Below are positions 1 to 64,000 of a DNA stretch of 64,000 nt, in pieces. This DNA is from Terrimicrobiaceae bacterium (GTDB lineage: Bacteria; Verrucomicrobiota; Verrucomicrobiia; Chthoniobacterales; Terrimicrobiaceae), in NCBI GenBank assembly GCA_018402345.1, contig JAGYIV010000008.1, forward strand, positions 186,001-250,000, read 5' to 3'. Numbering within the stretch: position 1 is the first letter of the stretch; the number at the start of each line of letters is the position of its first letter. Below the pieces are notes generated by a model, which worked only from the letters and a program-made list of their open reading frames with translations, did no database searches and was not told the DNA's origin. The position numbers and the translations under genes were made by a program.

Positions 1-528
1 TCCACGCCCTTTTGCCGAGGCGAATGGACTGTCCGCCGCGAGGATCGAGATTTTATTGGGTTTCATGAGCCTCAACGACTCCTCGGCAGCACGCCAACGG
101 GGCGCGTGGGCCTCAAGCAGTAGACAGACGCTTGTTTCCTCGCCGGCCTCCTCCTTGGGGTCGGGGATCAGCAACAAATCGCATGGCGTGCGGGTGATGA
201 GTTCCCGCACGATCGAGCCGGTGAAATTCCGGTAATCATCCGCCTTTGCAATCGTTCCGGCGATGAAGAGATCGAAATCCTCGCTCGCCGCCGCATCGAC
301 CAGCGCCTCGACGGGCGTCGCCCCCTCACACCAGAAAATCTCCACATCCTTCCTGCCCAAATCCGAAAAAACCTCACCGAATGTGGCAATCTTTTCATCT
401 GTTCTTTCCCCCGCGTGAAGCACGCTCAACCGCGCGTCAAAACGGCGCGCCACTCGATCCGCTTCCATGATGACCCCCCGGAAGCGGGGCGAGAATGTCG
501 AGGCGACGGCGAAGTGGAGCTGTCCCAT
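1..528 (-). CDS. Universal stress protein family, 3' end cut by window
   Basis: This open frame of 176 codons runs off the left edge, so the C-terminus is missing. It begins MGQLHFAVAST and has the alternating hydrophobic beta-strand/helix pattern of a UspA fold. A stretch near residue 120 (TRTPCDLLLIPDP) resembles the strand that precedes the nucleotide-binding loop of Usp domains. A second repeat seems to begin after it (TSVCLLLEAHAP), which suggests a tandem double-Usp protein. Family members bind ATP or AMP and act in the cytoplasm under stress. It lies 45 bases downstream of the EVE gene on the same strand, probably in one transcript. The family call is by pattern only; the ATP-binding G-2x-G-9x-G(S/T) signature is not visible in the part present. 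Confidence 0.55.
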   Translation of the reverse strand, partial: MGQLHFAVASTFSPRFRGVIMEADRVARRFDARLSVLHAGERTDEKIATFGEVFSDLGRKDVEIFWCEGATPVEALVDAAASEDFDLFIAGTIAKADDYRNFTGSIVRELITRTPCDLLLIPDPKEEAGEETSVCLLLEAHAPRWRAAEESLRLMKPNKISILAADSPFASAKGRG

Positions 529-573
529 GCAAATCAAACGTCCACCCAAACTTCCCGGAGCGCGAGAGGAATT

Positions 574-981
574 TCACCCGCCCCCGAGTTTTACGATCCT
601 CGCAAACTCGGCGGGCTTCAGCGGCATCACGCTCAACCGCGACTGGCGAAGCAAGCCGATCTCCGCCAACGCCGCATCGGCCTTGATGACATCAAGCGAC
701 ACCGGCGTTTTCAACGCCCCCACCGGCTTGAGGTCCACGCACGACCAGTCGCCCTCCTCCGCCGTGGGGTCCGGATACGCCTCGCGCACCACCTTCGAGA
801 TGCCCACCACCGCCTTGCCGGTCACGCTGTGGTAGAAGAGCACCTCATCGCCGCGCTTCATGGCTCGCAGGTGGTTCCTCGCCTGGAAATTTCGCACCCC
901 GGTCCACGCCGTGCCGCCGTCCTTCACAAATTGCTCCCACGAATACGCCGTGGGCTCCTGTTTCACGAGCCAGTGGTTCAT
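574..981 (-). CDS. EVE domain protein
   Basis: This 135-residue protein consists of a single EVE domain (PUA-like fold). It begins with the family hallmark MNHWLVKQEPTAYSWEQ, followed by the WTGVRNFQARNHL segment and the GDEVLFYHS strand. The family binds modified bases in DNA or RNA and is known from bacteria to human THYN1; its cellular role in bacteria is not settled. The length is normal for single-domain members. It is divergent from tmk (50 bases apart) and sits upstream of the Usp gene. The assignment is secure at family level, but the modified base recognised cannot be read from the sequence. Confidence 0.9.
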   Translation of the reverse strand: MNHWLVKQEPTAYSWEQFVKDGGTAWTGVRNFQARNHLRAMKRGDEVLFYHSVTGKAVVGISKVVREAYPDPTAEEGDWSCVDLKPVGALKTPVSLDVIKADAALAEIGLLRQSRLSVMPLKPAEFARIVKLGGG

Positions 982-1031
982 TCCTGCTTTGCTTAGCTCG
1001 ATTTTCAGGGAAGATCAAAACCCTTCGCTTC

Positions 1032-1703
1032 ATGTCGCACTCAGGTTTTTTCATCACATTCGAAGGCTCCGAGGGCTGCGGGAAATCCACCCAGATCCGC
1101 CTCCTTGCCGACCACCTGCGCGCCTCGGGCATCGATCCACTCCTTCTCCGCGAGCCGGGCGGCACCCCGTCGGGAGAGGCCATCCGTCATCTTCTCCAAC
1201 ACGCGCCGGAGGGCGAGGCACTCACCGCGGAGGCCGAACTCCTCCTCTTCGCCGCGAGCCGCGCCCAACTCGTGCGCGAAGTCGTCCAGCCAGCCCTCGC
1301 CGCCGGGCGCATTGTGATCAGTGACCGCTTCATGGACTCGACCACCGTCTACCAAGGCGTGGCTCGACGCATCGATCCGGCACACACCGCCCAGATCAAC
1401 GGCTTTGCCGTGGGATCCACCCTGCCGGATCTCACATTCGTTCTCGATGTGGACCGCGCGACCGCCCGCCGCCGCATGAGCGCCTCCCGAGACAAACTCG
1501 ACCGCATCGAGCGCGAACCGGAGGCGTTTTTCGATGCCGTTCGCCAAGGCTACCTCGCCCTCGCCAAAGAAACCCCTGGCCGCATCGTGCTCATCGATGC
1601 CTCGCAATTGGTCGAGGACACATCCCGCGCCATTCTCGAAGCAATCACCGCTAAACGCCCGAACCTCATCCGCACACCACCAGCGGATGCTTGCCCGCCC
1701 TGA
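1032..1703 (+). CDS. tmk: Thymidylate kinase
   Basis: This 223-residue P-loop kinase phosphorylates dTMP to dTDP in the cytoplasm, the step committing dTMP to DNA synthesis. The Walker A motif GSEGCGKST spans residues 12-20. The thymidylate-binding REPGGTPSGE follows at residues 40-49 and the DRF motif of the family is at residues 98-100 (SDRFMDSTTVYQG). The lid region carries several arginines (RRRMSASRDKLDR). The length is slightly above the usual ~210 residues because of a short C-terminal tail. It stands alone, followed 27 bases later by a tRNA gene. No holB-like partner follows, although that is a common arrangement elsewhere. Confidence 0.96.
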   Translation: MSHSGFFITFEGSEGCGKSTQIRLLADHLRASGIDPLLLREPGGTPSGEAIRHLLQHAPEGEALTAEAELLLFAASRAQLVREVVQPALAAGRIVISDRFMDSTTVYQGVARRIDPAHTAQINGFAVGSTLPDLTFVLDVDRATARRRMSASRDKLDRIEREPEAFFDAVRQGYLALAKETPGRIVLIDASQLVEDTSRAILEAITAKRPNLIRTPPADACPP

Positions 1704-1730
1704 AAAACTCGGCATATTTGGCCCAGCGTC

Positions 1731-1803
1731 GGGGGCATAGCTCAACGGTCAGAGCAGGCGGCTCATAACCGCTTGGTTGTCGGTTCGAATCCGGCTGCCC
1801 CCA
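1731..1803 (+). tRNA. tRNA with CAU anticodon, probably tRNA-Ile2
   Basis: A full cloverleaf folds by eye. The acceptor stem is GGGGGCA/TGCCCCC with discriminator A, the D stem GCTC/GAGC, the anticodon stem GGCGG/CCGCT with loop CTCATAA, and the T stem GTCGG/CCGGC with loop TTCGAAT. The anticodon is CAT. The anticodon arm and variable region (AGGCGG-CTCATAA-CCGCTTGG) match the E. coli tRNA-Ile2 pattern (lysidine-modified, reads AUA) better than elongator Met. CCA is not encoded; CAC follows the discriminator. It ends four bases before the convergent nth stop codon. The CAU anticodon is certain; Ile2 versus Met is inferred. Confidence 0.93.
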
Positions 1804-1806
1804 CAC

Positions 1807-2436
1807 TCACTTCACCGAGGGACAAAAATCCCGTAGTTCGCACCCCCCGCAGTCTGGCTTCCGCGCCGCACAACGCCGCCTGCCGTGGAAAATCAGCCAG
1901 TGGCTCAGATCCGTCCACGTATCGCGCGGGAAAAGTTTTATCAAATCCTTCTCGATCCGCACCGGATCGCTGAATTTCGTCAACCCCAACCGCTGCGCCA
2001 ATCGCCCGACATGCGTGTCGACCACAACCCCTTCGTTTATTGAAAATGCGTTCCCCAGCACGACATTCGCCGTCTTCCTCCCCACCCCGGGCAATGCCGC
2101 AAGCTCCTCGAGTGTCTCGGGCACCTTGCCTCCATGCCGCTCGACCAGCGCCGCCCCCATCGCTCGAATGTTTTTCGCCTTGTTCCGGTAAAACCCCGTG
2201 GACCGCACCAGCGACTCCATCTCCTCCTGAGAAATCGCCGCATAATCCTGCGGGGTCTTGCATCGCGCAAACACCGCGGGTGTCGTCAAATTCACCCGCT
2301 TGTCGGTGCACTGCGCCGAAAGAATCGTGGCAACCAACAACTCGAGCGGATTCGAAAAATCCAACTCGCAATGCGCCCCGGGGTAAATCCCCGGCAACCG
2401 CTTCAACAACTCTCCTGCACGTTCCTTCCGGTTCAT
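1807..2436 (-). CDS. nth: Endonuclease III (DNA glycosylase/AP lyase)
   Basis: This 209-residue base-excision repair enzyme removes oxidised pyrimidines and cleaves at AP sites. The helix-hairpin-helix reads LPGVGRKTANVV, followed by the catalytic-aspartate region VVDTHVGRLAQRLGL. The catalytic lysine follows LSAQCTD. The C-terminus has the 4Fe-4S loop with spacing C-x6-C-x2-C-x5-C. The start MNRKERAGELL at 2436 is chosen because it aligns with the family N-terminus; an in-frame start at 2496 would add 20 unusual residues. Its stop lies four bases from the convergent tRNA. It follows sucD on the same strand after 166 bases without an evident gene. Confidence 0.95.
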   Translation of the reverse strand: MNRKERAGELLKRLPGIYPGAHCELDFSNPLELLVATILSAQCTDKRVNLTTPAVFARCKTPQDYAAISQEEMESLVRSTGFYRNKAKNIRAMGAALVERHGGKVPETLEELAALPGVGRKTANVVLGNAFSINEGVVVDTHVGRLAQRLGLTKFSDPVRIEKDLIKLFPRDTWTDLSHWLIFHGRRRCAARKPDCGGCELRDFCPSVK

Positions 2437-2602
2437 CGGCCCATCAATAGCCCCTTCCTCTCGCAGCGTAAAACCACAATCGCCAATCGCGCCCATGAAG
2501 GCGCGACGTTCAGACTCCCTGTCTTCGAATCAGCAACAACACAAACTCGAGGGAAACATTTCCCCGAGAACTGCGGCTGCGCTACTTGAGGATCGAAATC
2601 GC

Positions 2603-3478
<876 letters not shown>

Positions 3479-3500
3479 TGGTTTATGAGGGAGTTGAGGT

Positions 3501-4682
3501 TCAGGCGACAGCAGCGACGACTTTCTTGGCGGCATCGGCGATATCGGTCGCCGTGGTGAGTTGGAGTCCCGACTCGGCCAACAACTGGCGACCGGCCTCC
3601 ACATTTGTGCCCTCAAGACGGACCACCAGCGGCACTGGCAGGTTCACTGCCTTCACGGCGTTGATGATCCCCTGGGCGATAATATCGCATTTCATGATAC
3701 CTCCGAAGATGTTCACCAAAATCGCCTTCACGCGCTTGTCGGCGACGAGGATTTTGAAGGCTTCGGTGACCTGCTGTTCGGTCGCACCACCGCCCACATC
3801 GAGGAAATTGGCGGGCTCGCCGCCGTTGTGTTTGATGATGTCCATCGTGGCCATCGCAAGGCCAGCGCCGTTGACAAGGCAGGCGATGTTTCCATCCAAC
3901 CCGATGTAGCTGAGGTTGAACTTCGAAGCCTCGACCTCACGGGGATCCTCTTCCTCGATATCACGGTAGGCTTGAATCTCCGGATGACGGTAGAGGGCGT
4001 TGTCGTCGAAGTTGAATTTCGCGTCGAGCGCGAGCACCTCGCCGCCCATGGTCACCACGAGCGGGTTCACCTCGACCATGGAACAATCGCGGGCGATGAA
4101 CAATTTGTAGAGATTCGTGAAAAGCTTGCAGGCAGCACGCATGTCGCCGGGAGCGAACCGAAGCATCTTCGCGAGCTTGCGGGTATGGTAGGGCTGCAGT
4201 CCGAGCAACGGATCGATCGGCATGCGGATGATTTTCTCGGGGCTCTTCTCGGCGACGGTTTCGATATCCACCCCACCCTCGGTGCTGGCAACGATCATCG
4301 GCGCGGAGATCGCCCGATCGATCAGAATCGCGAAATACAACTCGCGGGAAATCTCGACCGACTCGGAGACCAACACCTTTCTCACCACACGCCCCTCAGG
4401 GCCTGTCTGGTGGGTGACCAAGGTTTGGCCGAGCATTTGCTCGGCGAGGTTGCGGACTTCACTGGGAGTCTTGCAAAGTTGGACACCTCCCTTGAATCCA
4501 CTGGTGAACGTCCCCTTGCCGCGCCCGCCGGCGTGAATTTGGGCTTTCACAACGAGGTTGTTGCTGCCCATGGAGCGTGCGACTTTTTCCGCTTCCGTAG
4601 GCGTGGAGGCGACTCCGCCGGGACTGTTTGCAACCCCGAATTGATCGAGGAGTTCCTTGGCTTGGTATTCGTGGATGTTCAT
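3501..4682 (-). CDS. sucC: Succinyl-CoA synthetase beta subunit
   Basis: This 393-residue ATP-grasp subunit provides nucleotide and succinate binding for succinate-CoA ligase. The start [17 protein letters not shown] is canonical. The ATP-grasp core shows [16 protein letters not shown] near residue 45 and VEVNPLVV near residue 205. The C-terminal ligase-CoA domain has [10 protein letters not shown], the power-helix region. Length matches E. coli SucC (388). It is the first gene of sucC-sucD and lies 64 bases downstream of the TrhO-RluA fusion gene on the same strand. Whether it uses ATP or GTP cannot be judged by eye. Confidence 0.97.
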
Positions 4683-4746
4683 CGGGTAGTGAGAAGAGGC
4701 CCGCTTATAGACACATGAATTCTGCGATGCAATCCCGTGGGCGCTT

Positions 4747-6549
4747 TTATTTAGACACCGAATCCCAATCAGGCAGCGGCGCCTCGAAAACGACGGTCTC
4801 GTTGTCAATCGGATGCCTGAACGAGAGCCTCCATGCGTGGAGACACATCGGAGGATCGCCAATCCCAAGCGTTTGCGTTGACCCGAGAACGCCCCCCGCC
4901 CGATACAACGGATCGCCACACACCGCATAGCCAAGATGCCAGAGATGAAGTCGAATTTGATTCGTCCTCCCCGTCAAAGGAACCGCCTCGAGAGTGGACG
5001 TGCCGTCGGCATTTCTCGCAAGAACCCGGAACCGCGTGCGGGCCGCCAAGCCTTCGACGGCATCTACCTCTCGCCCGCCTATGTCGATCGGATCCGCTCC
5101 AATCGGAGCATCGCACTCGAATTCCTCCTCCACCGGGTGACCCTGAACCTGCACAAGATAGGTTTTTTCGACCCTGCCCATCTCGAACTCGGGCTGGAGC
5201 AACTTGGCGAAACGCCTCGCCCGAGTGAAGACCACCACACCGGTAGTGTTGGCATCGAGCCGGTGCGCGGGGCGCGGCTTCTCGGGATGGTATGCCGTCT
5301 GCAGAATCGATTGCAGAGTGTTCCTATTGAAGCGCCCGCACGGGTGGATCGGCAATGGCGCCGGTTTGTTCACGACGATCAATGCCTCATCCTCGTGCAG
5401 AATTCGAATACCCGCATCCACCGAAGGCTCGACGATTCCAGACAGTCTCCTCGCGTAGCGCTCGCCGGCCCGCACGACTCGATCCGCCACCGCCGGATTG
5501 CCCTCCGGATCCAAGATGTTTCCCTGATCAAAAAAACTGACCCACTCCGCATGCGGCGTGTGCGGAAACATCGACCCCAACGCCTTGATCAACGTCTTCC
5601 CTTCCTGTTCCAGCGGGATTCGCACCGGGCGCCTGTTTTCATAAGGCGCGCTTCCGGGCAATGGCGAGACCGCCCGCCGAACCGCCTCCTCTCGCTCAGC
5701 GATCCGCTCCACCATTTGCTGAGCGGTGGATTTGTGACAATACGGACAGGACTTGCCGGCGATATACCTGGGGTCCTCCTGCTCCTCGCCCGTGAGCGGC
5801 GCGAGGCAACGGTAGCACTGGGCGGATGATGTCTCCCGAAGCGCGGGATCCACGCCGACTCGCTGGTCGAACACAAAACACTCGCCATCGTAGTGCGCTC
5901 CGCCGCACTCCTCGAAATACTTCAGGATGCCCCCGTCGAGTTGGTGGATGTTTCGAAACCCCCTGCTCTCCATATACGGCCCGGCCTTCTCGCATCGGAT
6001 TCCACCAGTGCAAAACATCACGACCGCCTCGTCCTTCATCGAATCGGGCAACAGGTCCACCGCCTTCGGAAAATCACGGAAATGGTCGATTCCCGCCGGA
6101 ATCGCGCCCCGGAATGTGCCCAGCTTGACTTCGTAATCGTTGCGGGTGTCCAGCAATGTGACGCGTCGCCCCTCGTCCAGCCACTGCTTCAGCGTCGCTG
6201 GAGAAAGCTTGGGAGAGGTCCGAATACCTGGGCGAATCCCCTCGACACCGAAAGCGATGATCTCCTTCTTGACCCGCACCAGCATGCGCGAAAAAGGCTG
6301 GTGCGCGCTGCTGCTGTATTTTGGCTGGAGCGCCTCAAGACCCGGAACCGCCCTCAACTCGGCGAGTAACTCCTCAATGCCCCCGGACTCCCCGGCGACA
6401 AAAAGATTCACCCCCTCCGTGCTCAGCAGAATCGTGCCTTTCAGTCCCCTCTCCTTGCAAAACCCGAGGAGGCGCTGCCTCAAGGGCTTGAGATCCGCAA
6501 GCTCGGCGAAGTGATAGGCCGCAATATTCGTGATCTCCACCACGTTCAT
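4747..6549 (-). CDS. Fusion: TrhO-type tRNA U34 hydroxylase + RluA-type pseudouridine synthase
   Basis: This 600-residue protein joins two RNA-modification enzymes. Residues 1-280 are a TrhO/YceA-like protein. The N-terminal acylphosphatase-like domain includes [13 protein letters not shown] rhodanese domain carries the active loop CTGGIRC (Cys180), followed by a CxxC...CxxC knuckle (Cys245/248/268/271). Residues 315-375 look like a degenerate S4 RNA-binding domain. Residues 380-600 are an RluA-family pseudouridine synthase with HRLDANTTG (catalytic Asp432) and [13 protein letters not shown]. TrhO makes 5-hydroxyuridine at tRNA position 34; RluA enzymes modify rRNA or tRNA uridines. The start at 6549 (MNVVEITN) follows a GGGAGG; an ATG at 6573 is the alternative. 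The fusion is seen directly; the substrate of the second half is unknown. Confidence 0.9.
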
Positions 6550-6684
6550 TCGCCTCCCGCTTCGGTTGCGCACATCCTCTCCGAACCCGTCTCCAATACA
6601 CTCATTACCCCGAAAAACCTACCCTTCACACCCGCAAGCCCCAAGAAACTTTTGCCCCGCCACACTCACAGCAACACTCCGCCT

Positions 6685-7863
6685 TCAGCGACCATCGAAA
6701 GCGGATGCACCGAGCGTCCCCACGTGCGCGCGGACCTTTTTCCAGAACGGGAAAAAGCCCGCGCGAGCATACCCAAAAAACAGCCGATCCCACTCCCGGC
6801 GGCACTCGACCACGCCCACGCCGGATTGCTCCAACGCCGAGCGAACCGGCCTCCAGGCGTCGGCATCAGGCCCGATAAAGGGAGCCTGAAGCACGATAGC
6901 ATCGCAATCCGCGCGCCGCCCCCAATCAAGCACGGCACCCCAGCCAACCAAGCGCTCCACCTCCGTCCCGAAGTGCTCCGACCATCGCGCCGCAGCATCA
7001 TTCAAGGCCCGCAAGCGCCACACCCGCTTCGCTTCTCCGTCCGTCGGCGGTATCGAATCGACCACCGCCACAGCCACTGGGCGCACCCGGCCTAACGGAC
7101 CGGTCTCGATCGACAAGTCGTCCAAGTGTCCAAGCAATGCCACTCTTCCAGCGCCCACCGACGGGGCCTCGGGATACTCGACCAATCGCACCCGCGAACA
7201 ATCGGCCGTGTCCACTGGCACGAATGCGCTCGCGTGATCGTCGATCCCGTCCAACGAACCCCCGCACTCCCAGTATTTTTCAAGGTTCCCGCGCCGGAGC
7301 AGATAGGTCTTGCCGGGCGTTTGCAACCCGGCAACCCACCGCCACCCAAGCGTGTTGCTCGCCGGATCGGCATCAATCAAGTGGTCGAGGAAAAACCGCG
7401 CCCCCTCCGCCCAATCTTGGCGGAACTGGTGGCACCACCATGCGGCCCACCACATGCGCGCATGGTTGTGCAGATAGCCCGTCGCGACAAGTTCCTCGGT
7501 GAATATTGCCATTGGCCCACAGAACTCCGTTACCACAGGGCTCCCAGCCTCCGCGGCGCGTCGCTTGGAATCCTCCCACGCACCGGGATGCAACTCCAGC
7601 CACCCCTTCCAATACGTGCGCCAAAGCACCTCCTGGACGAATTTTTCAACCACTGAAAACCTGTGTCGCTCCAGAACCGCCGCCACCACCTCCTCCTCGG
7701 AAATCAACCGATGCCTCAACGCCGCCGAGAGACGCGACACATTGTCATGCGCCGAATTCACAAAATTCCGACGCCGCGCGTAATCAGCGACCCCGCACCG
7801 CACAAATTCATCCAACCGCTCCAATGCGCTCCGCCGGTCCGACGGGAATCCTCCCCCCGTCAT
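6685..7863 (-). CDS. Photolyase-like FAD-binding domain protein with C-terminal alpha/beta region
   Basis: This 392-residue protein starts directly in the helical FAD-binding domain of the photolyase/cryptochrome family and lacks the N-terminal antenna domain. Recognisable elements are the TGYLHNHARM stretch (equivalent to the HNRxRM motif) and DADPASNTLGWRWVAGLQT, which contacts the flavin. After about residue 230 an alpha/beta-like region follows (VALLGHLDDLS, CDAIVLQAPFIG), so the usual domain order appears swapped. The start ATG overlaps the stop of the upstream photolyase gene (ATGA), which implies translational coupling. Function is unknown; a light-dependent repair or signalling partner is inferred from context only. 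Confidence 0.75.
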   Translation of the reverse strand: MTGGGFPSDRRSALERLDEFVRCGVADYARRRNFVNSAHDNVSRLSAALRHRLISEEEVVAAVLERHRFSVVEKFVQEVLWRTYWKGWLELHPGAWEDSKRRAAEAGSPVVTEFCGPMAIFTEELVATGYLHNHARMWWAAWWCHQFRQDWAEGARFFLDHLIDADPASNTLGWRWVAGLQTPGKTYLLRRGNLEKYWECGGSLDGIDDHASAFVPVDTADCSRVRLVEYPEAPSVGAGRVALLGHLDDLSIETGPLGRVRPVAVAVVDSIPPTDGEAKRVWRLRALNDAAARWSEHFGTEVERLVGWGAVLDWGRRADCDAIVLQAPFIGPDADAWRPVRSALEQSGVGVVECRREWDRLFFGYARAGFFPFWKKVRAHVGTLGASAFDGR

Positions 7864-9428
7864 TTGACCCCCTCGAATCCCGGAAGTGACGGTTGCAGGC
7901 TTTTCGATGCGGTTCGCGTGGCTTGGCGCTTGCGGCTGCCGTGCCGCACGAACACGGCACGGGCTTCGCTGCGGGTTTCCATCCGCCTCCTCACAGCGGC
8001 AATCCGCTCCCTGGCCTCTTTGACAGCAGCTGCATGCTCGACGATCGGCGCGGGGTAATTCTTCCCAATGAGGCACCCGCACCGACTTTGGATTTCCTGC
8101 GGCATCTGCTCGGGCTTGGAAAGCCACGCCACAGGCACATCACGGAGTTCGGGCACCCAGCGCCGAATAAACTCCCCCTCGGGATCCTGCTCGAGCGCCT
8201 GTTTCGCGGGGGAATACATCCGCAGCGTGTTGATCCCGCTCGTGCCGCTCTGCATCTGGAATTGGCTGAAATGAATTCCCGCCTCGAAGTCGAGGAAGTG
8301 CGAGCCGAGCCACACCGCCGGGTCGCGCCAGTGCAACCACAAGTGATAGGCGGAGAAACTCGCCAGCATCGCCCGCATGCGGAAGTTGAGCCATCCCGTG
8401 ACTTTCACACAGCGAATGCACGCATCAACCATCGGATATCCCGTGACGCCCTCCTTCCATGCCTCGAAACGGCGACGCCCCTCGGCCCCGGCGCTGAATT
8501 CCTCCCTGAGCCCGTCATAGGCGCGAACAAAATTGCCGAACTCGATCCGCGGCTCGTCCTCGAGCTTTTGCATGAAATGGCAATGCCAGCGCAACCGCGA
8601 TCCAAAGCTCTTCAGCGACCCGAGCCAGCGACGGTCAACAGAGGCCCCGATCGCCTTGGCGACGCGCAAGTCCGCGCGGCGCTCCTCGAGCTGGCGCACA
8701 ACAGTGCTCAGGGAAATGCACCCAAAGGAGAGATACGGGCTGATGCGCGAACACGCGTTCCATCCCGCCACCGGACTCGACATCGCCGCCCGGTAATCCA
8801 CCCCTCGCTCCTCAAGAAACGACTCCAGCGTGCGTGCAGCCATTTCCGCTCCGCCCCTCTGCGCCTCGGGCTTGTCGCTTGGCGGCAATCCCAACTCGCT
8901 TGGCGACTGGACACCCCCGCTCTCCACCCCCGGCACACACCTCAATGCGGCCGGCGGCGGCAACGGCTCGCCGCCCATCACAGACTCCCAATGCCGCGCC
9001 CATCCATTCCGCGAGGACAAGCGCCGCACCACACCATCCTGCCGGTATTCATGCCACGGAATTCCCCGCTCGCGGCACCACCCCGCCACCGCCCGGTCCC
9101 GCCGGTAAGTGGCATCGCTGCCCGTTTCCTCGTGCGACCAAAGCGCGGAAAATCCCGTCTCCCGCCGCAGCGCCTCAAGCACGTCCACAACCGCTCCGCG
9201 CCGCAACACCAGTGCGCCTCCCAGTCGCCTTAGCGAGCGCTCCAACGAACGCAGCGCTTCATTCACAAAAACAAGATGCGCCGCAGTGAACTCCGGCCCG
9301 CCGAGCAATTCCGTCTCGTAGACATACACGCAAACAACCAGTCCGCGCCGCGCCGCCTCGACCAGTGGAGGGTGATCCTCCACGCGCAGGTCGCGCTTGA
9401 ACCACACCACTTGCACCTGCCCGCTCAT
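7860..9428 (-). CDS. phr: Cryptochrome/photolyase family protein
   Basis: This 522-residue protein has both photolyase domains. The N-terminal antenna-binding Rossmann domain starts [18 protein letters not shown] (residues 5-22). The C-terminal FAD domain includes [21 protein letters not shown] and [13 protein letters not shown]. These motifs belong to the class I photolyase/cryptochrome superfamily; repair of cyclobutane or 6-4 dimers versus signalling cannot be separated by eye. The C-terminal tail after residue 470 is Arg/Lys-rich. Start 9428 gives the conserved N-terminus. It overlaps the DUF2256 gene upstream and the FAD-domain gene downstream by four bases each, forming a three-gene unit. 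Confidence 0.88.
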
Positions 9429-9574
9429 CGGACATCCACCCGTGCCCGGCGGCACCTGTCGCTGCAATAGCGCACTTCGGCCCAGACACGTTCCCATTTC
9501 TTCCGCCACGCGAACGGTCTCCCGCAGGCCACACAGACCTTTGTCGGCAAATCCTGTTTTTTCACACCTCGCAT
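9425..9574 (-). CDS. DUF2256 small zinc-ribbon-like protein
   Basis: This 49-residue protein starts [14 protein letters not shown] and has paired cysteines (CVAC near residue 14, YCSDRC near residue 37) around a Trp/Arg/Lys-rich centre ([14 protein letters not shown]). This is the DUF2256 signature. The cysteines probably bind zinc. DUF2256 genes are known neighbours of cryptochrome/photolyase genes in other bacteria. Here the stop codon overlaps the photolyase start (ATGA), which supports a joint role that is not yet defined. A longer upstream in-frame extension is possible but does not resemble the family. Confidence 0.82.
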
Positions 9575-9702
9575 GCTCCAATCCTTACGAACCGCCAACA
9601 GCAACCGATACGCCGGGAAGGGAAATCCCCGCGCGTTTTTCCCGCTCCCGCGAAAAAGCGGCTTCCGCAATCCCACGAAGATCGAAAGAATACCCATACG
9701 CT

Positions 9703-10350
9703 ATGACCGATCACGACACCCTTCACGCCGCCGCCACCCGCTCGCTCCGGGACCTCCTCTCCACCGCCGTAGCCCTTGGATTCAACAAGATCGGCCAAGC
9801 CACGTTCCGCAAATCGGATACAGGCTTTTCGATCCACCACGTGGAGGACGCCTCCCGCGAGAGGTTGGAAACCCTCACCGATCCCCATGACGCCGCCACC
9901 ATCGCGCTCACGGACGACTCAAACGCCTACCGACCACTCAAAACCGCCCCGAATTTGCGGCATGGTTGGATTCTCATCCTTCCCGATATCGCCTCCCTCC
10001 ACCTGGCGCTCGATCTCCTCTACCCCGCCGCCCTCGGCAACTGGCGCGCCCTTCTTCTGAATAAAACCGTCGCCACGCCCCTCCGTGACACCGTCAACCG
10101 GCAAACCGGCATGTATCGTGTCACCGGCCTGATCACCGACGAGGAGGCCCAAGGCATCGTCGACACGCTCTGCCGTCCAGGCTGCATGCGCCAGATTCAG
10201 TGGCCGATCCCATCCGACGCCCCGCACCACGCCCCACGCCTCGATCCGCACGAAATCCCGCTCCTCTGCACCGACGCCTGCAGCCTCCTCATTGCCGAGG
10301 CCCGCAAGGTCGTGAAGGCCCGCATGGCCAAAAACCCACCCCAGGCCTGA
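9703..10350 (+). CDS. DR2241-like 4Fe-4S domain protein
   Basis: This 215-residue protein resembles the C-terminal part of Deinococcus DR2241, in which a stabilising domain is followed by a 4Fe-4S binding domain, often fused to a CbiX-type sirohydrochlorin chelatase. Visible features are QTGMYRVTGLITDEEAQ near residue 135, then LCRPGCM and LLCTDACSLL with four cysteines spaced for an Fe-S cluster, and a closing AEARKVVKARM. No CbiX domain is attached here. A tetrapyrrole-related role is inferred from the family. Its TGA stop directly abuts the convergent recQ stop. An upstream extension is rejected because it overlaps the photolyase operon and lacks similarity. Confidence 0.65.
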   Translation: MTDHDTLHAAATRSLRDLLSTAVALGFNKIGQATFRKSDTGFSIHHVEDASRERLETLTDPHDAATIALTDDSNAYRPLKTAPNLRHGWILILPDIASLHLALDLLYPAALGNWRALLLNKTVATPLRDTVNRQTGMYRVTGLITDEEAQGIVDTLCRPGCMRQIQWPIPSDAPHHAPRLDPHEIPLLCTDACSLLIAEARKVVKARMAKNPPQA

Positions 10351-12183
<1,833 letters not shown>

Positions 12184-12299
12184 ACGAATTGAAACGCCGA
12201 CACCCTTTTCCAAGACCGGCCCCCTGATCGAGCTGTTTCTTGCCCCACCTCCGCAAGATTATTTGTGGCAATCCGGTCACCGACGTTTAAATTTCCCAC

Positions 12300-14039
12300 A
12301 TGCTCGGGTCTACCGCTCGGATTGTTGCGCTGGGAGGCGCTGCCGCGTGCATGGTCATCATGCCCTTTCTCGCGGCGGAGGCCACTGTGTCGGACATGCT
12401 TGTCCCGGAGGAATGGATCCAAGCCTCGGAATTCTCCCTTCCCGAAAGCTCTCAAAAGTCTGCCGACGCCCATGCCCACTACATGCTGGCAATCTTCGAG
12501 GAGGAGAGCGAGGGCCCCGACAAATCGATCACCTCAAAGGAACGCGTGCTCCACCACGACCCGGGCTTTTCCGCTTTGGCGATCGATGTCGCGCAGCACC
12601 ACCTGCGCCGCGGAAATGTCGCGGAATCGCTCTCCGTGCTCAAAGACGCCACCACCGCGAACCCGAAAGACACCACCCCGCTCATGGTGCTCGCCACCAT
12701 TTATCTCCGCCACTTGGAAAAACCCGCCCTCGCCGAAAAATACGCCCTCCGCCTCCATAAGTCAGACCCCGCCAACACCGACGCCATCGCACTCCTCTGC
12801 GACATCTTCCGCGCCGGGGGAAAATCCTCGAGGATCGATCTACTCCTCGACACCTCCGCCAGGCTCGACTCCACCGATCCTGCCTACTGGATCGGCCTTG
12901 CGGAAATCCGGCTCCGCGAACTCTCCAAATCACGACGCTCGCCCTCGGAAAAAAACCAGCAAGCGGTCCTCGAGCTCGCCCGCAAAGCCATGGAACTCGC
13001 AGGTTCCGATCCGACAATCCTCGCAGCGGGCGGCGATATCCACGCCCTTCTCGGAAAACCCGGCGACGCGATCGTTGCCTATAAGGCAGCCTTGGAGACA
13101 GGCCACGCGCCGGATGGCGTCCGCGAAAAACTCGCCAACTGCCTCCTCGAAACCGGCGACACGGAATCGGCCCTCGGATTGCTGGAGCAGATCGTTGCCC
13201 AAAATCCACTGAACCTCGCTGCATACGACCAACTTGCCAGAATCCACTACACCCGGAAAAACCATGCGCTTGCCGTGGCCGCCATGCGGCAGGCCATGCG
13301 CCTCGCTCCCGTTGATCCCGCACGCTTCGAGGAGATCATCCGCACCGCCCTCCTCGCGGAGGACCACAGCACCGCGATCCAATTCTCCACCGAAGCCGAG
13401 CAACGCTTCCCCTACCTTGCCGGCTTTACCCTCCTTCGCGCGGTTTCCCTCAGCCAGTCGGGCGACCACAACGCCGCCCTCGCCGCGTTCGAGCGAACCC
13501 TTGTCACCGCCCCGAACCACAACCCCGAACTCCTCAACAGCGGCTTCTACTTCAGCTACGGGGCTGCCGCCGAACGCGCGGGCCACTACACCAAGGCTGC
13601 GGAACTCCTCAAAAAATCCATCGCCCTCGACCCGCAGGGCTCCGCCGAGGCCTGCAACCACCTCGGCTACATGTGGGCCGAAAGGAACCAACACCTCGAC
13701 GAGGCGGAATCTCTCGTCCGCCGCGCCTTGGAACTCGACCCGGGCAACCCCGCCTACCTCGACAGCCTCGGCTGGGTCTACTACCGGCAGGGCCGATACT
13801 CCGAGGCGCTTGCCGAACTCCTCCGCGCCACCTCGAGCACAGAGACGCCGGACCCTGTCATCCTCGAACACGTCGGCGACACCTTGGAGAAGCTCGACCG
13901 CTCCGCGGAAGCCCTCCAATACTGGCAAAAAGCCCTCCAACTCGCCCCGGAGAACACCGCTCTGGCATCAAAAATCGACCATCTCACCCGCCCAGTCGCC
14001 CGCCAACCGGAACCTGCACGCCTGCCTCGCACCCCCTGA
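12300..14039 (+). CDS. Exported TPR-repeat protein
   Basis: This 579-residue protein has an N-terminal hydrophobic stretch (residues 8-26, ending FLAAEA) that looks like a signal peptide, followed by an array of tetratricopeptide repeats to the C-terminus. Clear repeats include ACNHLGYMWAERNQHLDEAE and AYLDSLGWVYYRQGRYSEAL, the pattern seen in large TPR proteins that scaffold envelope complexes. No catalytic domain is visible. It lies divergent from recQ and 55 bases before zwf on the same strand. Role unknown; a periplasmic protein-protein scaffold is the likely type. Confidence 0.8.
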   Translation: MLGSTARIVALGGAAACMVIMPFLAAEATVSDMLVPEEWIQASEFSLPESSQKSADAHAHYMLAIFEEESEGPDKSITSKERVLHHDPGFSALAIDVAQHHLRRGNVAESLSVLKDATTANPKDTTPLMVLATIYLRHLEKPALAEKYALRLHKSDPANTDAIALLCDIFRAGGKSSRIDLLLDTSARLDSTDPAYWIGLAEIRLRELSKSRRSPSEKNQQAVLELARKAMELAGSDPTILAAGGDIHALLGKPGDAIVAYKAALETGHAPDGVREKLANCLLETGDTESALGLLEQIVAQNPLNLAAYDQLARIHYTRKNHALAVAAMRQAMRLAPVDPARFEEIIRTALLAEDHSTAIQFSTEAEQRFPYLAGFTLLRAVSLSQSGDHNAALAAFERTLVTAPNHNPELLNSGFYFSYGAAAERAGHYTKAAELLKKSIALDPQGSAEACNHLGYMWAERNQHLDEAESLVRRALELDPGNPAYLDSLGWVYYRQGRYSEALAELLRATSSTETPDPVILEHVGDTLEKLDRSAEALQYWQKALQLAPENTALASKIDHLTRPVARQPEPARLPRTP

Positions 14040-14094
14040 GGAAATTCGCGGTTCATTTCTTGTCGCAGGGTGGCCGATTGGATACACGCATCCC

Positions 14095-15624
14095 ATGGCA
14101 ACCAAACCTCTCACCGGCCACGACACCCCTGGAGACTCCTGCACCATTGTGATTTTCGGCGCCTCCGGCGACCTGACCAAGCGCAAGCTTCTCCCCGCGC
14201 TCTACAACCTCAAAGCCCTGAAGCTCCTCCCGGAAAATTTCGCCGTCATCGGTGTCGCAGTCACGGACAGCAACGACGAGATGTTCCGCTCCCAGATCAC
14301 TTCGGACATCAAACAATTCGCCACACGCCCGGTCGACCAGGCGGAGTGGGACGACTTTGCCAAGCGCAGCTACTACATCTCGGGCGATTTCAACTCACCG
14401 GACACCTTCGCCCACCTCGGCGCGAAAATCGAGGACGTCCGAAAAACATGGAACCTCCCGGGCAATGTCCTCTTCTACCTTGCCATCTCTCCTTCATTCT
14501 TCGGCAAGGTCGTTGAACAACTCGGCAACGCGGGCCTCACCAAAGAAACTCCGGATACCTGGCGCCGCATCATCATCGAAAAACCTTTCGGCCACGACCT
14601 CCAAAGCGCCCGCGATCTGAACACACAGATCACTTCCCACGTCCAGGAATCCCAAATCTACCGCATCGACCACTACCTCGGAAAAGAGACGGTCCAAAAC
14701 ATCATGGTCTTCCGATTCGGCAATAGCGTCTTCGAGCCGATCTGGAACCGCCGCTACATCGACTACGTGCAGATCACCGTGGCCGAGCAACTCGGCGTCG
14801 AACTCCGCGGCGGCTACTACGACCACTCGGGCGTCACCCGCGACATGGTCCAAAACCACATTCTCTCCGTGCTCTCCCTCGTGGCCATGGAACCACCAGC
14901 CTCGATCTCGGGCGACAGCGTGCGCAACGAAAAGGTCAAGGTCCTCGAGGCGATCCGCCCCATGGAACCCGAAGAGGTTCTCGCAAACACCGTGCGCGGC
15001 CAATACGGCGCAGGCCTCATCGGCGGAAAAAACGTCCCGGCCTACCGCAGCGAACCCGATGTCAATCCGGCATCGAACACCGAGACCTTCGTGGCCATGA
15101 AGCTGAATGTTGAAAACTGGCGCTGGGCTGATGTTCCATTCTTCATCCGCAGCGGCAAGCGCCTCGCCGCCCATACCACCCAGATCGTCATCGGCTTCAA
15201 GCGCACCCCGCTCCTCCTCTTCGGAAAGGAAGTCCAAGACGACTTCATGCCGAACCGACTCGTCATCCATGTCCAACCCGACGAGGGCATCACCATGGAC
15301 ATCCACGCGAAGCGCCCGGGACCAGGCATCTCGATCGCGAACGTCCCGCTGGATTTCAGCTACAACGAATTCGGGGAGTCGACCGCCGCCACCGGCTACG
15401 AGACGCTCCTCTACGATTGCATGATCGGCGACATGACCCTCTTCCACCGCTACGACAGCGTGGATGCCTCCTGGCGCATTGTGAATCCCATCCTCGACGT
15501 CTGGCAGGCTCTCCACCCGCGCGACTTTCCGAACTACGCCTCGGGCACATGGGGCCCCGAGGCATCCGACCGCCTTGTCGCCAAAACCGGTCACGCTTGG
15601 CACCACTACGAACTTAAAAAATAA
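14095..15624 (+). CDS. zwf: Glucose-6-phosphate 1-dehydrogenase
   Basis: This 509-residue enzyme oxidises glucose 6-phosphate to 6-phosphogluconolactone and makes NADPH at entry to the oxidative pentose phosphate pathway. The nucleotide-binding GASGDLTKRKL lies at residues 18-28. The substrate site RIDHYLGKETVQN includes the catalytic histidine near residue 190. IIEKPFGHD and RSGKRL are also conserved. Length is typical. The stop codon overlaps the glk start (TAATG), so glucose phosphorylation and oxidation are translationally coupled. The start MATKPLTG is used because the coding signal upstream belongs to the TPR gene in another frame. Confidence 0.97.
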   Translation: MATKPLTGHDTPGDSCTIVIFGASGDLTKRKLLPALYNLKALKLLPENFAVIGVAVTDSNDEMFRSQITSDIKQFATRPVDQAEWDDFAKRSYYISGDFNSPDTFAHLGAKIEDVRKTWNLPGNVLFYLAISPSFFGKVVEQLGNAGLTKETPDTWRRIIIEKPFGHDLQSARDLNTQITSHVQESQIYRIDHYLGKETVQNIMVFRFGNSVFEPIWNRRYIDYVQITVAEQLGVELRGGYYDHSGVTRDMVQNHILSVLSLVAMEPPASISGDSVRNEKVKVLEAIRPMEPEEVLANTVRGQYGAGLIGGKNVPAYRSEPDVNPASNTETFVAMKLNVENWRWADVPFFIRSGKRLAAHTTQIVIGFKRTPLLLFGKEVQDDFMPNRLVIHVQPDEGITMDIHAKRPGPGISIANVPLDFSYNEFGESTAATGYETLLYDCMIGDMTLFHRYDSVDASWRIVNPILDVWQALHPRDFPNYASGTWGPEASDRLVAKTGHAWHHYELKK

Positions 15625-16628
15625 TGTCCTCCTCCAGCCACCTCATCCTCGCGGGCGACATCGGAGGAACGAAATCCCACATCGCCCTCTTCCGAGTCGT
15701 AGGCTGCAAACTCTCGCTTGTTCGCGAACAACGCTACCCGAGCGCCAACTACCCTGGCCTCAACGCCATCCTCCGCGAGTTTCTCGGAGCCACCCCCCCA
15801 CCGATCCTCGCCGCGGGATTCGGCATTCCCGGCGTCGTTTCGAATGGTCGTGCAAAACCAACCAATCTCACATGGGGTGTTGATGCGGGGGAAATCTCGG
15901 CCGAGTTCGACATCCCCCACGTTGCCGTCCTGAACGATCTCGCCGCCAATGCCCACGGCATCGCCCACCTCCATGCGGACGACTTTGCCGTCGTCCAGGA
16001 GGGAATCCACGGCGCCTCGGGCAACCGCTGCGTGGTCTCGCCGGGCACGGGCCTCGGGCAGGCTGGACTCTACTGGGACGGCCGCCGCCACCACGTCTGG
16101 GCCTGCGAGGGCGGCCACTCGGACTTCGCCCCTCGCAACGAACTCGAGATCGCCCTTCTGGAATACCTCATCAAGCAATTCGGCCACGTCAGTGCCGAAC
16201 GCGTCGTCTCGGGTATGGGCATCGAAAACATCTACAAATTTCTCCGCGACACCGGTCGTGGCACCGAACTCACCGCCGTGGCCGAGGAGATGAAATCCCG
16301 CGACGCCGGTGCCGTCATTTCAAAACATGCGGAGGACGGCTCCTGCCCGATGTGCGCGAAGACCCTCGACATTTTCGTCGGCTGCCTCGGTGCCGAGGCC
16401 TCGAACATGGCCCTTAAGACCATGGCCACGGGCGGCGTCTTTCTCGGTGGCGGCATTCCTGTAAAACTCCTCCACCGCATCCAGAGCGTTTCCTTCGTGC
16501 ACGCCTTCAACGACAAGGGCCGCCTCTCCTCGCTCATGGAACATACCCCCGTTCTTGTGATCCTAAACGACCAGGCCGCCCTCCTCGGCGCGGCCCACAG
16601 CGCCTTGGATAAATCCCTCGCCAAGTGA
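15624..16628 (+). CDS. glk: Glucokinase (Glk family)
   Basis: This 334-residue hexokinase-fold enzyme phosphorylates glucose with ATP. The phosphate-binding motif DIGGTK is at residues 12-17, the catalytic aspartate region is VLNDLAANAHGI, and the family signatures SPGTGLGQAGL and EGGHSDFAPRNE follow. It belongs to the E. coli-type Glk group, distinct from the ROK kinase at 44245-45150. It starts within the zwf stop codon and its own stop overlaps the GTG start of ispH, so the three genes form one unit supplying and oxidising glucose 6-phosphate. Confidence 0.95.
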   Translation: MSSSSHLILAGDIGGTKSHIALFRVVGCKLSLVREQRYPSANYPGLNAILREFLGATPPPILAAGFGIPGVVSNGRAKPTNLTWGVDAGEISAEFDIPHVAVLNDLAANAHGIAHLHADDFAVVQEGIHGASGNRCVVSPGTGLGQAGLYWDGRRHHVWACEGGHSDFAPRNELEIALLEYLIKQFGHVSAERVVSGMGIENIYKFLRDTGRGTELTAVAEEMKSRDAGAVISKHAEDGSCPMCAKTLDIFVGCLGAEASNMALKTMATGGVFLGGGIPVKLLHRIQSVSFVHAFNDKGRLSSLMEHTPVLVILNDQAALLGAAHSALDKSLAK

Positions 16629-17821
16629 GCGCCGGCGGCCGCATCAACATTCGCACGCCGGATGTCATGCTCAGGGTCCAGGAGCAGGTGGAAAGCCACT
16701 ACCACAGCTGCCTCGTGGACACCCTCCGGGAACAAGGCGGCGTTCTGGTTTCGGGCTACACCACCATCCGCCTCGCGAAGCAATTCGGATTCTGCTACGG
16801 CGTCGAACGCGCCATCGATCTCGCCTACGCGGCGGCAAAGGTCTTCTCAGACAACCGCATTTTTCTCCTCGGCGAGATCATCCACAACCCGGACGTGAAC
16901 GCCCAAATGCAGGCCCTCGGCATCCACCACCTGCCTGCCCGCCCATCGCCCGCTGACCTCGAGACCCTCGGCCCTGAAGACATCGTCGTCGTTCCCGCCT
17001 TTGGTGCCGAGACAGAGACCGTGGAAAAAATCGGCGCACGCGGATGCCGCATCGTGGACACCACCTGCGGCGATGTCATGAGCGTCTGGAAACGTGTCAG
17101 GCAAAACGCCCGCGAGGGCGTCACCTCGATTATCCACGGCAAGTCGTCACACGAGGAAACACTCGCCACGGCCTCGCGCGCGCGCGGGACGGACGGACAC
17201 GGCCGCTACCTCGTTGTGTTCGATCTGCAGGAGGCCGAAGCGGTCGCCCGCTTCATCGAGGAAGGGGGCGACCCAGTGGAATTCATGAACCGCTTCGGCG
17301 CTGTCGCCAGCCCGGGCTTCGATCCAGCCCCCGATCTGCTCAGTATTGGACTGGCCAACCAGACCACCATGCTCCGCAGCGAAACCGAGGCAATCCAAGC
17401 CCGCCTCCGCGATGCTGTCGCCAAGCGCGACCACGGCGACACCTCCCGCTTCCGCGTCTTTGACACCATCTGCGGCGCGACCCAGGAAAGACAGGACTCG
17501 CTCTTCGAACTCTTGGACAAACCCCTCGACCTGCTCGTCGTGGTGGGCGGCTACAATAGCTCGAACACCACACACCTCGTCGAAATCGGCATCCAACGCG
17601 TGCCAACATGGTTTATCCGCAACGCCTCCTGCCTCGTCTCGAAAAACGAAATCCGGCACTACGACATCCACAGCAAATCTGAAACCACCTCGACCAACTG
17701 GCTTCCGGATTCCCAGTCCCTCTCGATCGGCATCACCGCCGGGGCAAGCTGCCCGAACAACCTCATTGAGGACGCTATCCGCCGACTCCTCGCCCTCCGC
17801 GGCGAAACGCTTCCAGCCTGA
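16625..17821 (+). CDS. ispH: 4-hydroxy-3-methylbut-2-enyl diphosphate reductase, long form
   Basis: This 398-residue 4Fe-4S enzyme performs the last step of the MEP isoprenoid pathway, giving IPP and DMAPP. Cluster cysteines are seen in GFCYGVERA (near residue 57), DTTCGDVM (near 143) and ICGATQERQDS (near 283); HGKSSHEET carries the catalytic glutamate region. The length and N-terminal extension resemble cyanobacterial/plant IspH, not the ~315-residue E. coli form. A GTG start at 16625 overlaps the glk stop (GTGA); an ATG at 16667 is the alternative. An inverted repeat follows 33 bases after the stop. Confidence 0.96.
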   Translation: MSAGGRINIRTPDVMLRVQEQVESHYHSCLVDTLREQGGVLVSGYTTIRLAKQFGFCYGVERAIDLAYAAAKVFSDNRIFLLGEIIHNPDVNAQMQALGIHHLPARPSPADLETLGPEDIVVVPAFGAETETVEKIGARGCRIVDTTCGDVMSVWKRVRQNAREGVTSIIHGKSSHEETLATASRARGTDGHGRYLVVFDLQEAEAVARFIEEGGDPVEFMNRFGAVASPGFDPAPDLLSIGLANQTTMLRSETEAIQARLRDAVAKRDHGDTSRFRVFDTICGATQERQDSLFELLDKPLDLLVVVGGYNSSNTTHLVEIGIQRVPTWFIRNASCLVSKNEIRHYDIHSKSETTSTNWLPDSQSLSIGITAGASCPNNLIEDAIRRLLALRGETLPA

Positions 17822-17853
17822 GGGCTGCTTTACAGGACGAAAAAAACCTACTC

Positions 17854-17895
17854 AACACCCTTCGGACTTCCTTAAAGGAAAAGTCCGTGGGTGTT
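17854..17895. terminator. Convergent hairpin between ispH and ilvB
   Basis: Nested inverted repeats lie between two converging genes: AACACCC pairs with GGGTGTT (outer), GGACTT with AAGTCC (middle) and CCTT with AAGG at the tip. There is no long T tract, but the position 33 bases after ispH and 16 bases after the ilvB stop suits a bidirectional terminator or an RNA-end protecting hairpin. Confidence 0.55.
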
Positions 17896-17911
17896 CAGAG
17901 CACCACTGCGA

Positions 17912-19690
17912 TTACTCCGTGATGATGTCCTTGTAGGTCTTGCCCGAGGGAATCATCGGAAGCACATGCTCGGTGAAAGGCACCATGACATCGAGGAGAT
18001 AGACCTCCTTCGAATCAAGCATGCGTTGAATCGCCGCAGGCAGGTCTTTTTTGTGAACCACACGCTCGCATGTCACACCGAAGCCCTTCGCAATCTGCAC
18101 ATAGTCGGGGTAGACGCGCTCGAGATCCTTGGGGTCGCCGAGAAATGTGTGCCCGCGGTTTCCGCCGTGGAAGCGGTCCTCCCACTGCACCACCATGCCG
18201 AGGTGCTGGTTGTTCAGAATGATCGCCTTCGCGGGAATCCCCTCGATATGCGCGGTGGCCAACTCCTGCACGTTCATCAAAAACGAGCCGTCGCCATCGA
18301 TGTCGATCACGTGCCTGTCCGGCGCCGCCACCTTCGCTCCCATCGCCGCCGGGTAGCCGAATCCCATGGATCCAAGCCCTGCGGACGTAATGAACGTGCG
18401 CGGCTTTTCAAAGTCGTAGAATTGCCCAGCCCACATCTGGTGCTGGCCGACACCCGTCGTGATGATCGCCTCACCCTTGGTCATCTTGTGGAGGAGTTGG
18501 ATGACATGCTGCGGCTGGATGACGTCCTCGGTGTCCTTGAACGAGAGCGGATGCTTGGTCTTCCACTCATTGATCTGTTTATACCACGCTGGGAAGCGGG
18601 TGTAGTTGTGCTTCGCCGGACGCTTCTGGCCGGCTTGGTCGAGAAACTTGTTCAAGCGGCCAAGGGCGTATTTGAGATCGCTAAGGATCGGCAGGCGCAC
18701 GACCTTGTTTTTGTTGATCTCGGAATTGTCGATATCGATATGCACGATCGTGCCGTGCTCGCAGAATTTCTCGACTTTGCCAGTCACGCGGTCGTCGAAG
18801 CGCACGCCGATTGCCAGCAGCAGGTCGGCCTCGTTCACCGCGTTGTTCGCGTAGACCGTGCCGTGCATGCCGAGCCACTTCAGAGAGAGAGGGTGCGACT
18901 CGGGGAAGCAACCGATGCCCATGAGCGTGGTGGCCACCGGAATCTGGGTGCGCTCGGCGAACTCGAGCAATTCGGCGGAGGCCCCGCCGCTGATCACACC
19001 ACCACCGCAATAAATCATTGGCGCCTTCGCCTGCTTGACCAGTCCGATCAATTCATGGAGCGCGACGTCATCTGCCTTGGGCTCTTCCTTATACCCGCGA
19101 AGCGACACGGATTTCGGGAAAATCGGCTGCGTGGTCTGGTTCTGGATGTTCTTCGGGATGTCGATCAACACTGGGCCCGGGCGGCCGGAGTTGGCGATGT
19201 GGAACGCCTCTTTGACAATGCGCGGAATCTCGTTGATGTCCCAGACAAGATAGCTGTGCTTCACGATCGGAAGCGTCATGCCGAACACATCGGTCTCTTG
19301 GAACGCTCCGCGGCCGATCATTTCCTGCGGGACCTGGCCGGTGATCGCCACCAGCGGAATCGAATCCATGAACGCGTCGGCGATGCCCGTGACAAGATTT
19401 GTCGCTCCGGGCCCTGAGGTCGCCATGCACACGCCGGGCTTGCCAGACACGCGCGCATACCCCTCAGCCGCATAAACACCACCCTGTTCGTGCCGAGGCA
19501 GAATCGTGCGGATTTTTTTTGTTTTCGTGAGCGCTTGGTGGATCGGCATCGAGCATCCACCCGGATACGCAAAAATCACCTCCACTCCCTCGCGCTCGAG
19601 GCATTCGACCAGAATCTCCGCTCCGTTCATGACTTTGCCGCGTTCGGGTGCGGTGGCGGATTTCTTGGGTGTGGGCTTTTTGGTTTTCAT
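17912..19690 (-). CDS. ilvB: Acetolactate synthase large subunit
   Basis: This 592-residue TPP enzyme condenses pyruvate (or pyruvate with 2-ketobutyrate) in valine, leucine and isoleucine synthesis. It has the N-terminal TPP domain with [16 protein letters not shown] (catalytic Glu), [15 protein letters not shown], and the C-terminal TPP-binding motif [12 protein letters not shown]...NNQHLGMV. The QWEDRF segment near the end is typical of biosynthetic AHAS. The Lys/Thr/Pro-rich first ~20 residues are unusual. No regulatory small subunit follows: a hairpin and then convergent ispH lie next. It is the last gene of the pyrG-pdxA-ilvB leftward run, 73 bases after pdxA. Confidence 0.95.
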
Positions 19691-19763
19691 AGGGCTGATT
19701 GGAAAAAATTGGGCACGTAGTAAAAAACCCCAATCCCCGCTTGGCGAGACGAAAATCCGGACT

Positions 19764-20621
19764 TCAAGCCAATGAAACCGCCAAGGCGAGAGCGGCGCGC
19801 ATGCTGTCGGGCCTCGCAACGCCCCGGCCAGCGAGATCGAATGCCGTGCCGTGATCAGGACTCGTCCGCACATAGGGCAGACCGAGAGTGACATTCACCC
19901 CCTCGTGAAAGGCATGCAGCTTCAGCGGGATCAGGCCCTGGTCGTGATACATGCACAGCACACCGTCGTAGCGGCCCTCCACTGCCTGGTGGAACACCGT
20001 ATCGGGCGAAAGCGGCCCCTCAAACCTCCCGATGCCGCACAATTCCTCGACCGCCGGCGCGATGATTTCCCCCTCCTCCGTGCCAAGATCGCCGGATTCG
20101 CCGGCATGGGGATTCAATCCTGCCACGGCAATCCTTGGATTCACGACCCCGCGCCTTAAAAGGAACTCCCTCAACAGGCGCCCCACCCTGACCACCTCGA
20201 CCGTGGTGATTGCTCCCGCAACCTTCGAGAGGGGCACATGCGCCGTCACCAGTGCCACCGTCAGCGCACCTCCAGTCAGGCACATCGCGAAATCCCTCGT
20301 TCCCGACCTCGCCGCGAAAAACTCGGTCTGCCCGGGAAACTCAAACCCGCACGCCTTCATCGCATGCTTGCACACCGGCCCAGTCACCACCGCATCCCAC
20401 GCGCCGGCATTCAATCGCCGCGAGGCCTCCTCGAGGGCATCCAACGCGGCACGGGCAGATGCCGGAGTGGGCTTGCCGGGCTCATGCACCGCCGCCGAAC
20501 CGACAATCTCGAAGTGAACGCCCTCGGTCGGCGCGATAGATGCCAAGGCGGCCTCGACAACCTCGGGACCAACCCCGGAGGGATCTCCCAGCGTGATACC
20601 GATGCGTTTCGGACGACTCAT
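19764..20621 (-). CDS. pdxA: 4-hydroxythreonine-4-phosphate dehydrogenase
   Basis: This 285-residue metal- and NAD-dependent enzyme acts in DXP-dependent pyridoxal phosphate synthesis. It begins with the family hallmark [13 protein letters not shown]. Metal-site histidines occur in [19 protein letters not shown] and [11 protein letters not shown], and the C-terminus shows [14 protein letters not shown]. It is somewhat shorter than E. coli PdxA (329), with an abbreviated N-terminal third. The start [12 protein letters not shown] at 20621 is preferred over an in-frame ATG nine codons upstream. It lies 33 bases after pyrG on the same strand. Confidence 0.94.
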
Positions 20622-20654
20622 CGCGCGTTCTGCGGAACAGCCCGCCACGCCGGA

Positions 20655-22255
20655 TCAATCCTCATGGGCGAGCGAGGCCGAAAGGAATCCGCGGAAGAGC
20701 GGATGCGGCGCGTTAGGCTTGGATTGGAACTCGGGATGGTATTGGCACGCGATGAACCACGGATGGTCCTTCAACTCGATCAACTCGACCAGATCGCCGT
20801 CCGGCGAGGTGCCCGCGATTACGAATCCCTTTTCCTCCAGCGCAGCGCGGTAGGCCATGTTGAACTCGTAGCGGTGCCGGTGGCGCTCCATGGCCTCGGT
20901 CTTTCCGTAGACATGGTGGGCGTGCGTGCCTTCGAGAATCTTCGTCTTCCAGGTGCCAAGCCTCATCGAGGCGCCCTTGTCGGTCACATCACGCTGCTCC
21001 TCAAGGATCGTGATCACCGGATTGGTCGTGTCGGGATCGAACTCCGTGCTGTTCGCATCCGCAAGACCACACACATTCCGCGCGAACTCGATCGTCGCCA
21101 CCTGCATGCCGAGGCACAGGCCGAGATACGGCGTGCGTGACTCGCGGGCATAGCGCACCGACTTGATTTTCCCTCGACTCCGCGGTCGCCGAACCCGCCG
21201 GGAACAAGCACCCCCGCGACCCCGCGCAGGTATTTGTCCGCCCCTTCCATCCCGATGTCCTCGGCGTCCACCAGCACCATGTCGATGCCGCAATCCAACG
21301 ACGCTCCGGCATGCGTGAGCGATTCGTAGATGCTCTTGTAGGCGTCCTGCAGCTCGATGTATTTGCCGACCACCGCGATCCGCACCCGTTTTTTGGGAGC
21401 CACCACGCGCTCGACAAACCGCCTCCAATCTGTCAGGTCGGGCTCCGGCGTTTCCAGCCCCAGCAACCGGCAGACCGTCGCGTCCAAGCCCTCCTCGAAC
21501 AGATTCAACGGCGCCTCGTAGATCGTGTGCTCGACATCCCCCGCCTCGACCACGGCATCCAGCGGCACGTTGCAAAACAGCGACAACTTCTCGCGCGTGT
21601 CTTGGTCCAGCGGCATCTCGGTGCGGCAAATCAAGACCTGCGGCTGGATGCCGATCTCGCGCAACTTGGCGATACTCTGCTGCGTGGGCTTGGTCTTCAA
21701 CTCTCCGGCGGCCTTGATGAACGGGACCAAGGTGACATGCATGATGATCGCGTTTCCGGCTCCGACCTCGAGAATGAATTGCCGGATCGCCTCCAAGAAT
21801 GGCAGGCCCTCGATGTCGCCGGTCGTTCCGCCGATCTCGGTAATCAGGATGTCCCCGCCGGACTGCGCAGCGACCTCGCGGATGCGGTTCTTGATCTCGT
21901 CGGTGACATGCGGAATCACCTGCACCGTCTTGCCGAGGTAGTCTCCTCGCCGTTCCTTGGCCAGAACGGTCTCGTAGACTTGGCCGCTTGTGAGATTGTT
22001 CGAGCGCGTCAGCACACAATTGGTGAACCGCTCGTAGTGGCCGAGATCAAGATCAGTCTCGGCACCGTCGGCGAGCACATACACCTCGCCGTGTTGAAAC
22101 GGATTCATCGTCCCCGGATCCACATTCAGATACGGATCGAGCTTCTGCAGCACCACGCGCAACCCCCGCCGCTCGAGAAGGGTGCCGAGCGATGCCGCCG
22201 CAAGGCCTTTTCCCAACGAACTCACCACGCCACCCGTCACAAAAATGTATTTCAT
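20655..22255 (-). pseudogene. pyrG: CTP synthase with a one-base frameshift
   Basis: The gene encodes CTP synthase (UTP + glutamine + ATP to CTP) but is split into two frames. The first covers the start [17 protein letters not shown] through the synthase domain to [11 protein letters not shown]. The second continues with [22 protein letters not shown], carrying the glutaminase cysteine, through the His/Glu triad region [11 protein letters not shown]. Restoring one A in the run of four at 21167-21170 (minus strand reads GGGAAAATC) rejoins the frames into a normal ~533-residue protein. As given, the glutaminase active site is lost. Because the enzyme is normally indispensable and the rest is well conserved, a sequencing or assembly error is as likely as a real mutation. 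Confidence 0.93.
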
Positions 22256-22290
22256 TCGCCGGGATCATACGGTTCGCGCCACGAAAATCC

Positions 22291-22345
22291 AGCATCCCTT
22301 CCGGACGCTCGAATTTCCGGCGGCTCCGAGTCGCGCTTGGATGCT
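22291..22345. repeat. Inverted repeat in the pyrG/decarboxylase divergent region
   Basis: AGCATCC (22291-22297) is matched by GGATGCT (22339-22345), with further partial pairing outside (CC/GG). The arms flank about 40 bases and lie 36-90 bases upstream of the pyrG start, so the pyrG transcript could carry a structured leader. The rest of 22256-22457 shows only presumed promoter DNA. No known riboswitch pattern is recognised. Confidence 0.3.
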
Positions 22346-22457
22346 CTGGGATTTATTCGACAACAAAACTTGCTACCCGCCGACCCCCCGTTTCTAGTGA
22401 ATCCTGAAAAACGACAGCCCGTTTTTTCGCATAACCCAAACGAAAAAAAATACATCC

Positions 22458-24140
22458 ATGAGCACCACAAGCCCCACCGTCGCCCAATACACTCTTGCCC
22501 GCCTGTCCCAACTCGGCATCAACAGAATCTTCGGCGTTCCCGGCGATTATGCTTTCTCCATCGATGACGCCGCCGAGCAGGTTCCCGGCATCCAGTGGGT
22601 CGCCTGTGCCAATGAACTCAATGCCTCGTATGCCGCCGACGGCTACGCTCGCATCCGTGGCGCAGCCATCCTCTCCACCACCTACGGCGTGGGTGAACTC
22701 TCTGCGATCAACGGCGTCATGGGCAGCAAGGCACACCGCCTCCCGGTCTTCCACCTCGTCGGCATGCCCAGCGAACGCATCCAGCACCAGGGACTGATCA
22801 CCCACCACAACCTCGGCGACACCGTCTACGACCGATTCCAGTCTCTTTCCGCCGCGGCCTGTTGCGTGAGCGCCGTGCTCACCCCCGACAATTGCATCGA
22901 CGAACTCGAGCGCGTCATCCGCGAGGCCCTGCGCCTGAGCATGCCGGCCTACATCGTCATCTCGGAAGTGCACGGCATCATGCCGGTCATCGGAACCCCC
23001 GTCACCGGCAAGCCCCTCGCATCGATCAAACGCCAGCAGAGCAACCGCAAGGAACTCGACGCCGCCGTGGCCACCATCCTCAAACGCCTCTCGGATGCCA
23101 GCAATCCCGTGGCCATCGTTACCGCCCTCACCTCGCGATATGGTGTCGCCGACCGCGCCATGGAGTTCATCAAAAAGGCGAACATCCCGGTCGCGGTCAT
23201 GCCAAACGACAAGGGCACCGTTGACGAGTCCATGCCCCAATTCATCGGCCTCTATGCCGGCGACTGGTCCAGCTCGAAGGAAGTCTGCGAAGCGGTGGCC
23301 TCGGCCGACCTCGTGCTCGATCTCGGCGGCATCGTCCAAACCGAACTCAACACTGGCCTGTGGACCAGCAATATCGATCCCTCCAAGCTGATCAGCATCC
23401 AGGACAACTGGATCAAGGCCGGCGACAAGGTGTTTCTCAGCGCCGCGCTGGACGATGTTCTCGAGGCGCTCACGGCGCAGACCGCCACACGCCCAGCCAG
23501 CACCTGGCCCAAACCGGCCCCGATGCCGCTCGTGGGCGCGGCCTCCGATGCCCTCGGCTCCGCCTCGTTCTACCCGCGCCTCCAAAAACAACTCCGCAGC
23601 GGGGACACCCTCGTGATCGAGACCGGCACTTGCATGACACATTTGAACAAACTGCTCCTGCCTGGCGGAGTTGATGCCGAGGGCCAGGGACTCTGGGGAT
23701 CGATCGGCTGGGGAACCCCCGCCTGCTTGGGCGTGGCGATGGCGAAAACATCCGGCCGCACTTGGCTTGTCACCGGCGACGGCTCGCACCAACTGACCCT
23801 AAACGAACTCGCTGTCATGGGCCGCTACGGCGTCAAACCCTGCATTTTCGTCCTTAACAACGGCATCTACGGCGTCGAGGATGTCATTAGCGAGCGCGGG
23901 CACGAATACGACAACCTCGCCCCTGTCAACTACCACCTCCTCCCGGCAGCCTTCGGGTGCAAGGGTTGGATTGTGGAAAAAGTCGCCACCGTTGCCGAAC
24001 TCGACGCCGCCCTTGAGCGCATCGCCTCGGCCGATTCCGCAGCATACATCGAAGTCATGATCCCCAACGAGGAAAGCCAACCGCTCCCCGCATCGATCAT
24101 CGAAGGCGGCTACAAACTCGAAACCCCGCCAGTCGGCTGA
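22458..24140 (+). CDS. TPP-dependent pyruvate/indolepyruvate decarboxylase family enzyme
   Basis: This 560-residue thiamine diphosphate enzyme is of the Pdc/IpdC type. Residues expected for pyruvate decarboxylases are present: Asp30 in GVPGDY, Glu53 in CANELNASYAADGYAR, and the double histidine His116-His117 in LITHHNLGDT. The C-terminal cofactor motif is GDGSHQLTLNELAVMG...LNNGIYGVE. The HH pair separates it from acetolactate synthases. It would produce acetaldehyde from pyruvate or an aldehyde from another 2-oxoacid; the substrate cannot be fixed by eye. No alcohol dehydrogenase gene is adjacent. It is divergent from pyrG (202 bases between starts) and convergent with recA. Confidence 0.85.
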   Translation: MSTTSPTVAQYTLARLSQLGINRIFGVPGDYAFSIDDAAEQVPGIQWVACANELNASYAADGYARIRGAAILSTTYGVGELSAINGVMGSKAHRLPVFHLVGMPSERIQHQGLITHHNLGDTVYDRFQSLSAAACCVSAVLTPDNCIDELERVIREALRLSMPAYIVISEVHGIMPVIGTPVTGKPLASIKRQQSNRKELDAAVATILKRLSDASNPVAIVTALTSRYGVADRAMEFIKKANIPVAVMPNDKGTVDESMPQFIGLYAGDWSSSKEVCEAVASADLVLDLGGIVQTELNTGLWTSNIDPSKLISIQDNWIKAGDKVFLSAALDDVLEALTAQTATRPASTWPKPAPMPLVGAASDALGSASFYPRLQKQLRSGDTLVIETGTCMTHLNKLLLPGGVDAEGQGLWGSIGWGTPACLGVAMAKTSGRTWLVTGDGSHQLTLNELAVMGRYGVKPCIFVLNNGIYGVEDVISERGHEYDNLAPVNYHLLPAAFGCKGWIVEKVATVAELDAALERIASADSAAYIEVMIPNEESQPLPASIIEGGYKLETPPVG

Positions 24141-24153
24141 CACCCTCCCGCCC

Positions 24154-24195
24154 GGCCGCAACTTTTTTGTCCGATCGGACAAATTTTTTGCGGCC
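24154..24195. terminator. Hairpin after the decarboxylase gene
   Basis: GGCCGCAA pairs with TTGCGGCC, and an inner TTGTCC pairs with GGACAA around a GATC tip, with T-rich internal strands between. The hairpin begins 14 bases after the decarboxylase stop and precedes the convergent recA end. It probably ends the rightward transcript, although the T runs lie inside the stem instead of after it. Confidence 0.5.
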
Positions 24196-24236
24196 CCGTC
24201 GGGTTGCCAAGCGAGCGGACGTCAGTCGAAAGCTTG

Positions 24237-24316
24237 GTAGCGGAACGTTAAAAACGTTTCGACTGGCAGGCCGAGAGAACCCGGTGCACGGGAACCGAAA
24301 GCCGTTCTGGCTTCCG
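24237..24316 (+). repeat. Dispersed repeat copy 1 (convergent intergenic)
   Basis: This element starts GTAGCGGAACGTTAAAAACG and ends with CGAAAGCCGTTCTGGCTTCC; 59 bases separate the starts of the two conserved blocks. The first block is a palindrome around ACGTT-AAA-AACGT; the second is a GAAAGCC/GGCTTC hairpin. A second copy lies inverted at 31030-31104. Both lie at junctions of converging genes. The middle ~30 bases are not conserved. Confidence 0.7.
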
Positions 24317-24348
24317 CCACAAGAATCCGAAGAACTGCCGCCGGAGCT

Positions 24349-25371
24349 TCAGGCCTTGTTCAGGTGGGCGAGGACTTCGGCCTCGATATCGGCGTAGATT
24401 GCAGCGTCGGCTTTGAGGACTTCCTTGGCGGCGTCGCGGCCTTGGGCGAGTTGGCTGCCCTTGTAGCTGATCCAGGAACCGCGTTTTTCAACGACGCCTT
24501 TTTCAAGGGCGAGGTCGAGGAGCGAACCGGTGTTGGAGATGCCCTCGTTATACATGATGTCAAATTCCGCCTCGGTGAAGGGCGGGGCGACCTTGTTTTT
24601 GACGACCTTTATTTTGGTGCGGTTTCCAGAGACACCGCCATCGCCATTTTTGATCGCCCCGATGCGGCGGATGTCGATGCGGATGCTCGAGTAGAATTTG
24701 AGGGCCTTGCCGCCGGGAGTCGTCTCGGGGTTACCGAACATGACGCCGATTTTTTCGCGAATTTGGTTGGTGAAAAGGCAGATGGTGTTTGCCTTCGAGA
24801 TGAACGAGGTGAGTTTGCGGAGAGCGTTGCTCATGAGGCGGGCCTGGGCACCGACCACAGCGTCGCCAATCTCACCTTCGAGTTCGGATTTCGTGACGAG
24901 CGCCGCCACGGAGTCGAGCACGATGATATCCATGGCGTTCGAGCGGACGAGCGTTTCGCAAATGCGGAGGGCCTCCTCGCCCGAACTGGGCTGGGAAACA
25001 AGGAGTTCGTCAAGGTTCACGCCGAGCTTGCGGGCGTAGTTCGGGTCGAGCGCGTGCTCGACGTCGATGAACGCCGCGAGGCCGCCGAGTTTCTGTGCCT
25101 GCGCGATGGCGGTGAGCGTGAGCGTCGTTTTGCCAGAGCTTTCCGGGCCGTAGATTTCAATGATGCGCCCGCGGGGAAACCCGCCCACGCCGAGCGCGCG
25201 GTCGATCATGATATTGCCGGTCGGGATGCTTTCGACTGGGGAGACGGTGGCGTCGCCAAGGCGGCGAATCGCTTCGCTGCCGTAGTCTTTTTCGATTTGT
25301 TGGAGGGCGAGGTCGAGGTTCTTGAGGCGCGCGGCCTGAGCTTTGTCGGTGTTGTCGTCGGATTTTGCCAT
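24349..25371 (-). CDS. recA: Recombinase A
   Basis: This 340-residue protein forms ATP-dependent filaments on single-stranded DNA, pairs homologous strands and activates the SOS response. Walker A GPESSGKT is at residues 75-82. The catalytic glutamate region [12 protein letters not shown], Walker [11 protein letters not shown], loop L1/L2 region with [17 protein letters not shown], and the [11 protein letters not shown] segment are all intact. Start 25371 ([12 protein letters not shown]) is the family-like start; the upstream in-frame extension is proline/arginine-rich noise. It is divergent from the uracil-DNA glycosylase gene with 116 bases between; no SOS-box-like palindrome is evident there. 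Confidence 0.98.
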
Positions 25372-25487
25372 GGTGAGAAAAAAGGTGGCATGAGTATGGC
25401 GGGCGGGCCTCGGCGGTAAAACAAAATTCCTCGCCGCCGCAGCAAAATCTGGCCCGATCCGGTGCCCTCTGCTACTTCCCTGCGCCC

Positions 25488-26288
25488 ATGAGCGATGTTT
25501 TCCATCAGGCCCTCGCACAAACCCTCCCCATGCTTGAGGAAATCCGCGACGGGATCAAACCGCCGCCCGCCGCCTCGGGCAAGGCCCTGCGAAAACTGCT
25601 GAAGGAGGTTGCCGCCCAAGGGGTGTCAACGCCCCCGCAGGAAGCCGCAGAGGCTTCTCCTCAGCGTGTCTGGACATGGGAAGAACTCGAGAAGGCTGTG
25701 AAGGGGTGTGAAAAGTGCCGGCATTTGGTCAAGTCGCGCACCCAGGTGGTCTTCGGGGTCGGGAATCGCAAGGCGGACCTCATGTTTGTCGGCGAGGCGC
25801 CGGGTGCGGACGAGGACGAGCAGGGCGAACCCTTTGTCGGCAGGGCCGGCCAGTTGTTGACGAAGATCATCGAGGCGATGGGGTTCACGAGGGACGATAT
25901 TTTCATCGCCAATGTGCTGAAATGCCGCCCCGACATGCCCGAAGGGGAGTCCGGCAACCGCAAACCGCGTCCCGCGGAAATGGCGACTTGCCTGCCGTGG
26001 CTGCGCGAGCAGATCGGACTTGTCCAACCAAAGGCAATCGTCGCGCTTGGCGCCACGGCGGCCGAGGGGTTGCTGGGCGAGACACGGCCGATGCGGGAAC
26101 TGCGCGGCGCGTGGCTGGCCTTCGGCGAGGTGCCCGTCATGGTGACCTACCACCCCGCTTACCTGCTCAGGAACCAGTCGATCACCGAAAAACGTAAGGT
26201 CTGGGAGGACATGCTGCTGGTGTTAAAAAAACTAGGCCACCCGATCAGCGCGAAGCAGGAGCGGTATTTTACCCAGCCAGCACCTTAG
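25488..26288 (+). CDS. Family 4 uracil-DNA glycosylase
   Basis: This 266-residue enzyme excises uracil from DNA. It has the family 4 signature [17 protein letters not shown] (residues 102-118) and the four cysteines of a 4Fe-4S cluster (Cys74, Cys77, Cys146, Cys168). The second active-site motif is [10 protein letters not shown] near residue 220. The N-terminal ~60 residues are a charged, proline-containing extension common in this group. It opens a rightward operon with the acyltransferase gene six bases downstream, and is divergent from recA, another DNA-repair gene. Confidence 0.93.
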
Positions 26289-26293
26289 CCACC

Positions 26294-26998
26294 ATGTTCC
26301 GCGCCGCGTTCCACAGGGTGTTCTACCACGTGGTGGTCACTGGCCTCCGCTGGTTCCTTCATTTTGGATCGCGCACCACCCTGCGCGTCTATGGAACAAT
26401 CCCAAAGGGGGCGTGTGTCATGGTGTCGAACCACATCAGCCACTTCGACCCGCCGTTTTTAAGCGGTTGGCTGCCGCGAAAGATCGATTGGATCGCGATG
26501 GCGGAGTTGTTCGGCGCGTCGTGGTCGCGGGCGGTGTTCACCTGGCTCGATGTGATTCCCGTGGATAGGACAGGCGATGACCGCACAGCGCTGCGTCATG
26601 CGCTCAGGCGACTGGAACTGGGACGAATGATCGGCGTGTTTCCCGAGGGGGGCATCCGCGACGGAGTGCGCTCGATCCTCTCGGGGGCGGAAATGCGCGA
26701 AGGCGCGTTTCTGCTGGCGACAAAAGCCGGTTGCCCGGTTGTGCCGGTCGTGATTCTCGGCAGCGAGCGGCTTTACAACGCGAAAAACTGGCTCCCTTGG
26801 CGGCGGGCGAGGGTTTACATCGCCGTGGGCGATCCGGTGGAGCCACTTGCGGGAGCCGGTCGTGGAGCGGCGCGCGGGCGCTTGCGAGACGACACAGCGG
26901 CGGCATTGGTCGCGTTGAAGGATCGATTGATGGCCGACTGCGGGCTCGCAGAGGACGATCTCCCCCACTCCCCGCAGGAACGCATGCGCGAGCCATGA
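26294..26998 (+). CDS. plsC: Lysophospholipid acyltransferase (PlsC-like)
   Basis: This 234-residue membrane-associated acyltransferase shows the NHISHFD block (HX4D catalytic motif, His47 and Asp52) and FPEGG near residue 115, which binds the phosphate of the acceptor. It probably acylates 1-acyl-glycerol-3-phosphate at the cytoplasmic membrane to make phosphatidate. The length is typical for bacterial PlsC. It lies six bases after the glycosylase gene and its stop overlaps the next start (ATGA). The exact acceptor lipid is inferred from the family, not seen. Confidence 0.88.
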   Translation: MFRAAFHRVFYHVVVTGLRWFLHFGSRTTLRVYGTIPKGACVMVSNHISHFDPPFLSGWLPRKIDWIAMAELFGASWSRAVFTWLDVIPVDRTGDDRTALRHALRRLELGRMIGVFPEGGIRDGVRSILSGAEMREGAFLLATKAGCPVVPVVILGSERLYNAKNWLPWRRARVYIAVGDPVEPLAGAGRGAARGRLRDDTAAALVALKDRLMADCGLAEDDLPHSPQERMREP

Positions 26999-27957
26999 AG
27001 GGGATTTACGAGCGCTCACTCGCTTGGATGGTCGACGGGGCGATGTGCAACATGATGCATCTCGTCCAATGGCGGCGGCGGGCCGACACCTGCACTCCGG
27101 GCGCGTTGGATGACTACCTTGCGCAGTGCGCCTCGATGGAGCGCGAGGATTTTTTTGAGATGCCACCTGTAAAGAACCCGGTTTTCGGCGATGGGTGGAT
27201 CGAGTGGGAAAGCCCCAGGCCGAGCGGACACGCGGAAAACGATCGTGTGCATGTGCGGCACTATCCGGCGGAGAAAACCGGCGCGCCGACCGTGTTGATC
27301 CTCCATGCCTTGATGAGCGCGAGCGATATCGGCTACCGCCGCCTTGCGTCTTGGTTCAACGCCCGCGGGTGGGGAGTCGTCTTTCCTCACCTGCCATATC
27401 ACTACTCGCGCACACCAGCGCGAACCATGAATGGCGAGTTAGCCGTCACTGCGAACCTTGTGCGCAACGCCGAGGGGATCAGGCAGGCGGTGGTCGAACT
27501 GCGGCAGTTGATGGACCTGCTGCGGGCGCGTGGCACTGGGGAGTTTGGATTGCTGGGGACGAGCTACGGGGGCTGGAATGGCGCCCTGCTGTCGTTTTTG
27601 GAGCCGGGCTTCCGGTTTCTCGCCCTGATCCAACCGATCGTGAACACCAAGAAGGCTGTGTGGGAAAGCCCCGGCTCGGCCATGATGCGGCGCGCGTTGC
27701 GGGCGAAGGGCCACCTGCCCGGCAACACACGCCAACTCGAGCATCTCGGCTCGCCGCTCCACGGCATCCCGCTCTGCGATCCGGCCTTCATCGTGGTCAC
27801 CGGCGGCGTTTATGACAGAATCTCTCCGATCACCGATCTCGAGGAACTTGTGGCGCGTTGGAGGGGCGCGGAATTGCTGCGGTCGCGGCAGGGCCACTTC
27901 GGCTACAGGGCCCTCAGGGACACCATGGAGCGGGTGGAGAAATTGGTGGGGGGTTGA
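26995..27957 (+). CDS. Alpha/beta hydrolase family protein
   Basis: This 320-residue protein has the alpha/beta-hydrolase nucleophile elbow GTSYGG (Ser190) after a Rossmann-like strand (TVLILHALMSASD, oxyanion region near residue 104). The acid and base are plausibly the Asp in VVTGGVYDRISP and the His in RQGHFGYRALRD near the C-terminus. It is probably cytoplasmic; no signal peptide is visible. The ATGA overlap with plsC suggests a coupled role in lipid or ester metabolism, which is inference. Substrate unknown. Confidence 0.75.
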   Translation: MKGIYERSLAWMVDGAMCNMMHLVQWRRRADTCTPGALDDYLAQCASMEREDFFEMPPVKNPVFGDGWIEWESPRPSGHAENDRVHVRHYPAEKTGAPTVLILHALMSASDIGYRRLASWFNARGWGVVFPHLPYHYSRTPARTMNGELAVTANLVRNAEGIRQAVVELRQLMDLLRARGTGEFGLLGTSYGGWNGALLSFLEPGFRFLALIQPIVNTKKAVWESPGSAMMRRALRAKGHLPGNTRQLEHLGSPLHGIPLCDPAFIVVTGGVYDRISPITDLEELVARWRGAELLRSRQGHFGYRALRDTMERVEKLVGG

Positions 27958-28000
27958 GGCGGGCCTTGCGCCGACCGAGAAAAGACATCATGTCTTGCCT

Positions 28001-28492
28001 ATGAGATTCTATTCCTTTGCGCTCGTCCTGTTGCTTTCCGCCGCCTCCCTCGGCGCTCAGGAGGGGAAGAAACGTCTGGTCTTTCCAACGTCCCCGCAGC
28101 CCGCCCCGGAGGATGCCTCGGCCAAAGGCCCTGCAGCGACGATCGACCGGTTTTTCGCGTTTCTCAAGGAGGGGAAGCTGGACGAGGCGTATTCGGATTT
28201 GTCGAAGATCATCAATATTCCCGGCCGCCCCGAGAGCGCGAAGGAATTCAAGGAGCGCACCCAGGCGGCGATCGACAATTTCGGGCCGGTGACAGGCTAT
28301 GAGGTGGTTGACTCGATGAGCGTCGGCAAAGCGCTGCACCGGCAGACCTGCGTGTCGCTGAACGAGGACAGCCCTCTGCGCTGGCGGTTTTATTTCTACC
28401 GCAACGGCGGCGAGTGGAAGCTGATCGACCTGAGGGTGGACGACGGCATCGTCGATCTCTTCGAGGAAGTCTCCCGCGCACGCCAGCGGTAG
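28001..28492 (+). CDS. Exported protein of unknown function
   Basis: This 163-residue protein has a clear signal peptide (MRFYSFALVLLLSAASLGAQ, cleavage likely after SLGA). The mature part contains a helix-rich segment (TIDRFFAFLKEGKLDEAY) and an NTF2-like ending (WRFYFYRNGGEWKLIDLRVD). The overall pattern is like small periplasmic NTF2/DUF4019-type proteins, but I do not recognise the family with certainty. It lies 43 bases after the hydrolase and ten bases before the YdbH-like gene, so it is likely part of the envelope operon. Confidence 0.65.
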   Translation: MRFYSFALVLLLSAASLGAQEGKKRLVFPTSPQPAPEDASAKGPAATIDRFFAFLKEGKLDEAYSDLSKIINIPGRPESAKEFKERTQAAIDNFGPVTGYEVVDSMSVGKALHRQTCVSLNEDSPLRWRFYFYRNGGEWKLIDLRVDDGIVDLFEEVSRARQR

Positions 28493-28502
28493 GGGGTCTC
28501 CC

Positions 28503-30506
28503 ATGGCTGTGAATCTGCCGAGGGCGAAGAGGCGGTTCCCGACATATTGGGTGCTGTCTGCCGCTGCGGTGTTGATCGTCACAACTGGCGCGGCGCTGTA
28601 TTGGTTGTCTTCCGTGGACCTCACTCCGGTCGCCAGGCAGGCGTTGAAAACATCTCTGCCCGGCGCGCAGGTCGATGTGCAGGACGTGCGAATGGACGCC
28701 CCGGGCGAATTGGTTTTTTCCAACCTCGTGATCGCGGATCCTGTGACCGGCCGTGAATTGGTGCGCCTCGAACGGGGGAAGGCGGTGTTCGGCTTCGAGG
28801 ATCTTGCCCGCCGGCAAATCGGCGAATTGCGCCTGGAGAACCCGCTGGTGCGGATCTCGCCGGGCTGGTCGGGGGTGCTTCCGGAAATGGAGGCGGCCGG
28901 CGCGCCGCTGGCGATCCGCCGTATCGTCTGCGATTTCGGGCAAGTTATCTACGAGGGGGCCGGGATGCCAACGGTGCGCGCGAACTTCAGCCTGGACTGG
29001 TCGGATGTCAGCTCGGCGAAAACCGATTCGGTGGAGTTGGTGTTGTGGGATGTGCAGGCTTCCGCCACGGGAGCAGATCGGCCGTTTCTGGTGCTCGACC
29101 TGGCAAGAATCTCGGGCGCGCCGGCCGAGATGTTCGGGAAGTTCGAGTTGCGCTCGGTCGATGTAAAAGGCGGCTTGCTCGCCTTGGGATCCGCCCTCGA
29201 GCAACTGACAGCAGCCAGAGGAAAGATTCCTTCACAAAGCGATACCGGAGGAGCTGCCGCCATGTGGAGGATCGGTTCTGTTGGAATCAGTGGCCTGAAA
29301 GCGTTTCTCGGAAACAACGCTTGGCAGGATTCCGGCGATGCGACGTTTTACATCAATACCCTTCTCGCCGACCTCTCGCCCGCGGAGATGACGAGGGAAC
29401 TTGGCGGAACGATGCAGACCGTCGAACTCGCCGACATCCTCGTGCCCTCCCCCATCGATCCGTTCACCCACGTGCTGACGCTGCGAAGCGTGTTCCTCGG
29501 GTTCACACTGGCCGGCATCCTTCGCTCGGAGCTTGAGGAGGTGAAAATCCTGCACCCCGTCGTCCATGTCGGGGAGGACTTGTTTCTCTACATGGAAGAG
29601 GCACGCAATCGCTTCGGAGGCGATATGAAAAGCGGCGCCGGGCCGGGCTGGAAAATCCAGCGGCTCGAAGTGGCCTTCGGCAGCCTCGTTGTGGGAGGCG
29701 CCGGTGGACGACAATACGGCTTGCCGCTGAATTTCCACACCACCGCCGAAAATGTCGCGCTGAACGACCTGGCCTCGCTCTCGTTGAAAGGAGGCTTGGA
29801 AATCCCGGCGCACGAATACAAATTCCCCGCCTACCAGATCGAGTTCGAGACCAAGCCCGGCGAACTGTTGTTTTCCCATCCTCCGGACAATGGCGTCGAG
29901 AACATCGTCGGCACCGTGGGAATCTCCAAATTGCGTTGGCGCCAATATGTCGCTGAGGACGCGTGGGTCTCCGCAACCTTCGACCGAAGCGGCATCCATG
30001 CCAAATTCGGTGGCTTGATCTACTCGGGCATCATCGGCGGCGGCCTGAGCTTTTTCTTCGAGGACGCCTCGCCGTGGATCGGATGGTTCAGCGGCACCGC
30101 GATCGACCTCAAGAGCCTCACTGATGTCATCGCGCCCGAGAATTTCAGCTTGAGCGGACCGCTGGATATTGTGCTCCAGACAAACGCCCGCGCCCGCGAG
30201 ATCGACCGGATCGCGGGAACCTACAGCGCGCCGGAACCCGGCCGCATGGAAATCCGCAAGATCGACGACCTGCTGGCGCGCATTCCAGAGGAATGGTCGG
30301 GCCTCAAGAAAAGCGCCATGCGCGTGGCCCTCGAGAACCTGCGCGATTTCGACTACGACAGCGGCGGCGGGAGATTGTCCTTCGCCGGCGGGCAGGGCGT
30401 GCTCGACTTGAAGTTGCAAGGCCCGCTCGGTTCCCGCAAATTCACAGTAAATCTCCATGCCGACGGTGCCCCATCGAATCCGCCTGGCGAGACCTTGTCA
30501 CCATGA
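28503..30506 (+). CDS. YdbH-like (AsmA-like) inter-membrane lipid transport protein
   Basis: This 667-residue protein has one N-terminal membrane anchor (WVLSAAAVLIVTTGAALYWL, residues 16-35) and a long beta-rich periplasmic body, the design of AsmA-like bridges that move phospholipids between membranes. The C-terminal part (LIYSGIIGGGLSFFFE near residue 505, FDYDSGGGRLSF near 615) resembles the dicarboxylate-transport-type domain of YdbH. The call rests largely on the next gene, a YnbE-YdbL fusion whose start overlaps this stop (ATGA), reproducing the YdbH-YnbE-YdbL trio. It is shorter than E. coli YdbH (879). Confidence 0.7.
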   Translation: MAVNLPRAKRRFPTYWVLSAAAVLIVTTGAALYWLSSVDLTPVARQALKTSLPGAQVDVQDVRMDAPGELVFSNLVIADPVTGRELVRLERGKAVFGFEDLARRQIGELRLENPLVRISPGWSGVLPEMEAAGAPLAIRRIVCDFGQVIYEGAGMPTVRANFSLDWSDVSSAKTDSVELVLWDVQASATGADRPFLVLDLARISGAPAEMFGKFELRSVDVKGGLLALGSALEQLTAARGKIPSQSDTGGAAAMWRIGSVGISGLKAFLGNNAWQDSGDATFYINTLLADLSPAEMTRELGGTMQTVELADILVPSPIDPFTHVLTLRSVFLGFTLAGILRSELEEVKILHPVVHVGEDLFLYMEEARNRFGGDMKSGAGPGWKIQRLEVAFGSLVVGGAGGRQYGLPLNFHTTAENVALNDLASLSLKGGLEIPAHEYKFPAYQIEFETKPGELLFSHPPDNGVENIVGTVGISKLRWRQYVAEDAWVSATFDRSGIHAKFGGLIYSGIIGGGLSFFFEDASPWIGWFSGTAIDLKSLTDVIAPENFSLSGPLDIVLQTNARAREIDRIAGTYSAPEPGRMEIRKIDDLLARIPEEWSGLKKSAMRVALENLRDFDYDSGGGRLSFAGGQGVLDLKLQGPLGSRKFTVNLHADGAPSNPPGETLSP

Positions 30507-31000
30507 TGAAACACCTGAGCCCGATTTCGGCAGCACTCCTTCTTTCCTCGTGCGCCACACCGACAGTCAATCTCTCCACCCCGGAACCCGTGAAGGTGGA
30601 AATCGACATGCGAATCGATGTGTATCAGCACTCCGGAGAGCAAACCGAAAAAACGGACTCCGCCAAACCGGCAGCAGATCCCGCCACCACCCGCCGCAAC
30701 CGCATGACGGAGGTTCAGGCCTTGAAAAACTCCCGCGTCGCTGGCGAGGGCGGCGATGGACTCCTGTCACTCCGCGTCGATCCCCCGGGCGATTACGGCG
30801 ACTGGGCAAGAGCCACGGTGAGCGCGGAAAACGCCGATCGCATGGCGCTCATGAAAGCCGAAGCCGCCAGGCTCAAGGTGCCACTCACGGACATTCAGAA
30901 AAAGCAGGCCGCCATGGCCCAAAAGATGGCCTTCAACGACGAGTGGATCGAAGTCGAAAATGACAACGGCCTCCGGGAGTGGATCCAGAAATCGGAATAA
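30503..31000 (+). CDS. YnbE-YdbL (DUF1318) fusion lipoprotein
   Basis: This 165-residue lipoprotein has a signal peptide ending LLLSSC (lipobox, Cys near residue 22). Residues 22-55 resemble YnbE (CATPTVNLSTPEPVKVEIDM), the small outer-membrane lipoprotein that docks YdbH. After a Thr/Arg-rich linker, residues ~70-165 resemble YdbL/DUF1318 (MTEVQALKNSRVAGEGGDGLL, then IQKKQAAMAQKM). In E. coli these are separate proteins acting with YdbH in lipid transport. The ATGA overlap with the YdbH-like gene supports the same function. A second ATG three bases on (30506) could also start it. Confidence 0.75.
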   Translation: MMKHLSPISAALLLSSCATPTVNLSTPEPVKVEIDMRIDVYQHSGEQTEKTDSAKPAADPATTRRNRMTEVQALKNSRVAGEGGDGLLSLRVDPPGDYGDWARATVSAENADRMALMKAEAARLKVPLTDIQKKQAAMAQKMAFNDEWIEVENDNGLREWIQKSE

Positions 31001-31029
31001 AATATCCCCGTAGCAAAATCCCGTAGCAG

Positions 31030-31104
31030 AAGCCGGATCGGCTTTCGACCGCCACTGACCTCGCCACACCTCCCACCCTCGAAACGTTTTCAACGTTCCG
31101 CTAC
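31030..31104 (-). repeat. Dispersed repeat copy 2 (convergent intergenic)
   Basis: Read on the minus strand this begins GTAGCGGAACGTTGAAAACG and ends with CGAAAGCCGATCCGGCTTCT, matching the element at 24237-24316, with 57 instead of 59 bases between block starts. It occupies the gap between the end of the YnbE-YdbL gene (31000) and the stop of the SUMF1 gene (31128). Two further CCCGTAGC words lie beside it at 31008-31026. Confidence 0.7.
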
Positions 31105-31127
31105 GGGCCAGAACGCAGGAGGAGATT

Positions 31128-31982
31128 TTATTTTTTCTTTGAAAACGTGTCCTGCATCGCCAGCGCGATGCGAAAACCGACGCTTGTTCCCTTGCCGAAG
31201 GGGTCGTTGGCGTTGCGGGCGGAAGACATGAGTCCGCTTCCGTAGAAATCCCAAGCCCCGCCACGGAGGGTGTGGTAGGTGCGGGAGGTGTTGAAGTTGT
31301 CCATGCACCACTCCCACACATTTCCGCTCAAGTCGTAAATGCCACGTTCATTCGGGGGGAAGGCATCGACCGGGGACGTGAAATCGTAATCATCGCACCT
31401 GAGCGAAGGGTGGTAGTTGCCGACGCCTTTGCGTGGGGGGTAGGCCGGTCCCCACGGGTAAACGGGCTTTTGTTTGCTGCGCTCAGCAGGCGTGTCCTCA
31501 CTTTCGTTGGGCAGACCGACCGCCGAACTCCATTCAAGATCGGTCAGCAACCGGTAGAACTGATCGTCGCCGATCAACTCGGCGTCGCGTTCCTTGGCGG
31601 TCAACCACAGGCAGTAGTCGATACATTCGTGCCACGTGACGTTCACCACCGGGTGGTTCTCCGCTGTGGGGTTTGCTTGGTCGGGAAACGGCGTGCCCTT
31701 TTCCTGACAGTAGGATTTGTATTCGGCGACCTTGATTGGATACACGCCAACGATGGTCTGGAATCTCGGGATCGGCACGAAGGGCATGCCAATGCTGTTG
31801 ATGTGTGGATTCGTCGCACTGGCCTTGGGCATGGGCGTGGCGACCCGGAATCCATCCTCTTGCGCGAGTTTTGCAAAAGCGGCCAACAAGCGGCGGCGGT
31901 CACCAATCCGGCTGACACCAATATCCTTCAGATCAGCATCGGTCAGATAACCGAGCACCGCATCATCAACCCCCTCATCCAA
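31128..31982 (-). CDS. SAM (sterile alpha motif) domain + SUMF1/FGE-like protein
   Basis: This frame gives 284 residues. The C-terminal ~220 are a SUMF1 (formylglycine-generating-enzyme-like, C-lectin-fold) domain with NVTWHECIDYCLWLT, LSGNVWEWCMDN and LRGGAWDF, ending in a SVGFRIA strand. The paired active-site cysteines of true formylglycine-generating enzymes are not evident. The N-terminus is the C-terminal half of a SAM domain (LTDADLKDIGVSRIGDRRRLL). Homology continues upstream in frame to about 32051, but no ATG, GTG or TTG exists there; the only standard start is TTG at 31982. An ATC codon at 32051, eight bases after a GGAG, is a candidate non-standard start. Function is unknown. Confidence 0.75.
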   Translation of the reverse strand: MDEGVDDAVLGYLTDADLKDIGVSRIGDRRRLLAAFAKLAQEDGFRVATPMPKASATNPHINSIGMPFVPIPRFQTIVGVYPIKVAEYKSYCQEKGTPFPDQANPTAENHPVVNVTWHECIDYCLWLTAKERDAELIGDDQFYRLLTDLEWSSAVGLPNESEDTPAERSKQKPVYPWGPAYPPRKGVGNYHPSLRCDDYDFTSPVDAFPPNERGIYDLSGNVWEWCMDNFNTSRTYHTLRGGAWDFYGSGLMSSARNANDPFGKGTSVGFRIALAMQDTFSKKK

Positions 31983-32195
31983 AAAGTTTTTGAGAAGATT
32001 TTCCCTCTTCTCGGCTTTCAGGATTGATTCCAGTTGTAGCGTGATATCGATAAGATTTTCTCCAGTTCAGTAAGTAGAATGCCCCAGGGAGAAAGTAATG
32101 CAACAATTAGCAAAATCTCCGCCCGGCCAAAGGTTTTTGACCAGTCGGGAATCACCTCGAATCTCGCCTCGGATCGGAGGCGTCGGATCAAGCGG

Positions 32196-34643
32196 CTATT
32201 TCACCTTCACCGACGGCAATTTCCAAATCTCCTTCGCGTATTCGGCAATCGTGCGATCGCTTGAAAATTTGCCGACTCTCGCGGTGTTGTGGATCGCCAT
32301 TTTCGACCAGCGCGGCTTGTCCCGGAAGGCCACGGACACCTTGTCCTGTGTGGCGCAATACGACTCGAAGTCCGCGAGGCAGAGGAAGGGATCGTGGTAA
32401 AGGAGATTATCGCGGAGGGGCGTGAGGATGTCATGGCCCTCGTCGCCGGTGAAATAATCCGAGGCCAACCAGTCGATCACCGCCGCCAATTCGGGATTGG
32501 CGTTGTAGTAGTCGGCGGGATTGTAGCCCGCCGCCGTGAGCTCGCGGACCTGCTCGACGGTGTTTCCGAAGATGAAGATGTTCTCGTCACCGACCTCCTC
32601 GTGGATTTCCACATTCGCCCCATCGAGCGTGCCGATGGTCAGCGCGCCATTGAGGGCGAGCTTCATGTTTCCGGTGCCCGAGGCCTCCTTGCCGGCGGTC
32701 GAGATTTGCTCGGAGAGGTCCGCCGCCGGCACGATGCGCTGGGCCAGCGACACGCGGTAGTTCGGCATGAAGGCGACCTTGAGCTTCCCTTTGATCCGCT
32801 CGTCGACGTTGATTTTGGCCCCGACGGAGTTGATGGCTTTGATGATCAACTTCGCCATATCGTAGCCGGGGGCTGCCTTGGCCGCGAAAATGAACACGCG
32901 CGACGCGATGTCGAGGTCCGGGTTCTGCAACAGGCGGCGGTAGAGCGCGAGGATGTGAAGCAGGTTCAAATGCTGGCGCTTGTATTCGTGCAGACGCTTG
33001 ATTTGCACGTCGAACATCGCCGCGGGATCCACTTCGATCCCGCACTCGTCTGCGATATAACCGGCCAACCGCTTCTTGTTGGCGAGCTTCACCGCCATGA
33101 ACTCCTCGCGGAACTCGGCATCCTCGGCATACGGCTCGAGCTTGCGCAGCTTGTCCAGATCGCGTTCCCAGCCGTGCCCGATCCGCGAGGCGATCAGGTC
33201 GGAGAGGCGCGGGTTGCACGCGAGCAACCACCTGCGGGGCGTGATGCCGTTCGTCTTGTTGTTGAACTTGCCGGGATACATGGCGTCGAAGTCGGGGAAG
33301 AGTTCCTTCTTGAGCAGCTTGGTGTGCAGCGCGGCCACGCCGTTCACCGAATGGCTTCCCACCACACTCAGATGGGCCATGCGCACCATTTGCACCTGTC
33401 CCTCCTCGATCAACGACAAGGCGCGCACCCGGCCCATATCGCCGGGCCACTTGGCCTGGACCTCCTCGAGAAAGCGCTTGTTGATTTCAAAAATGATCTC
33501 CAAATGCCGCGGCAGCACCTTGCGGAACAGGCCCACGCTCCACTTCTCAAGCGCCTCGGGAAGCAACGTGTGGTTCGTGTAGGCGAAGGTTTTGGTGACG
33601 ATGCCCCATGCCTCCTCCCACGACAACCCGTGATCGTCGTTCAGTGTGCGCTGGAGTTCCGCGATCGCGATGGCGGGGTGCGTGTCGTTGAGTTGGATCG
33701 CCACCTTTTCATGGAAATTGTCCCATGACTCGTTGCTTGTTTTGTAGCGGCGAATGATGTCCTTGAGCGAGCACGCCACGAAGAAATACTGCTGCACAAG
33801 GCGCAGTTCCTTGCCGGCCTCGGTGCTGTCGTTCGGGTAAAGAACCTTGCTGACCGTCTCCGCCACGTTTTTCTCATGCACGGCCTGCTCATAGCCGCCC
33901 CGGTTGAATGCCTCGAAGTCGAACTCCTCGGAAGCCCTCGACTCCCACAGGCGGAGGAAATTCACCGTCTCCGTGCCAAAACCGGGGATCGGAATGTCAT
34001 ACGGCACCCCGATCATCTTCTTGCAGTCGACCCACTCCGAGCGCGTGCGCCCGTCCGAGGTCGCGACAGCCTCGATATGCCCGTAGAGCGGAATTTCCGT
34101 CATGTATTGGGGGCGGATAATTTCCCAAGGAGAGCCGAATTGAATCCAAGCATCGGGCAACTCGACCTGATGGCCGTTGCGGAACTCCTGCTTGAACAGA
34201 CCGTATTCGTAGTGGATGCCGTAGCCCACCGCCGGCAGGTCGAGCGTGGCGAGCGAATCGAGGAAACACGCGGCAAGGCGCCCCAAGCCCCCGTTGCCAA
34301 GCGCCATGTCGTATTCCTCGTTCCGCACCTCATCGAGCGTGTGTCCGAGGCTCTCGAGTGCCTCAGTGACCTCTTTAAGCACGCCGGCGCAAATCATGTT
34401 GTTCACAAAAAGCCTCCCCATCAGGAACTCCATGGAGAGATAATACACTCGCTTCACATTCGCCTCGTTGTGCACGGCGAGGGTTTTCATCATGCGCTCG
34501 ATCACCTTGTTCTGCACAGCCTTGGAAGTGGCGATCCACCACTCGCGCTTGGAGGCGTTCATGGAATCGCGGGCGAGTCCGAACTTCAACTGGTGGAGGA
34601 TTTCCTGGGCAAAGGCCTCGTCGGCGGTTTTCGTCTTTTTCAT
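32196..34643 (-). CDS. glgP: Glycogen/alpha-glucan phosphorylase
   Basis: This 815-residue PLP enzyme releases glucose 1-phosphate from glycogen or maltodextrins. The N-terminal [11 protein letters not shown] and [14 protein letters not shown] segments and the PLP-lysine motif [15 protein letters not shown] near residue 650 are intact, as is [10 protein letters not shown]. Length matches the family (~815). The start [11 protein letters not shown] is unambiguous. It stands alone: 213 bases separate its stop from the SUMF1 start and 175 bases separate its start from the Nif3 gene. No other glycogen gene is in the window. Confidence 0.97.
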
Positions 34644-34818
34644 AAAATCTGATACTTGGTTTTATTGGGCGCGCTGGTTCCTGCGAGGAAAAAATCCCCC
34701 CGCACTGACAGGCTGCGAGCTGAAGCAATTCCCGCACCATCTCAATCGAGCAACTCTCCTGCAACAGGTTGCAGAATGGAGTAAAAAACCACCTTGATGC
34801 ATGCAAAAAAATCGACAC

Positions 34819-35571
34819 CTACAACCCGGTCGGGTGGTCGATAAACTGCCACGGGAGCGCGAACTTCCTGGCCAGCAACTCGGCAAGCGCCTTCACCCCG
34901 AACGTCTCGGTGTCATAGTGCCCGGCATAAAACAAATTCACCCCCGCCTCCTCTGCCGCCGTGTAGGACCAATGCGGCCCCTCGCCCGTGATGAACGTGT
35001 CGACCCCGGCCGCAGCCGCTTTCACCACATCGCCTCCCGCCCCGCCGGTTACCACGCCGATCTTGCGCGCCACCACCGGACCTCCCGGCGCCAAATGCAC
35101 CGAACCGCCGACCGCGCGCTCCAAGTGGTCCCTCAACACCTCGCGGTTCATCTCGGCATCGAACATCAACCCGATCCGCTGGCCGAACGACTCGAAAAAA
35201 GGCTGCCCGCCCTCGAGCCCCACCGCAGCGGCCAGCAGCGCGTTGTTGCCGACCTGCGGATGAATGTCGAGCGGCAGATGAGAACTGTAGACAGCCATGT
35301 CCGCCTCCATGAGTAATCGCATCTTCCTGTAGTTCGCCCCCGTCACCGGCGCCAAGCCGCTCCAGAACAACCCGTGGTGAACCACCAGAAAATCCACCCC
35401 GGCATCAGCCGCATCGCGGATCACCGCCTCGGTCGCATCCACCGCCGCCCCGATCCGCGACAACCCGCCGGAATTTTCCACCTGCAACCCGTTTTTCGCC
35501 TGCGGATAATCGCCCACCACCGATGTTTGCAGGAGTTCATCGAGGTATCGGACAGCTTCATTCAAATGCAT
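34819..35571 (-). CDS. Nif3-like dinuclear metal centre protein
   Basis: This 250-residue protein belongs to the NIF3/YbgI family, which forms toroidal hexamers with two metals per subunit. Metal-ligand motifs are visible: VVHHGLFWSG (two His), SSHLPLDIHPQVGNN, and GHYDTETFGV near the C-terminus. Family function is debated (GTP cyclohydrolase type 2-like activity has been reported). It is the first gene downstream of the long gene-free stretch and is transcribed away from it. The start MHLNEAVRYLDELL is typical. Confidence 0.92.
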   Translation of the reverse strand: MHLNEAVRYLDELLQTSVVGDYPQAKNGLQVENSGGLSRIGAAVDATEAVIRDAADAGVDFLVVHHGLFWSGLAPVTGANYRKMRLLMEADMAVYSSHLPLDIHPQVGNNALLAAAVGLEGGQPFFESFGQRIGLMFDAEMNREVLRDHLERAVGGSVHLAPGGPVVARKIGVVTGGAGGDVVKAAAAGVDTFITGEGPHWSYTAAEEAGVNLFYAGHYDTETFGVKALAELLARKFALPWQFIDHPTGL

Positions 35572-35659
35572 CTCGCTGGAAACTATGCACCCCGCAGCAG
35601 CGGATGAAGAGGTTTTTCACGGCGGGAAAACTCCCCGCATGCGACATCCCCAAAAAGTT

Positions 35660-35693
35660 ACAGCCCGTCGCGACGATTGTCGCAACGGGCTGT
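35660..35693. repeat. Strong inverted repeat
   Basis: A 15-base arm ACAGCCCGTCGCGAC is matched by GTCGCAACGGGCTGT around a GATT loop, with 14 of 15 positions paired. It lies 88 bases upstream of the Nif3 start in the 494-base gene-free region. There is no T tract of note after it on either strand (TTGTTCCCC on plus). It may be a terminator, an operator, or the 5' part of the candidate RNA that follows. Confidence 0.6.
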
Positions 35694-35727
35694 TGTTCCC
35701 CCCAGAACGATTTCAAACCTATCGGGG

Positions 35728-35875
35728 GATTCTTCGACGACAAGACTTTTTTTCAGCACGTCACGATTTTTTCCCCTACCCGGAACGCAAGGAGACATCT
35801 ACCTCGCCTCGCTGAGGCACTCTCCTTCAAGACCGCTTGGGGAGAGAGAAAAAAGATCAACTCCGCTTGAGAATC
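35728..35875 (+). ncRNA. Candidate rod-shaped non-coding RNA, 6S-like outline
   Basis: The two halves of this stretch pair along their length. GATTCT (35728) pairs with AGAATC (35870-35875), CAAG (35741) with CTTG (35866), and TTTTTT-CCCC (35767-35776) with GGGG (35839-35842) and AAAAAA (35849-35854). A 12/11-base bubble follows, then AAGGAGA (35789) with TCTCCTT (35821), and a terminal hairpin GCCTC-GCT-GAGGC (35806-35818). No convincing gene overlaps it, and a strong plus-strand terminator lies 75 bases downstream. A closing stem, central bubble and apical hairpin are the outline of 6S RNA, but I do not recognise conserved 6S bases and the ends are uncertain. Confidence 0.35.
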
Positions 35876-35950
35876 TAAGAGTTCCGCAAAGATCCCGCTA
35901 TGCTTCGCAGCGGACCATGGCACATCTCATCCTTGGACACTGATAGACCG

Positions 35951-35987
35951 CCGCCACAAGCGCCCGCTTGTGGCGGTGTTTCTATTT
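35951..35987 (+). terminator. Rho-independent terminator without an upstream gene
   Basis: CCGCCACAAGCG (35951-35962) and CGCTTGTGGCGG (35965-35976) form a perfect 12-base stem, followed by TGTTTCTATTT. The T-rich side is on the plus strand, yet the nearest plausible plus-strand genes are more than 4 kb upstream, and both flanking genes are on minus. The rest of 35572-36065, apart from this, the candidate RNA, a small CCGCT/AGCGG hairpin at about 35896 and the inverted repeat at 35660, shows nothing recognisable. Confidence 0.75.
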
Positions 35988-36065
35988 CAGATCTTATGAG
36001 CCTCTCACGTGGAATCCTCGCGCTCCATATGTCTCACCTCATACCCGCAGGGGCAAAAGGCGCCT

Positions 36066-36842
36066 CTACCGGGGGGAGTTGGCCGACTGCGGAGGTGCGG
36101 GGAGGAGGGGCTTGGCGCTTTCCTGGAGGAACCAGCCTTGCTGGCCTCCGGGGAGTTGGCCATGGAACCAGCGCCCGCTGGTGCCGAGGACAGTGATGAG
36201 CGTGCCGGGGGCGAGGGTGGTGATTTTTCCAGAGGGGTCTTCGGTGGGAGTGCGTTGGAGCGGGGCGCCGGTGGCGTGGAGGATCATAACCTCGCGGGCG
36301 TCGAGGATGCGGGGATCGGTAGTCCAAGACAGCAGGACCGAGGCGGATCCAAGCACAAGGAGAAAGCCACCGGTTACGCGGCCGTTTTTCTTGTTCCAAA
36401 GGAGGGGGGCGAGGAGGAGAAACGCTCCAGCCCAGAAGGCAAGCGCTCCGGCTGCCGTCAACACATCGGCCGGCACCGCGGCGGCGACCTTGTCGCGCCA
36501 ATCCAATGGGGGAGTCGGAATACCAAGATCGCGGTTCGCCGCCTGGAGGGCCTCGCGGGCGGGAGTGAACGCCGGATCGAGCAACAAGGTGCGGCTGTAG
36601 GCCAGCGCGGCGTCGGCTGATTTGTCGGCACTGTCTTGGAGTTGGCCGAGTTCATAGTAGATCGCGGCACTCGGCGCCGCGCTGTCGAGATGCCGCTGGA
36701 ACAACGCGGCAGCGGCCTCGCGTTCACCGTTGGCCAACCTATCCCTCGCCTCGGTCAACAGATCGGCGCACGAGAGAAGGCCCGTTGCCTGCACGGCGAG
36801 GAGAATCGCGAACACACGGAAAAACGGACGGCGGAAATTCAT
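36066..36842 (-). CDS. batE: BatE-like TPR and SH3 membrane protein
   Basis: This 258-residue protein is the last gene of the Bat cluster. It has an N-terminal signal anchor (FFRVFAILLAVQATGLLSC), TPR repeats (residues ~20-105), two transmembrane segments around residues 130-175, and an SH3-like ending (LAPGTLITVLGTSGRWFHGQL). This matches BatE architecture. Bat proteins are linked to aerotolerance and envelope stress in Bacteroides and Leptospira. The LLSC at residue 24 could be a lipobox. The start at 36842 overlaps the batD stop (36839) by four bases. Confidence 0.8.
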   Translation of the reverse strand: MNFRRPFFRVFAILLAVQATGLLSCADLLTEARDRLANGEREAAAALFQRHLDSAAPSAAIYYELGQLQDSADKSADAALAYSRTLLLDPAFTPAREALQAANRDLGIPTPPLDWRDKVAAAVPADVLTAAGALAFWAGAFLLLAPLLWNKKNGRVTGGFLLVLGSASVLLSWTTDPRILDAREVMILHATGAPLQRTPTEDPSGKITTLAPGTLITVLGTSGRWFHGQLPGGQQGWFLQESAKPLLPAPPQSANSPR

Positions 36843-38614
36843 ACGATTGTCTTCCTCAAGGCGGTGGCAATACGCGCACGGCTGTCGCGATCGAGCGGCT
36901 TCGCGGCGCCGGGAGCGTATTTGCATTCGTCGTGCCGTGCGAGCAGGTCGCGAAGCGCCGTGGCAGTGTCGTCATCGAAGGCCTCCAGTGCCACCGCCGC
37001 CCCCAGTGGGGAATCGGACGTTTGCAATGCCTCGTGCAGGATTTCAACAGCTTGCTGGGCAAAATCGGCATCGGGGGTATTCTCCAACGCCACGAGACGC
37101 GCATCGAGCGACCTGCGGCGACGGCGATTGATCCCGGCGTGAGAGGTTGCCGAGAGGCGGAAGAGCCCAAAGGCAAGGAGTGCCACCCAAAGCAAAGCGA
37201 CCCCCGCGTTTGCCGCGAGGAACCAGGGTTGCTCCATCCACGGCCTCCAACTCGAGGCTCCCAGTGCTTGTTTCGCCTCGGCGATCACAGGTGCGGGGGT
37301 GGCAGTGGCGGGAGGCGCCTTTCCGTTGGAACCTGACTCCGCAGGCGTCGGCGTGGCTTTTGCCGCGAGTGCCTCGACCGGCAGGGAATCCTTTGAATGC
37401 ACCACGTAGTTGCCGGTGGAGGGGTCGAATGAAGTGAATCTCACCCCTGGCGTCTGTGTTTGGTCGGCGCGCGCCACCAAAAGGTATTCATAGGTTTTTT
37501 CGCCGGAGAAGTTGATCGCATCGGTCGCGCGGAAGGTTTCGGTGGGCGGGTAGGAACGCCATTCGTCGGCACCGGTCAACACCGGCGCACCCATTGCGTC
37601 GAAATTTCCCTGTCCCGACACGACCACCCGCAGGGTCACCGGCTCGCCGGGTCCGACCCTCGCAGGGCTCACGCTGGCGGCGATCTCGAATTTTCCAATC
37701 GCACCCGAAAAATCCTCGGGCCGTCCCTCCTTCGGCAAGGAGACGACGTCCAGTGCGATTGGCCGAGTCTCAACAGCGACATCCTGCGCGTTCGTGAACA
37801 TGCCCGGAGGGACCATGCCTCCGAAATTCCTGAAAAAGTCATCGAAGCCCGGAGGAGCGCTTCCGGGCACCTGCAGTCGGGCGTCCAGCGTCGCTGCGGG
37901 AATCTCGATCTCACCCGATTTCGCGGGGCTGATGGCTGTCTGGAACGCAAACACGATGTAGTTTTCGCCATTCACGATCTGCTCGCGCTTTGGCACGTTG
38001 GCGAAGCGTTGGACGGTGAACCCCTCGCCGGTGAGGTTCGGCCGGTCGCCCACCTCGCCACCGATATTGGTCTTGAAATAAAACCGCACCTCCGCCGGCA
38101 CGACCTCGCCGACATAGGCCTTCTTTTTCGACAGCACGAGATCGCCGAAAAACGGCAGACCGTTTCCACCGCGCGCGCTTGGGGGCATGGGTGGTGCTTG
38201 CCCTCCGGGAATCGTGGGCGGTGGCAACGGCATCGCGGCGGCATCCGCCACCTGCAAACGGAGAGGATTTGAGCGCAGCGTCTTGTTTCCGACGCGCACC
38301 TCGATCGGAGGAATCTCGAACTCCCCGGTCTTCGATGGCGTGACTGAATAGGTGTAGGTCAGCGTCGAGGTGATACTCAAATTGTGCATCTCGAAGCGCG
38401 TCGATCGGCCGAACAACTGGATTTGCAATCCCGGCACATCGATTCTTTCCGGCACGTCGGCCGAGCGCACCCCGCGCACCGTGACCACGATCTCCACCGG
38501 CCTGCCTACGGTCGTCGAGGGACTGCTCAAACCCGCGGTCACCTCCTGCGCGGCGAGCACTGGCGCGCCGATCAATGCGAGGAGGCAGGCGAGGAGAAGC
38601 GGTGCGTGTTTCAT
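36839..38614 (-). CDS. batD: BatD (oxygen tolerance) protein
   Basis: This 591-residue protein has a signal peptide (PLLLACLLALIGAPVLAAQ), a large beta-rich periplasmic BatD domain with three repeats (SPSTTVGRPVEIVVTVRG, LSKKKAYVGEVVPAEVRFYF, SPARVGPGEPVTLRVVVSG), a Pro/Ala/Thr-rich linker, one transmembrane helix near residue 490 and a cytoplasmic helical tail. The three repeated clauses are typical of BatD. It lies 13 bases after the BatB-BatC gene and overlaps batE. It probably pairs with the VWA proteins BatA/BatB in the inner membrane. Confidence 0.88.
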   Translation of the reverse strand: MKHAPLLLACLLALIGAPVLAAQEVTAGLSSPSTTVGRPVEIVVTVRGVRSADVPERIDVPGLQIQLFGRSTRFEMHNLSITSTLTYTYSVTPSKTGEFEIPPIEVRVGNKTLRSNPLRLQVADAAAMPLPPPTIPGGQAPPMPPSARGGNGLPFFGDLVLSKKKAYVGEVVPAEVRFYFKTNIGGEVGDRPNLTGEGFTVQRFANVPKREQIVNGENYIVFAFQTAISPAKSGEIEIPAATLDARLQVPGSAPPGFDDFFRNFGGMVPPGMFTNAQDVAVETRPIALDVVSLPKEGRPEDFSGAIGKFEIAASVSPARVGPGEPVTLRVVVSGQGNFDAMGAPVLTGADEWRSYPPTETFRATDAINFSGEKTYEYLLVARADQTQTPGVRFTSFDPSTGNYVVHSKDSLPVEALAAKATPTPAESGSNGKAPPATATPAPVIAEAKQALGASSWRPWMEQPWFLAANAGVALLWVALLAFGLFRLSATSHAGINRRRRRSLDARLVALENTPDADFAQQAVEILHEALQTSDSPLGAAVALEAFDDDTATALRDLLARHDECKYAPGAAKPLDRDSRARIATALRKTIV

Positions 38615-38627
38615 CGGGTCGTCATTT

Positions 38628-40664
38628 CTACCAATCGCGCAAGACCTCTTGCGAGGTTTGCTGTTCCATGAGGTTCACCTTCTGCTCCTCGCCGCGAAGT
38701 GAATTGAGAAGCGCGCGCGCCTGGTTCGGGCTGATTTCGCCCTCCTTCTCCTCCGCTGCTGCCGCCTCGGCGGCCTCGCCGGGGTCCTGCGAGGCTGGGG
38801 TTGGCTGGGGTTGCTCGCCGGAGCTTTTCAGTTCGCCTTCCTTTTTCTCGCCGGGAGTGGGCGTGGGGACAGGCTCGGGGCGTTGATCTGAGTCGCCATT
38901 GTCCGCCTCGTTTTTGCTGTCGCCGTCTTGTGGCTGCTGATCTTTCTCCTCCTGCTGTTGATCGCCATCTTTCTGGTCTTCGTTTTCGCCGTCCTGCTGC
39001 TGGTCTTTGTTCTCCTGCTGGTCTTTGTTCTCCTGCTGGTCTTGCTGCTGTTGATCATTTTCCTGCTGATCCTTCTCCTGCTCGTCTTGGGAGGAATCTC
39101 CGTCCTGCTGTTGCTGGTCCTGCTGCTGGTCGTTCTTCTGTTGCTCCTGATCCTTTTGGTCCTGCTGATCCTTGTTTTGATCCTGCTGCTGGTCGTTCTG
39201 TTGGTCCTGCTGCTGCTGTTGTTTTTCGAGGTCTTCGAGCAGCTTCTTGGTGATTTCGAGATTGTCCTGCGCCTTTTTATTCTCGGGATTCAGGCGGAGG
39301 GTTTCCTCGTAATGCTCGATCGCGCTTTTCCAGTTGGTTTTTTTGGCCTCCGGCTCGGTGGCGGCCTCGCCTTTCCGCACGAGGGCGTTTGCCAGATTGT
39401 AGGAGGCGTCCTCCTTGAGTTGACGATCCCCGGCGAGAAGGGCATCGGTGAAATGCGTCACGGCATTTTCGAAATCGCCAGTCTTATAGGCGGCGGCACC
39501 GGCGTTGAACTGGAGCTTGTGCGAGCCGGGCTGGGATTTCAGGCCCTCCTGAAAGGCCTCGGAGGCTTTCTCGTAATTCCCGTTTTGGAAATCATCCAAC
39601 CCCGACTGGGCCTGTGCGGGCATGGCGGCGAGGAGGAGCAAGGCGGCAACTTTGGGCACACGCCGACGGTCTCCGGGGAGAAGCGACAGGGTCAGACACG
39701 CCACCGCGGCGGCGAGTGGCCATTGGAAACGCTCGATCGGTTGTCGGGCGCTGAAGACGCCCATCTCGGCGCGCTCCATCGGTTCGATGCCCTCTTGGAA
39801 AATCGTTCGCGCGGCATCGGGCCCGATCGATGTGTAAAACCCGCCGGTGGCTGCCGAGATTTCCTTTAACCGCGACTCGTCGAGCTTCGACATCACTGGC
39901 TTTCCGGCATTGTCGCGCACGACATCACGCCGTCCGTCGGGTAGGGTGACAGGGATCAATGACCCCTCCGGCGATCCGATGCCCACGGTGAAAATGCGGA
40001 TGCCCTCGGCCTCGGCCTTTTTGGCGGCCGCAATGCCATCCGCATCCAGTTCCTCGCCATCGGTGAGCACCAGCAGCGCGCGGACCTGTCCCTCGGCCTT
40101 GCCAAACGCCTCGCGGGCCGCCGAGATCGCGGCGGCGATATTTGTTCCTCCGCGGGGAATGATCGAGGTGTCGAGTTCCTCAAGCGCGTTTGTCACAGCG
40201 GTGTAATCGAGCGTGAGAGGCGCCTGGAGAAACGAGGAACCGGCAAAGGCGATCAACCCCATGCGGTCGCCTTGCAGGAGGCGCAGGAGATCCTGGGTGA
40301 ACATTTTCGCCCGCACGAGACGACTGGGAGCGATATCTGTGGCCAGCATGCTCTTGGAGGTGTCGATAGCCACGATCACGTCCCGCCCCTCCTGTTTCGT
40401 TTCCCGCTCGATAAATCCATAGCGCGGCTGGGCCAAGGCGACAAAAGCGAACCCGAGCGCCGAAAGCAAAAGCACGGCGCGGGCCATGCGGCGAGGGAGG
40501 CTCACCGAGCCCGCCAGTTGCTCGCGCAGGCGGGGAGCGACAATCCGTTGCACAAGTTCCCTCCCCCGGCGGTGCGACCACACGAACACGCCCGCCGCCA
40601 CGGGAAGCAGCGCCAGCGCCCAAAGCCAGAGAGGCGAGCCGAAGGTCAGGGAAGTCGTCTCCAT
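38628..40664 (-). CDS. batB: BatB-BatC fusion (VWA + TPR + Gln/Asp-rich tail)
   Basis: This 678-residue protein has two N-terminal transmembrane helices, a von Willebrand A domain with an intact MIDAS motif DTSKS (residues 101-105) and a third helix near residue 320. A BatC-like TPR region follows (GNYEKASEAFQEGLKSQPG onward), and a ~150-residue tail almost entirely of Gln, Asp, Lys, Asn and Glu ends in a short conserved helix (SPNQARALLNSLRGEEQKV). BatB and BatC are separate proteins in Bacteroides. The start at 40664 (METTSLTFGSPLWLW) overlaps the batA end by 19 bases. The low-complexity tail is probably a disordered periplasmic tether. Confidence 0.87.
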   Translation of the reverse strand: METTSLTFGSPLWLWALALLPVAAGVFVWSHRRGRELVQRIVAPRLREQLAGSVSLPRRMARAVLLLSALGFAFVALAQPRYGFIERETKQEGRDVIVAIDTSKSMLATDIAPSRLVRAKMFTQDLLRLLQGDRMGLIAFAGSSFLQAPLTLDYTAVTNALEELDTSIIPRGGTNIAAAISAAREAFGKAEGQVRALLVLTDGEELDADGIAAAKKAEAEGIRIFTVGIGSPEGSLIPVTLPDGRRDVVRDNAGKPVMSKLDESRLKEISAATGGFYTSIGPDAARTIFQEGIEPMERAEMGVFSARQPIERFQWPLAAAVACLTLSLLPGDRRRVPKVAALLLLAAMPAQAQSGLDDFQNGNYEKASEAFQEGLKSQPGSHKLQFNAGAAAYKTGDFENAVTHFTDALLAGDRQLKEDASYNLANALVRKGEAATEPEAKKTNWKSAIEHYEETLRLNPENKKAQDNLEITKKLLEDLEKQQQQQDQQNDQQQDQNKDQQDQKDQEQQKNDQQQDQQQQDGDSSQDEQEKDQQENDQQQQDQQENKDQQENKDQQQDGENEDQKDGDQQQEEKDQQPQDGDSKNEADNGDSDQRPEPVPTPTPGEKKEGELKSSGEQPQPTPASQDPGEAAEAAAAEEKEGEISPNQARALLNSLRGEEQKVNLMEQQTSQEVLRDW
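38925..39215. repeat. Degenerate CAG/GAC-type coding repeat in batB/C
   Basis: The stretch encoding the Gln/Asp tail is built from short imperfect repeats such as TCCTGCTGGTC, including a near-perfect 18-base tandem (TTTGTTCTCCTGCTGGTC) at about 39006-39047 encoding NKDQQE units. It is coding, not a CRISPR array, and is prone to slippage or assembly length error. Confidence 0.7.
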
Positions 40665-41659
40665 ACGGTTTGCGAGAGCAGGATGTGAAGAAGGAGGCAG
40701 GCGACGCCGGGAATGAGAAACCACTGGAACAAGTCGCGGTATTGCGCGGTCTTTTCCACCTCGACCTTCGATTTTTCCAACATGTCGATTTCGGCGAAGA
40801 TTTTCTCGAGGGACGACGTGTCGGTGGCACGGAAGTATTTCCCGTCGGTCATCGCGGCAATCTCCTCGAGCGTCTTCTCGTCGAAGCGCACGAGGACATT
40901 CCGATACACCGTGCGGCCGAACTGGTTCACAAGCGGAAACGGCGCCTCGCCCTCGGTGCCGGCACCGATCGTGTAAATCCTGATTCCAAGCGCCTTGGCG
41001 GCCTCCGCGGCGGTCAACGGCTGGACCTTCCCGGCGTTGTTGTCGCCGTCCGTCAGCAACACGATCAACTTCGTCTTGGCCTCCTTGTCCTTGAGGCGGT
41101 TTGCGGCGGAGGCGATGGCCGACCCGATCGCGGTGCCGTCCTCGACCAACCCGATGCGCAAGCGCTCAAGGTTCCTGATGAGCCAGTCGTGATCAAGCGT
41201 GAGCGGGCTCACGAGATATGGTTGGCCGGCGAATGCCACGATGCCGATGCGGTCGTTCGGGCGTTCCCTGATGAATTTCTCGGTCACGAGCTTCACGGCA
41301 TCGATGCGGTTGGCGCGCTGGGTTCCGATTGTGAAATCCTCCGCAAGCATCGAGCGGGAAACATCGATCGCCAGCATGATATCGACCCCCGTCGCCTGCA
41401 CCCGAGTCACCACGCTGCCGAGCTGCGGGCGGGCCAAGGCGATAATGAACAGCGAGAGCGCCAGATAAGTCAGCGTGGCGAGGAACGCACCGGCGCGGTT
41501 TCGCTGGCGGCGGCCGATGGCAGCCAGCATCGCCGTGTTCGAAAAGGTCACCCCCGCCGTGCCGCCGAATTTTCCCTTCAGCAGCGCAAGCAGCGGCACC
41601 AGAAGCAGCAGCAACAGCACCCATGGGTGCGCAAAGGAAAAACCGCCCGGCAGGCTCAT
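40646..41659 (-). CDS. batA: BatA, VWA-domain membrane protein
   Basis: This 337-residue inner-membrane protein has a hydrophobic helix (VLLLLLLVPLLALL, residues 14-27), a second one (LTYLALSLFIIALA), and a von Willebrand A domain with MIDAS motif DVSRS (residues 99-103). A C-terminal helix (FLIPGVACLLLHILLS) closes it. This is the standard BatA layout. It is overlapped by the DUF4381 gene upstream (ATGA) and overlaps batB/C downstream by 19 bases. It likely interacts with MoxR ATPase through the VWA domain. Confidence 0.92.
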   Translation of the reverse strand: MSLPGGFSFAHPWVLLLLLLVPLLALLKGKFGGTAGVTFSNTAMLAAIGRRQRNRAGAFLATLTYLALSLFIIALARPQLGSVVTRVQATGVDIMLAIDVSRSMLAEDFTIGTQRANRIDAVKLVTEKFIRERPNDRIGIVAFAGQPYLVSPLTLDHDWLIRNLERLRIGLVEDGTAIGSAIASAANRLKDKEAKTKLIVLLTDGDNNAGKVQPLTAAEAAKALGIRIYTIGAGTEGEAPFPLVNQFGRTVYRNVLVRFDEKTLEEIAAMTDGKYFRATDTSSLEKIFAEIDMLEKSKVEVEKTAQYRDLFQWFLIPGVACLLLHILLSQTVWRRLP

Positions 41660-42186
41660 GCCCCTCCCCCCTCCTTTTTCGATTGCGGTTCCCCGCGAAC
41701 AAGACGGGCGGCGATGTCCAGGAGGTCCAGCAACTCGGATTCGTTCGCTCCGGTCCGCGCAAATTTCAACAGGTCGGTTCGTTCCAACACCTCGCCGAGG
41801 CCCTGCTTTTCATTCTCGCTGAACACAGGCTTCGAGCGAATGGCGTTCAGAAACTCCAGGGATGTCTGCGTGGTGGCGCGGAAGCCATATTCCGCGGAGA
41901 GATAGAGTCGAAGCGCCTCGGAAACCCCCACCCCGAACGCATATGGCTCGGCGGTGGAAATGCCGGGCCGCATCACCTCGAGCGCGGCAAGCGCCTTTTC
42001 ACGGTTCGTCGGCGGGCGCTTGCGGGAGGTGAGAAGTTTTTTCGCCAGCATGCCCAGAAGCACAAGCAGGCCGAGCAACACGATCCCGGCGGCGACCGTG
42101 ATCCACAGCGGATACGGCCAGAACCACACCGGCCCGACGATGTCGTGAAGCGGCGCTGGAGTTGGATCGGGGGCTGTTGGATTCAT
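41656..42186 (-). CDS. DUF4381 membrane protein of the Bat cluster
   Basis: This 176-residue protein has one transmembrane helix (LWITVAAGIVLLGLLVLLGML, residues 27-47) preceded by a Pro-rich periplasmic stretch (LHDIVGPVWFWPYPLW) and followed by a helical cytoplasmic domain (ALAALEVMRPG, SEALRLYLSAEYGF, TSLEFLNAI). This is the DUF4381 pattern, regularly placed between the DUF58 and batA genes in MoxR/Bat clusters, as here. Both ends overlap neighbours by four bases. Specific function unknown. Confidence 0.8.
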   Translation of the reverse strand: MNPTAPDPTPAPLHDIVGPVWFWPYPLWITVAAGIVLLGLLVLLGMLAKKLLTSRKRPPTNREKALAALEVMRPGISTAEPYAFGVGVSEALRLYLSAEYGFRATTQTSLEFLNAIRSKPVFSENEKQGLGEVLERTDLLKFARTGANESELLDLLDIAARLVRGEPQSKKEGGGA

Positions 42187-43070
42187 GCGGCGAGGCGGCG
42201 TTCCCGTTGATCGAAAAAGGTGCGGAGGGCGACGAGATAATCCTCGTCCGTTGCCAGCCTGACGATATCCACACGCCTGCTGCGGAGGAGGCGCTCGAGC
42301 GTGCGCAGGCGCTCCTCGTTGAGTTCGGCAAGCCCTTCCCTAACCGCGCGGCTCGAGGTGTCCACATCGATCTGCTCGCCGGTCTCGGCGTCCTCGAGGG
42401 TCACGATGCCGACATCGGGAATCTCGCCCTCGCCGGGATCGATCACCGGCATCGCCACAAGATCGTGGCGGCGGCTGGTGACAGTGAGCGCCTTGGTGAA
42501 GTCGGGGGCCATGAAATCGGATATGGCGAAGACCACACAGCGTCGGCTCATGATGCGGTTCAGGTAATCCAGCGCGCCGGCGATGTTTGTTTTCCGCCCC
42601 TTCGGCTCGAAGTAGAGCATCTCGCGGATCAGGCGCAATGTGTGCAGGCGGCCTTTCTTCGGCGGAATGAACAACTCGACCTCCTGGCTGAAGAGAATGA
42701 GGCCGACCTTGTCGTTGTTGTTGATGGCACTGAACGCAAGAATCGAGGCGACCTCGGCGGCGAGTTCGCGCTTACTGAGATCCACGCTGCCAAACACGCC
42801 GGATGCGCTGACATCCACCAGCAACATCACGGTCAACTCGCGCTCCTCGGTGAATTTCTTGATGTAGGGCGTGTTCATACGCGCGGTGACATTCCAGTCG
42901 ATCGCGCGGATTTCATCGCCGGGGGCGTATTCGCGGACCTCCTCGAAATTCATGCCACGGCCCTTGAAGACGCTGTGGTATTGCCCCGCGAAGACAGAGT
43001 TCACGAGATGTCGCGTGCGCAACTCGATGCGGCGGATTTTTTTTAGAATTTCCTTGGGATCTCTCGTCAT
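42183..43070 (-). CDS. DUF58 VWA-like protein of the MoxR/Bat cluster
   Basis: This 295-residue cytoplasmic protein has the DUF58 core YAPGDEIRAIDWNVTARMN near residue 55 and a VWA-like region with a DVSAS MIDAS (LLVDVSASGVFG, near residue 85). DUF58 proteins accompany MoxR AAA+ ATPases and VWA membrane proteins in this cluster across many phyla. Start 43070 (MTRDPKEILKKIR) fits the family; 15 more residues upstream are possible. It is 57 bases after moxR and overlaps the DUF4381 gene. Confidence 0.9.
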   Translation of the reverse strand: MTRDPKEILKKIRRIELRTRHLVNSVFAGQYHSVFKGRGMNFEEVREYAPGDEIRAIDWNVTARMNTPYIKKFTEERELTVMLLVDVSASGVFGSVDLSKRELAAEVASILAFSAINNNDKVGLILFSQEVELFIPPKKGRLHTLRLIREMLYFEPKGRKTNIAGALDYLNRIMSRRCVVFAISDFMAPDFTKALTVTSRRHDLVAMPVIDPGEGEIPDVGIVTLEDAETGEQIDVDTSSRAVREGLAELNEERLRTLERLLRSRRVDIVRLATDEDYLVALRTFFDQRERRLAA

Positions 43071-43127
43071 GGTTGGGATCGGCCTCGGCAAACCACCAGG
43101 CCTGGATTGAACCACCCGGTCTTTCCG

Positions 43128-44117
43128 TCAGGGCACTGGCACGCCTGCGAAAATCTGCTCGATGACATCCTCTGTGGTCACCGACTCAGCCTCGGCCTCG
43201 TAGGTGACACCGATGCGGTGGCGGAGCACATCCATGCCCACTGTCTTCACATCCTGCGGCGTGACATACCCCCTGCCTGCAATGAAGGCATTCGCCTTTG
43301 CTGCGAGAGTGAGGAAAATCGTGGCGCGGGGAGAAGCTCCGTAGCGGATGAGCCCCTCGAGCTTGAGTTTCGCGGCGGCGGGGTCGCGTGTCGCCCACAC
43401 GATATCCACGATGTAGTCCTTCACGCGGTCGTCGACATAGATGTCGTTCACCACACCGCGGGCCTTGATGATCTCCTCGGGACCAACCACGGCGTCCACT
43501 TCGAGTTTCGGCGAGGAGGTGGCCATGGCATCGAGAATGAGACGCTCCTCTTCGCGGGTGGGATATCCCACATGGACCTTGAGCATGAAGCGGTCGAGCT
43601 GGGCCTCGGGGAGTTGGTAGGTGCCCTCCTGCTCGATCGGGTTTTGGGTGGCGAGAACAAGAAAAGGATCGGGCAGTTTGAAGGTCTGCTCGCCGATCGT
43701 AACCTGCCGCTCCTGCATCGCCTCGAGCAACGCGCTCTGCACCTTCGCCGGGGCGCGGTTGATTTCGTCGGCAAGGATGAGATTCGAAAAAATCGGCCCG
43801 AGCTTGGTGGTGAACTCGCTCTCGCGAGGATTGTAAATGAGCGTGCCGACGAGATCCGCCGGCAGGAGGTCGGGTGTGAATTGCAGGCGCTGGAAGCCGG
43901 TGCGGATCGAGTTCGCAAGCGTGCGCACGGTGAGTGTCTTGGCCAATCCCGGCACCCCTTCCAGCAGCACGTGGCCATTGCACAGGAGGCCGACAAGCAG
44001 GCGGTGAACGAGGACGTTTTGGCCGACAACGACGCGGGAGACCTCGTTGACCAACGGGTCGACCCACTGGCGGTGTTCCTGGACGTGTCGGGTGATTTCA
44101 GAGGTGTTGATACTCAT
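43128..44117 (-). CDS. moxR: MoxR-family AAA+ ATPase
   Basis: This 329-residue chaperone-like ATPase has Walker A GVPGLAKT (residues 54-61), Walker B ILADEINRAPAK, sensor 1 LVLATQNPIEQEGTYQLPEAQLDRF and the C-terminal lid domain. MoxR ATPases are thought to load metals or assist folding of VWA-domain partners, which are encoded directly downstream (DUF58, BatA, BatB). It is the first gene of the seven-gene cluster; 127 bases separate it from the ROK kinase gene upstream, probably including the cluster promoter. Confidence 0.95.
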   Translation of the reverse strand: MSINTSEITRHVQEHRQWVDPLVNEVSRVVVGQNVLVHRLLVGLLCNGHVLLEGVPGLAKTLTVRTLANSIRTGFQRLQFTPDLLPADLVGTLIYNPRESEFTTKLGPIFSNLILADEINRAPAKVQSALLEAMQERQVTIGEQTFKLPDPFLVLATQNPIEQEGTYQLPEAQLDRFMLKVHVGYPTREEERLILDAMATSSPKLEVDAVVGPEEIIKARGVVNDIYVDDRVKDYIVDIVWATRDPAAAKLKLEGLIRYGASPRATIFLTLAAKANAFIAGRGYVTPQDVKTVGMDVLRHRIGVTYEAEAESVTTEDVIEQIFAGVPVP

Positions 44118-44244
44118 GGTTGGTTGGAAACTCGGACTGTTGAATTCGGGAGGTTGAGACAGGGTCCAGAGGGGAATTGTTCAACACAAATCCCGATGGC
44201 GAGTGAATTGGTTTTTTCGATGCGGCTGGTGAATTGTCGGTCAT

Positions 44245-45150
44245 TCATGCCGCCAACCGTGCCGCGCCGAAGACACCGGCGCTGTCGCCGAGGGCGGGCT
44301 TGAGGATTCGAGTGTGGAGTTCGGCGTTGAAGAGGTGCTTGCAAATCGCAGCGCGGGTCTCCGCGTCGTAGAGCAAGGAAATGTTCCCCACACCGCCGCC
44401 GATCACGATGGCATGCGGGTCGAGAATGTTGATCACCGCGGCGATCGCCACACCAAATTTTTCACGCAAGCACGCGAGCGTTTGAATGGCGGGCGGCGAC
44501 CCCGCGGCGGCACGCTCGACAATCACTGGAAGACGCACGGCTTCCCCGCCGAGTTCGCGGTGGTGGCGCTCAAGCGAGGGACCGGCAAGAACCGTCTCCA
44601 CGCAACCGCGCCTCCCGCAGTAGCAGGGATGCGATTCGCCAGGGATCGGATTGTGGCCCCACTCTCCGGCGATACCATGGAGACCGTTCAGCACGCGTCC
44701 ATCCACCACAATGCCCCCGCCGACGCCCGTTCCAAGAATCAGCCCCATGACCACGCCCTCCCCGCGGGCCGCTCCCCATGTGGCTTCGGCGAGTGCGAAA
44801 CAATTTGCGTCATTCGCCATGGCCACCTCGCACCCGAGGGCCGCCTCGAGATCCGCACGCAGGGGGCGGTTGTTGAGGCACACGGTGTTCGAGTTTTTCA
44901 ATCCACCAGTGTCGGGATCGATCACGCCGGGCGTGCCAATGCCGATGCGCGACGGGCGTTTGAACCCCGAGGCGCGCTCAAGGTCCGCGACGAGCGCGGC
45001 GATACCCGAAACCACATGGTCGTAGCCAAGCGAGGCACCTGTCTCCCGCCGAAGCCTGTGAAGCGGCTCGCCAGGGTTCATGGGGTTCATGACAACCCCT
45101 TCGATTTTTGTTCCGCCGAGGTCGATGCCCCAGAGACCGCTGGAATCCAT
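44245..45150 (-). CDS. ROK-family sugar kinase
   Basis: This 301-residue ASKHA-fold kinase has the phosphate loop DLGGTK (residues 10-15), the catalytic aspartate region MANDANCFALAEATWG, GTGVGGGIVVDG, and the ROK zinc motif (GHNPIPG, then CYCGRRGC). ROK kinases phosphorylate glucose, fructose or N-acetylated sugars; the specificity is not readable. Its ATG overlaps the dnaN stop (TGATG), an odd pairing that implies co-transcription. It is the second glucokinase-type enzyme of the window, unrelated to the Glk at 15624. Confidence 0.9.
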   Translation of the reverse strand: MDSSGLWGIDLGGTKIEGVVMNPMNPGEPLHRLRRETGASLGYDHVVSGIAALVADLERASGFKRPSRIGIGTPGVIDPDTGGLKNSNTVCLNNRPLRADLEAALGCEVAMANDANCFALAEATWGAARGEGVVMGLILGTGVGGGIVVDGRVLNGLHGIAGEWGHNPIPGESHPCYCGRRGCVETVLAGPSLERHHRELGGEAVRLPVIVERAAAGSPPAIQTLACLREKFGVAIAAVINILDPHAIVIGGGVGNISLLYDAETRAAICKHLFNAELHTRILKPALGDSAGVFGAARLAA

Positions 45151-46247
45151 CAGGTCGACACGCGCATTGGCATGATGACGTAGAGGAAGGGCGTCTGGAT
45201 TTTGATGACGCCCGGGCTCATTTCGTCAATCAGCTCGAGATAAACCTCGTCGTTCGGAAGGTTGCGAAGGGGGTCCATGAGGAACTCAGGATTGAAGGCG
45301 ATCGACATGTCGGGCCCCTTGTAGTTGAGCGACATCGATTCCTTGGCCTCGCCGACATCCGGCGTGTTGGCGCTGATGTCGAGGTTGTTTTTAGTGAAGG
45401 TCAGGCGAACCGAGCTTGTTTTGTCAGTGCTCAGGAGCGAAACGCGGCGGACGCAGTTTAAAAAAGCCTCACGCTCGAGCGCAACGCGCTCCTTGGCCTC
45501 GCCTGGAATGACTTGGCGGTAATTCGGATAGTTGCCGTCCACCAGTTTTGAAACCAGTTGCGAGCCGTTGAGATTGAACGACACGAGATTCGCCGAACTG
45601 CTGATGACGACATCTCCTTCGTCCGAGAGGAGACGCTGCAACTCGGTGACAGCCTTGGTCGGCAGGATGAAATCACGCTCGTGGCTCTTGGGGAACTCAA
45701 GCTCGTTGTCGAACAGGGCCAAACGGCGCCCATCGGTCGCGACGAGGGTGAGTTTGTTTTCTGTGAGGGAGAAAAGGATGCCGTTGAGAACAAAGCGCGC
45801 CTCGTCACTCGAAATGGCATAAGAGGTCTTGCGGAGGCCGTCTCTCAACTCCGCCTGCTTGAGGGTGAGGGAATTTTCCTCCTCGAATGAAGGAAATGGC
45901 GGAAAGTCCTCTTTAGGAAGCCCATAGACTTTAAAGTAGCTCGCGCCACAGCGGATGGACGCGGCATTTTTCGAGTCCACGTCGATGGTAATTTCGGAGC
46001 TGGGCAACTCGCGGATGATCGAGACAAATTTCCTCGCTGGCAGTGTAGTCGACCCAGCCCTCTCGACGCGGGCCTCGACCCTGCAGCGAATGCCCACCTC
46101 CAAATCCGTGGTCGTGAGGTGGAGTCCTTCGCTGTCGGCTTCGAGCAGCGCGTTGGTGAGAACCGGAATGGTCGGGCGGGTGCTGACGACGTTTTGGATG
46201 CGTTGCAATCCTTCGAGGAGGGCTTCTTTGGTAACCGCGATCTTCAT
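45150..46247 (-). CDS. dnaN: DNA polymerase III beta sliding clamp
   Basis: This 365-residue protein forms the dimeric ring clamp that tethers polymerase to DNA. It has three clamp domains; recognisable segments are TIPVLTNALLEA, LVATDGRRLAL and the C-terminal YVIMPMR that lines the partner-binding pocket. Start 46247 (MKIAVTKEALLEGLQ) is canonical. dnaA, recF and gyrB are not adjacent, so this is not a classical oriC cluster as far as the window shows; a ROK kinase gene follows with a one-base overlap. It is divergent from the ClpX-like gene. Confidence 0.97.
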   Translation of the reverse strand: MKIAVTKEALLEGLQRIQNVVSTRPTIPVLTNALLEADSEGLHLTTTDLEVGIRCRVEARVERAGSTTLPARKFVSIIRELPSSEITIDVDSKNAASIRCGASYFKVYGLPKEDFPPFPSFEEENSLTLKQAELRDGLRKTSYAISSDEARFVLNGILFSLTENKLTLVATDGRRLALFDNELEFPKSHERDFILPTKAVTELQRLLSDEGDVVISSSANLVSFNLNGSQLVSKLVDGNYPNYRQVIPGEAKERVALEREAFLNCVRRVSLLSTDKTSSVRLTFTKNNLDISANTPDVGEAKESMSLNYKGPDMSIAFNPEFLMDPLRNLPNDEVYLELIDEMSPGVIKIQTPFLYVIMPMRVST

Positions 46248-46353
46248 GTGTGTGCGCCGTTGAATAGGGATTCGCCGGGGAGGTGTCAACCGGATGTTCG
46301 GCGGTTCCCCGGGCTTGCGCGCTCCCGCCGCTTGGTCGATAGAGTGTCCATCC

Positions 46354-47916
46354 ATGAGCGATCCCATCATGCCCACCCCCGAGCAAATGCAGCGCCGGTT
46401 GCAGGAATTGCTGCGCACCACCTTTGCGATGCCGACATCCCCCTCGGACCCGCCCGAGACCGCTGTGGAAAAAAAGTCTGGCATTCCCGAGGCGATCCGC
46501 GGCTTCACGCTCACGCCACGCGAGATCAAGGCGCACCTCGACCGTTTTGTGATCCAGCAAGAGGAGGCGAAGAAGGTGCTCGGGATCGCGGTGTGCGACC
46601 ATTATAACAACGCCAAGGTGATGGCCTCGCGCGATCCCGCCGCCCCCGCGCTGGAGTATTCGAAGCAGAACGTGCTTCTGGCCGGCCCCACCGGTGTGGG
46701 CAAGACCTACCTAGTCAAACATGTCGCCGAATTGATCGGTGTGCCATTTGTGAAGGCCGACGCCACGAAGTTCAGCGAGACCGGCTATGTCGGCGGGGAT
46801 GTCGAGGATTTGGTGCGTGAACTGGTCCAGAAGGCCGATGGCGACGTGTCGCTTGCCCAATACGGGATCGTCTACATCGACGAAATCGACAAAATCGCCA
46901 CTTCCTCCGAGGCGATCGGCCGCGATGTCAGCGGGCGCGGCGTGCAGACCACGCTGTTGAAACTGATGGAGGAAACGGAGGTCGCCCTGCGCGGAGGAAA
47001 TGACCTCCAAGGGCAAATCCAGGCCGCGCTGGAATTCCAGCGGCGAGGAAAGGCCGTGAGGGAAACCATCAACACCCGGCACATTCTATTTATCGTCTCC
47101 GGGGCGTTCGACCGACTGACCAAGCTCGTCTCAAGGCGGTTGAAAACGGCTGGCATCGGCTTCGGGGCGGATCCCGCAGCGGCGGTGGAGGATGCCGCCG
47201 GATTGATGCGGCGCGCGGAGACCCGTGATTTCGTGGACTACGGCCTCGAGCCCGAATTTGTCGGCAGGCTTCCGGTGAGGGTCGTATGCGAACCCCTCGC
47301 CGAGGACGACTTGTTTGAAATCCTGAAAAGCTCGGAGGGCAGCCTGCTGCGCCAATACGAACGCGACTTCGAGGCCTATGGCATCGAGGCCACCTTCCAC
47401 GACGAGGCATTGCGGCACTTGGCCAAACTCGCCGCCCTCGAAAAAACAGGTGCGCGCGGATTGATGACCGTCACCGAGCGCCTCCTGCGGGAGTTTAAGT
47501 TTTGCCTGCCCGGCTCCGGGGCAAAGAAACTCGCCATCACTCCAGAGGTGATGGAGGACCCCGCCACAACCATCGCCGCGCTGGCTGCCGAGGGGCGCGA
47601 GGAGGCGGAGCGGCTCGAGCGCGAGGCGGTGCGGGTGTTTGCCGAGTCCTTCGGCCAGGCCCATGGACTGGTCTTCCGCTTCGAGCCGGCGGCCGTCGAG
47701 GCCCTCCTGCTCAAGGCGCGGGAAAAAAACATTCCCGCTCGCGGCTTGTGCGAGAGCCTGTTCAAGGATTATCAATTCGGACTTGGCCTCATCCGCCGCA
47801 ACAGCGGGCAATCCGAATTTGCGATTCCCGTCGAGGCGGTGGATGCCCCAGACCGTGTGCTGAGTCAGTGGGTCGTGGCCTCCTACCGCACAATCGACGA
47901 ACATGAGAAACATTAA
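46354..47916 (+). CDS. ClpX-like AAA+ unfoldase lacking the zinc-binding domain
   Basis: This 520-residue ATPase aligns with ClpX from residue ~50 on: PREIKAHLDRFVIQQEEAKK, Walker A GPTGVGKT (111-118), pore loop GYVG, Walker B IVYIDEIDKIA, and the ClpP-binding IGF loop (TAGIGFGAD). The N-terminal C4 zinc finger of ClpX is absent, replaced by a Met/Gln-rich stretch. The C-terminus is ~90 residues longer than usual and includes a second lid-like segment. It may be a substrate-specialised unfoldase working with ClpP. The next gene, a degenerate cyclase, starts inside its end (14-base overlap). Confidence 0.88.
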   Translation: MSDPIMPTPEQMQRRLQELLRTTFAMPTSPSDPPETAVEKKSGIPEAIRGFTLTPREIKAHLDRFVIQQEEAKKVLGIAVCDHYNNAKVMASRDPAAPALEYSKQNVLLAGPTGVGKTYLVKHVAELIGVPFVKADATKFSETGYVGGDVEDLVRELVQKADGDVSLAQYGIVYIDEIDKIATSSEAIGRDVSGRGVQTTLLKLMEETEVALRGGNDLQGQIQAALEFQRRGKAVRETINTRHILFIVSGAFDRLTKLVSRRLKTAGIGFGADPAAAVEDAAGLMRRAETRDFVDYGLEPEFVGRLPVRVVCEPLAEDDLFEILKSSEGSLLRQYERDFEAYGIEATFHDEALRHLAKLAALEKTGARGLMTVTERLLREFKFCLPGSGAKKLAITPEVMEDPATTIAALAAEGREEAERLEREAVRVFAESFGQAHGLVFRFEPAAVEALLLKAREKNIPARGLCESLFKDYQFGLGLIRRNSGQSEFAIPVEAVDAPDRVLSQWVVASYRTIDEHEKH

Positions 47917-49168
47917 AGCCAGCGCCCTCATCGGAGCCGCCAGCACCGCCGCCACCCTCCTGCTCCAGGCCACAGGCCTTCCTGCCGACTTGGAGGCTTT
48001 GTTGCTCCCGCTCACCGGCATTTCGCCGGACGAGGGTCCGATCGCGGGCCCGCCGTATCTGACGATGCTCGTCTTTGCCTTCGGGATCGCGTGGGCATCG
48101 GTCGACATCCCTCGCGCCCCGCTGAGGCTTGTGGTGGCGGCGTCTTCTGCGGTGCTCCTGTGCACTTGGATGCCCGTGCTCGCGCTTTACGGGAAATTCT
48201 TTTCGCCGGTGCTGCCGGTGGCTGCGGTGGCTTGTAGTGCCGCGCTCGCAACCGCATGGCGGAGAACACGCGGAGGACAACAAAGCGCGAGGCTGGAGCA
48301 ACTCTTCGGGAGACGCCTCTCCCGCTCCGGGTTCCAGACCTTGACCGAAACCTCCGCGGAGGGGGCGTTCCCGGGACACATGGTGAATGCCACAGTGGTC
48401 GTGCTTTCCGTTCAAAATCACAACGAACTCATGGAGTTGCTTCCTCCCGAGAGCTACACCGAGATCACCAATCTCTACCTCAAGACCGCCTCGGATTATC
48501 TGGTCGAATCAGGTGGATACCTCGACGAGTGCAATGGCGAATCGGTGCGCGTCGTCTTCGGCGCGCCGATCGAGGATTCGCGTCATGCCACCAAGGCCTG
48601 CCGGGTGGCGATCGATCTCGCGGCGCGGTTGGACGACCTGAACAAGGAATGCGACGCCCGCTGGCAGCGGAGACTGGATGTCCGCATGGGCATCGAGTCC
48701 GGCGACATGATCGCCGGGGTCTTCGGTGGTGGGCGTGTGGGCAGCTTCAGTGTCGCCGGCCCGCCGGTGGATTTCGCCCGAAGGCTCTGCGCCGCAAGTT
48801 CGCACTACGGAGCGCGCATCCTGGTCGGCCCTGTGGCCCACGGCCCCGCCGCCGAGTCGCTCGAGGTGCGCCCGATCGAGGTGCTCAAGGTTGGCTCCCG
48901 CCGCCGGCGCGTGGAAATCCACGAGATTCTTTCCCCAAAACACGGCCTCTCTCCCGAGCGCGAAAAAAGCCGCGACCACTTCTGGACCGGTGTCCTCCAT
49001 TTCCGTGAAAAGAAATGGGACAAGGCGGTGGATGAATTCATGAAGGCGCGTATTCCAGGCATTCCCGATCCCGCGCTTGATTACTACCTGCGCCGGATCG
49101 AACAACTCCGGCACCACGACCGCGAGCCCCACCGGGAGTCGATCCCGGCGTTTTTCCATGTCGCTTGA
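47903..49168 (+). CDS. Membrane protein with degenerate class III adenylate/guanylate cyclase domain
   Basis: This 421-residue protein has about four N-terminal transmembrane helices (residues ~5-115) and a class III cyclase-homology domain (~150-350). The first metal-binding aspartate is missing (ATVVVLSVQNHNEL where DIxGF is usual) and the second is replaced (CNGESVRVVFGAP where GDxxxAxFG is usual), so cyclase activity is doubtful. The glycine-rich MGIESGDMIAGVFGGGRVGSF region remains. The C-terminal ~60 residues are helical, TPR-like. Its start overlaps the ClpX-like gene and its end overlaps the heptose adenylyltransferase start. A nucleotide-sensing or scaffold role is inference. Confidence 0.78.
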   Translation: MRNIKASALIGAASTAATLLLQATGLPADLEALLLPLTGISPDEGPIAGPPYLTMLVFAFGIAWASVDIPRAPLRLVVAASSAVLLCTWMPVLALYGKFFSPVLPVAAVACSAALATAWRRTRGGQQSARLEQLFGRRLSRSGFQTLTETSAEGAFPGHMVNATVVVLSVQNHNELMELLPPESYTEITNLYLKTASDYLVESGGYLDECNGESVRVVFGAPIEDSRHATKACRVAIDLAARLDDLNKECDARWQRRLDVRMGIESGDMIAGVFGGGRVGSFSVAGPPVDFARRLCAASSHYGARILVGPVAHGPAAESLEVRPIEVLKVGSRRRRVEIHEILSPKHGLSPEREKSRDHFWTGVLHFREKKWDKAVDEFMKARIPGIPDPALDYYLRRIEQLRHHDREPHRESIPAFFHVA

Positions 49169-49640
49169 TCCGAAAATCCTCGACGCCGCCTCCATGCGCG
49201 CCGAGCGCGACAGGTTGCACGCGGAGGGAAAGACACTTGTCTTCACGAACGGCTGCTTCGACATCCTGCACCGCGGCCATGCCACCTACCTGGCCTTCGC
49301 CCGCGAACAAGGAGACGCGCTTGTGGTCGGCCTCAACAGCGATGCCTCGGTGCGGCGCGCGAAGGGCGACGGCCGGCCGGTGAATTCCGAAGAAGACCGC
49401 GCGTGGGTGCTTGGATCGCTGCGTGCCGTTGATTATGTCGTGGTGTTCGATGAGGACGAGCCCCGCGAGTTGATTTCAAAAATCCTGCCCGACGTGCTGG
49501 TGAAGGGGAAGGACTGGGCCCACTACGTGAGCGGTCGGGATATCGTGGAGGCCAACGGTGGCAGGGTGGTGCTTGCCGACATGGTGGAGGGTCGTTCGAC
49601 CACCGCAACCATTCTGCGGATGCGCGGCACGGACGGTTGA
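49158..49640 (+). CDS. rfaE2: D-glycero-beta-D-manno-heptose 1-phosphate adenylyltransferase
   Basis: This 160-residue nucleotidyltransferase makes ADP-heptose for LPS inner core. It has the cytidylyltransferase-fold motifs TNGCFDILHRGH (HxGH at residues 38-41) and KGKDWAHY (in place of ISSTxx), and matches the C-terminal half of E. coli HldE, so the kinase half must be encoded elsewhere. It overlaps the cyclase-like gene by 11 bases. With kdsB at 63166 it shows that the organism makes a KDO/heptose-type LPS. Confidence 0.93.
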   Translation: MSLDPKILDAASMRAERDRLHAEGKTLVFTNGCFDILHRGHATYLAFAREQGDALVVGLNSDASVRRAKGDGRPVNSEEDRAWVLGSLRAVDYVVVFDEDEPRELISKILPDVLVKGKDWAHYVSGRDIVEANGGRVVLADMVEGRSTTATILRMRGTDG

Positions 49641-49699
49641 GTCCGCCTTCCAATCAAGTGTTGGCGGAGGATCAGGCCCTCGCATAGACTCCGGGCGTT

Positions 49700-50734
49700 A
49701 TGAAATACCGCACATTTACCGGCACCGATGTGAACGTCAGCGAGGTGGGATTCGGCCTCTGGACTGTTTCCACCGGCTGGTGGGGGAACTACACCGACGA
49801 CGAGGCGGTGCGCCTCATGCACAAGGCTCGGGATCTCGGCGTGACGCTCTTCGACGCCGCAGACACCTACAGCAACGGAAGAAGCGAGGAACTCATCGGC
49901 AAGGCATTCGGCGGGCGGCGCGGCGAGATCGTGATCGCCACGAAGATCGGCTACGACTTTGTGAACCACGGCGACGGTCGCCGCGGCCAGCGCGAGATTC
50001 CGCAGGATTTCTCGCCCGAAGCCCTTCGCCGCGCGACCGAGGCCGCCCTCTCGCGCTTGAAGGCCGACACGGTCGATCTCATGCAGCTTCACAATATCCG
50101 GATGGAGCAGGTCGAGGATGACGCGATATGGGAAACGCTCGAGGATCTTCGCGCCGAGGGAAAAATCCGCCACTACGGCGCAGCTCTCGGACCCGCCATC
50201 GGCTGGATGGGTGAAGGCGTGCTGGCGATCCGCCGCCGCAAGCCGACTGTGCTCCAACATATCTACAACCTTCTCGAGCAAATTCCGGGTCGCACGATTC
50301 AATCCGCCGCCGAGGCCTGCGGTGCCCCGACCATGTTCCTCATCCGCGTGCCGCATTCTTCCGGCATGCTCGAGGGCAAATACACCGAAGACACAGTGTT
50401 TCCCGAAAACGACCACCGCCGCCACCGCCCCCGCTCGTGGCTGGTTAACGGCGTGCGCAAGGTCGATCAGCTCAGGTTTCTCGAGCACGACGGCCGCACA
50501 CTCGGCCAGGCGGCGATCCAGTGGCTCCTCAAGGACGCCCGCACCGCCTGCGTGCTGCCGAACATCTACAACGAGGAACAGCTCGCGGAATTCGCAGCGG
50601 CATCGGATCAGGTCGAGTTGAGCGATGCGGAAATGCAGCGCATCGCAGCGCTTGTGGAGTCGAATTTCGGCCTCGAGCCGGAGGAGGCGAAGTTCAAGGG
50701 AACCATGGAACTGCCGGAAGAAACGCCGGCATGA
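49700..50734 (+). CDS. Aldo/keto reductase
   Basis: This 344-residue NADPH-dependent oxidoreductase has the AKR catalytic tetrad in place: Asp52 or Asp55 and Tyr57 in FDAADTYSNGRSEELIG, Lys82 in IATKIGYD, and His in LMQLHNIR near residue 131. GQAAIQWLL near the C-terminus is the cofactor-site helix. It reduces a carbonyl of unknown identity. It opens a tightly packed rightward group with the HAD phosphatase (ATGA overlap) and a small membrane protein. Confidence 0.9.
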   Translation: MKYRTFTGTDVNVSEVGFGLWTVSTGWWGNYTDDEAVRLMHKARDLGVTLFDAADTYSNGRSEELIGKAFGGRRGEIVIATKIGYDFVNHGDGRRGQREIPQDFSPEALRRATEAALSRLKADTVDLMQLHNIRMEQVEDDAIWETLEDLRAEGKIRHYGAALGPAIGWMGEGVLAIRRRKPTVLQHIYNLLEQIPGRTIQSAAEACGAPTMFLIRVPHSSGMLEGKYTEDTVFPENDHRRHRPRSWLVNGVRKVDQLRFLEHDGRTLGQAAIQWLLKDARTACVLPNIYNEEQLAEFAAASDQVELSDAEMQRIAALVESNFGLEPEEAKFKGTMELPEETPA

Positions 50735-51459
50735 AAAAACGCTCCGGGGTCAAGCGGTTGGCAGGGTTTGTCTTGAGGGGCGGCCGGCGCCACGCGGGCT
50801 CCGCCGGGCCACTCGAGGCGCGCCCGCGTTGCGTGCTCTTCGATTTCGACGGCACACTCGGTGACACGTTCGAGGCGGGCGTTGAGATTCTTAACACCCT
50901 TGCCGGAGAGTTCGGGTTTCGTGGCCTGCCTCAATCCGAGGTCGAGCATGCCCGCGACCTCTCGACCCGCGAGTTGATGCGGCATCTGGGGATTCCTCAA
51001 ATGAAGCTGCACCGCATCTCCAAGCGGGGCACCGAGGAAATCACCAAGCGCATCATGGAGATCAATCCCCTGCCAGGCGTAACCGAAATGCTCCGGGAAC
51101 TCGATGCGAGGAACATCTCTCTGGGAGTGCTGACATCGAACTCCGAACAAAACGTCCGCACGTTCCTCCGCAACCACGATCTGGAGGTCTTCGATTTCAT
51201 CAAGAGTTCCTCGAAACTCCTCGGAAAATCCCGTGTCTTGCGCGCGATCATGAAGGAATTCGGCTATTCGGCGCGTGAGATTCTTTTTGTCGGCGACGAG
51301 TTGCGGGATATCGAGGCGGCCCAGGAAACCGGCGTGCACATGGCGGCGGTGACCTGGGGCTACAACAGCACTGCCGCGTTGGAGGCGGCCGGACCTGATT
51401 ACCTGATTGCCGATCCCATGGGGATTTGCCGACTTGTTGAGGGAGGCCCGACTCCATGA
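50731..51459 (+). CDS. HAD-superfamily phosphatase (phosphoglycolate phosphatase-like)
   Basis: This 242-residue hydrolase has HAD motif I DFDGT (residues 38-42), motif II GVLTSNS, the lysine of motif III in KSSSKLLGKS and motif IV FVGDELRDIEAA. A helical cap follows motif I. The first ~30 residues are basic (KKRSGVKRLAG, RGGRRHAG) and not part of the fold, so the true start may be a little downstream. Substrate unknown. It overlaps the aldo/keto reductase stop and the next membrane-protein start by four bases each. Confidence 0.85.
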   Translation: MKKRSGVKRLAGFVLRGGRRHAGSAGPLEARPRCVLFDFDGTLGDTFEAGVEILNTLAGEFGFRGLPQSEVEHARDLSTRELMRHLGIPQMKLHRISKRGTEEITKRIMEINPLPGVTEMLRELDARNISLGVLTSNSEQNVRTFLRNHDLEVFDFIKSSSKLLGKSRVLRAIMKEFGYSAREILFVGDELRDIEAAQETGVHMAAVTWGYNSTAALEAAGPDYLIADPMGICRLVEGGPTP

Positions 51460-51896
51460 TTGCGTTTCTTGGCGCCGTGTCTGTCACCTTCGGACTCGGC
51501 TTCTTCTATTTTGTGGGAGCAGTTCCCGGGGGCGTCGCTGCAGGGTTGCCTGTCGTTGTGGCGACCTTGGTGGCCTGGATCGGATATGCCTCAGGCGCCG
51601 CTGTCATGCTGCTTCTCCCTGCACGAGCCCGCGAATGGATCGCCCGCAAGTTGCGGTTGCCCCGCGGGCGGGATCCCAAAAAGCTCTTTTGGAGGGCGTG
51701 GGACCGCTTCGGGCTGCCGGGCATGGGACTCCTTGCCCCGGTGACAATCGGCCCCCAGACCGCCTGTCTTTTAGCGCTGGCGATTGGGGAGAAGCCGGCT
51801 CGCGTGTTCGCAGCGCTCGCCCTCGGGGCCCTCCCGTGGTGCGCGGGCTTTGCGTTGGTGGTCAAGCTTGGCCTCGTGGCTGTGGGCGAGGGTTGA
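51456..51896 (+). CDS. Small membrane protein, possible COG2426-type export protein
   Basis: This 146-residue protein has three or four hydrophobic segments: residues 3-20, 26-53, an amphipathic loop with basic residues (RKLRLPRGRDPKKLF), then GLLAPVTIGPQTACLLAL and ALALGALPWCAGFALVVKLG. The P-x-TIGPQ and G-ALPW elements resemble small multidrug-export-type (COG2426) proteins, but I am not certain. It overlaps the HAD gene by four bases. Confidence 0.6.
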   Translation: MIAFLGAVSVTFGLGFFYFVGAVPGGVAAGLPVVVATLVAWIGYASGAAVMLLLPARAREWIARKLRLPRGRDPKKLFWRAWDRFGLPGMGLLAPVTIGPQTACLLALAIGEKPARVFAALALGALPWCAGFALVVKLGLVAVGEG

Positions 51897-51902
51897 AATC
51901 CA

Positions 51903-52277
51903 ATGTGCGCCACGTTCAAAAACGGCGACCGCGTCTTCAAACCGCGATCGATTGTCGAGGCGATGGGGAGAGCGGGTGATGTCAGCGCCGTGTGGGCAGG
52001 ATTCGCACGCTCCGAAATTCTTGGATGGTGGAAACGCCAGGGGGCTCTGGAACTTGATGTGCAGGCTACGGAATTCGCCGAGCGCTCGGATACCACTGGA
52101 GAGCTTGTTTGGGGAACCGTGCCCGCGGGGCTTGTCCTGCGGGCCGTGCTCGACTCCCGCGGAACCACCCCTCTGCTAAAAGTCGTTACCCGCGAGGCAA
52201 CCGGAGCAGAACTCACCGTCTATGGCCACCCGCGCATGCCGGTGCTGGAGCCCCCGCTCCATGCGGCGAGGGATTGA
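51903..52277 (+). CDS. Hypothetical protein
   Basis: This 124-residue protein starts MCATFKNGDRVFKPRSIVEA. It has a helix containing WAGFARSEILGWWKRQG and a strand-rich second half (GLVLRAVLDSRGTTPLLKVV). I do not recognise a family. Codon use and tight placement (six bases after the membrane-protein gene) support that it is real. There is no signal peptide or membrane segment. Confidence 0.55.
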   Translation: MCATFKNGDRVFKPRSIVEAMGRAGDVSAVWAGFARSEILGWWKRQGALELDVQATEFAERSDTTGELVWGTVPAGLVLRAVLDSRGTTPLLKVVTREATGAELTVYGHPRMPVLEPPLHAARD

Positions 52278-52327
52278 TCCGCATCTTGGTTGCCTGCACC
52301 GCGCGTTTCTGCTGAAACTCCCCGCCT

Positions 52328-52981
52328 GTGAAACATAAGGAAGAACTCTTCGAAACACCTCCCGAGCGCGCCATGGATCTCGCCCGCTCCTCGAAAAACC
52401 CGTTGCGGAAGCTGTATTTTTGGACCCTTCACTGGGCGGACACGAAGGTTGCGATCCCAGTGTTGTTTTTCCTTTCCTTCATCGAATCGTCGTTTTTCCC
52501 GATTCCACCGGATGTCCTGCTCATGGCGATTTGTTTTGCGAAACCCAAGAAATGGCTGCAGGCGGCCGTCTGGTGCACGGTCGGATCCGTGCTTGGCGGC
52601 GTATTCGGCTGGTATATCGGATGGGGACTGTGGGAAGTCGTCGGCCAGCCGATCGTGGCCTTCTACCATGGCGAAGCGATCATGGAGCACGTGAAGGAAC
52701 TCTACACCACCTACGGCTTCTGGGGCATCCTCGTGGCAGCGATCACGCCAATTCCCTACAAGGTGTTCACCATCGCCTCCGGCATGTTCCAGTTCAGCCT
52801 GCCGCTGTTGATCGTGGCATCGATTGTCGGGCGCGGGTTCAGGTTTTTTCTCGTTGCCGGATTGATTCGCGTCTTGGGCGAGAAGGTGCGGAAGTTTATC
52901 GAGAAGCGCCTCGAACTTTGTCTTATTGTCGGCACGATTCTCGGTATCGCAGGATTCGCTGCGCTCAAATTCCTCCGTTGA
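52328..52981 (+). CDS. YqaA/DedA-like (SNARE-associated/VTT) membrane protein
   Basis: This 217-residue membrane protein is of the VTT/DedA type. It shows SFIESSFFPIPPDVLLMA near residue 50 and GFWGILVAAITPIPYKVFTIASG near residue 130, the two re-entrant-loop regions that define the family, flanked by transmembrane helices and ending in a C-terminal helix. DedA-family proteins are implicated in lipid-carrier flipping. It starts with GTG at 52328. It lies 50 bases after the hypothetical gene and 190 bases before the flagellin. Confidence 0.85.
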   Translation: MKHKEELFETPPERAMDLARSSKNPLRKLYFWTLHWADTKVAIPVLFFLSFIESSFFPIPPDVLLMAICFAKPKKWLQAAVWCTVGSVLGGVFGWYIGWGLWEVVGQPIVAFYHGEAIMEHVKELYTTYGFWGILVAAITPIPYKVFTIASGMFQFSLPLLIVASIVGRGFRFFLVAGLIRVLGEKVRKFIEKRLELCLIVGTILGIAGFAALKFLR

Positions 52982-53047
52982 GGGACGATTGAATCGGAGG
53001 CGGCGCGTTGCAGCCTCCCCCGAAAAACAATTTCCGCAAAAAACCGC

Positions 53048-53074
53048 TAAAGGTTTTTTTCGGCCGGACGATTC
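53048..53074 (+). promoter_or_regulatory. Sigma-28-type flagellar promoter, flagellin copy 1
   Basis: TAAA (53048-53051) is followed 15 bases later by GACGATTC (53067-53074), matching the sigma-28 layout TAAA-N15-GCCGATAA at five of eight -10 bases. The same spacing and the same -10 box recur before flagellin copy 2, although the spacer differs in sequence. That supports function. Confidence 0.5.
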
Positions 53075-53082
53075 ATTCAACC

Positions 53083-53118
53083 AAGGAGAAAATCTCCAAA
53101 CACTGAGGTCGAACAGTG
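53083..53118 (+). promoter_or_regulatory. Structured flagellin leader
   Basis: Two small hairpins, GGAGA-AAA-TCTCC (53085-53097) and CACTG...CAGTG (53101-53118), lie in the presumed 5' leader and are unchanged in the second copy (54168-54203). The only strong Shine-Dalgarno-like AAGGAG is here, sequestered in the first hairpin and ~80 bases from the start codon; just before the ATG there is only ACAACGGAT. Post-transcriptional control is possible. Confidence 0.4.
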
Positions 53119-53170
53119 ATCCAAAGCGGCCCGCCAGCGAGACGGACTTCGCACAAGAAAGACAACGGAT

Positions 53171-54010
53171 ATGTCAGTAGTAATCAACACCAACACGTCG
53201 GCTTCGCTGGCGTCCTACAACCTCAACAACACCAACGTGAATCTGCAGCGGAGCCTCAACCGGCTCTCGAGTGGTTCCCGCATCAACTCTTCCTCCGACG
53301 ACGCCGGCGGCCTCGCCGTGTCGATGAAACTCAGCGCCTCGATCCGCCGGACCGAAGCGACCCAAGCCAACGTGGGCAACGCCCTTGCGTTCCTTCAGAC
53401 CCAAGACGGCGTTATGAAAAACGCCGACAAGGTTCTGAACCGCATGTCGGAACTCGCCACCCTGGCCCAAGACGTGACCAAGTCCACAAATGACCTCGCC
53501 CTCTACAACACCGAACTCACCCAGCTCAAAGGACAACTTGATCTGATGCTCAGCGAGCGCTTCAACGGGATCACTCTGTTTGATTCCGCCGGATCCAATG
53601 GATCCACCATGACTGTGGTGACTTCGCACGACGGCGACCAGACCGTTGGCATCACCCAAGCGGACCTGATCTCGATCAGCACCACCGTTGGCACCTCCGC
53701 AGGGTCGGGTATGAATATCGCTACCACGACTGCAGCCCAAGCCGCGGTCACGACAATCCAAGCCCAAATCCAAAACCTCGCCACCCTCCGCGCCAACAAC
53801 GGCGCCGAGCAGAGCCGGTTGAGCTTCGCGGCGGACATGCTGGCGGTGAACAAAGTGAACCTCGAGTCGGCCAACAGCCGGATCATCGACGTGGACGTCG
53901 CAACCGAAAGCTCGCAACTCGCCCGCTTCAACATCCTGCAGCAAGCCGGCACGGCGATGCTCGCCCAGGCCAACAGCTCGACCCAGTCGATCCTCCGACT
54001 CATCAGCTAA
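53171..54010 (+). CDS. fliC: Flagellin, copy 1
   Basis: This 279-residue filament subunit contains little more than the conserved D0/D1 helices. The N-terminus is SVVINTNTSASLASYNLN with RLSSGSRINSSSDDAGGLAV. The C-terminus has ESANSRIIDVDVATESSQLAR and ends SSTQSILRLIS. The central variable region is only ~60 residues, Thr/Ser-rich, so surface domains D2/D3 are absent. It differs from copy 2 by only about three residues (Met/Leu in GV-KNAD, Asn/Asp in KST-DLAL, Ser/Thr near the C-terminus). No other flagellar genes are in the window. It is probably transcribed by sigma-28 and ended by the hairpin at 54054. Confidence 0.97.
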   Translation: MSVVINTNTSASLASYNLNNTNVNLQRSLNRLSSGSRINSSSDDAGGLAVSMKLSASIRRTEATQANVGNALAFLQTQDGVMKNADKVLNRMSELATLAQDVTKSTNDLALYNTELTQLKGQLDLMLSERFNGITLFDSAGSNGSTMTVVTSHDGDQTVGITQADLISISTTVGTSAGSGMNIATTTAAQAAVTTIQAQIQNLATLRANNGAEQSRLSFAADMLAVNKVNLESANSRIIDVDVATESSQLARFNILQQAGTAMLAQANSSTQSILRLIS

Positions 54011-54053
54011 CAGACGGTTCCACGGCAACACCGGGATTGATATCATAACTCAG

Positions 54054-54090
54054 AGAGGCTCTTCCAAACGGGAGAGCCTCTTCTGGTTTT
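54054..54090 (+). terminator. Terminator of flagellin copy 1
   Basis: AGAGGCTCTTCC (54054-54065) pairs with GGGAGAGCCTCT (54070-54081, one G-T pair) around AAAC, followed by TCTGGTTTTT. It lies 43 bases after the stop codon. Confidence 0.85.
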
Positions 54091-54132
54091 TGGGCGAGAG
54101 CGTTGTCGAAAACGCCCCCCGAAAAAAAATAC

Positions 54133-54159
54133 TAAAGTTTTTCGCGGGCCGGACGATTC
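54133..54159 (+). promoter_or_regulatory. Sigma-28-type flagellar promoter, flagellin copy 2
   Basis: TAAAGTTT starts at 54133 and GACGATTC lies at 54152-54159 with the same 15-base gap as copy 1. The -35 side (TAAAGTTT) is closer to the sigma-28 consensus than in copy 1 (TAAAGGTT), so copy 2 could be the more strongly expressed. Confidence 0.5.
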
Positions 54160-54255
54160 ATTCAACTAAGGAGAAAATCTCCAAACACTGAGGTCGAACA
54201 GTGATCCAAAACGGCCCGCCAGCGAGACGGACTTCGCACAAGAAAGACAACGGAT

Positions 54256-55095
54256 ATGTCAGTAGTAATCAACACCAACACGTCGGCTTCGCTGGCGTCC
54301 TACAACCTCAACAACACCAACGTGAATCTGCAGCGGAGCCTCAACCGGCTCTCGAGTGGTTCCCGCATCAACTCTTCCTCCGACGACGCCGGCGGCCTCG
54401 CCGTGTCGATGAAACTCAGCGCCTCGATCCGCCGGACCGAAGCGACCCAAGCCAACGTTGGCAACGCCCTTGCGTTCCTTCAGACCCAAGACGGCGTCCT
54501 CAAAAATGCCGATAAGGTGCTCAACCGCATGTCGGAACTCGCCACCTTGGCTCAAGACGTGACCAAGTCCACGGACGACCTCGCGCTCTACAACACCGAA
54601 CTCACCCAGCTCAAAGGACAACTTGATCTGATGCTCAGCGAGCGCTTCAACGGGATCACTCTGTTTGATTCCGCTGGATCCAATGGATCCACCATGACTG
54701 TGGTGACTTCGCACGACGGCGACCAGACCGTTGGTATCACCCAAGCGGACCTGATCTCGATCAGCACCACCGTTGGCACCTCCGCAGGGTCGGGTATGAA
54801 TATCGCTACCACGACTGCAGCCCAAGCCGCGGTCACGACGATCCAAGCCCAAATCCAAAACCTCGCCACCCTCCGCGCCAACAACGGCGCCGAGCAGAGT
54901 CGGTTGAGCTTCGCGGCGGATATGCTGGCTGTGAACAAAGTGAACCTCGAGTCGGCCAACAGCCGGATCATCGACGTGGATGTTGCAACCGAAAGCTCGC
55001 AACTCGCCCGCTTCAACATCCTGCAGCAAGCCGGCACGGCAATGCTCGCCCAGGCCAACACCTCGACCCAGTCGATCCTCCGACTCATCAGCTAA
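54256..55095 (+). CDS. fliC: Flagellin, copy 2
   Basis: This 279-residue flagellin is nearly identical to copy 1 in protein and DNA; its start lies exactly 1085 bases after that of copy 1. Substitutions are clustered around codons 80-112 (GVLKNADKVL, KSTDDLAL) and near the C-terminus (AQANTSTQ), with silent changes nearby. It has the same minimal D0/D1 design. The near-identity of leader, coding region and terminator indicates a recent tandem duplication or ongoing gene conversion. It is convergent with rplK. Confidence 0.97.
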   Translation: MSVVINTNTSASLASYNLNNTNVNLQRSLNRLSSGSRINSSSDDAGGLAVSMKLSASIRRTEATQANVGNALAFLQTQDGVLKNADKVLNRMSELATLAQDVTKSTDDLALYNTELTQLKGQLDLMLSERFNGITLFDSAGSNGSTMTVVTSHDGDQTVGITQADLISISTTVGTSAGSGMNIATTTAAQAAVTTIQAQIQNLATLRANNGAEQSRLSFAADMLAVNKVNLESANSRIIDVDVATESSQLARFNILQQAGTAMLAQANTSTQSILRLIS

Positions 55096-55138
55096 CAGCC
55101 GGTTCCACGGCAATACCGGGATTGATATCATAACTCAG

Positions 55139-55176
55139 AGAGGCTCTTCCAAACGGGAGAGCCTCTTCTGATTTTT
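55139..55176 (+). terminator. Terminator of flagellin copy 2
   Basis: This is the same 12-base stem as at 54054 (AGAGGCTCTTCC/GGGAGAGCCTCT), followed by TCTGATTTTT. It lies 43 bases after the copy 2 stop codon. Confidence 0.85.
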
Positions 55177-55204
55177 GGGTGGGACTGGATCGCAGAACCA
55201 CCAC

Positions 55205-55236
55205 ACAAAAAACGCCGCACATTTACGTGCGGCGTT
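55205..55236 (-). terminator. Terminator of rplK
   Basis: Read on minus, AACGCCGCAC-GTAAAT-GTGCGGCGTT forms a perfect 10-base stem followed by TTTTTTGTG. It lies 22 bases after the rplK stop codon and faces the flagellin terminator. Confidence 0.9.
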
Positions 55237-55258
55237 GAATTTTGAAATGGAACCGGAG

Positions 55259-55684
55259 TTACTCGGCGACTTCGAGGCCCATCTGTCGGGCGGTCCCGCA
55301 AAGTGTGCGGAAGGCTGCCTCCTCGGTGCGGGCGTTCATGTCTTTCATCTTCACTTTGACGATGTCCATGACCTGCTTTTTGGTGATTTTGCCGACCTTC
55401 GTCTTATTGGGTTCCTTGGATCCCGAAGCGAGGCCCGCCGCTTTCTTGAGGAGGATGGCGGCGGGAGGGGCCTTCGTGATGAAGGTAAAGCTTTTGTCTT
55501 TGTAGACGGTGATCACGACCGGAAGAATGTCGCCGGACTGCTTTTGGGTGGCGGCATTGAACTCCTTGCAAAAAGCCATGATGTTGACGCCCTGTTGGCC
55601 GAGAGCTGGGCCGACGGGCGGTGCCGGGTTTGCGGCACCGGCGGGAATTTGAAGTTTGATCTGTCCTACGATTTCTTTAGCCAT
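55259..55684 (-). CDS. rplK: 50S ribosomal protein L11
   Basis: This 141-residue protein binds 23S rRNA at the GTPase-associated centre. The N-terminus ([20 protein letters not shown] with [15 protein letters not shown]) and C-terminus ([10 protein letters not shown]) are canonical. It is unusual that the usual neighbours nusG, rplA, rplJ and rplL are absent: the gene has its own terminator and is preceded at 86 bases by a peroxiredoxin gene. The L11-L1 operon therefore appears split in this genome. Confidence 0.98.
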
Positions 55685-55770
55685 ATGAGTAATTAAGCCG
55701 CCAAGCTGGCGGAAAAGCGGGTTAAGTCATCACGAACCCGCTCGCCTGACAAGGAGATTTTTCGGGTTGT

Positions 55771-56247
55771 TTAGAGGCTGGAGAGAGCTCCGGTGATTTT
55801 GTTGAAATCCGGGAGGTCTTTCGGGGTCGGGGTTTGTTCGCTGTGGCGGATGACGCCGTCCTTGTCGACAACGAATGCCGCACGGGCCGATGTGCCGCCG
55901 AGTCCGATCAGGTCCTCGAGGAACACCCCGTAAGCCTTGGCGGTTTCCTTGTTCAGGTCGCTGAGGAGCGGGATCCGGATATTTTCCTTTTTCGCCCATG
56001 CCTCCTGCGCAAACGGACTGTCCACACTGATCCCGAGCACCGAGGCGTTGAGATCCTCGTATTTGTCGAGGCCGGCGGTGACATCGCACAATTCTTGGGT
56101 GCACACGCCGGTGAAGGCCAGCGGGAAGAAAAGGATCACGGTCGGCTTTTTTCCGAAGTTTGAAGAAAGGGTGAAGTCCGCGAGGCCTTCGGAGCCGATT
56201 GTTTTCAGGGTGAAGTCAGGGGCTTGGGTGCCGGGTGCGAGTGCCAT
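55771..56247 (-). CDS. Peroxiredoxin (AhpC/TSA family)
   Basis: This 158-residue thiol peroxidase reduces peroxides in the cytoplasm. The peroxidatic cysteine is Cys49 in FFPLAFTGVCTQELC, with Cys54 as a possible resolving partner. The thioredoxin-fold ending (AAFVVDKDGVIRHSEQTP) is intact. Start 56247 (MALAPGTQAPDF) fits the family; an ATG at 56280 would add 11 residues. It lies 86 bases upstream of rplK and 109 bases downstream of dcd. Confidence 0.92.
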   Translation of the reverse strand: MALAPGTQAPDFTLKTIGSEGLADFTLSSNFGKKPTVILFFPLAFTGVCTQELCDVTAGLDKYEDLNASVLGISVDSPFAQEAWAKKENIRIPLLSDLNKETAKAYGVFLEDLIGLGGTSARAAFVVDKDGVIRHSEQTPTPKDLPDFNKITGALSSL

Positions 56248-56356
56248 AGTGGTAGTAATGTTGAGAGTTGAGAGGCGCATTTTGCGTTGAGGCGGCGGAT
56301 TGTCAATCGCCGCGGCGGGTTGCGAAATCCGAAACCGTGTGGCGCACGGGGGTGCG

Positions 56357-56926
56357 CTACATTTTCGGGATCGTGATGCCTCGTTGGCCCATGTATTTGC
56401 CGCTGCGGTCCGCGTAACTCGTCTCGCACGTTTCGCCGGCCTCGAAAAACACCACCTGCGCCAAACCTTCATTCGCATAGATGCGCGCCGGGAGCGGTGT
56501 GGTATTTGAGATTTCGAGGGTGACATGCCCCTCCCACTCGGGTTCGAAGGGCGTCACGTTCACGATGATGCCGCATCTGGCATACGTGGACTTGCCGACA
56601 CAGATGGTCAGCACCTCCCTCGGGATTCGGAAATATTCGACACTCCGTGCGAGCGCGAAGGAATTTGGCGGCACGACGCACACGTCGGTCTCCATGTCGA
56701 CAAACGAGCGGTCGTCGAACGATTTGGGATCGACCACACTGCCGAAAACATTGGTGAACACCTTGAACTCGTTCGAGACGCGGAGGTCGTAGCCGTAGCT
56801 CGAGAGCCCATAACTGATGACCCTCTTGCCGCACTCAAGCTGCTTCACTTGGCCGTCCACAAAGGGCTCGATCATGCCGCGATCGCGGGCCATGCGGCGG
56901 ATCCACTGGTCGGAACAAACAGCCAT
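56357..56926 (-). CDS. dcd: dCTP deaminase
   Basis: This 189-residue trimeric enzyme deaminates dCTP to dUTP, feeding thymidylate synthesis. It has [18 protein letters not shown] near residue 38, [20 protein letters not shown] and [16 protein letters not shown] with the catalytic glutamate. Whether it also hydrolyses dUTP (bifunctional type) is not clear by eye. Its start overlaps the ybaB stop (TAATG), so it belongs to the dnaX-ybaB-dcd run. The stop codon lies in a GTAGCGCAC/GTGCGCCAC inverted repeat that may help end transcription. Confidence 0.95.
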
Positions 56927-57237
56927 TACATCGAGAGGCCGGGAATCTTCATTCCGCCCGTGAGTTTCCCCATTTCGCTACCGGCCATTTTCTTCGCGTC
57001 CTCGACAGCCTGGCGGACGGCGCTGAGGACGAGATCCTCGAGCAACTCGACATCATTTGGATCGACGACCTGCGGGTCGATTTTGATGGAGGTAATGTCG
57101 CCTGCGCCGGTGGCGGTGACGACGACTTTCCCCCCGCCGGAAGAAGCTTCGATCGACTTGGCGGAAAGTTCGGCCTGGGCCTCCGCCATGCGTTCCTGCA
57201 TGCGCTGGGCCTCCTTGAGCATTTTTGCGATATTCAT
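56926..57237 (-). CDS. ybaB: YbaB/EbfC nucleoid-associated protein
   Basis: This 103-residue DNA-binding protein is of the YbaB/EbfC family. It has an N-terminal helix rich in Met, Gln and Glu ([19 protein letters not shown]), a central strand pair ([20 protein letters not shown]) and C-terminal [10 protein letters not shown]. It overlaps the dnaX stop (ATGA), the common dnaX-ybaB arrangement, but recR, the usual third gene, is replaced by dcd here. Confidence 0.94.
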
Positions 57238-58925
57238 GGGCGCGGAGTCTGCAAGGTGCCTTGAAATTTTTCGAGGGCTTTTTCGATGAGGGGGTCGTTG
57301 AGAAATTCCTCCATGGGGTCGACAGGTGCGGGAGCGAGGGCTTCGATTTGCGCTTTGGCGGGTTCCTTCGGCTCGGGAGACTCCTCGCGCGCGGGCTCCT
57401 CTTCGGAAATCACGGGTGCCTTGGGCTGAAGCGACTCGTCGAACTCGAAGGTCACCCGCAGCGGTTGGTCCATCTCCTTGAGGATTCCCGCTTCAATGGT
57501 TCGCACTCCCTCTTCCATGAACACCATGGCGGATTCCTTGGAGGACCCAGGGAAACGCACAATCATGCGACCTTTTTCCACACGGTCGAACACACCATCA
57601 CTCAGCCAACTGAAGCGGATGAACGAGTTTTTTGCGAGATCGGTCGCGATTTTTTCCCACACCAGCGAGGCATCCACACTCGCCGGGGAATCGTTTACCG
57701 ATGCGGGAGGCTCGGGGACCATCACTATGGAAGGCTCTGGCTCAGGGGCTGCAAGCGGTGCTGGAACCGGCACTGCAACAGGATCAAGCGCCACGACCAC
57801 CTCCCGCTTCGGTGCAATCGCTCGCGGGGACGGAGAGCGGCCTCCACAGAGGTCGGTCAACGATTGGATCACATCTGTCAGGCTCGTCTCGTCGAGGATA
57901 TGAAGAGCTTTGATCACCGCCACGTCGAGTTGCAGTTTTTTGTCGGCGACCCATTTCATGGCAGACTCGGCGGCACTGAAATGTTCGATCAGGTCGAGAA
58001 GTTTTTCCTGCGAAATAGCGCCTCCTCCGCCTGTGGCTCCGGCCACAAGCTGATCGCGCAGATAGGATACCAACTCGGCCGTGAGGCGGGACAGATCCTT
58101 CCCGGCGTCGGACTGCGCCGCGACCGCGTCCAGCGCGGCGGGGGCGTCGCCTTCAAAAAGACTCCGCGCCAACCGCTCGACCACCTCTCGGGGAGTGAAC
58201 CCGAACACGTCCATGACATCGGAGACCAAGATGTTCTCGCCGCAAAAGGCGACCATCTGGTCGAGCATGCTCTCGGCGTCGCGCAACCCACCCTCGGCGC
58301 CGCGCGCAATGGCATCCGCCGCGGCGTCCTCGAGGACGATGTTCTCGTTTTTCGCGATGTAGAGAAGATGGTTCTTGATGAGATCCGATGGGATTCGGCG
58401 CAGGTCGAACCGCTGGCAACGGCTGGTGATGGTCGCGGGAACCTTCTGGGCCTCGGTGGTGGCGAAGATGAACTTTACGTGGGGCGGGGGTTCCTCGAGG
58501 GTCTTGAGCAGGGCATTGAAGGCCCCGGTGCTGAGCATGTGCACCTCGTCGATGAGGTAGACCTTGAACGGACCGCGATTCGGGGCGTAGGCCGCGCTTT
58601 CGCGGAGGTCGCGGATGTTTTCCACGCCATTGTTGCTCGCGCCGTCGATCTCGATCACATCAAGACTGCGGCCCTCGGCGATCTCGAGACAGGCATCGCA
58701 CGTGCCGCAGGGCTCGGCCGTGGGGCCGTTGGAGCAATTCAACGCCTTCGCAAGGATACGCGCGGTCGAGGTTTTTCCAATCCCGCGAGGACCGACAAAG
58801 AGGTAGGCTTGGGCGAGGCGTTTCAAAGTCACCGCGTTCTGCAATGTGCGGGTGATGTGGTCCTGTCCAACGACCTCCTTGAAGGTTTGGGGCCGGTATT
58901 TGCGGGCGAATACGCGATAGCTCAC
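57234..58925 (-). CDS. dnaX: DNA polymerase III subunit gamma/tau
   Basis: This ~563-residue clamp-loader ATPase begins SYRVFARKYRPQTFKEVVGQ. Walker A is GPRGIGKT near residue 46, zinc cysteines are CGTCDAC preceded by LNCSNGPTAEPC, Walker B is VYLIDEVHML, and sensor 1 is FIFATTEAQKVP. The C-terminal third is Pro/Glu-rich, as expected for tau. A GTG start at 58925 gives the family N-terminus; an ATG at 58958 would add 11 residues. No convincing programmed frameshift site for a short gamma form was found. It overlaps ybaB and is divergent from the squalene/phytoene synthase. Confidence 0.94.
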   Translation of the reverse strand: MSYRVFARKYRPQTFKEVVGQDHITRTLQNAVTLKRLAQAYLFVGPRGIGKTSTARILAKALNCSNGPTAEPCGTCDACLEIAEGRSLDVIEIDGASNNGVENIRDLRESAAYAPNRGPFKVYLIDEVHMLSTGAFNALLKTLEEPPPHVKFIFATTEAQKVPATITSRCQRFDLRRIPSDLIKNHLLYIAKNENIVLEDAAADAIARGAEGGLRDAESMLDQMVAFCGENILVSDVMDVFGFTPREVVERLARSLFEGDAPAALDAVAAQSDAGKDLSRLTAELVSYLRDQLVAGATGGGGAISQEKLLDLIEHFSAAESAMKWVADKKLQLDVAVIKALHILDETSLTDVIQSLTDLCGGRSPSPRAIAPKREVVVALDPVAVPVPAPLAAPEPEPSIVMVPEPPASVNDSPASVDASLVWEKIATDLAKNSFIRFSWLSDGVFDRVEKGRMIVRFPGSSKESAMVFMEEGVRTIEAGILKEMDQPLRVTFEFDESLQPKAPVISEEEPAREESPEPKEPAKAQIEALAPAPVDPMEEFLNDPLIEKALEKFQGTLQTPRP

Positions 58926-59045
58926 GGCTTGGACAATAGGTCTGCCGGGCGGGGTCATCCAGCACGATTTGAGAAATCCATTTGCCGCGGCCGGGTTTTT
59001 GCCAATTGATGCGCGGTGGGTGCTCTGACACCCTTGCGGCCTGCA

Positions 59046-59852
59046 ATGAACCCCGCCGAGCTGAGCCTCCACCCCGCCCATGGTGTGTCGAACATGAAAT
59101 TCGCGCTGTGGTGGATGCCGCGCGACCGCCGTCTGGATGCGTTATTGTTTTACCGGTTTTGCCGCACGATCGACGACATCGCCGACGAGGAAGGACGCTC
59201 GACCGCGGAAAAAGAAGATCTCCTCGGCAGGTGGCTTGTTGCCGCGGAGGAAGGATTGCCCGAGGACTTGGAACAACTCGTCGAGCGACATGGCATCGAC
59301 CGCCGTCTGCTCGCGGAGATCGTTCGCGGATGCGCCTCGGACATCACTCCCCGCCCCCTCGCGACAATCGCCGAACTCGAATCCTACTGCTGGAAAGTAG
59401 CCTGCGCGGTGGGATTGGTGTCGGTCCGGATTTTCGATTGCGAGGACCCGCGGAGTGACCAGTGCGCCGAGCATCTTGGCCACGCGCTCCAACTCACAAA
59501 CATCATCCGCGATGTCGGCGAGGATGCCAAGCGAGGCAGGATTTATCTGCCTCTGGAGGTGTTGCAGCGGCACGGGGTGGATGCCGCCGATCTTCTTGCA
59601 TTGTCGCCGGGGGATGGATTTCGCGGCGTGGTGGCGGACATGGCGGCGCGGGCACGAGCGCGTTTTGCGGCGGTGGTCGTTCCTGCCGTGGATTTCCGCG
59701 CATTGCTCCCGGCACGGATCATGCGGGCTATTTATGAAAAAACACTCGCGCGGATCGAGGCGTCGGGATTTTCCGTGCTCAATGAACGCATCAGCCTCGG
59801 CAGGCTCGAAAAAATCGCCTGCGCCTCCTCAGCCTTCCTCGGCCGAAGATGA
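59046..59852 (+). CDS. Squalene/phytoene synthase family protein
   Basis: This 268-residue head-to-head prenyl synthase has the two aspartate-rich motifs FYRFCRTIDDIADE near residue 40 and NIIRDVGEDAKRGRIYLP near residue 155. It could make (pre)squalene for hopanoids or phytoene for carotenoids. The short length and RFCRTIDDIAD context resemble HpnC/HpnD/CrtB proteins, but no hopanoid or carotenoid neighbours are present to decide. With ispH in the window it fits an MEP-derived terpenoid route. Its end overlaps the convergent lipoprotein gene by 24 bases. Confidence 0.88.
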   Translation: MNPAELSLHPAHGVSNMKFALWWMPRDRRLDALLFYRFCRTIDDIADEEGRSTAEKEDLLGRWLVAAEEGLPEDLEQLVERHGIDRRLLAEIVRGCASDITPRPLATIAELESYCWKVACAVGLVSVRIFDCEDPRSDQCAEHLGHALQLTNIIRDVGEDAKRGRIYLPLEVLQRHGVDAADLLALSPGDGFRGVVADMAARARARFAAVVVPAVDFRALLPARIMRAIYEKTLARIEASGFSVLNERISLGRLEKIACASSAFLGRR

Positions 59853-61172
59853 TTCCTCCACTGTGGGAGCGGACTGTGGATCGGGAGGCGTGACGGGCTC
59901 TGTGACAGGCGAAGGTGTCGGTTCCGGAGTGGGAGTGGGCCATGGCTCGACCAGATTCGGCCATTCGTGCAATGCAACACCGAGCCCGCCCATTTCATCG
60001 ACAAGCCGCTGGCAGGTATCGCGCCATTTCGCAAGATCGGGCGGACCGGGCGTAGCCTCGGCTGTGCCGGGAAAGATGAGATACGAGACCTTCAGCGAAC
60101 TGACCGGCCTCGAGTATTGGCTCGAGCGGTTGTTGAGTTCCATGCACAGCAGGACCGAGGCCTCGCCCGCCTTGTGCGATGGCCCCGAGTCGCCGAGGAT
60201 CGCGGGGTAGGCCGCTCCTTTGTAAAACACAACCGCATAATCCCCGATCTTCGGAACAAACGGCCCCTTGTGGTCGCGCATGATGAACCCTGGAAGCACG
60301 ATGAACGGATCGACCGAGGAGATGAGGAAGCTCCACTTGGTCAAATCATGGATACGGCGCTTGGCCAGATCGATGCCGGCATTGATCTCCGCAACACGCT
60401 CTTTTTTCAGGCCGGGCTCTTTCAATGCCTCCTGGAACTTCGCCAGCCGTGCTTTTTCTCCGGCGAGAAACGGATTTTCGCGATCGGTCCGCTTCGGCCA
60501 GCGGTAGCTTGTCTGAGGCAGGAAAAATTCGGACGATCCATCCACGGTCACATTCCTGTCTCCGTCGGAGCCGTCGGTGTTCACATCCATATCGGCGATG
60601 ACAAGCAGCGCCTTCCTGGAGGTATCGGGGTCCTCCAGCTCGAGCATCGTCTCGCAATCATAGAAATTGTGTCGCGAGAGGACGGCATCGAGACGCGAGA
60701 GACGGCGGCGGAGGTCGTTTGTTTTGAGTTCGTAGAATTTTTGGTGAAACGGGGATACTGTGGCCCCCTCGAGCAACACAGGTAGTTTCGGAAGCGCTCC
60801 GGGCAGTGTCGGGTCGTTAGACACCAACTCCTCGAGCGTCGCAGCTGGCCGCGGGAGGCGGGCGCGAAGCGTGACCTCGACAGTGTAGGCGTCATTGTCG
60901 ACACGCTCGGCAGAGGCGAGCCCGCCGTCAGGCTCGGCCACTACCGCAGCTTCGAGCGACAGTCCGTTGAACAGGGTTGCTGTGGGCAGTGGCTTTCTGA
61001 CCAACGCCGGGATCGGTGTGGGCGTTGGAACAGGCGTGGGGGTCGTTGGCGGCAGGGGCGGAGGCTGCGGTGGTGGAGGAGGCGGCGGTTTGCAGGCCCC
61101 AAGCGCAAGCGCAACCACTCCCGCGAGACCCGCTGCGGCAAGGGCGTATCGAGTATTGCGGGTCCGCTCCAT
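59829..61172 (-). CDS. Lipoprotein with GH75 chitosanase-like domain
   Basis: This 447-residue lipoprotein has a lipobox ALALGAC (Cys27) followed by ~25 residues of nearly pure proline and threonine, a wall/periplasm-spanning style linker, and a second Pro/Thr-rich tail at the C-terminus. The central region matches the glycoside hydrolase family 75 pattern: VIADMDVNTDGSDGDRN, FFLPQTSYRW, PFIVLPGFIMRD, DYAVVFYKGAAYPAILGDSG and GEASVLLCMELN. GH75 enzymes are chitosanases. A membrane-anchored glycan hydrolase is inferred. It lies nine bases after the transporter-hotdog gene and is convergent with the prenyl synthase. Confidence 0.75.
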   Translation of the reverse strand: MERTRNTRYALAAAGLAGVVALALGACKPPPPPPPQPPPLPPTTPTPVPTPTPIPALVRKPLPTATLFNGLSLEAAVVAEPDGGLASAERVDNDAYTVEVTLRARLPRPAATLEELVSNDPTLPGALPKLPVLLEGATVSPFHQKFYELKTNDLRRRLSRLDAVLSRHNFYDCETMLELEDPDTSRKALLVIADMDVNTDGSDGDRNVTVDGSSEFFLPQTSYRWPKRTDRENPFLAGEKARLAKFQEALKEPGLKKERVAEINAGIDLAKRRIHDLTKWSFLISSVDPFIVLPGFIMRDHKGPFVPKIGDYAVVFYKGAAYPAILGDSGPSHKAGEASVLLCMELNNRSSQYSRPVSSLKVSYLIFPGTAEATPGPPDLAKWRDTCQRLVDEMGGLGVALHEWPNLVEPWPTPTPEPTPSPVTEPVTPPDPQSAPTVEESSSAEEG

Positions 61173-61180
61173 CAGACAAC

Positions 61181-63037
61181 CTACGTGTGGGCGATGAACG
61201 CCGAATACACATCCGGCGGGATGTCGAGCATCTTGTAATCCGACGAGGAGACAAACAGCAGGCTCTGCTTTCCCTTGCCCAGAAGCTGGCCGAGCGAGTC
61301 GTAGATTTCATGCTCGAGGGTGGCGAATTTGCGGTTGTAGCCCGCCACACGGATTTTCACCTGCACGGTTTCAAACTCGCGGGTCTCGCGCACGAACTTG
61401 TGCTCGAACGAGCGGGTCAGGATGTAATACGGCGAGTTCTGCAGGTTGAACTTCGGCATCACGCGGTTGAAGAACAACTCCCGCGTCTTGCCGACCCACA
61501 TGGCATACATGCCGAAATACACGTTGCCCACGGAGTTGGTGTCGGCGTATGTCGCAATAAGTGTGTGGACGAACCACTTGTCCTCGAAATGCCCGCCGAG
61601 GCTGTGCTGCACCGCCCCTGAGTCGATCAAGGTGACGGGACTGGCGACGCTGACTGCGTTTTCGCGACTGGTTGCCGAGGCAACCGAGGGCGTTGGGGTA
61701 TCGAGTTCCTGAGTGTCGGCCACGAAGTCGTCGCCCGCGCTTGGCTTGATCAGCAACCAGAACACATACCCAAGGGGAAGAAGGGAACCGACAATCTGCA
61801 GGACCGGCGACCGCAGAAAATAACCGAAGGAAAAAATGACCACCGCAATGCTGCCGATGCAGAACATTTTCACCTGCGGAATCGCATTCGCCGGACCCAC
61901 CACATAGCAGCGCACAATCGAAAGCATCGAGTAGCCGACGAAGAACGTGGCATAGAAGATCATGAAAAACTCCAACTCGAAGCGGAGCAGCGCACCCACC
62001 AACGCCACAACGCCGGCAACCACGTAGAGTGGGATCGGCGAGGTCAGGAATCGGGTCGGGATCAGCGAGAAGATCGGGTGGTTGCTTGTGCTCGCGTTCG
62101 ATTGCAGGAACCACTTGAGCGCGATATAGCCGCTGTCCAGCGTGCTCAGCACGCACACTCCGATGAAGACGGCATAGGCTCCAAACGTCCACGGCGACGC
62201 GGCGGAGAAAATTTTTGTCAGCACCTCCTGGCCGTAATTGTGGCCTGTGATTCCCGGGCGAATGAACTCCGCCGCCCCCCAGTTCAGCGCCCACAGGGTC
62301 GTGAGCCCGTGGAACAGGATCAGGCCAAGAAACAAGCTTGAGCCGATGATATATCCTGCGGCGATCGACACGCGCTCACGGTGCATCTGGATCGCGCGCT
62401 GCCATTGCTGCAAATCCAGCCACGGCCCGACAAGAAACCCGATGATGATCGGCACCGCATAGCCCCAGTAATTCCAGTCGTTCGTCGGCAGCTTAGGAAA
62501 CGCCAAGGGTCCCGTGCCCTTGCCGATCGAGTGCGCGATCAGGATCGCCACCGCCGGCACGAGGAGCAGGAAAAACACACCGTGGCTGTATTTGATTCGT
62601 TTGATGTCGAACTCCTCGCCGAAAAGAATCGCCGCGGAGAGAAGCACCATGAGCGTGAGCGGGAGGTAAAGAAGCTCGGGTTGGAATCCCAGCGGCATCC
62701 ATGCATACCGGATGAACGCGAAGATCGTGAGCGTGATGGCCAGAATCTGGTAGAGGAAAAACACCAGCCGGAAAGGCCTCGACCAAGTGCTGAAAAACCG
62801 TGCCAGCGACTCGGCCCCAGAATCACGACGGGCCAGATGGTGGGTCACCAACCCGAAGACCAGCAGGCCGAGAAAATTCGGAATCGCAAAGGTCAGCAGA
62901 CCGAACAAACCGAACTGAGTGGTGAACTGAACCGAGAAAAACAGGCCGAGACCCCACATCCAAGATAGCGCCACAGAGATGCCCCAGAGCACAGCGCCGA
63001 TTGATCGGGGGAGAGTGAAAGGTGAGGACGTAGCCAT
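61181..63037 (-). CDS. 12-TM transporter-like protein fused to a hotdog thioesterase domain
   Basis: This 618-residue protein has two parts. Residues ~10-425 contain about twelve hydrophobic helices with loops typical of a LeuT-fold or SSS/APC-type transporter (for example YWGYAVPIIIGFLVGPWLDL near 190 and WTFGAYAVFIGVCVLSTLDS near 285); the family is not identified. After a ~50-residue Ser/Ala-rich linker, residues ~490-618 form a 4HBT-type hotdog domain (ATYADTNSVGNVYFGMYAMW, then FETVQVKIRVAGYNRKFATLEHEIYD). The residue matching YbgC catalytic Asp18 is Asn here. Start 63037 (MATSSPFTLP) is preferred; 63052 or 63076 are possible. A transporter coupled to acyl-thioester handling is inference. 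Confidence 0.8.
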   Translation of the reverse strand: MATSSPFTLPRSIGAVLWGISVALSWMWGLGLFFSVQFTTQFGLFGLLTFAIPNFLGLLVFGLVTHHLARRDSGAESLARFFSTWSRPFRLVFFLYQILAITLTIFAFIRYAWMPLGFQPELLYLPLTLMVLLSAAILFGEEFDIKRIKYSHGVFFLLLVPAVAILIAHSIGKGTGPLAFPKLPTNDWNYWGYAVPIIIGFLVGPWLDLQQWQRAIQMHRERVSIAAGYIIGSSLFLGLILFHGLTTLWALNWGAAEFIRPGITGHNYGQEVLTKIFSAASPWTFGAYAVFIGVCVLSTLDSGYIALKWFLQSNASTSNHPIFSLIPTRFLTSPIPLYVVAGVVALVGALLRFELEFFMIFYATFFVGYSMLSIVRCYVVGPANAIPQVKMFCIGSIAVVIFSFGYFLRSPVLQIVGSLLPLGYVFWLLIKPSAGDDFVADTQELDTPTPSVASATSRENAVSVASPVTLIDSGAVQHSLGGHFEDKWFVHTLIATYADTNSVGNVYFGMYAMWVGKTRELFFNRVMPKFNLQNSPYYILTRSFEHKFVRETREFETVQVKIRVAGYNRKFATLEHEIYDSLGQLLGKGKQSLLFVSSSDYKMLDIPPDVYSAFIAHT

Positions 63038-63165
63038 TGCCGCGGTATCCATACAACGCGTGCCCGCACCCCGCAACCACTTCCAGAAGCACCTCTCCCG
63101 GGAGCGGGGGGGCGGGCGTTTTTGGAACTCGCCCGGCGGGAATTCCGAAGGTATGGAATCCCCCC

Positions 63166-63897
63166 ATGCCGAAATCCGCGATCGTCATTCCCGCCCGCTG
63201 GGCCTCCAGCCGCCTCCCTGGCAAGCCACTCCTCGAACTCGCCGGCAAACCCCTCTTGCGCCATGTGTGGGAACGATGCCTCAAGGTAAAGGGCGTCGAT
63301 ACCGTGATCGTGGCGACAGACGACATGAGGATCGCTGAAGCGGCCTTCGCATTCGGCGCGGAGGTGGCCCTCACCTCGCCGCGACACCCTAGCGGCACCG
63401 ACCGCATCGCCGAGGTGGCAAGCTGCTTGGCGGGCTTCGACATCGTGCTCAATGTGCAGGGCGACGAACCGTTCATCCCCCCCGCCCTTCCTTCAAAATT
63501 GCTCGAGGCCCTACAAATGGACCGCTCGCTCTCCATGTCCACCGCCGCCTGCCCGCTGGCGGTGGACGAACTCGAGAACCCGAACTGCGTGAAGGTCGTG
63601 ACGGCGCTGGACGGCACCGCGCTTTATTTTTCCAGGGCGCCGATCCCCTGCGACCGCGACGGCGACACCTCCCCCGCCCGCCTGCGGCATTTGGGCATCT
63701 ATGGATACCGGCGCCGGTTTCTCCTCGAGTTCGTCCGCTGGAAACAAACGCCCCTCGAAAAGTCCGAAAAACTCGAGCAACTCCGCGCGCTCGAGCACGG
63801 AGCGAAAATCCACGTCGTCAAGACGCGCCCCACGGGTCCCGGCATCGATACGCCAGCGGACCTCGTGGCTGCAGAGGCGTTTCTCAGGAAACGCTGA
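63166..63897 (+). CDS. kdsB: 3-deoxy-manno-octulosonate cytidylyltransferase
   Basis: This 243-residue enzyme activates KDO to CMP-KDO for LPS synthesis. The CTP-binding N-terminus AIVIPARWASSRLPGKPL, VATDD, VNVQGDEPFI and GTALYFSRAPIP are all family hallmarks. Length is normal (~250). Start 63166 follows the motif alignment; the long upstream in-frame extension is rejected because it overlaps the divergent transporter gene. It ends five bases before the convergent YhbY gene. Confidence 0.96.
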   Translation: MPKSAIVIPARWASSRLPGKPLLELAGKPLLRHVWERCLKVKGVDTVIVATDDMRIAEAAFAFGAEVALTSPRHPSGTDRIAEVASCLAGFDIVLNVQGDEPFIPPALPSKLLEALQMDRSLSMSTAACPLAVDELENPNCVKVVTALDGTALYFSRAPIPCDRDGDTSPARLRHLGIYGYRRRFLLEFVRWKQTPLEKSEKLEQLRALEHGAKIHVVKTRPTGPGIDTPADLVAAEAFLRKR

Positions 63898-63902
63898 CCC
63901 CC

Positions 63903-64000
63903 CTACGCCGCCGGTTGCCTGTGCAGGACCACCGTGTGGCCGACCTGCTGAACCAGCGCCGCCCCGGTGGAAGCCGCCAACTCGCGCGAGACCTCCTTGC
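63903..64000 (-). CDS. yhbY: YhbY-type (CRM domain) RNA-binding protein, C-terminal part
   Basis: Only the last ~32 codons are in the window. They read KEVSRELAASTGAALVQQVG and then HTVVLHRQ, which matches the end of YhbY (CRS1-YhbY) domains, small proteins that associate with pre-50S ribosomal subunits. The start lies beyond the right edge. Convergent with kdsB. Confidence 0.8.
   Translation of the reverse strand, partial: KEVSRELAASTGAALVQQVGHTVVLHRQPAA

Follow-up and report, generated by a model that had tools for sequence, protein, structure and literature searches.

Genomic context of the locus

The window (the whole 64,000-nt stretch of Terrimicrobiaceae DNA analyzed here) includes a gap free of genes at 35572-36065 which, as originally predicted, is bounded by minus-strand genes on both sides. 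An unannotated small RNA had been proposed for this gap, and our analysis does point to one, but in a different part of the gap, on the other strand and of a different kind. The features of the gap and its borders are listed below (the evidence is given in parentheses).

34819-35571, minus strand: DUF34/NIF3 gene (PF01784, 1.7e-54)
35652-35656, minus strand: terminator U tract (sequence; TTTT at the same place in 132 of 148 copies)
35660-35693, minus strand: putative intrinsic terminator hairpin of 15 bp with a 4-nt loop (covariation; minus-strand terminator scan)
35694-35708, minus strand: 15-nt 5' element GUUCUGGGGGGAACA, a 4-bp hairpin (5 bp with a U-G pair) with a G-rich loop
35708 (5') to ~35652 (3'), minus strand: small RNA gene, predicted transcript of ~57 nt (copies, covariation, fold z -7.08, similarity limits)
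35716-35721, minus strand: -10-like element TAGGTT (of the ~82 copies with a recognizable promoter, 49 keep it 6-8 nt upstream of GUUC)
35738-35743, minus strand: -35-like element TTGTCG (conserved columns at -35 to -33 among 70 copies)
35747-35753, minus strand: A-tract upstream of the -35, UP-element-like (at positions -44 to -40, 66-81% of 70 copies have A)
35728-35875, plus strand: rod of the original prediction, unsupported as an RNA (z -1.57, no relatives, overlap with the sRNA promoter)
35949-35978, plus strand: solitary hairpin of 13 perfect base pairs followed by a weak T tract, unexplained and genome-specific (no match in relatives)
36066-36926, minus strand: open reading frame adjoining BatD- and BatA/VWA-like genes

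A DNA comparison of the region 35560-36070 with 38 other genomes gave matches in 26 of them (27 of 39 counting the source genome), confined almost wholly to 35652-35717 (query 93-158), i.e. to the region of the hairpin at 35660-35693. This hairpin, mentioned in the original prediction as a second strong one, is real and is the sole conserved part of what had been proposed; it corresponds to the terminator of the minus-strand RNA. The 5' element beside it had been missed.

Organization and strand of the predicted sRNA gene

The predicted transcript (~57 nt instead of the 150-260 nt first proposed) would begin at or shortly before GUUCUGGGGGG and end in the U tract; its sequence contains no ATG. 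Similarity among paralogs and orthologs mostly begins within one base of 35708. In the only relative sharing the NIF3 neighbor (L002, NIF3 protein 88% identical), it extends from the first base of the sRNA towards NIF3 and not into the rod. Most copies display the same order of parts, namely an A-tract, a -35-like TTGC or TTGT, 16-17 nt, a -10-like TAnnnT, 6-7 nt, a pyrimidine and GUUCUGGGGGGAACA, with a hairpin (15 bp, loop of 4 nt) and then a U tract on the 3' side. The folding energy of the minus strand at 35708-35651 is -35.3 kcal/mol, as compared to -15.1 ± 2.9 kcal/mol for shuffled sequences.

The terminator stem, aligned for 58 distinct sequences, has standard pairs in 1102 of 1102 base-pair cells. 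Two-sided changes occur in 9 pairs, versus a mean of 5.1 in shuffled alignments and 0-2 in the controls with a slid partner. Covariation in related genomes is present for the minus-strand terminator stem, and the rod has no relatives. Since some 110 of the 1102 cells (summed from the pair table) are G-U pairs in the minus-strand reading and would be A-C mismatches on the plus strand, selection acts on a minus-strand RNA. The U tract and the promoter direction agree with this orientation, and the plus-strand reading originally put forward was rejected on these three grounds.

The promoter-like motif TTG...TAnnnT was found upstream of 55% of 148 copies, as compared to 10% (maximum 18%) in shuffled DNA, 2% on the opposite strand and 8% downstream. 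The distance from the end of the -10 to GUUC is mostly 6-7 nt or 16-18 nt, the latter class representing copies with a 5' extension (often ending in AAAGATT). The locus appears to have the features generally expected of an intrinsically terminated sRNA, i.e. its own promoter (conserved -35, -10 and A-tract) and a terminator under structural selection. Overall, these sequence comparisons make it very likely that this is a real transcribed sRNA gene.

In some paralogs from genomes of family f6 (L183-L186 and L188), an ECF-type promoter-like CTAAC-N16-GTCTTA stands upstream in place of the sigma-70-like motif, which suggests that these copies may be stress-specific paralogs.

Distribution and conservation

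The source genome contains five copies of the sRNA. Exact matches to the 15-mer (~203, our own sum over the table of matches) were found in 104 of 107 genomes of the order Chthoniobacterales, representing 37 of 37 genera, with 1-7 copies per genome and none for the reversed control. The three genomes without it include two of only 0.9 Mb and one that is 65% complete. Among 387 sampled genomes of the phylum, just one from outside the order contained the 15-mer, where ~2 would be predicted by chance from the genome sizes; its occurrence beyond the order is at chance level. A pattern scan of a 257-Gb collection (one genome per species) returned 65 stretches, all of them in records named Spartobacteria, Chthoniobacter, Chthoniobacterales, Terrimicrobiaceae, Verrucomicrobiaceae or unclassified Verrucomicrobia.

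A covariance model, run on 384 genomes of the class, detected the sRNA in 71 of 73 genomes of the order and gave weak matches (E above 2e-4) in 8 of 311 outside it. The latter were dismissed as ordinary terminators, both of those inspected (L193, L194) being devoid of the 5' element; two weak extra matches in the source genome (L197, L198) were set aside as also lacking it. The search pattern alone does not explain the constancy of the 15-mer, because this model does not demand the exact string (the alignment A1, on the other hand, was gathered with the exact 15-mer and cannot show variation there). Among the inspected covariance matches clearly belonging to the family, a single one (L187) has one change in the 15-mer; in a weak match (L199), its place is taken by an altered, though related, string. 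In distant families the terminator hairpin differs in both sequence and length, and the 15-mer is still exact. The stem bases GUUC/GAAC are invariant within the family.

Judging from these copies (~200, in 37 genera), the 15-mer is under very strong constraint. The sRNA probably does an important job in Chthoniobacterales, as almost all of the genomes searched in this order carry its first 15 bases without change.

In some genomes gene copies stand in tandem, 195-330 nt apart (L153 at 1001, 1311 and 1640; L059 at 4127 and 4386; L136 at 1501 and 1696). Another copy with a promoter is located at the very end of an IMG/VR contig (L201, 9295-9408), which may be mis-binned or consist of host DNA adjoining a prophage.

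Comparison with known RNA families

A search of Rfam 15 with the covariance models of 6S and all other families gave nothing above the gathering thresholds (the best sub-threshold match was CrfA, at 15.1 bits versus 38). The sRNA has nothing in common with 6S RNA (RF00013) beyond being a small RNA: it is 57 nt long and has two hairpins and no open rod.

The 6C sRNA of mycobacteria (B11) is described, in the account of Mai et al. 2019 given in PMC12395582, as short and chaperone-free, offering homopolymeric hairpin loops to mRNAs. The present sRNA would be analogous, but no more than that, in being short, in presenting a G-rich loop suited to pairing with C-rich mRNA sites and in residing in a host without Hfq. 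However, its loop is G-rich on the transcribed strand, whereas that of 6C is C-rich, the phyla are different, and no Rfam match to 6C RNA (RF01066) was obtained on either strand. The LhrC sRNAs of Listeria are another multicopy family, with several near-identical copies per genome (PMC4132741). The likeness to LhrC lies in the several copies per genome, presumably with common targets; on the other hand, no sequence relation is known, and Listeria has Hfq. The seeds of LhrC are C-rich. A hairpin with GGA at the loop and stem, and several copies per genome, are also reminiscent of CsrB/RsmZ, but the GGA is single here and CsrA is missing from three quarters of the genomes of the order.

Possible mode of action

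According to the proposed scheme, a stand-alone minus-strand gene would produce a ~57-nt non-coding RNA, released by its own terminator and stabilized by its two hairpins. Acting in trans and without Hfq, this RNA would offer its G-rich loop (UGGGGG) to C-rich stretches of several mRNAs and, on opening, could make the whole 15-mer available for pairing (the 15-mer with a 12-nt C-rich complement yields -22.9 kcal/mol). Paralogs under different promoters would feed one common target set under different conditions. We consider it moderately likely that these copies represent a new multicopy family of Hfq-independent, trans-acting sRNAs, with base-pairing through the G-loop as its likeliest activity. 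Base-pairing as the mechanism, taken by itself, is a serious possibility.

Neither Hfq nor CsrA can be the general partner, since Hfq was not found in any of 104 genomes of the order (the same search does find it in E. coli and others) and CsrA is present in only 26 of the 104. An Hfq-dependent sRNA and a CsrA sponge of the CsrB/RsmZ type (with one GGA only) were both rejected accordingly. A crude search of the source genome with TTCCCCCCA gave no clear target set: there were 23 sites, 5 of which are the sRNA genes themselves, as compared to 9 with the reversed control. The remaining 18 are mostly within coding sequence, only a few being located in the ~130 nt that precede an open reading frame.

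The main rival to base-pairing is protein binding, a more tentative possibility. The invariance of the GUUC/GAAC stem, which a seed confined to the loop would not need, is at least as compatible with a protein ligand. In a specific version, which we regard as rather unlikely, a protein, or the machinery of translation or transcription, would recognize the GUUCUGGGGGGAACA hairpin and be titrated by the RNA. All 15 bases, including both strands of the stem, are kept without compensatory change while the terminator evolves freely, and the presence of several copies per genome would suit titration. A contact with the ribosome is conceivable too, as pairing of the G-run with the anti-Shine-Dalgarno tail would yield -9.5 kcal/mol (versus -16.9 kcal/mol for a full SD). 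Against this version, there is no known candidate protein, CsrA being excluded as the general partner by its distribution and by the single GGA, where many would be expected; moreover, long invariant 5' seeds occur in base-pairing sRNAs as well. Sequestration is the mode of action of CsrB-type and 6S-type RNAs. That the sRNA carries a 15-nt recognition element of an order-specific global regulator (a protein, the ribosome or RNA polymerase) is likewise not very probable; if true, it would be a new sequestration system ranking with 6S or CsrA/CsrB, in bacteria without Hfq.

Stand-alone gene or cis-acting element

The assignment of the sRNA as a stand-alone gene follows from the fact that the flanking genes differ and the downstream orientation is random. 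For 70 copies, simple ORF calling (which makes the counts approximate) has the sRNA and its nearest downstream neighbor sharing a strand, as compared to 62 with the two on opposite strands. The neighbors vary, including NIF3, SecA, MurJ, LipB, an HSP70-like gene, infA, rplI and holA (all names except NIF3, the AsmA-like gene below included, were read from the sequence by eye). Action in trans, not as a leader, is quite likely.

A cis-acting leader or attenuator, in which the promoter and an early terminator control the downstream gene (here DUF34/NIF3) with the G-loop as a sensor, is improbable. It would accommodate the 70 same-strand copies, the NIF3 gene that is downstream in L002 as well, and the AsmA-like gene found downstream on the same strand at 14 loci (lineages f12 and f13). 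However, it leaves the 62 opposite-strand copies unaccounted for, the downstream genes are mutually unrelated (NIF3, SecA, MurJ, infA, rplI and others), and we saw no conserved alternative antiterminator structure, the terminator stem being kept as a perfect helix. In lineages with a single copy (L113-L124, L035, L082), the sRNA is directly upstream of the same-strand AsmA-like gene, and this site is possibly the ancestral place.

Even less probable is a DNA element, i.e. a GTTC-N6-GAAC operator overlapping the start site with an incidental hairpin. The 5' element is indeed an inverted repeat just 3' of the -10, but its G6 center is invariant, its orientation to the promoter and terminator is fixed, the terminator hairpin follows directly 3' in the copies inspected, and in the 5'-extended copies it is 16-22 nt from the -10. 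A mobile (REP- or IS-like) repeat was rejected as well: copies adjoin the same genes across species (infA, MurJ, LipB, NIF3) and similarity mostly stops sharply at the RNA, so that they look like inherited genes.

The original model of a plus-strand 6S-like sRNA of 150-260 nt ending at 35985 has a terminator-like hairpin in its favor and is hardly credible, given a rod of z -1.57 without relatives or a 6S match and a true 6S gene elsewhere. A rod can be drawn at 35728-35875, but it is not unusually stable (-39.6 versus -33.5 ± 3.9 kcal/mol for shuffles, 14 of 200 of which are equally good), and the minimum-energy fold of 35640-35990 does not retain it. Part of its closing stem and TTTTTTT run is the minus-strand RNA's -35 region and A-tract read in reverse complement. 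The 6S-like outline did not hold either: there is no 6S match in 35560-36070 at E up to 10, and the genome's own 6S RNA is at C2:532396-532577, outside the window (47.1 bits, just over the curated cut-off). The plus-strand terminator hairpin does exist (35949-35978, 13 pairs, with the T-rich tail TGTTTCTATTT), but it is not conserved, being unmatched in the 38 related genomes; the rod and this terminator region together gave one 29-bp match only. By chance alone, a simple terminator scan would be expected to return 0.7 sites of this type in a stretch like this one. We can name no transcript that this hairpin would end, and nothing in the analysis pointed to a plus-strand transcript ending at 35985.

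Implications for Chthoniobacterales

The sRNA family appears to be undescribed so far, no sRNAs of Verrucomicrobia or Spartobacteria having been found in the literature searched, which covered few of the subscription journals. It spans the whole order Chthoniobacterales (Verrucomicrobiota: Spartobacteria), whose members are frequent in soil and fresh water. Hfq was not detected in this order, and the same literature yielded no report of sRNA regulation for it. The presence of sigma-70-like promoters at some paralogs and ECF-like ones at others suggests that several stimuli converge on a single output. Because the 15-base string is so strongly constrained, its partner should be findable, and the sRNA offers a way into the post-transcriptional control of Chthoniobacterales that can be tested directly.
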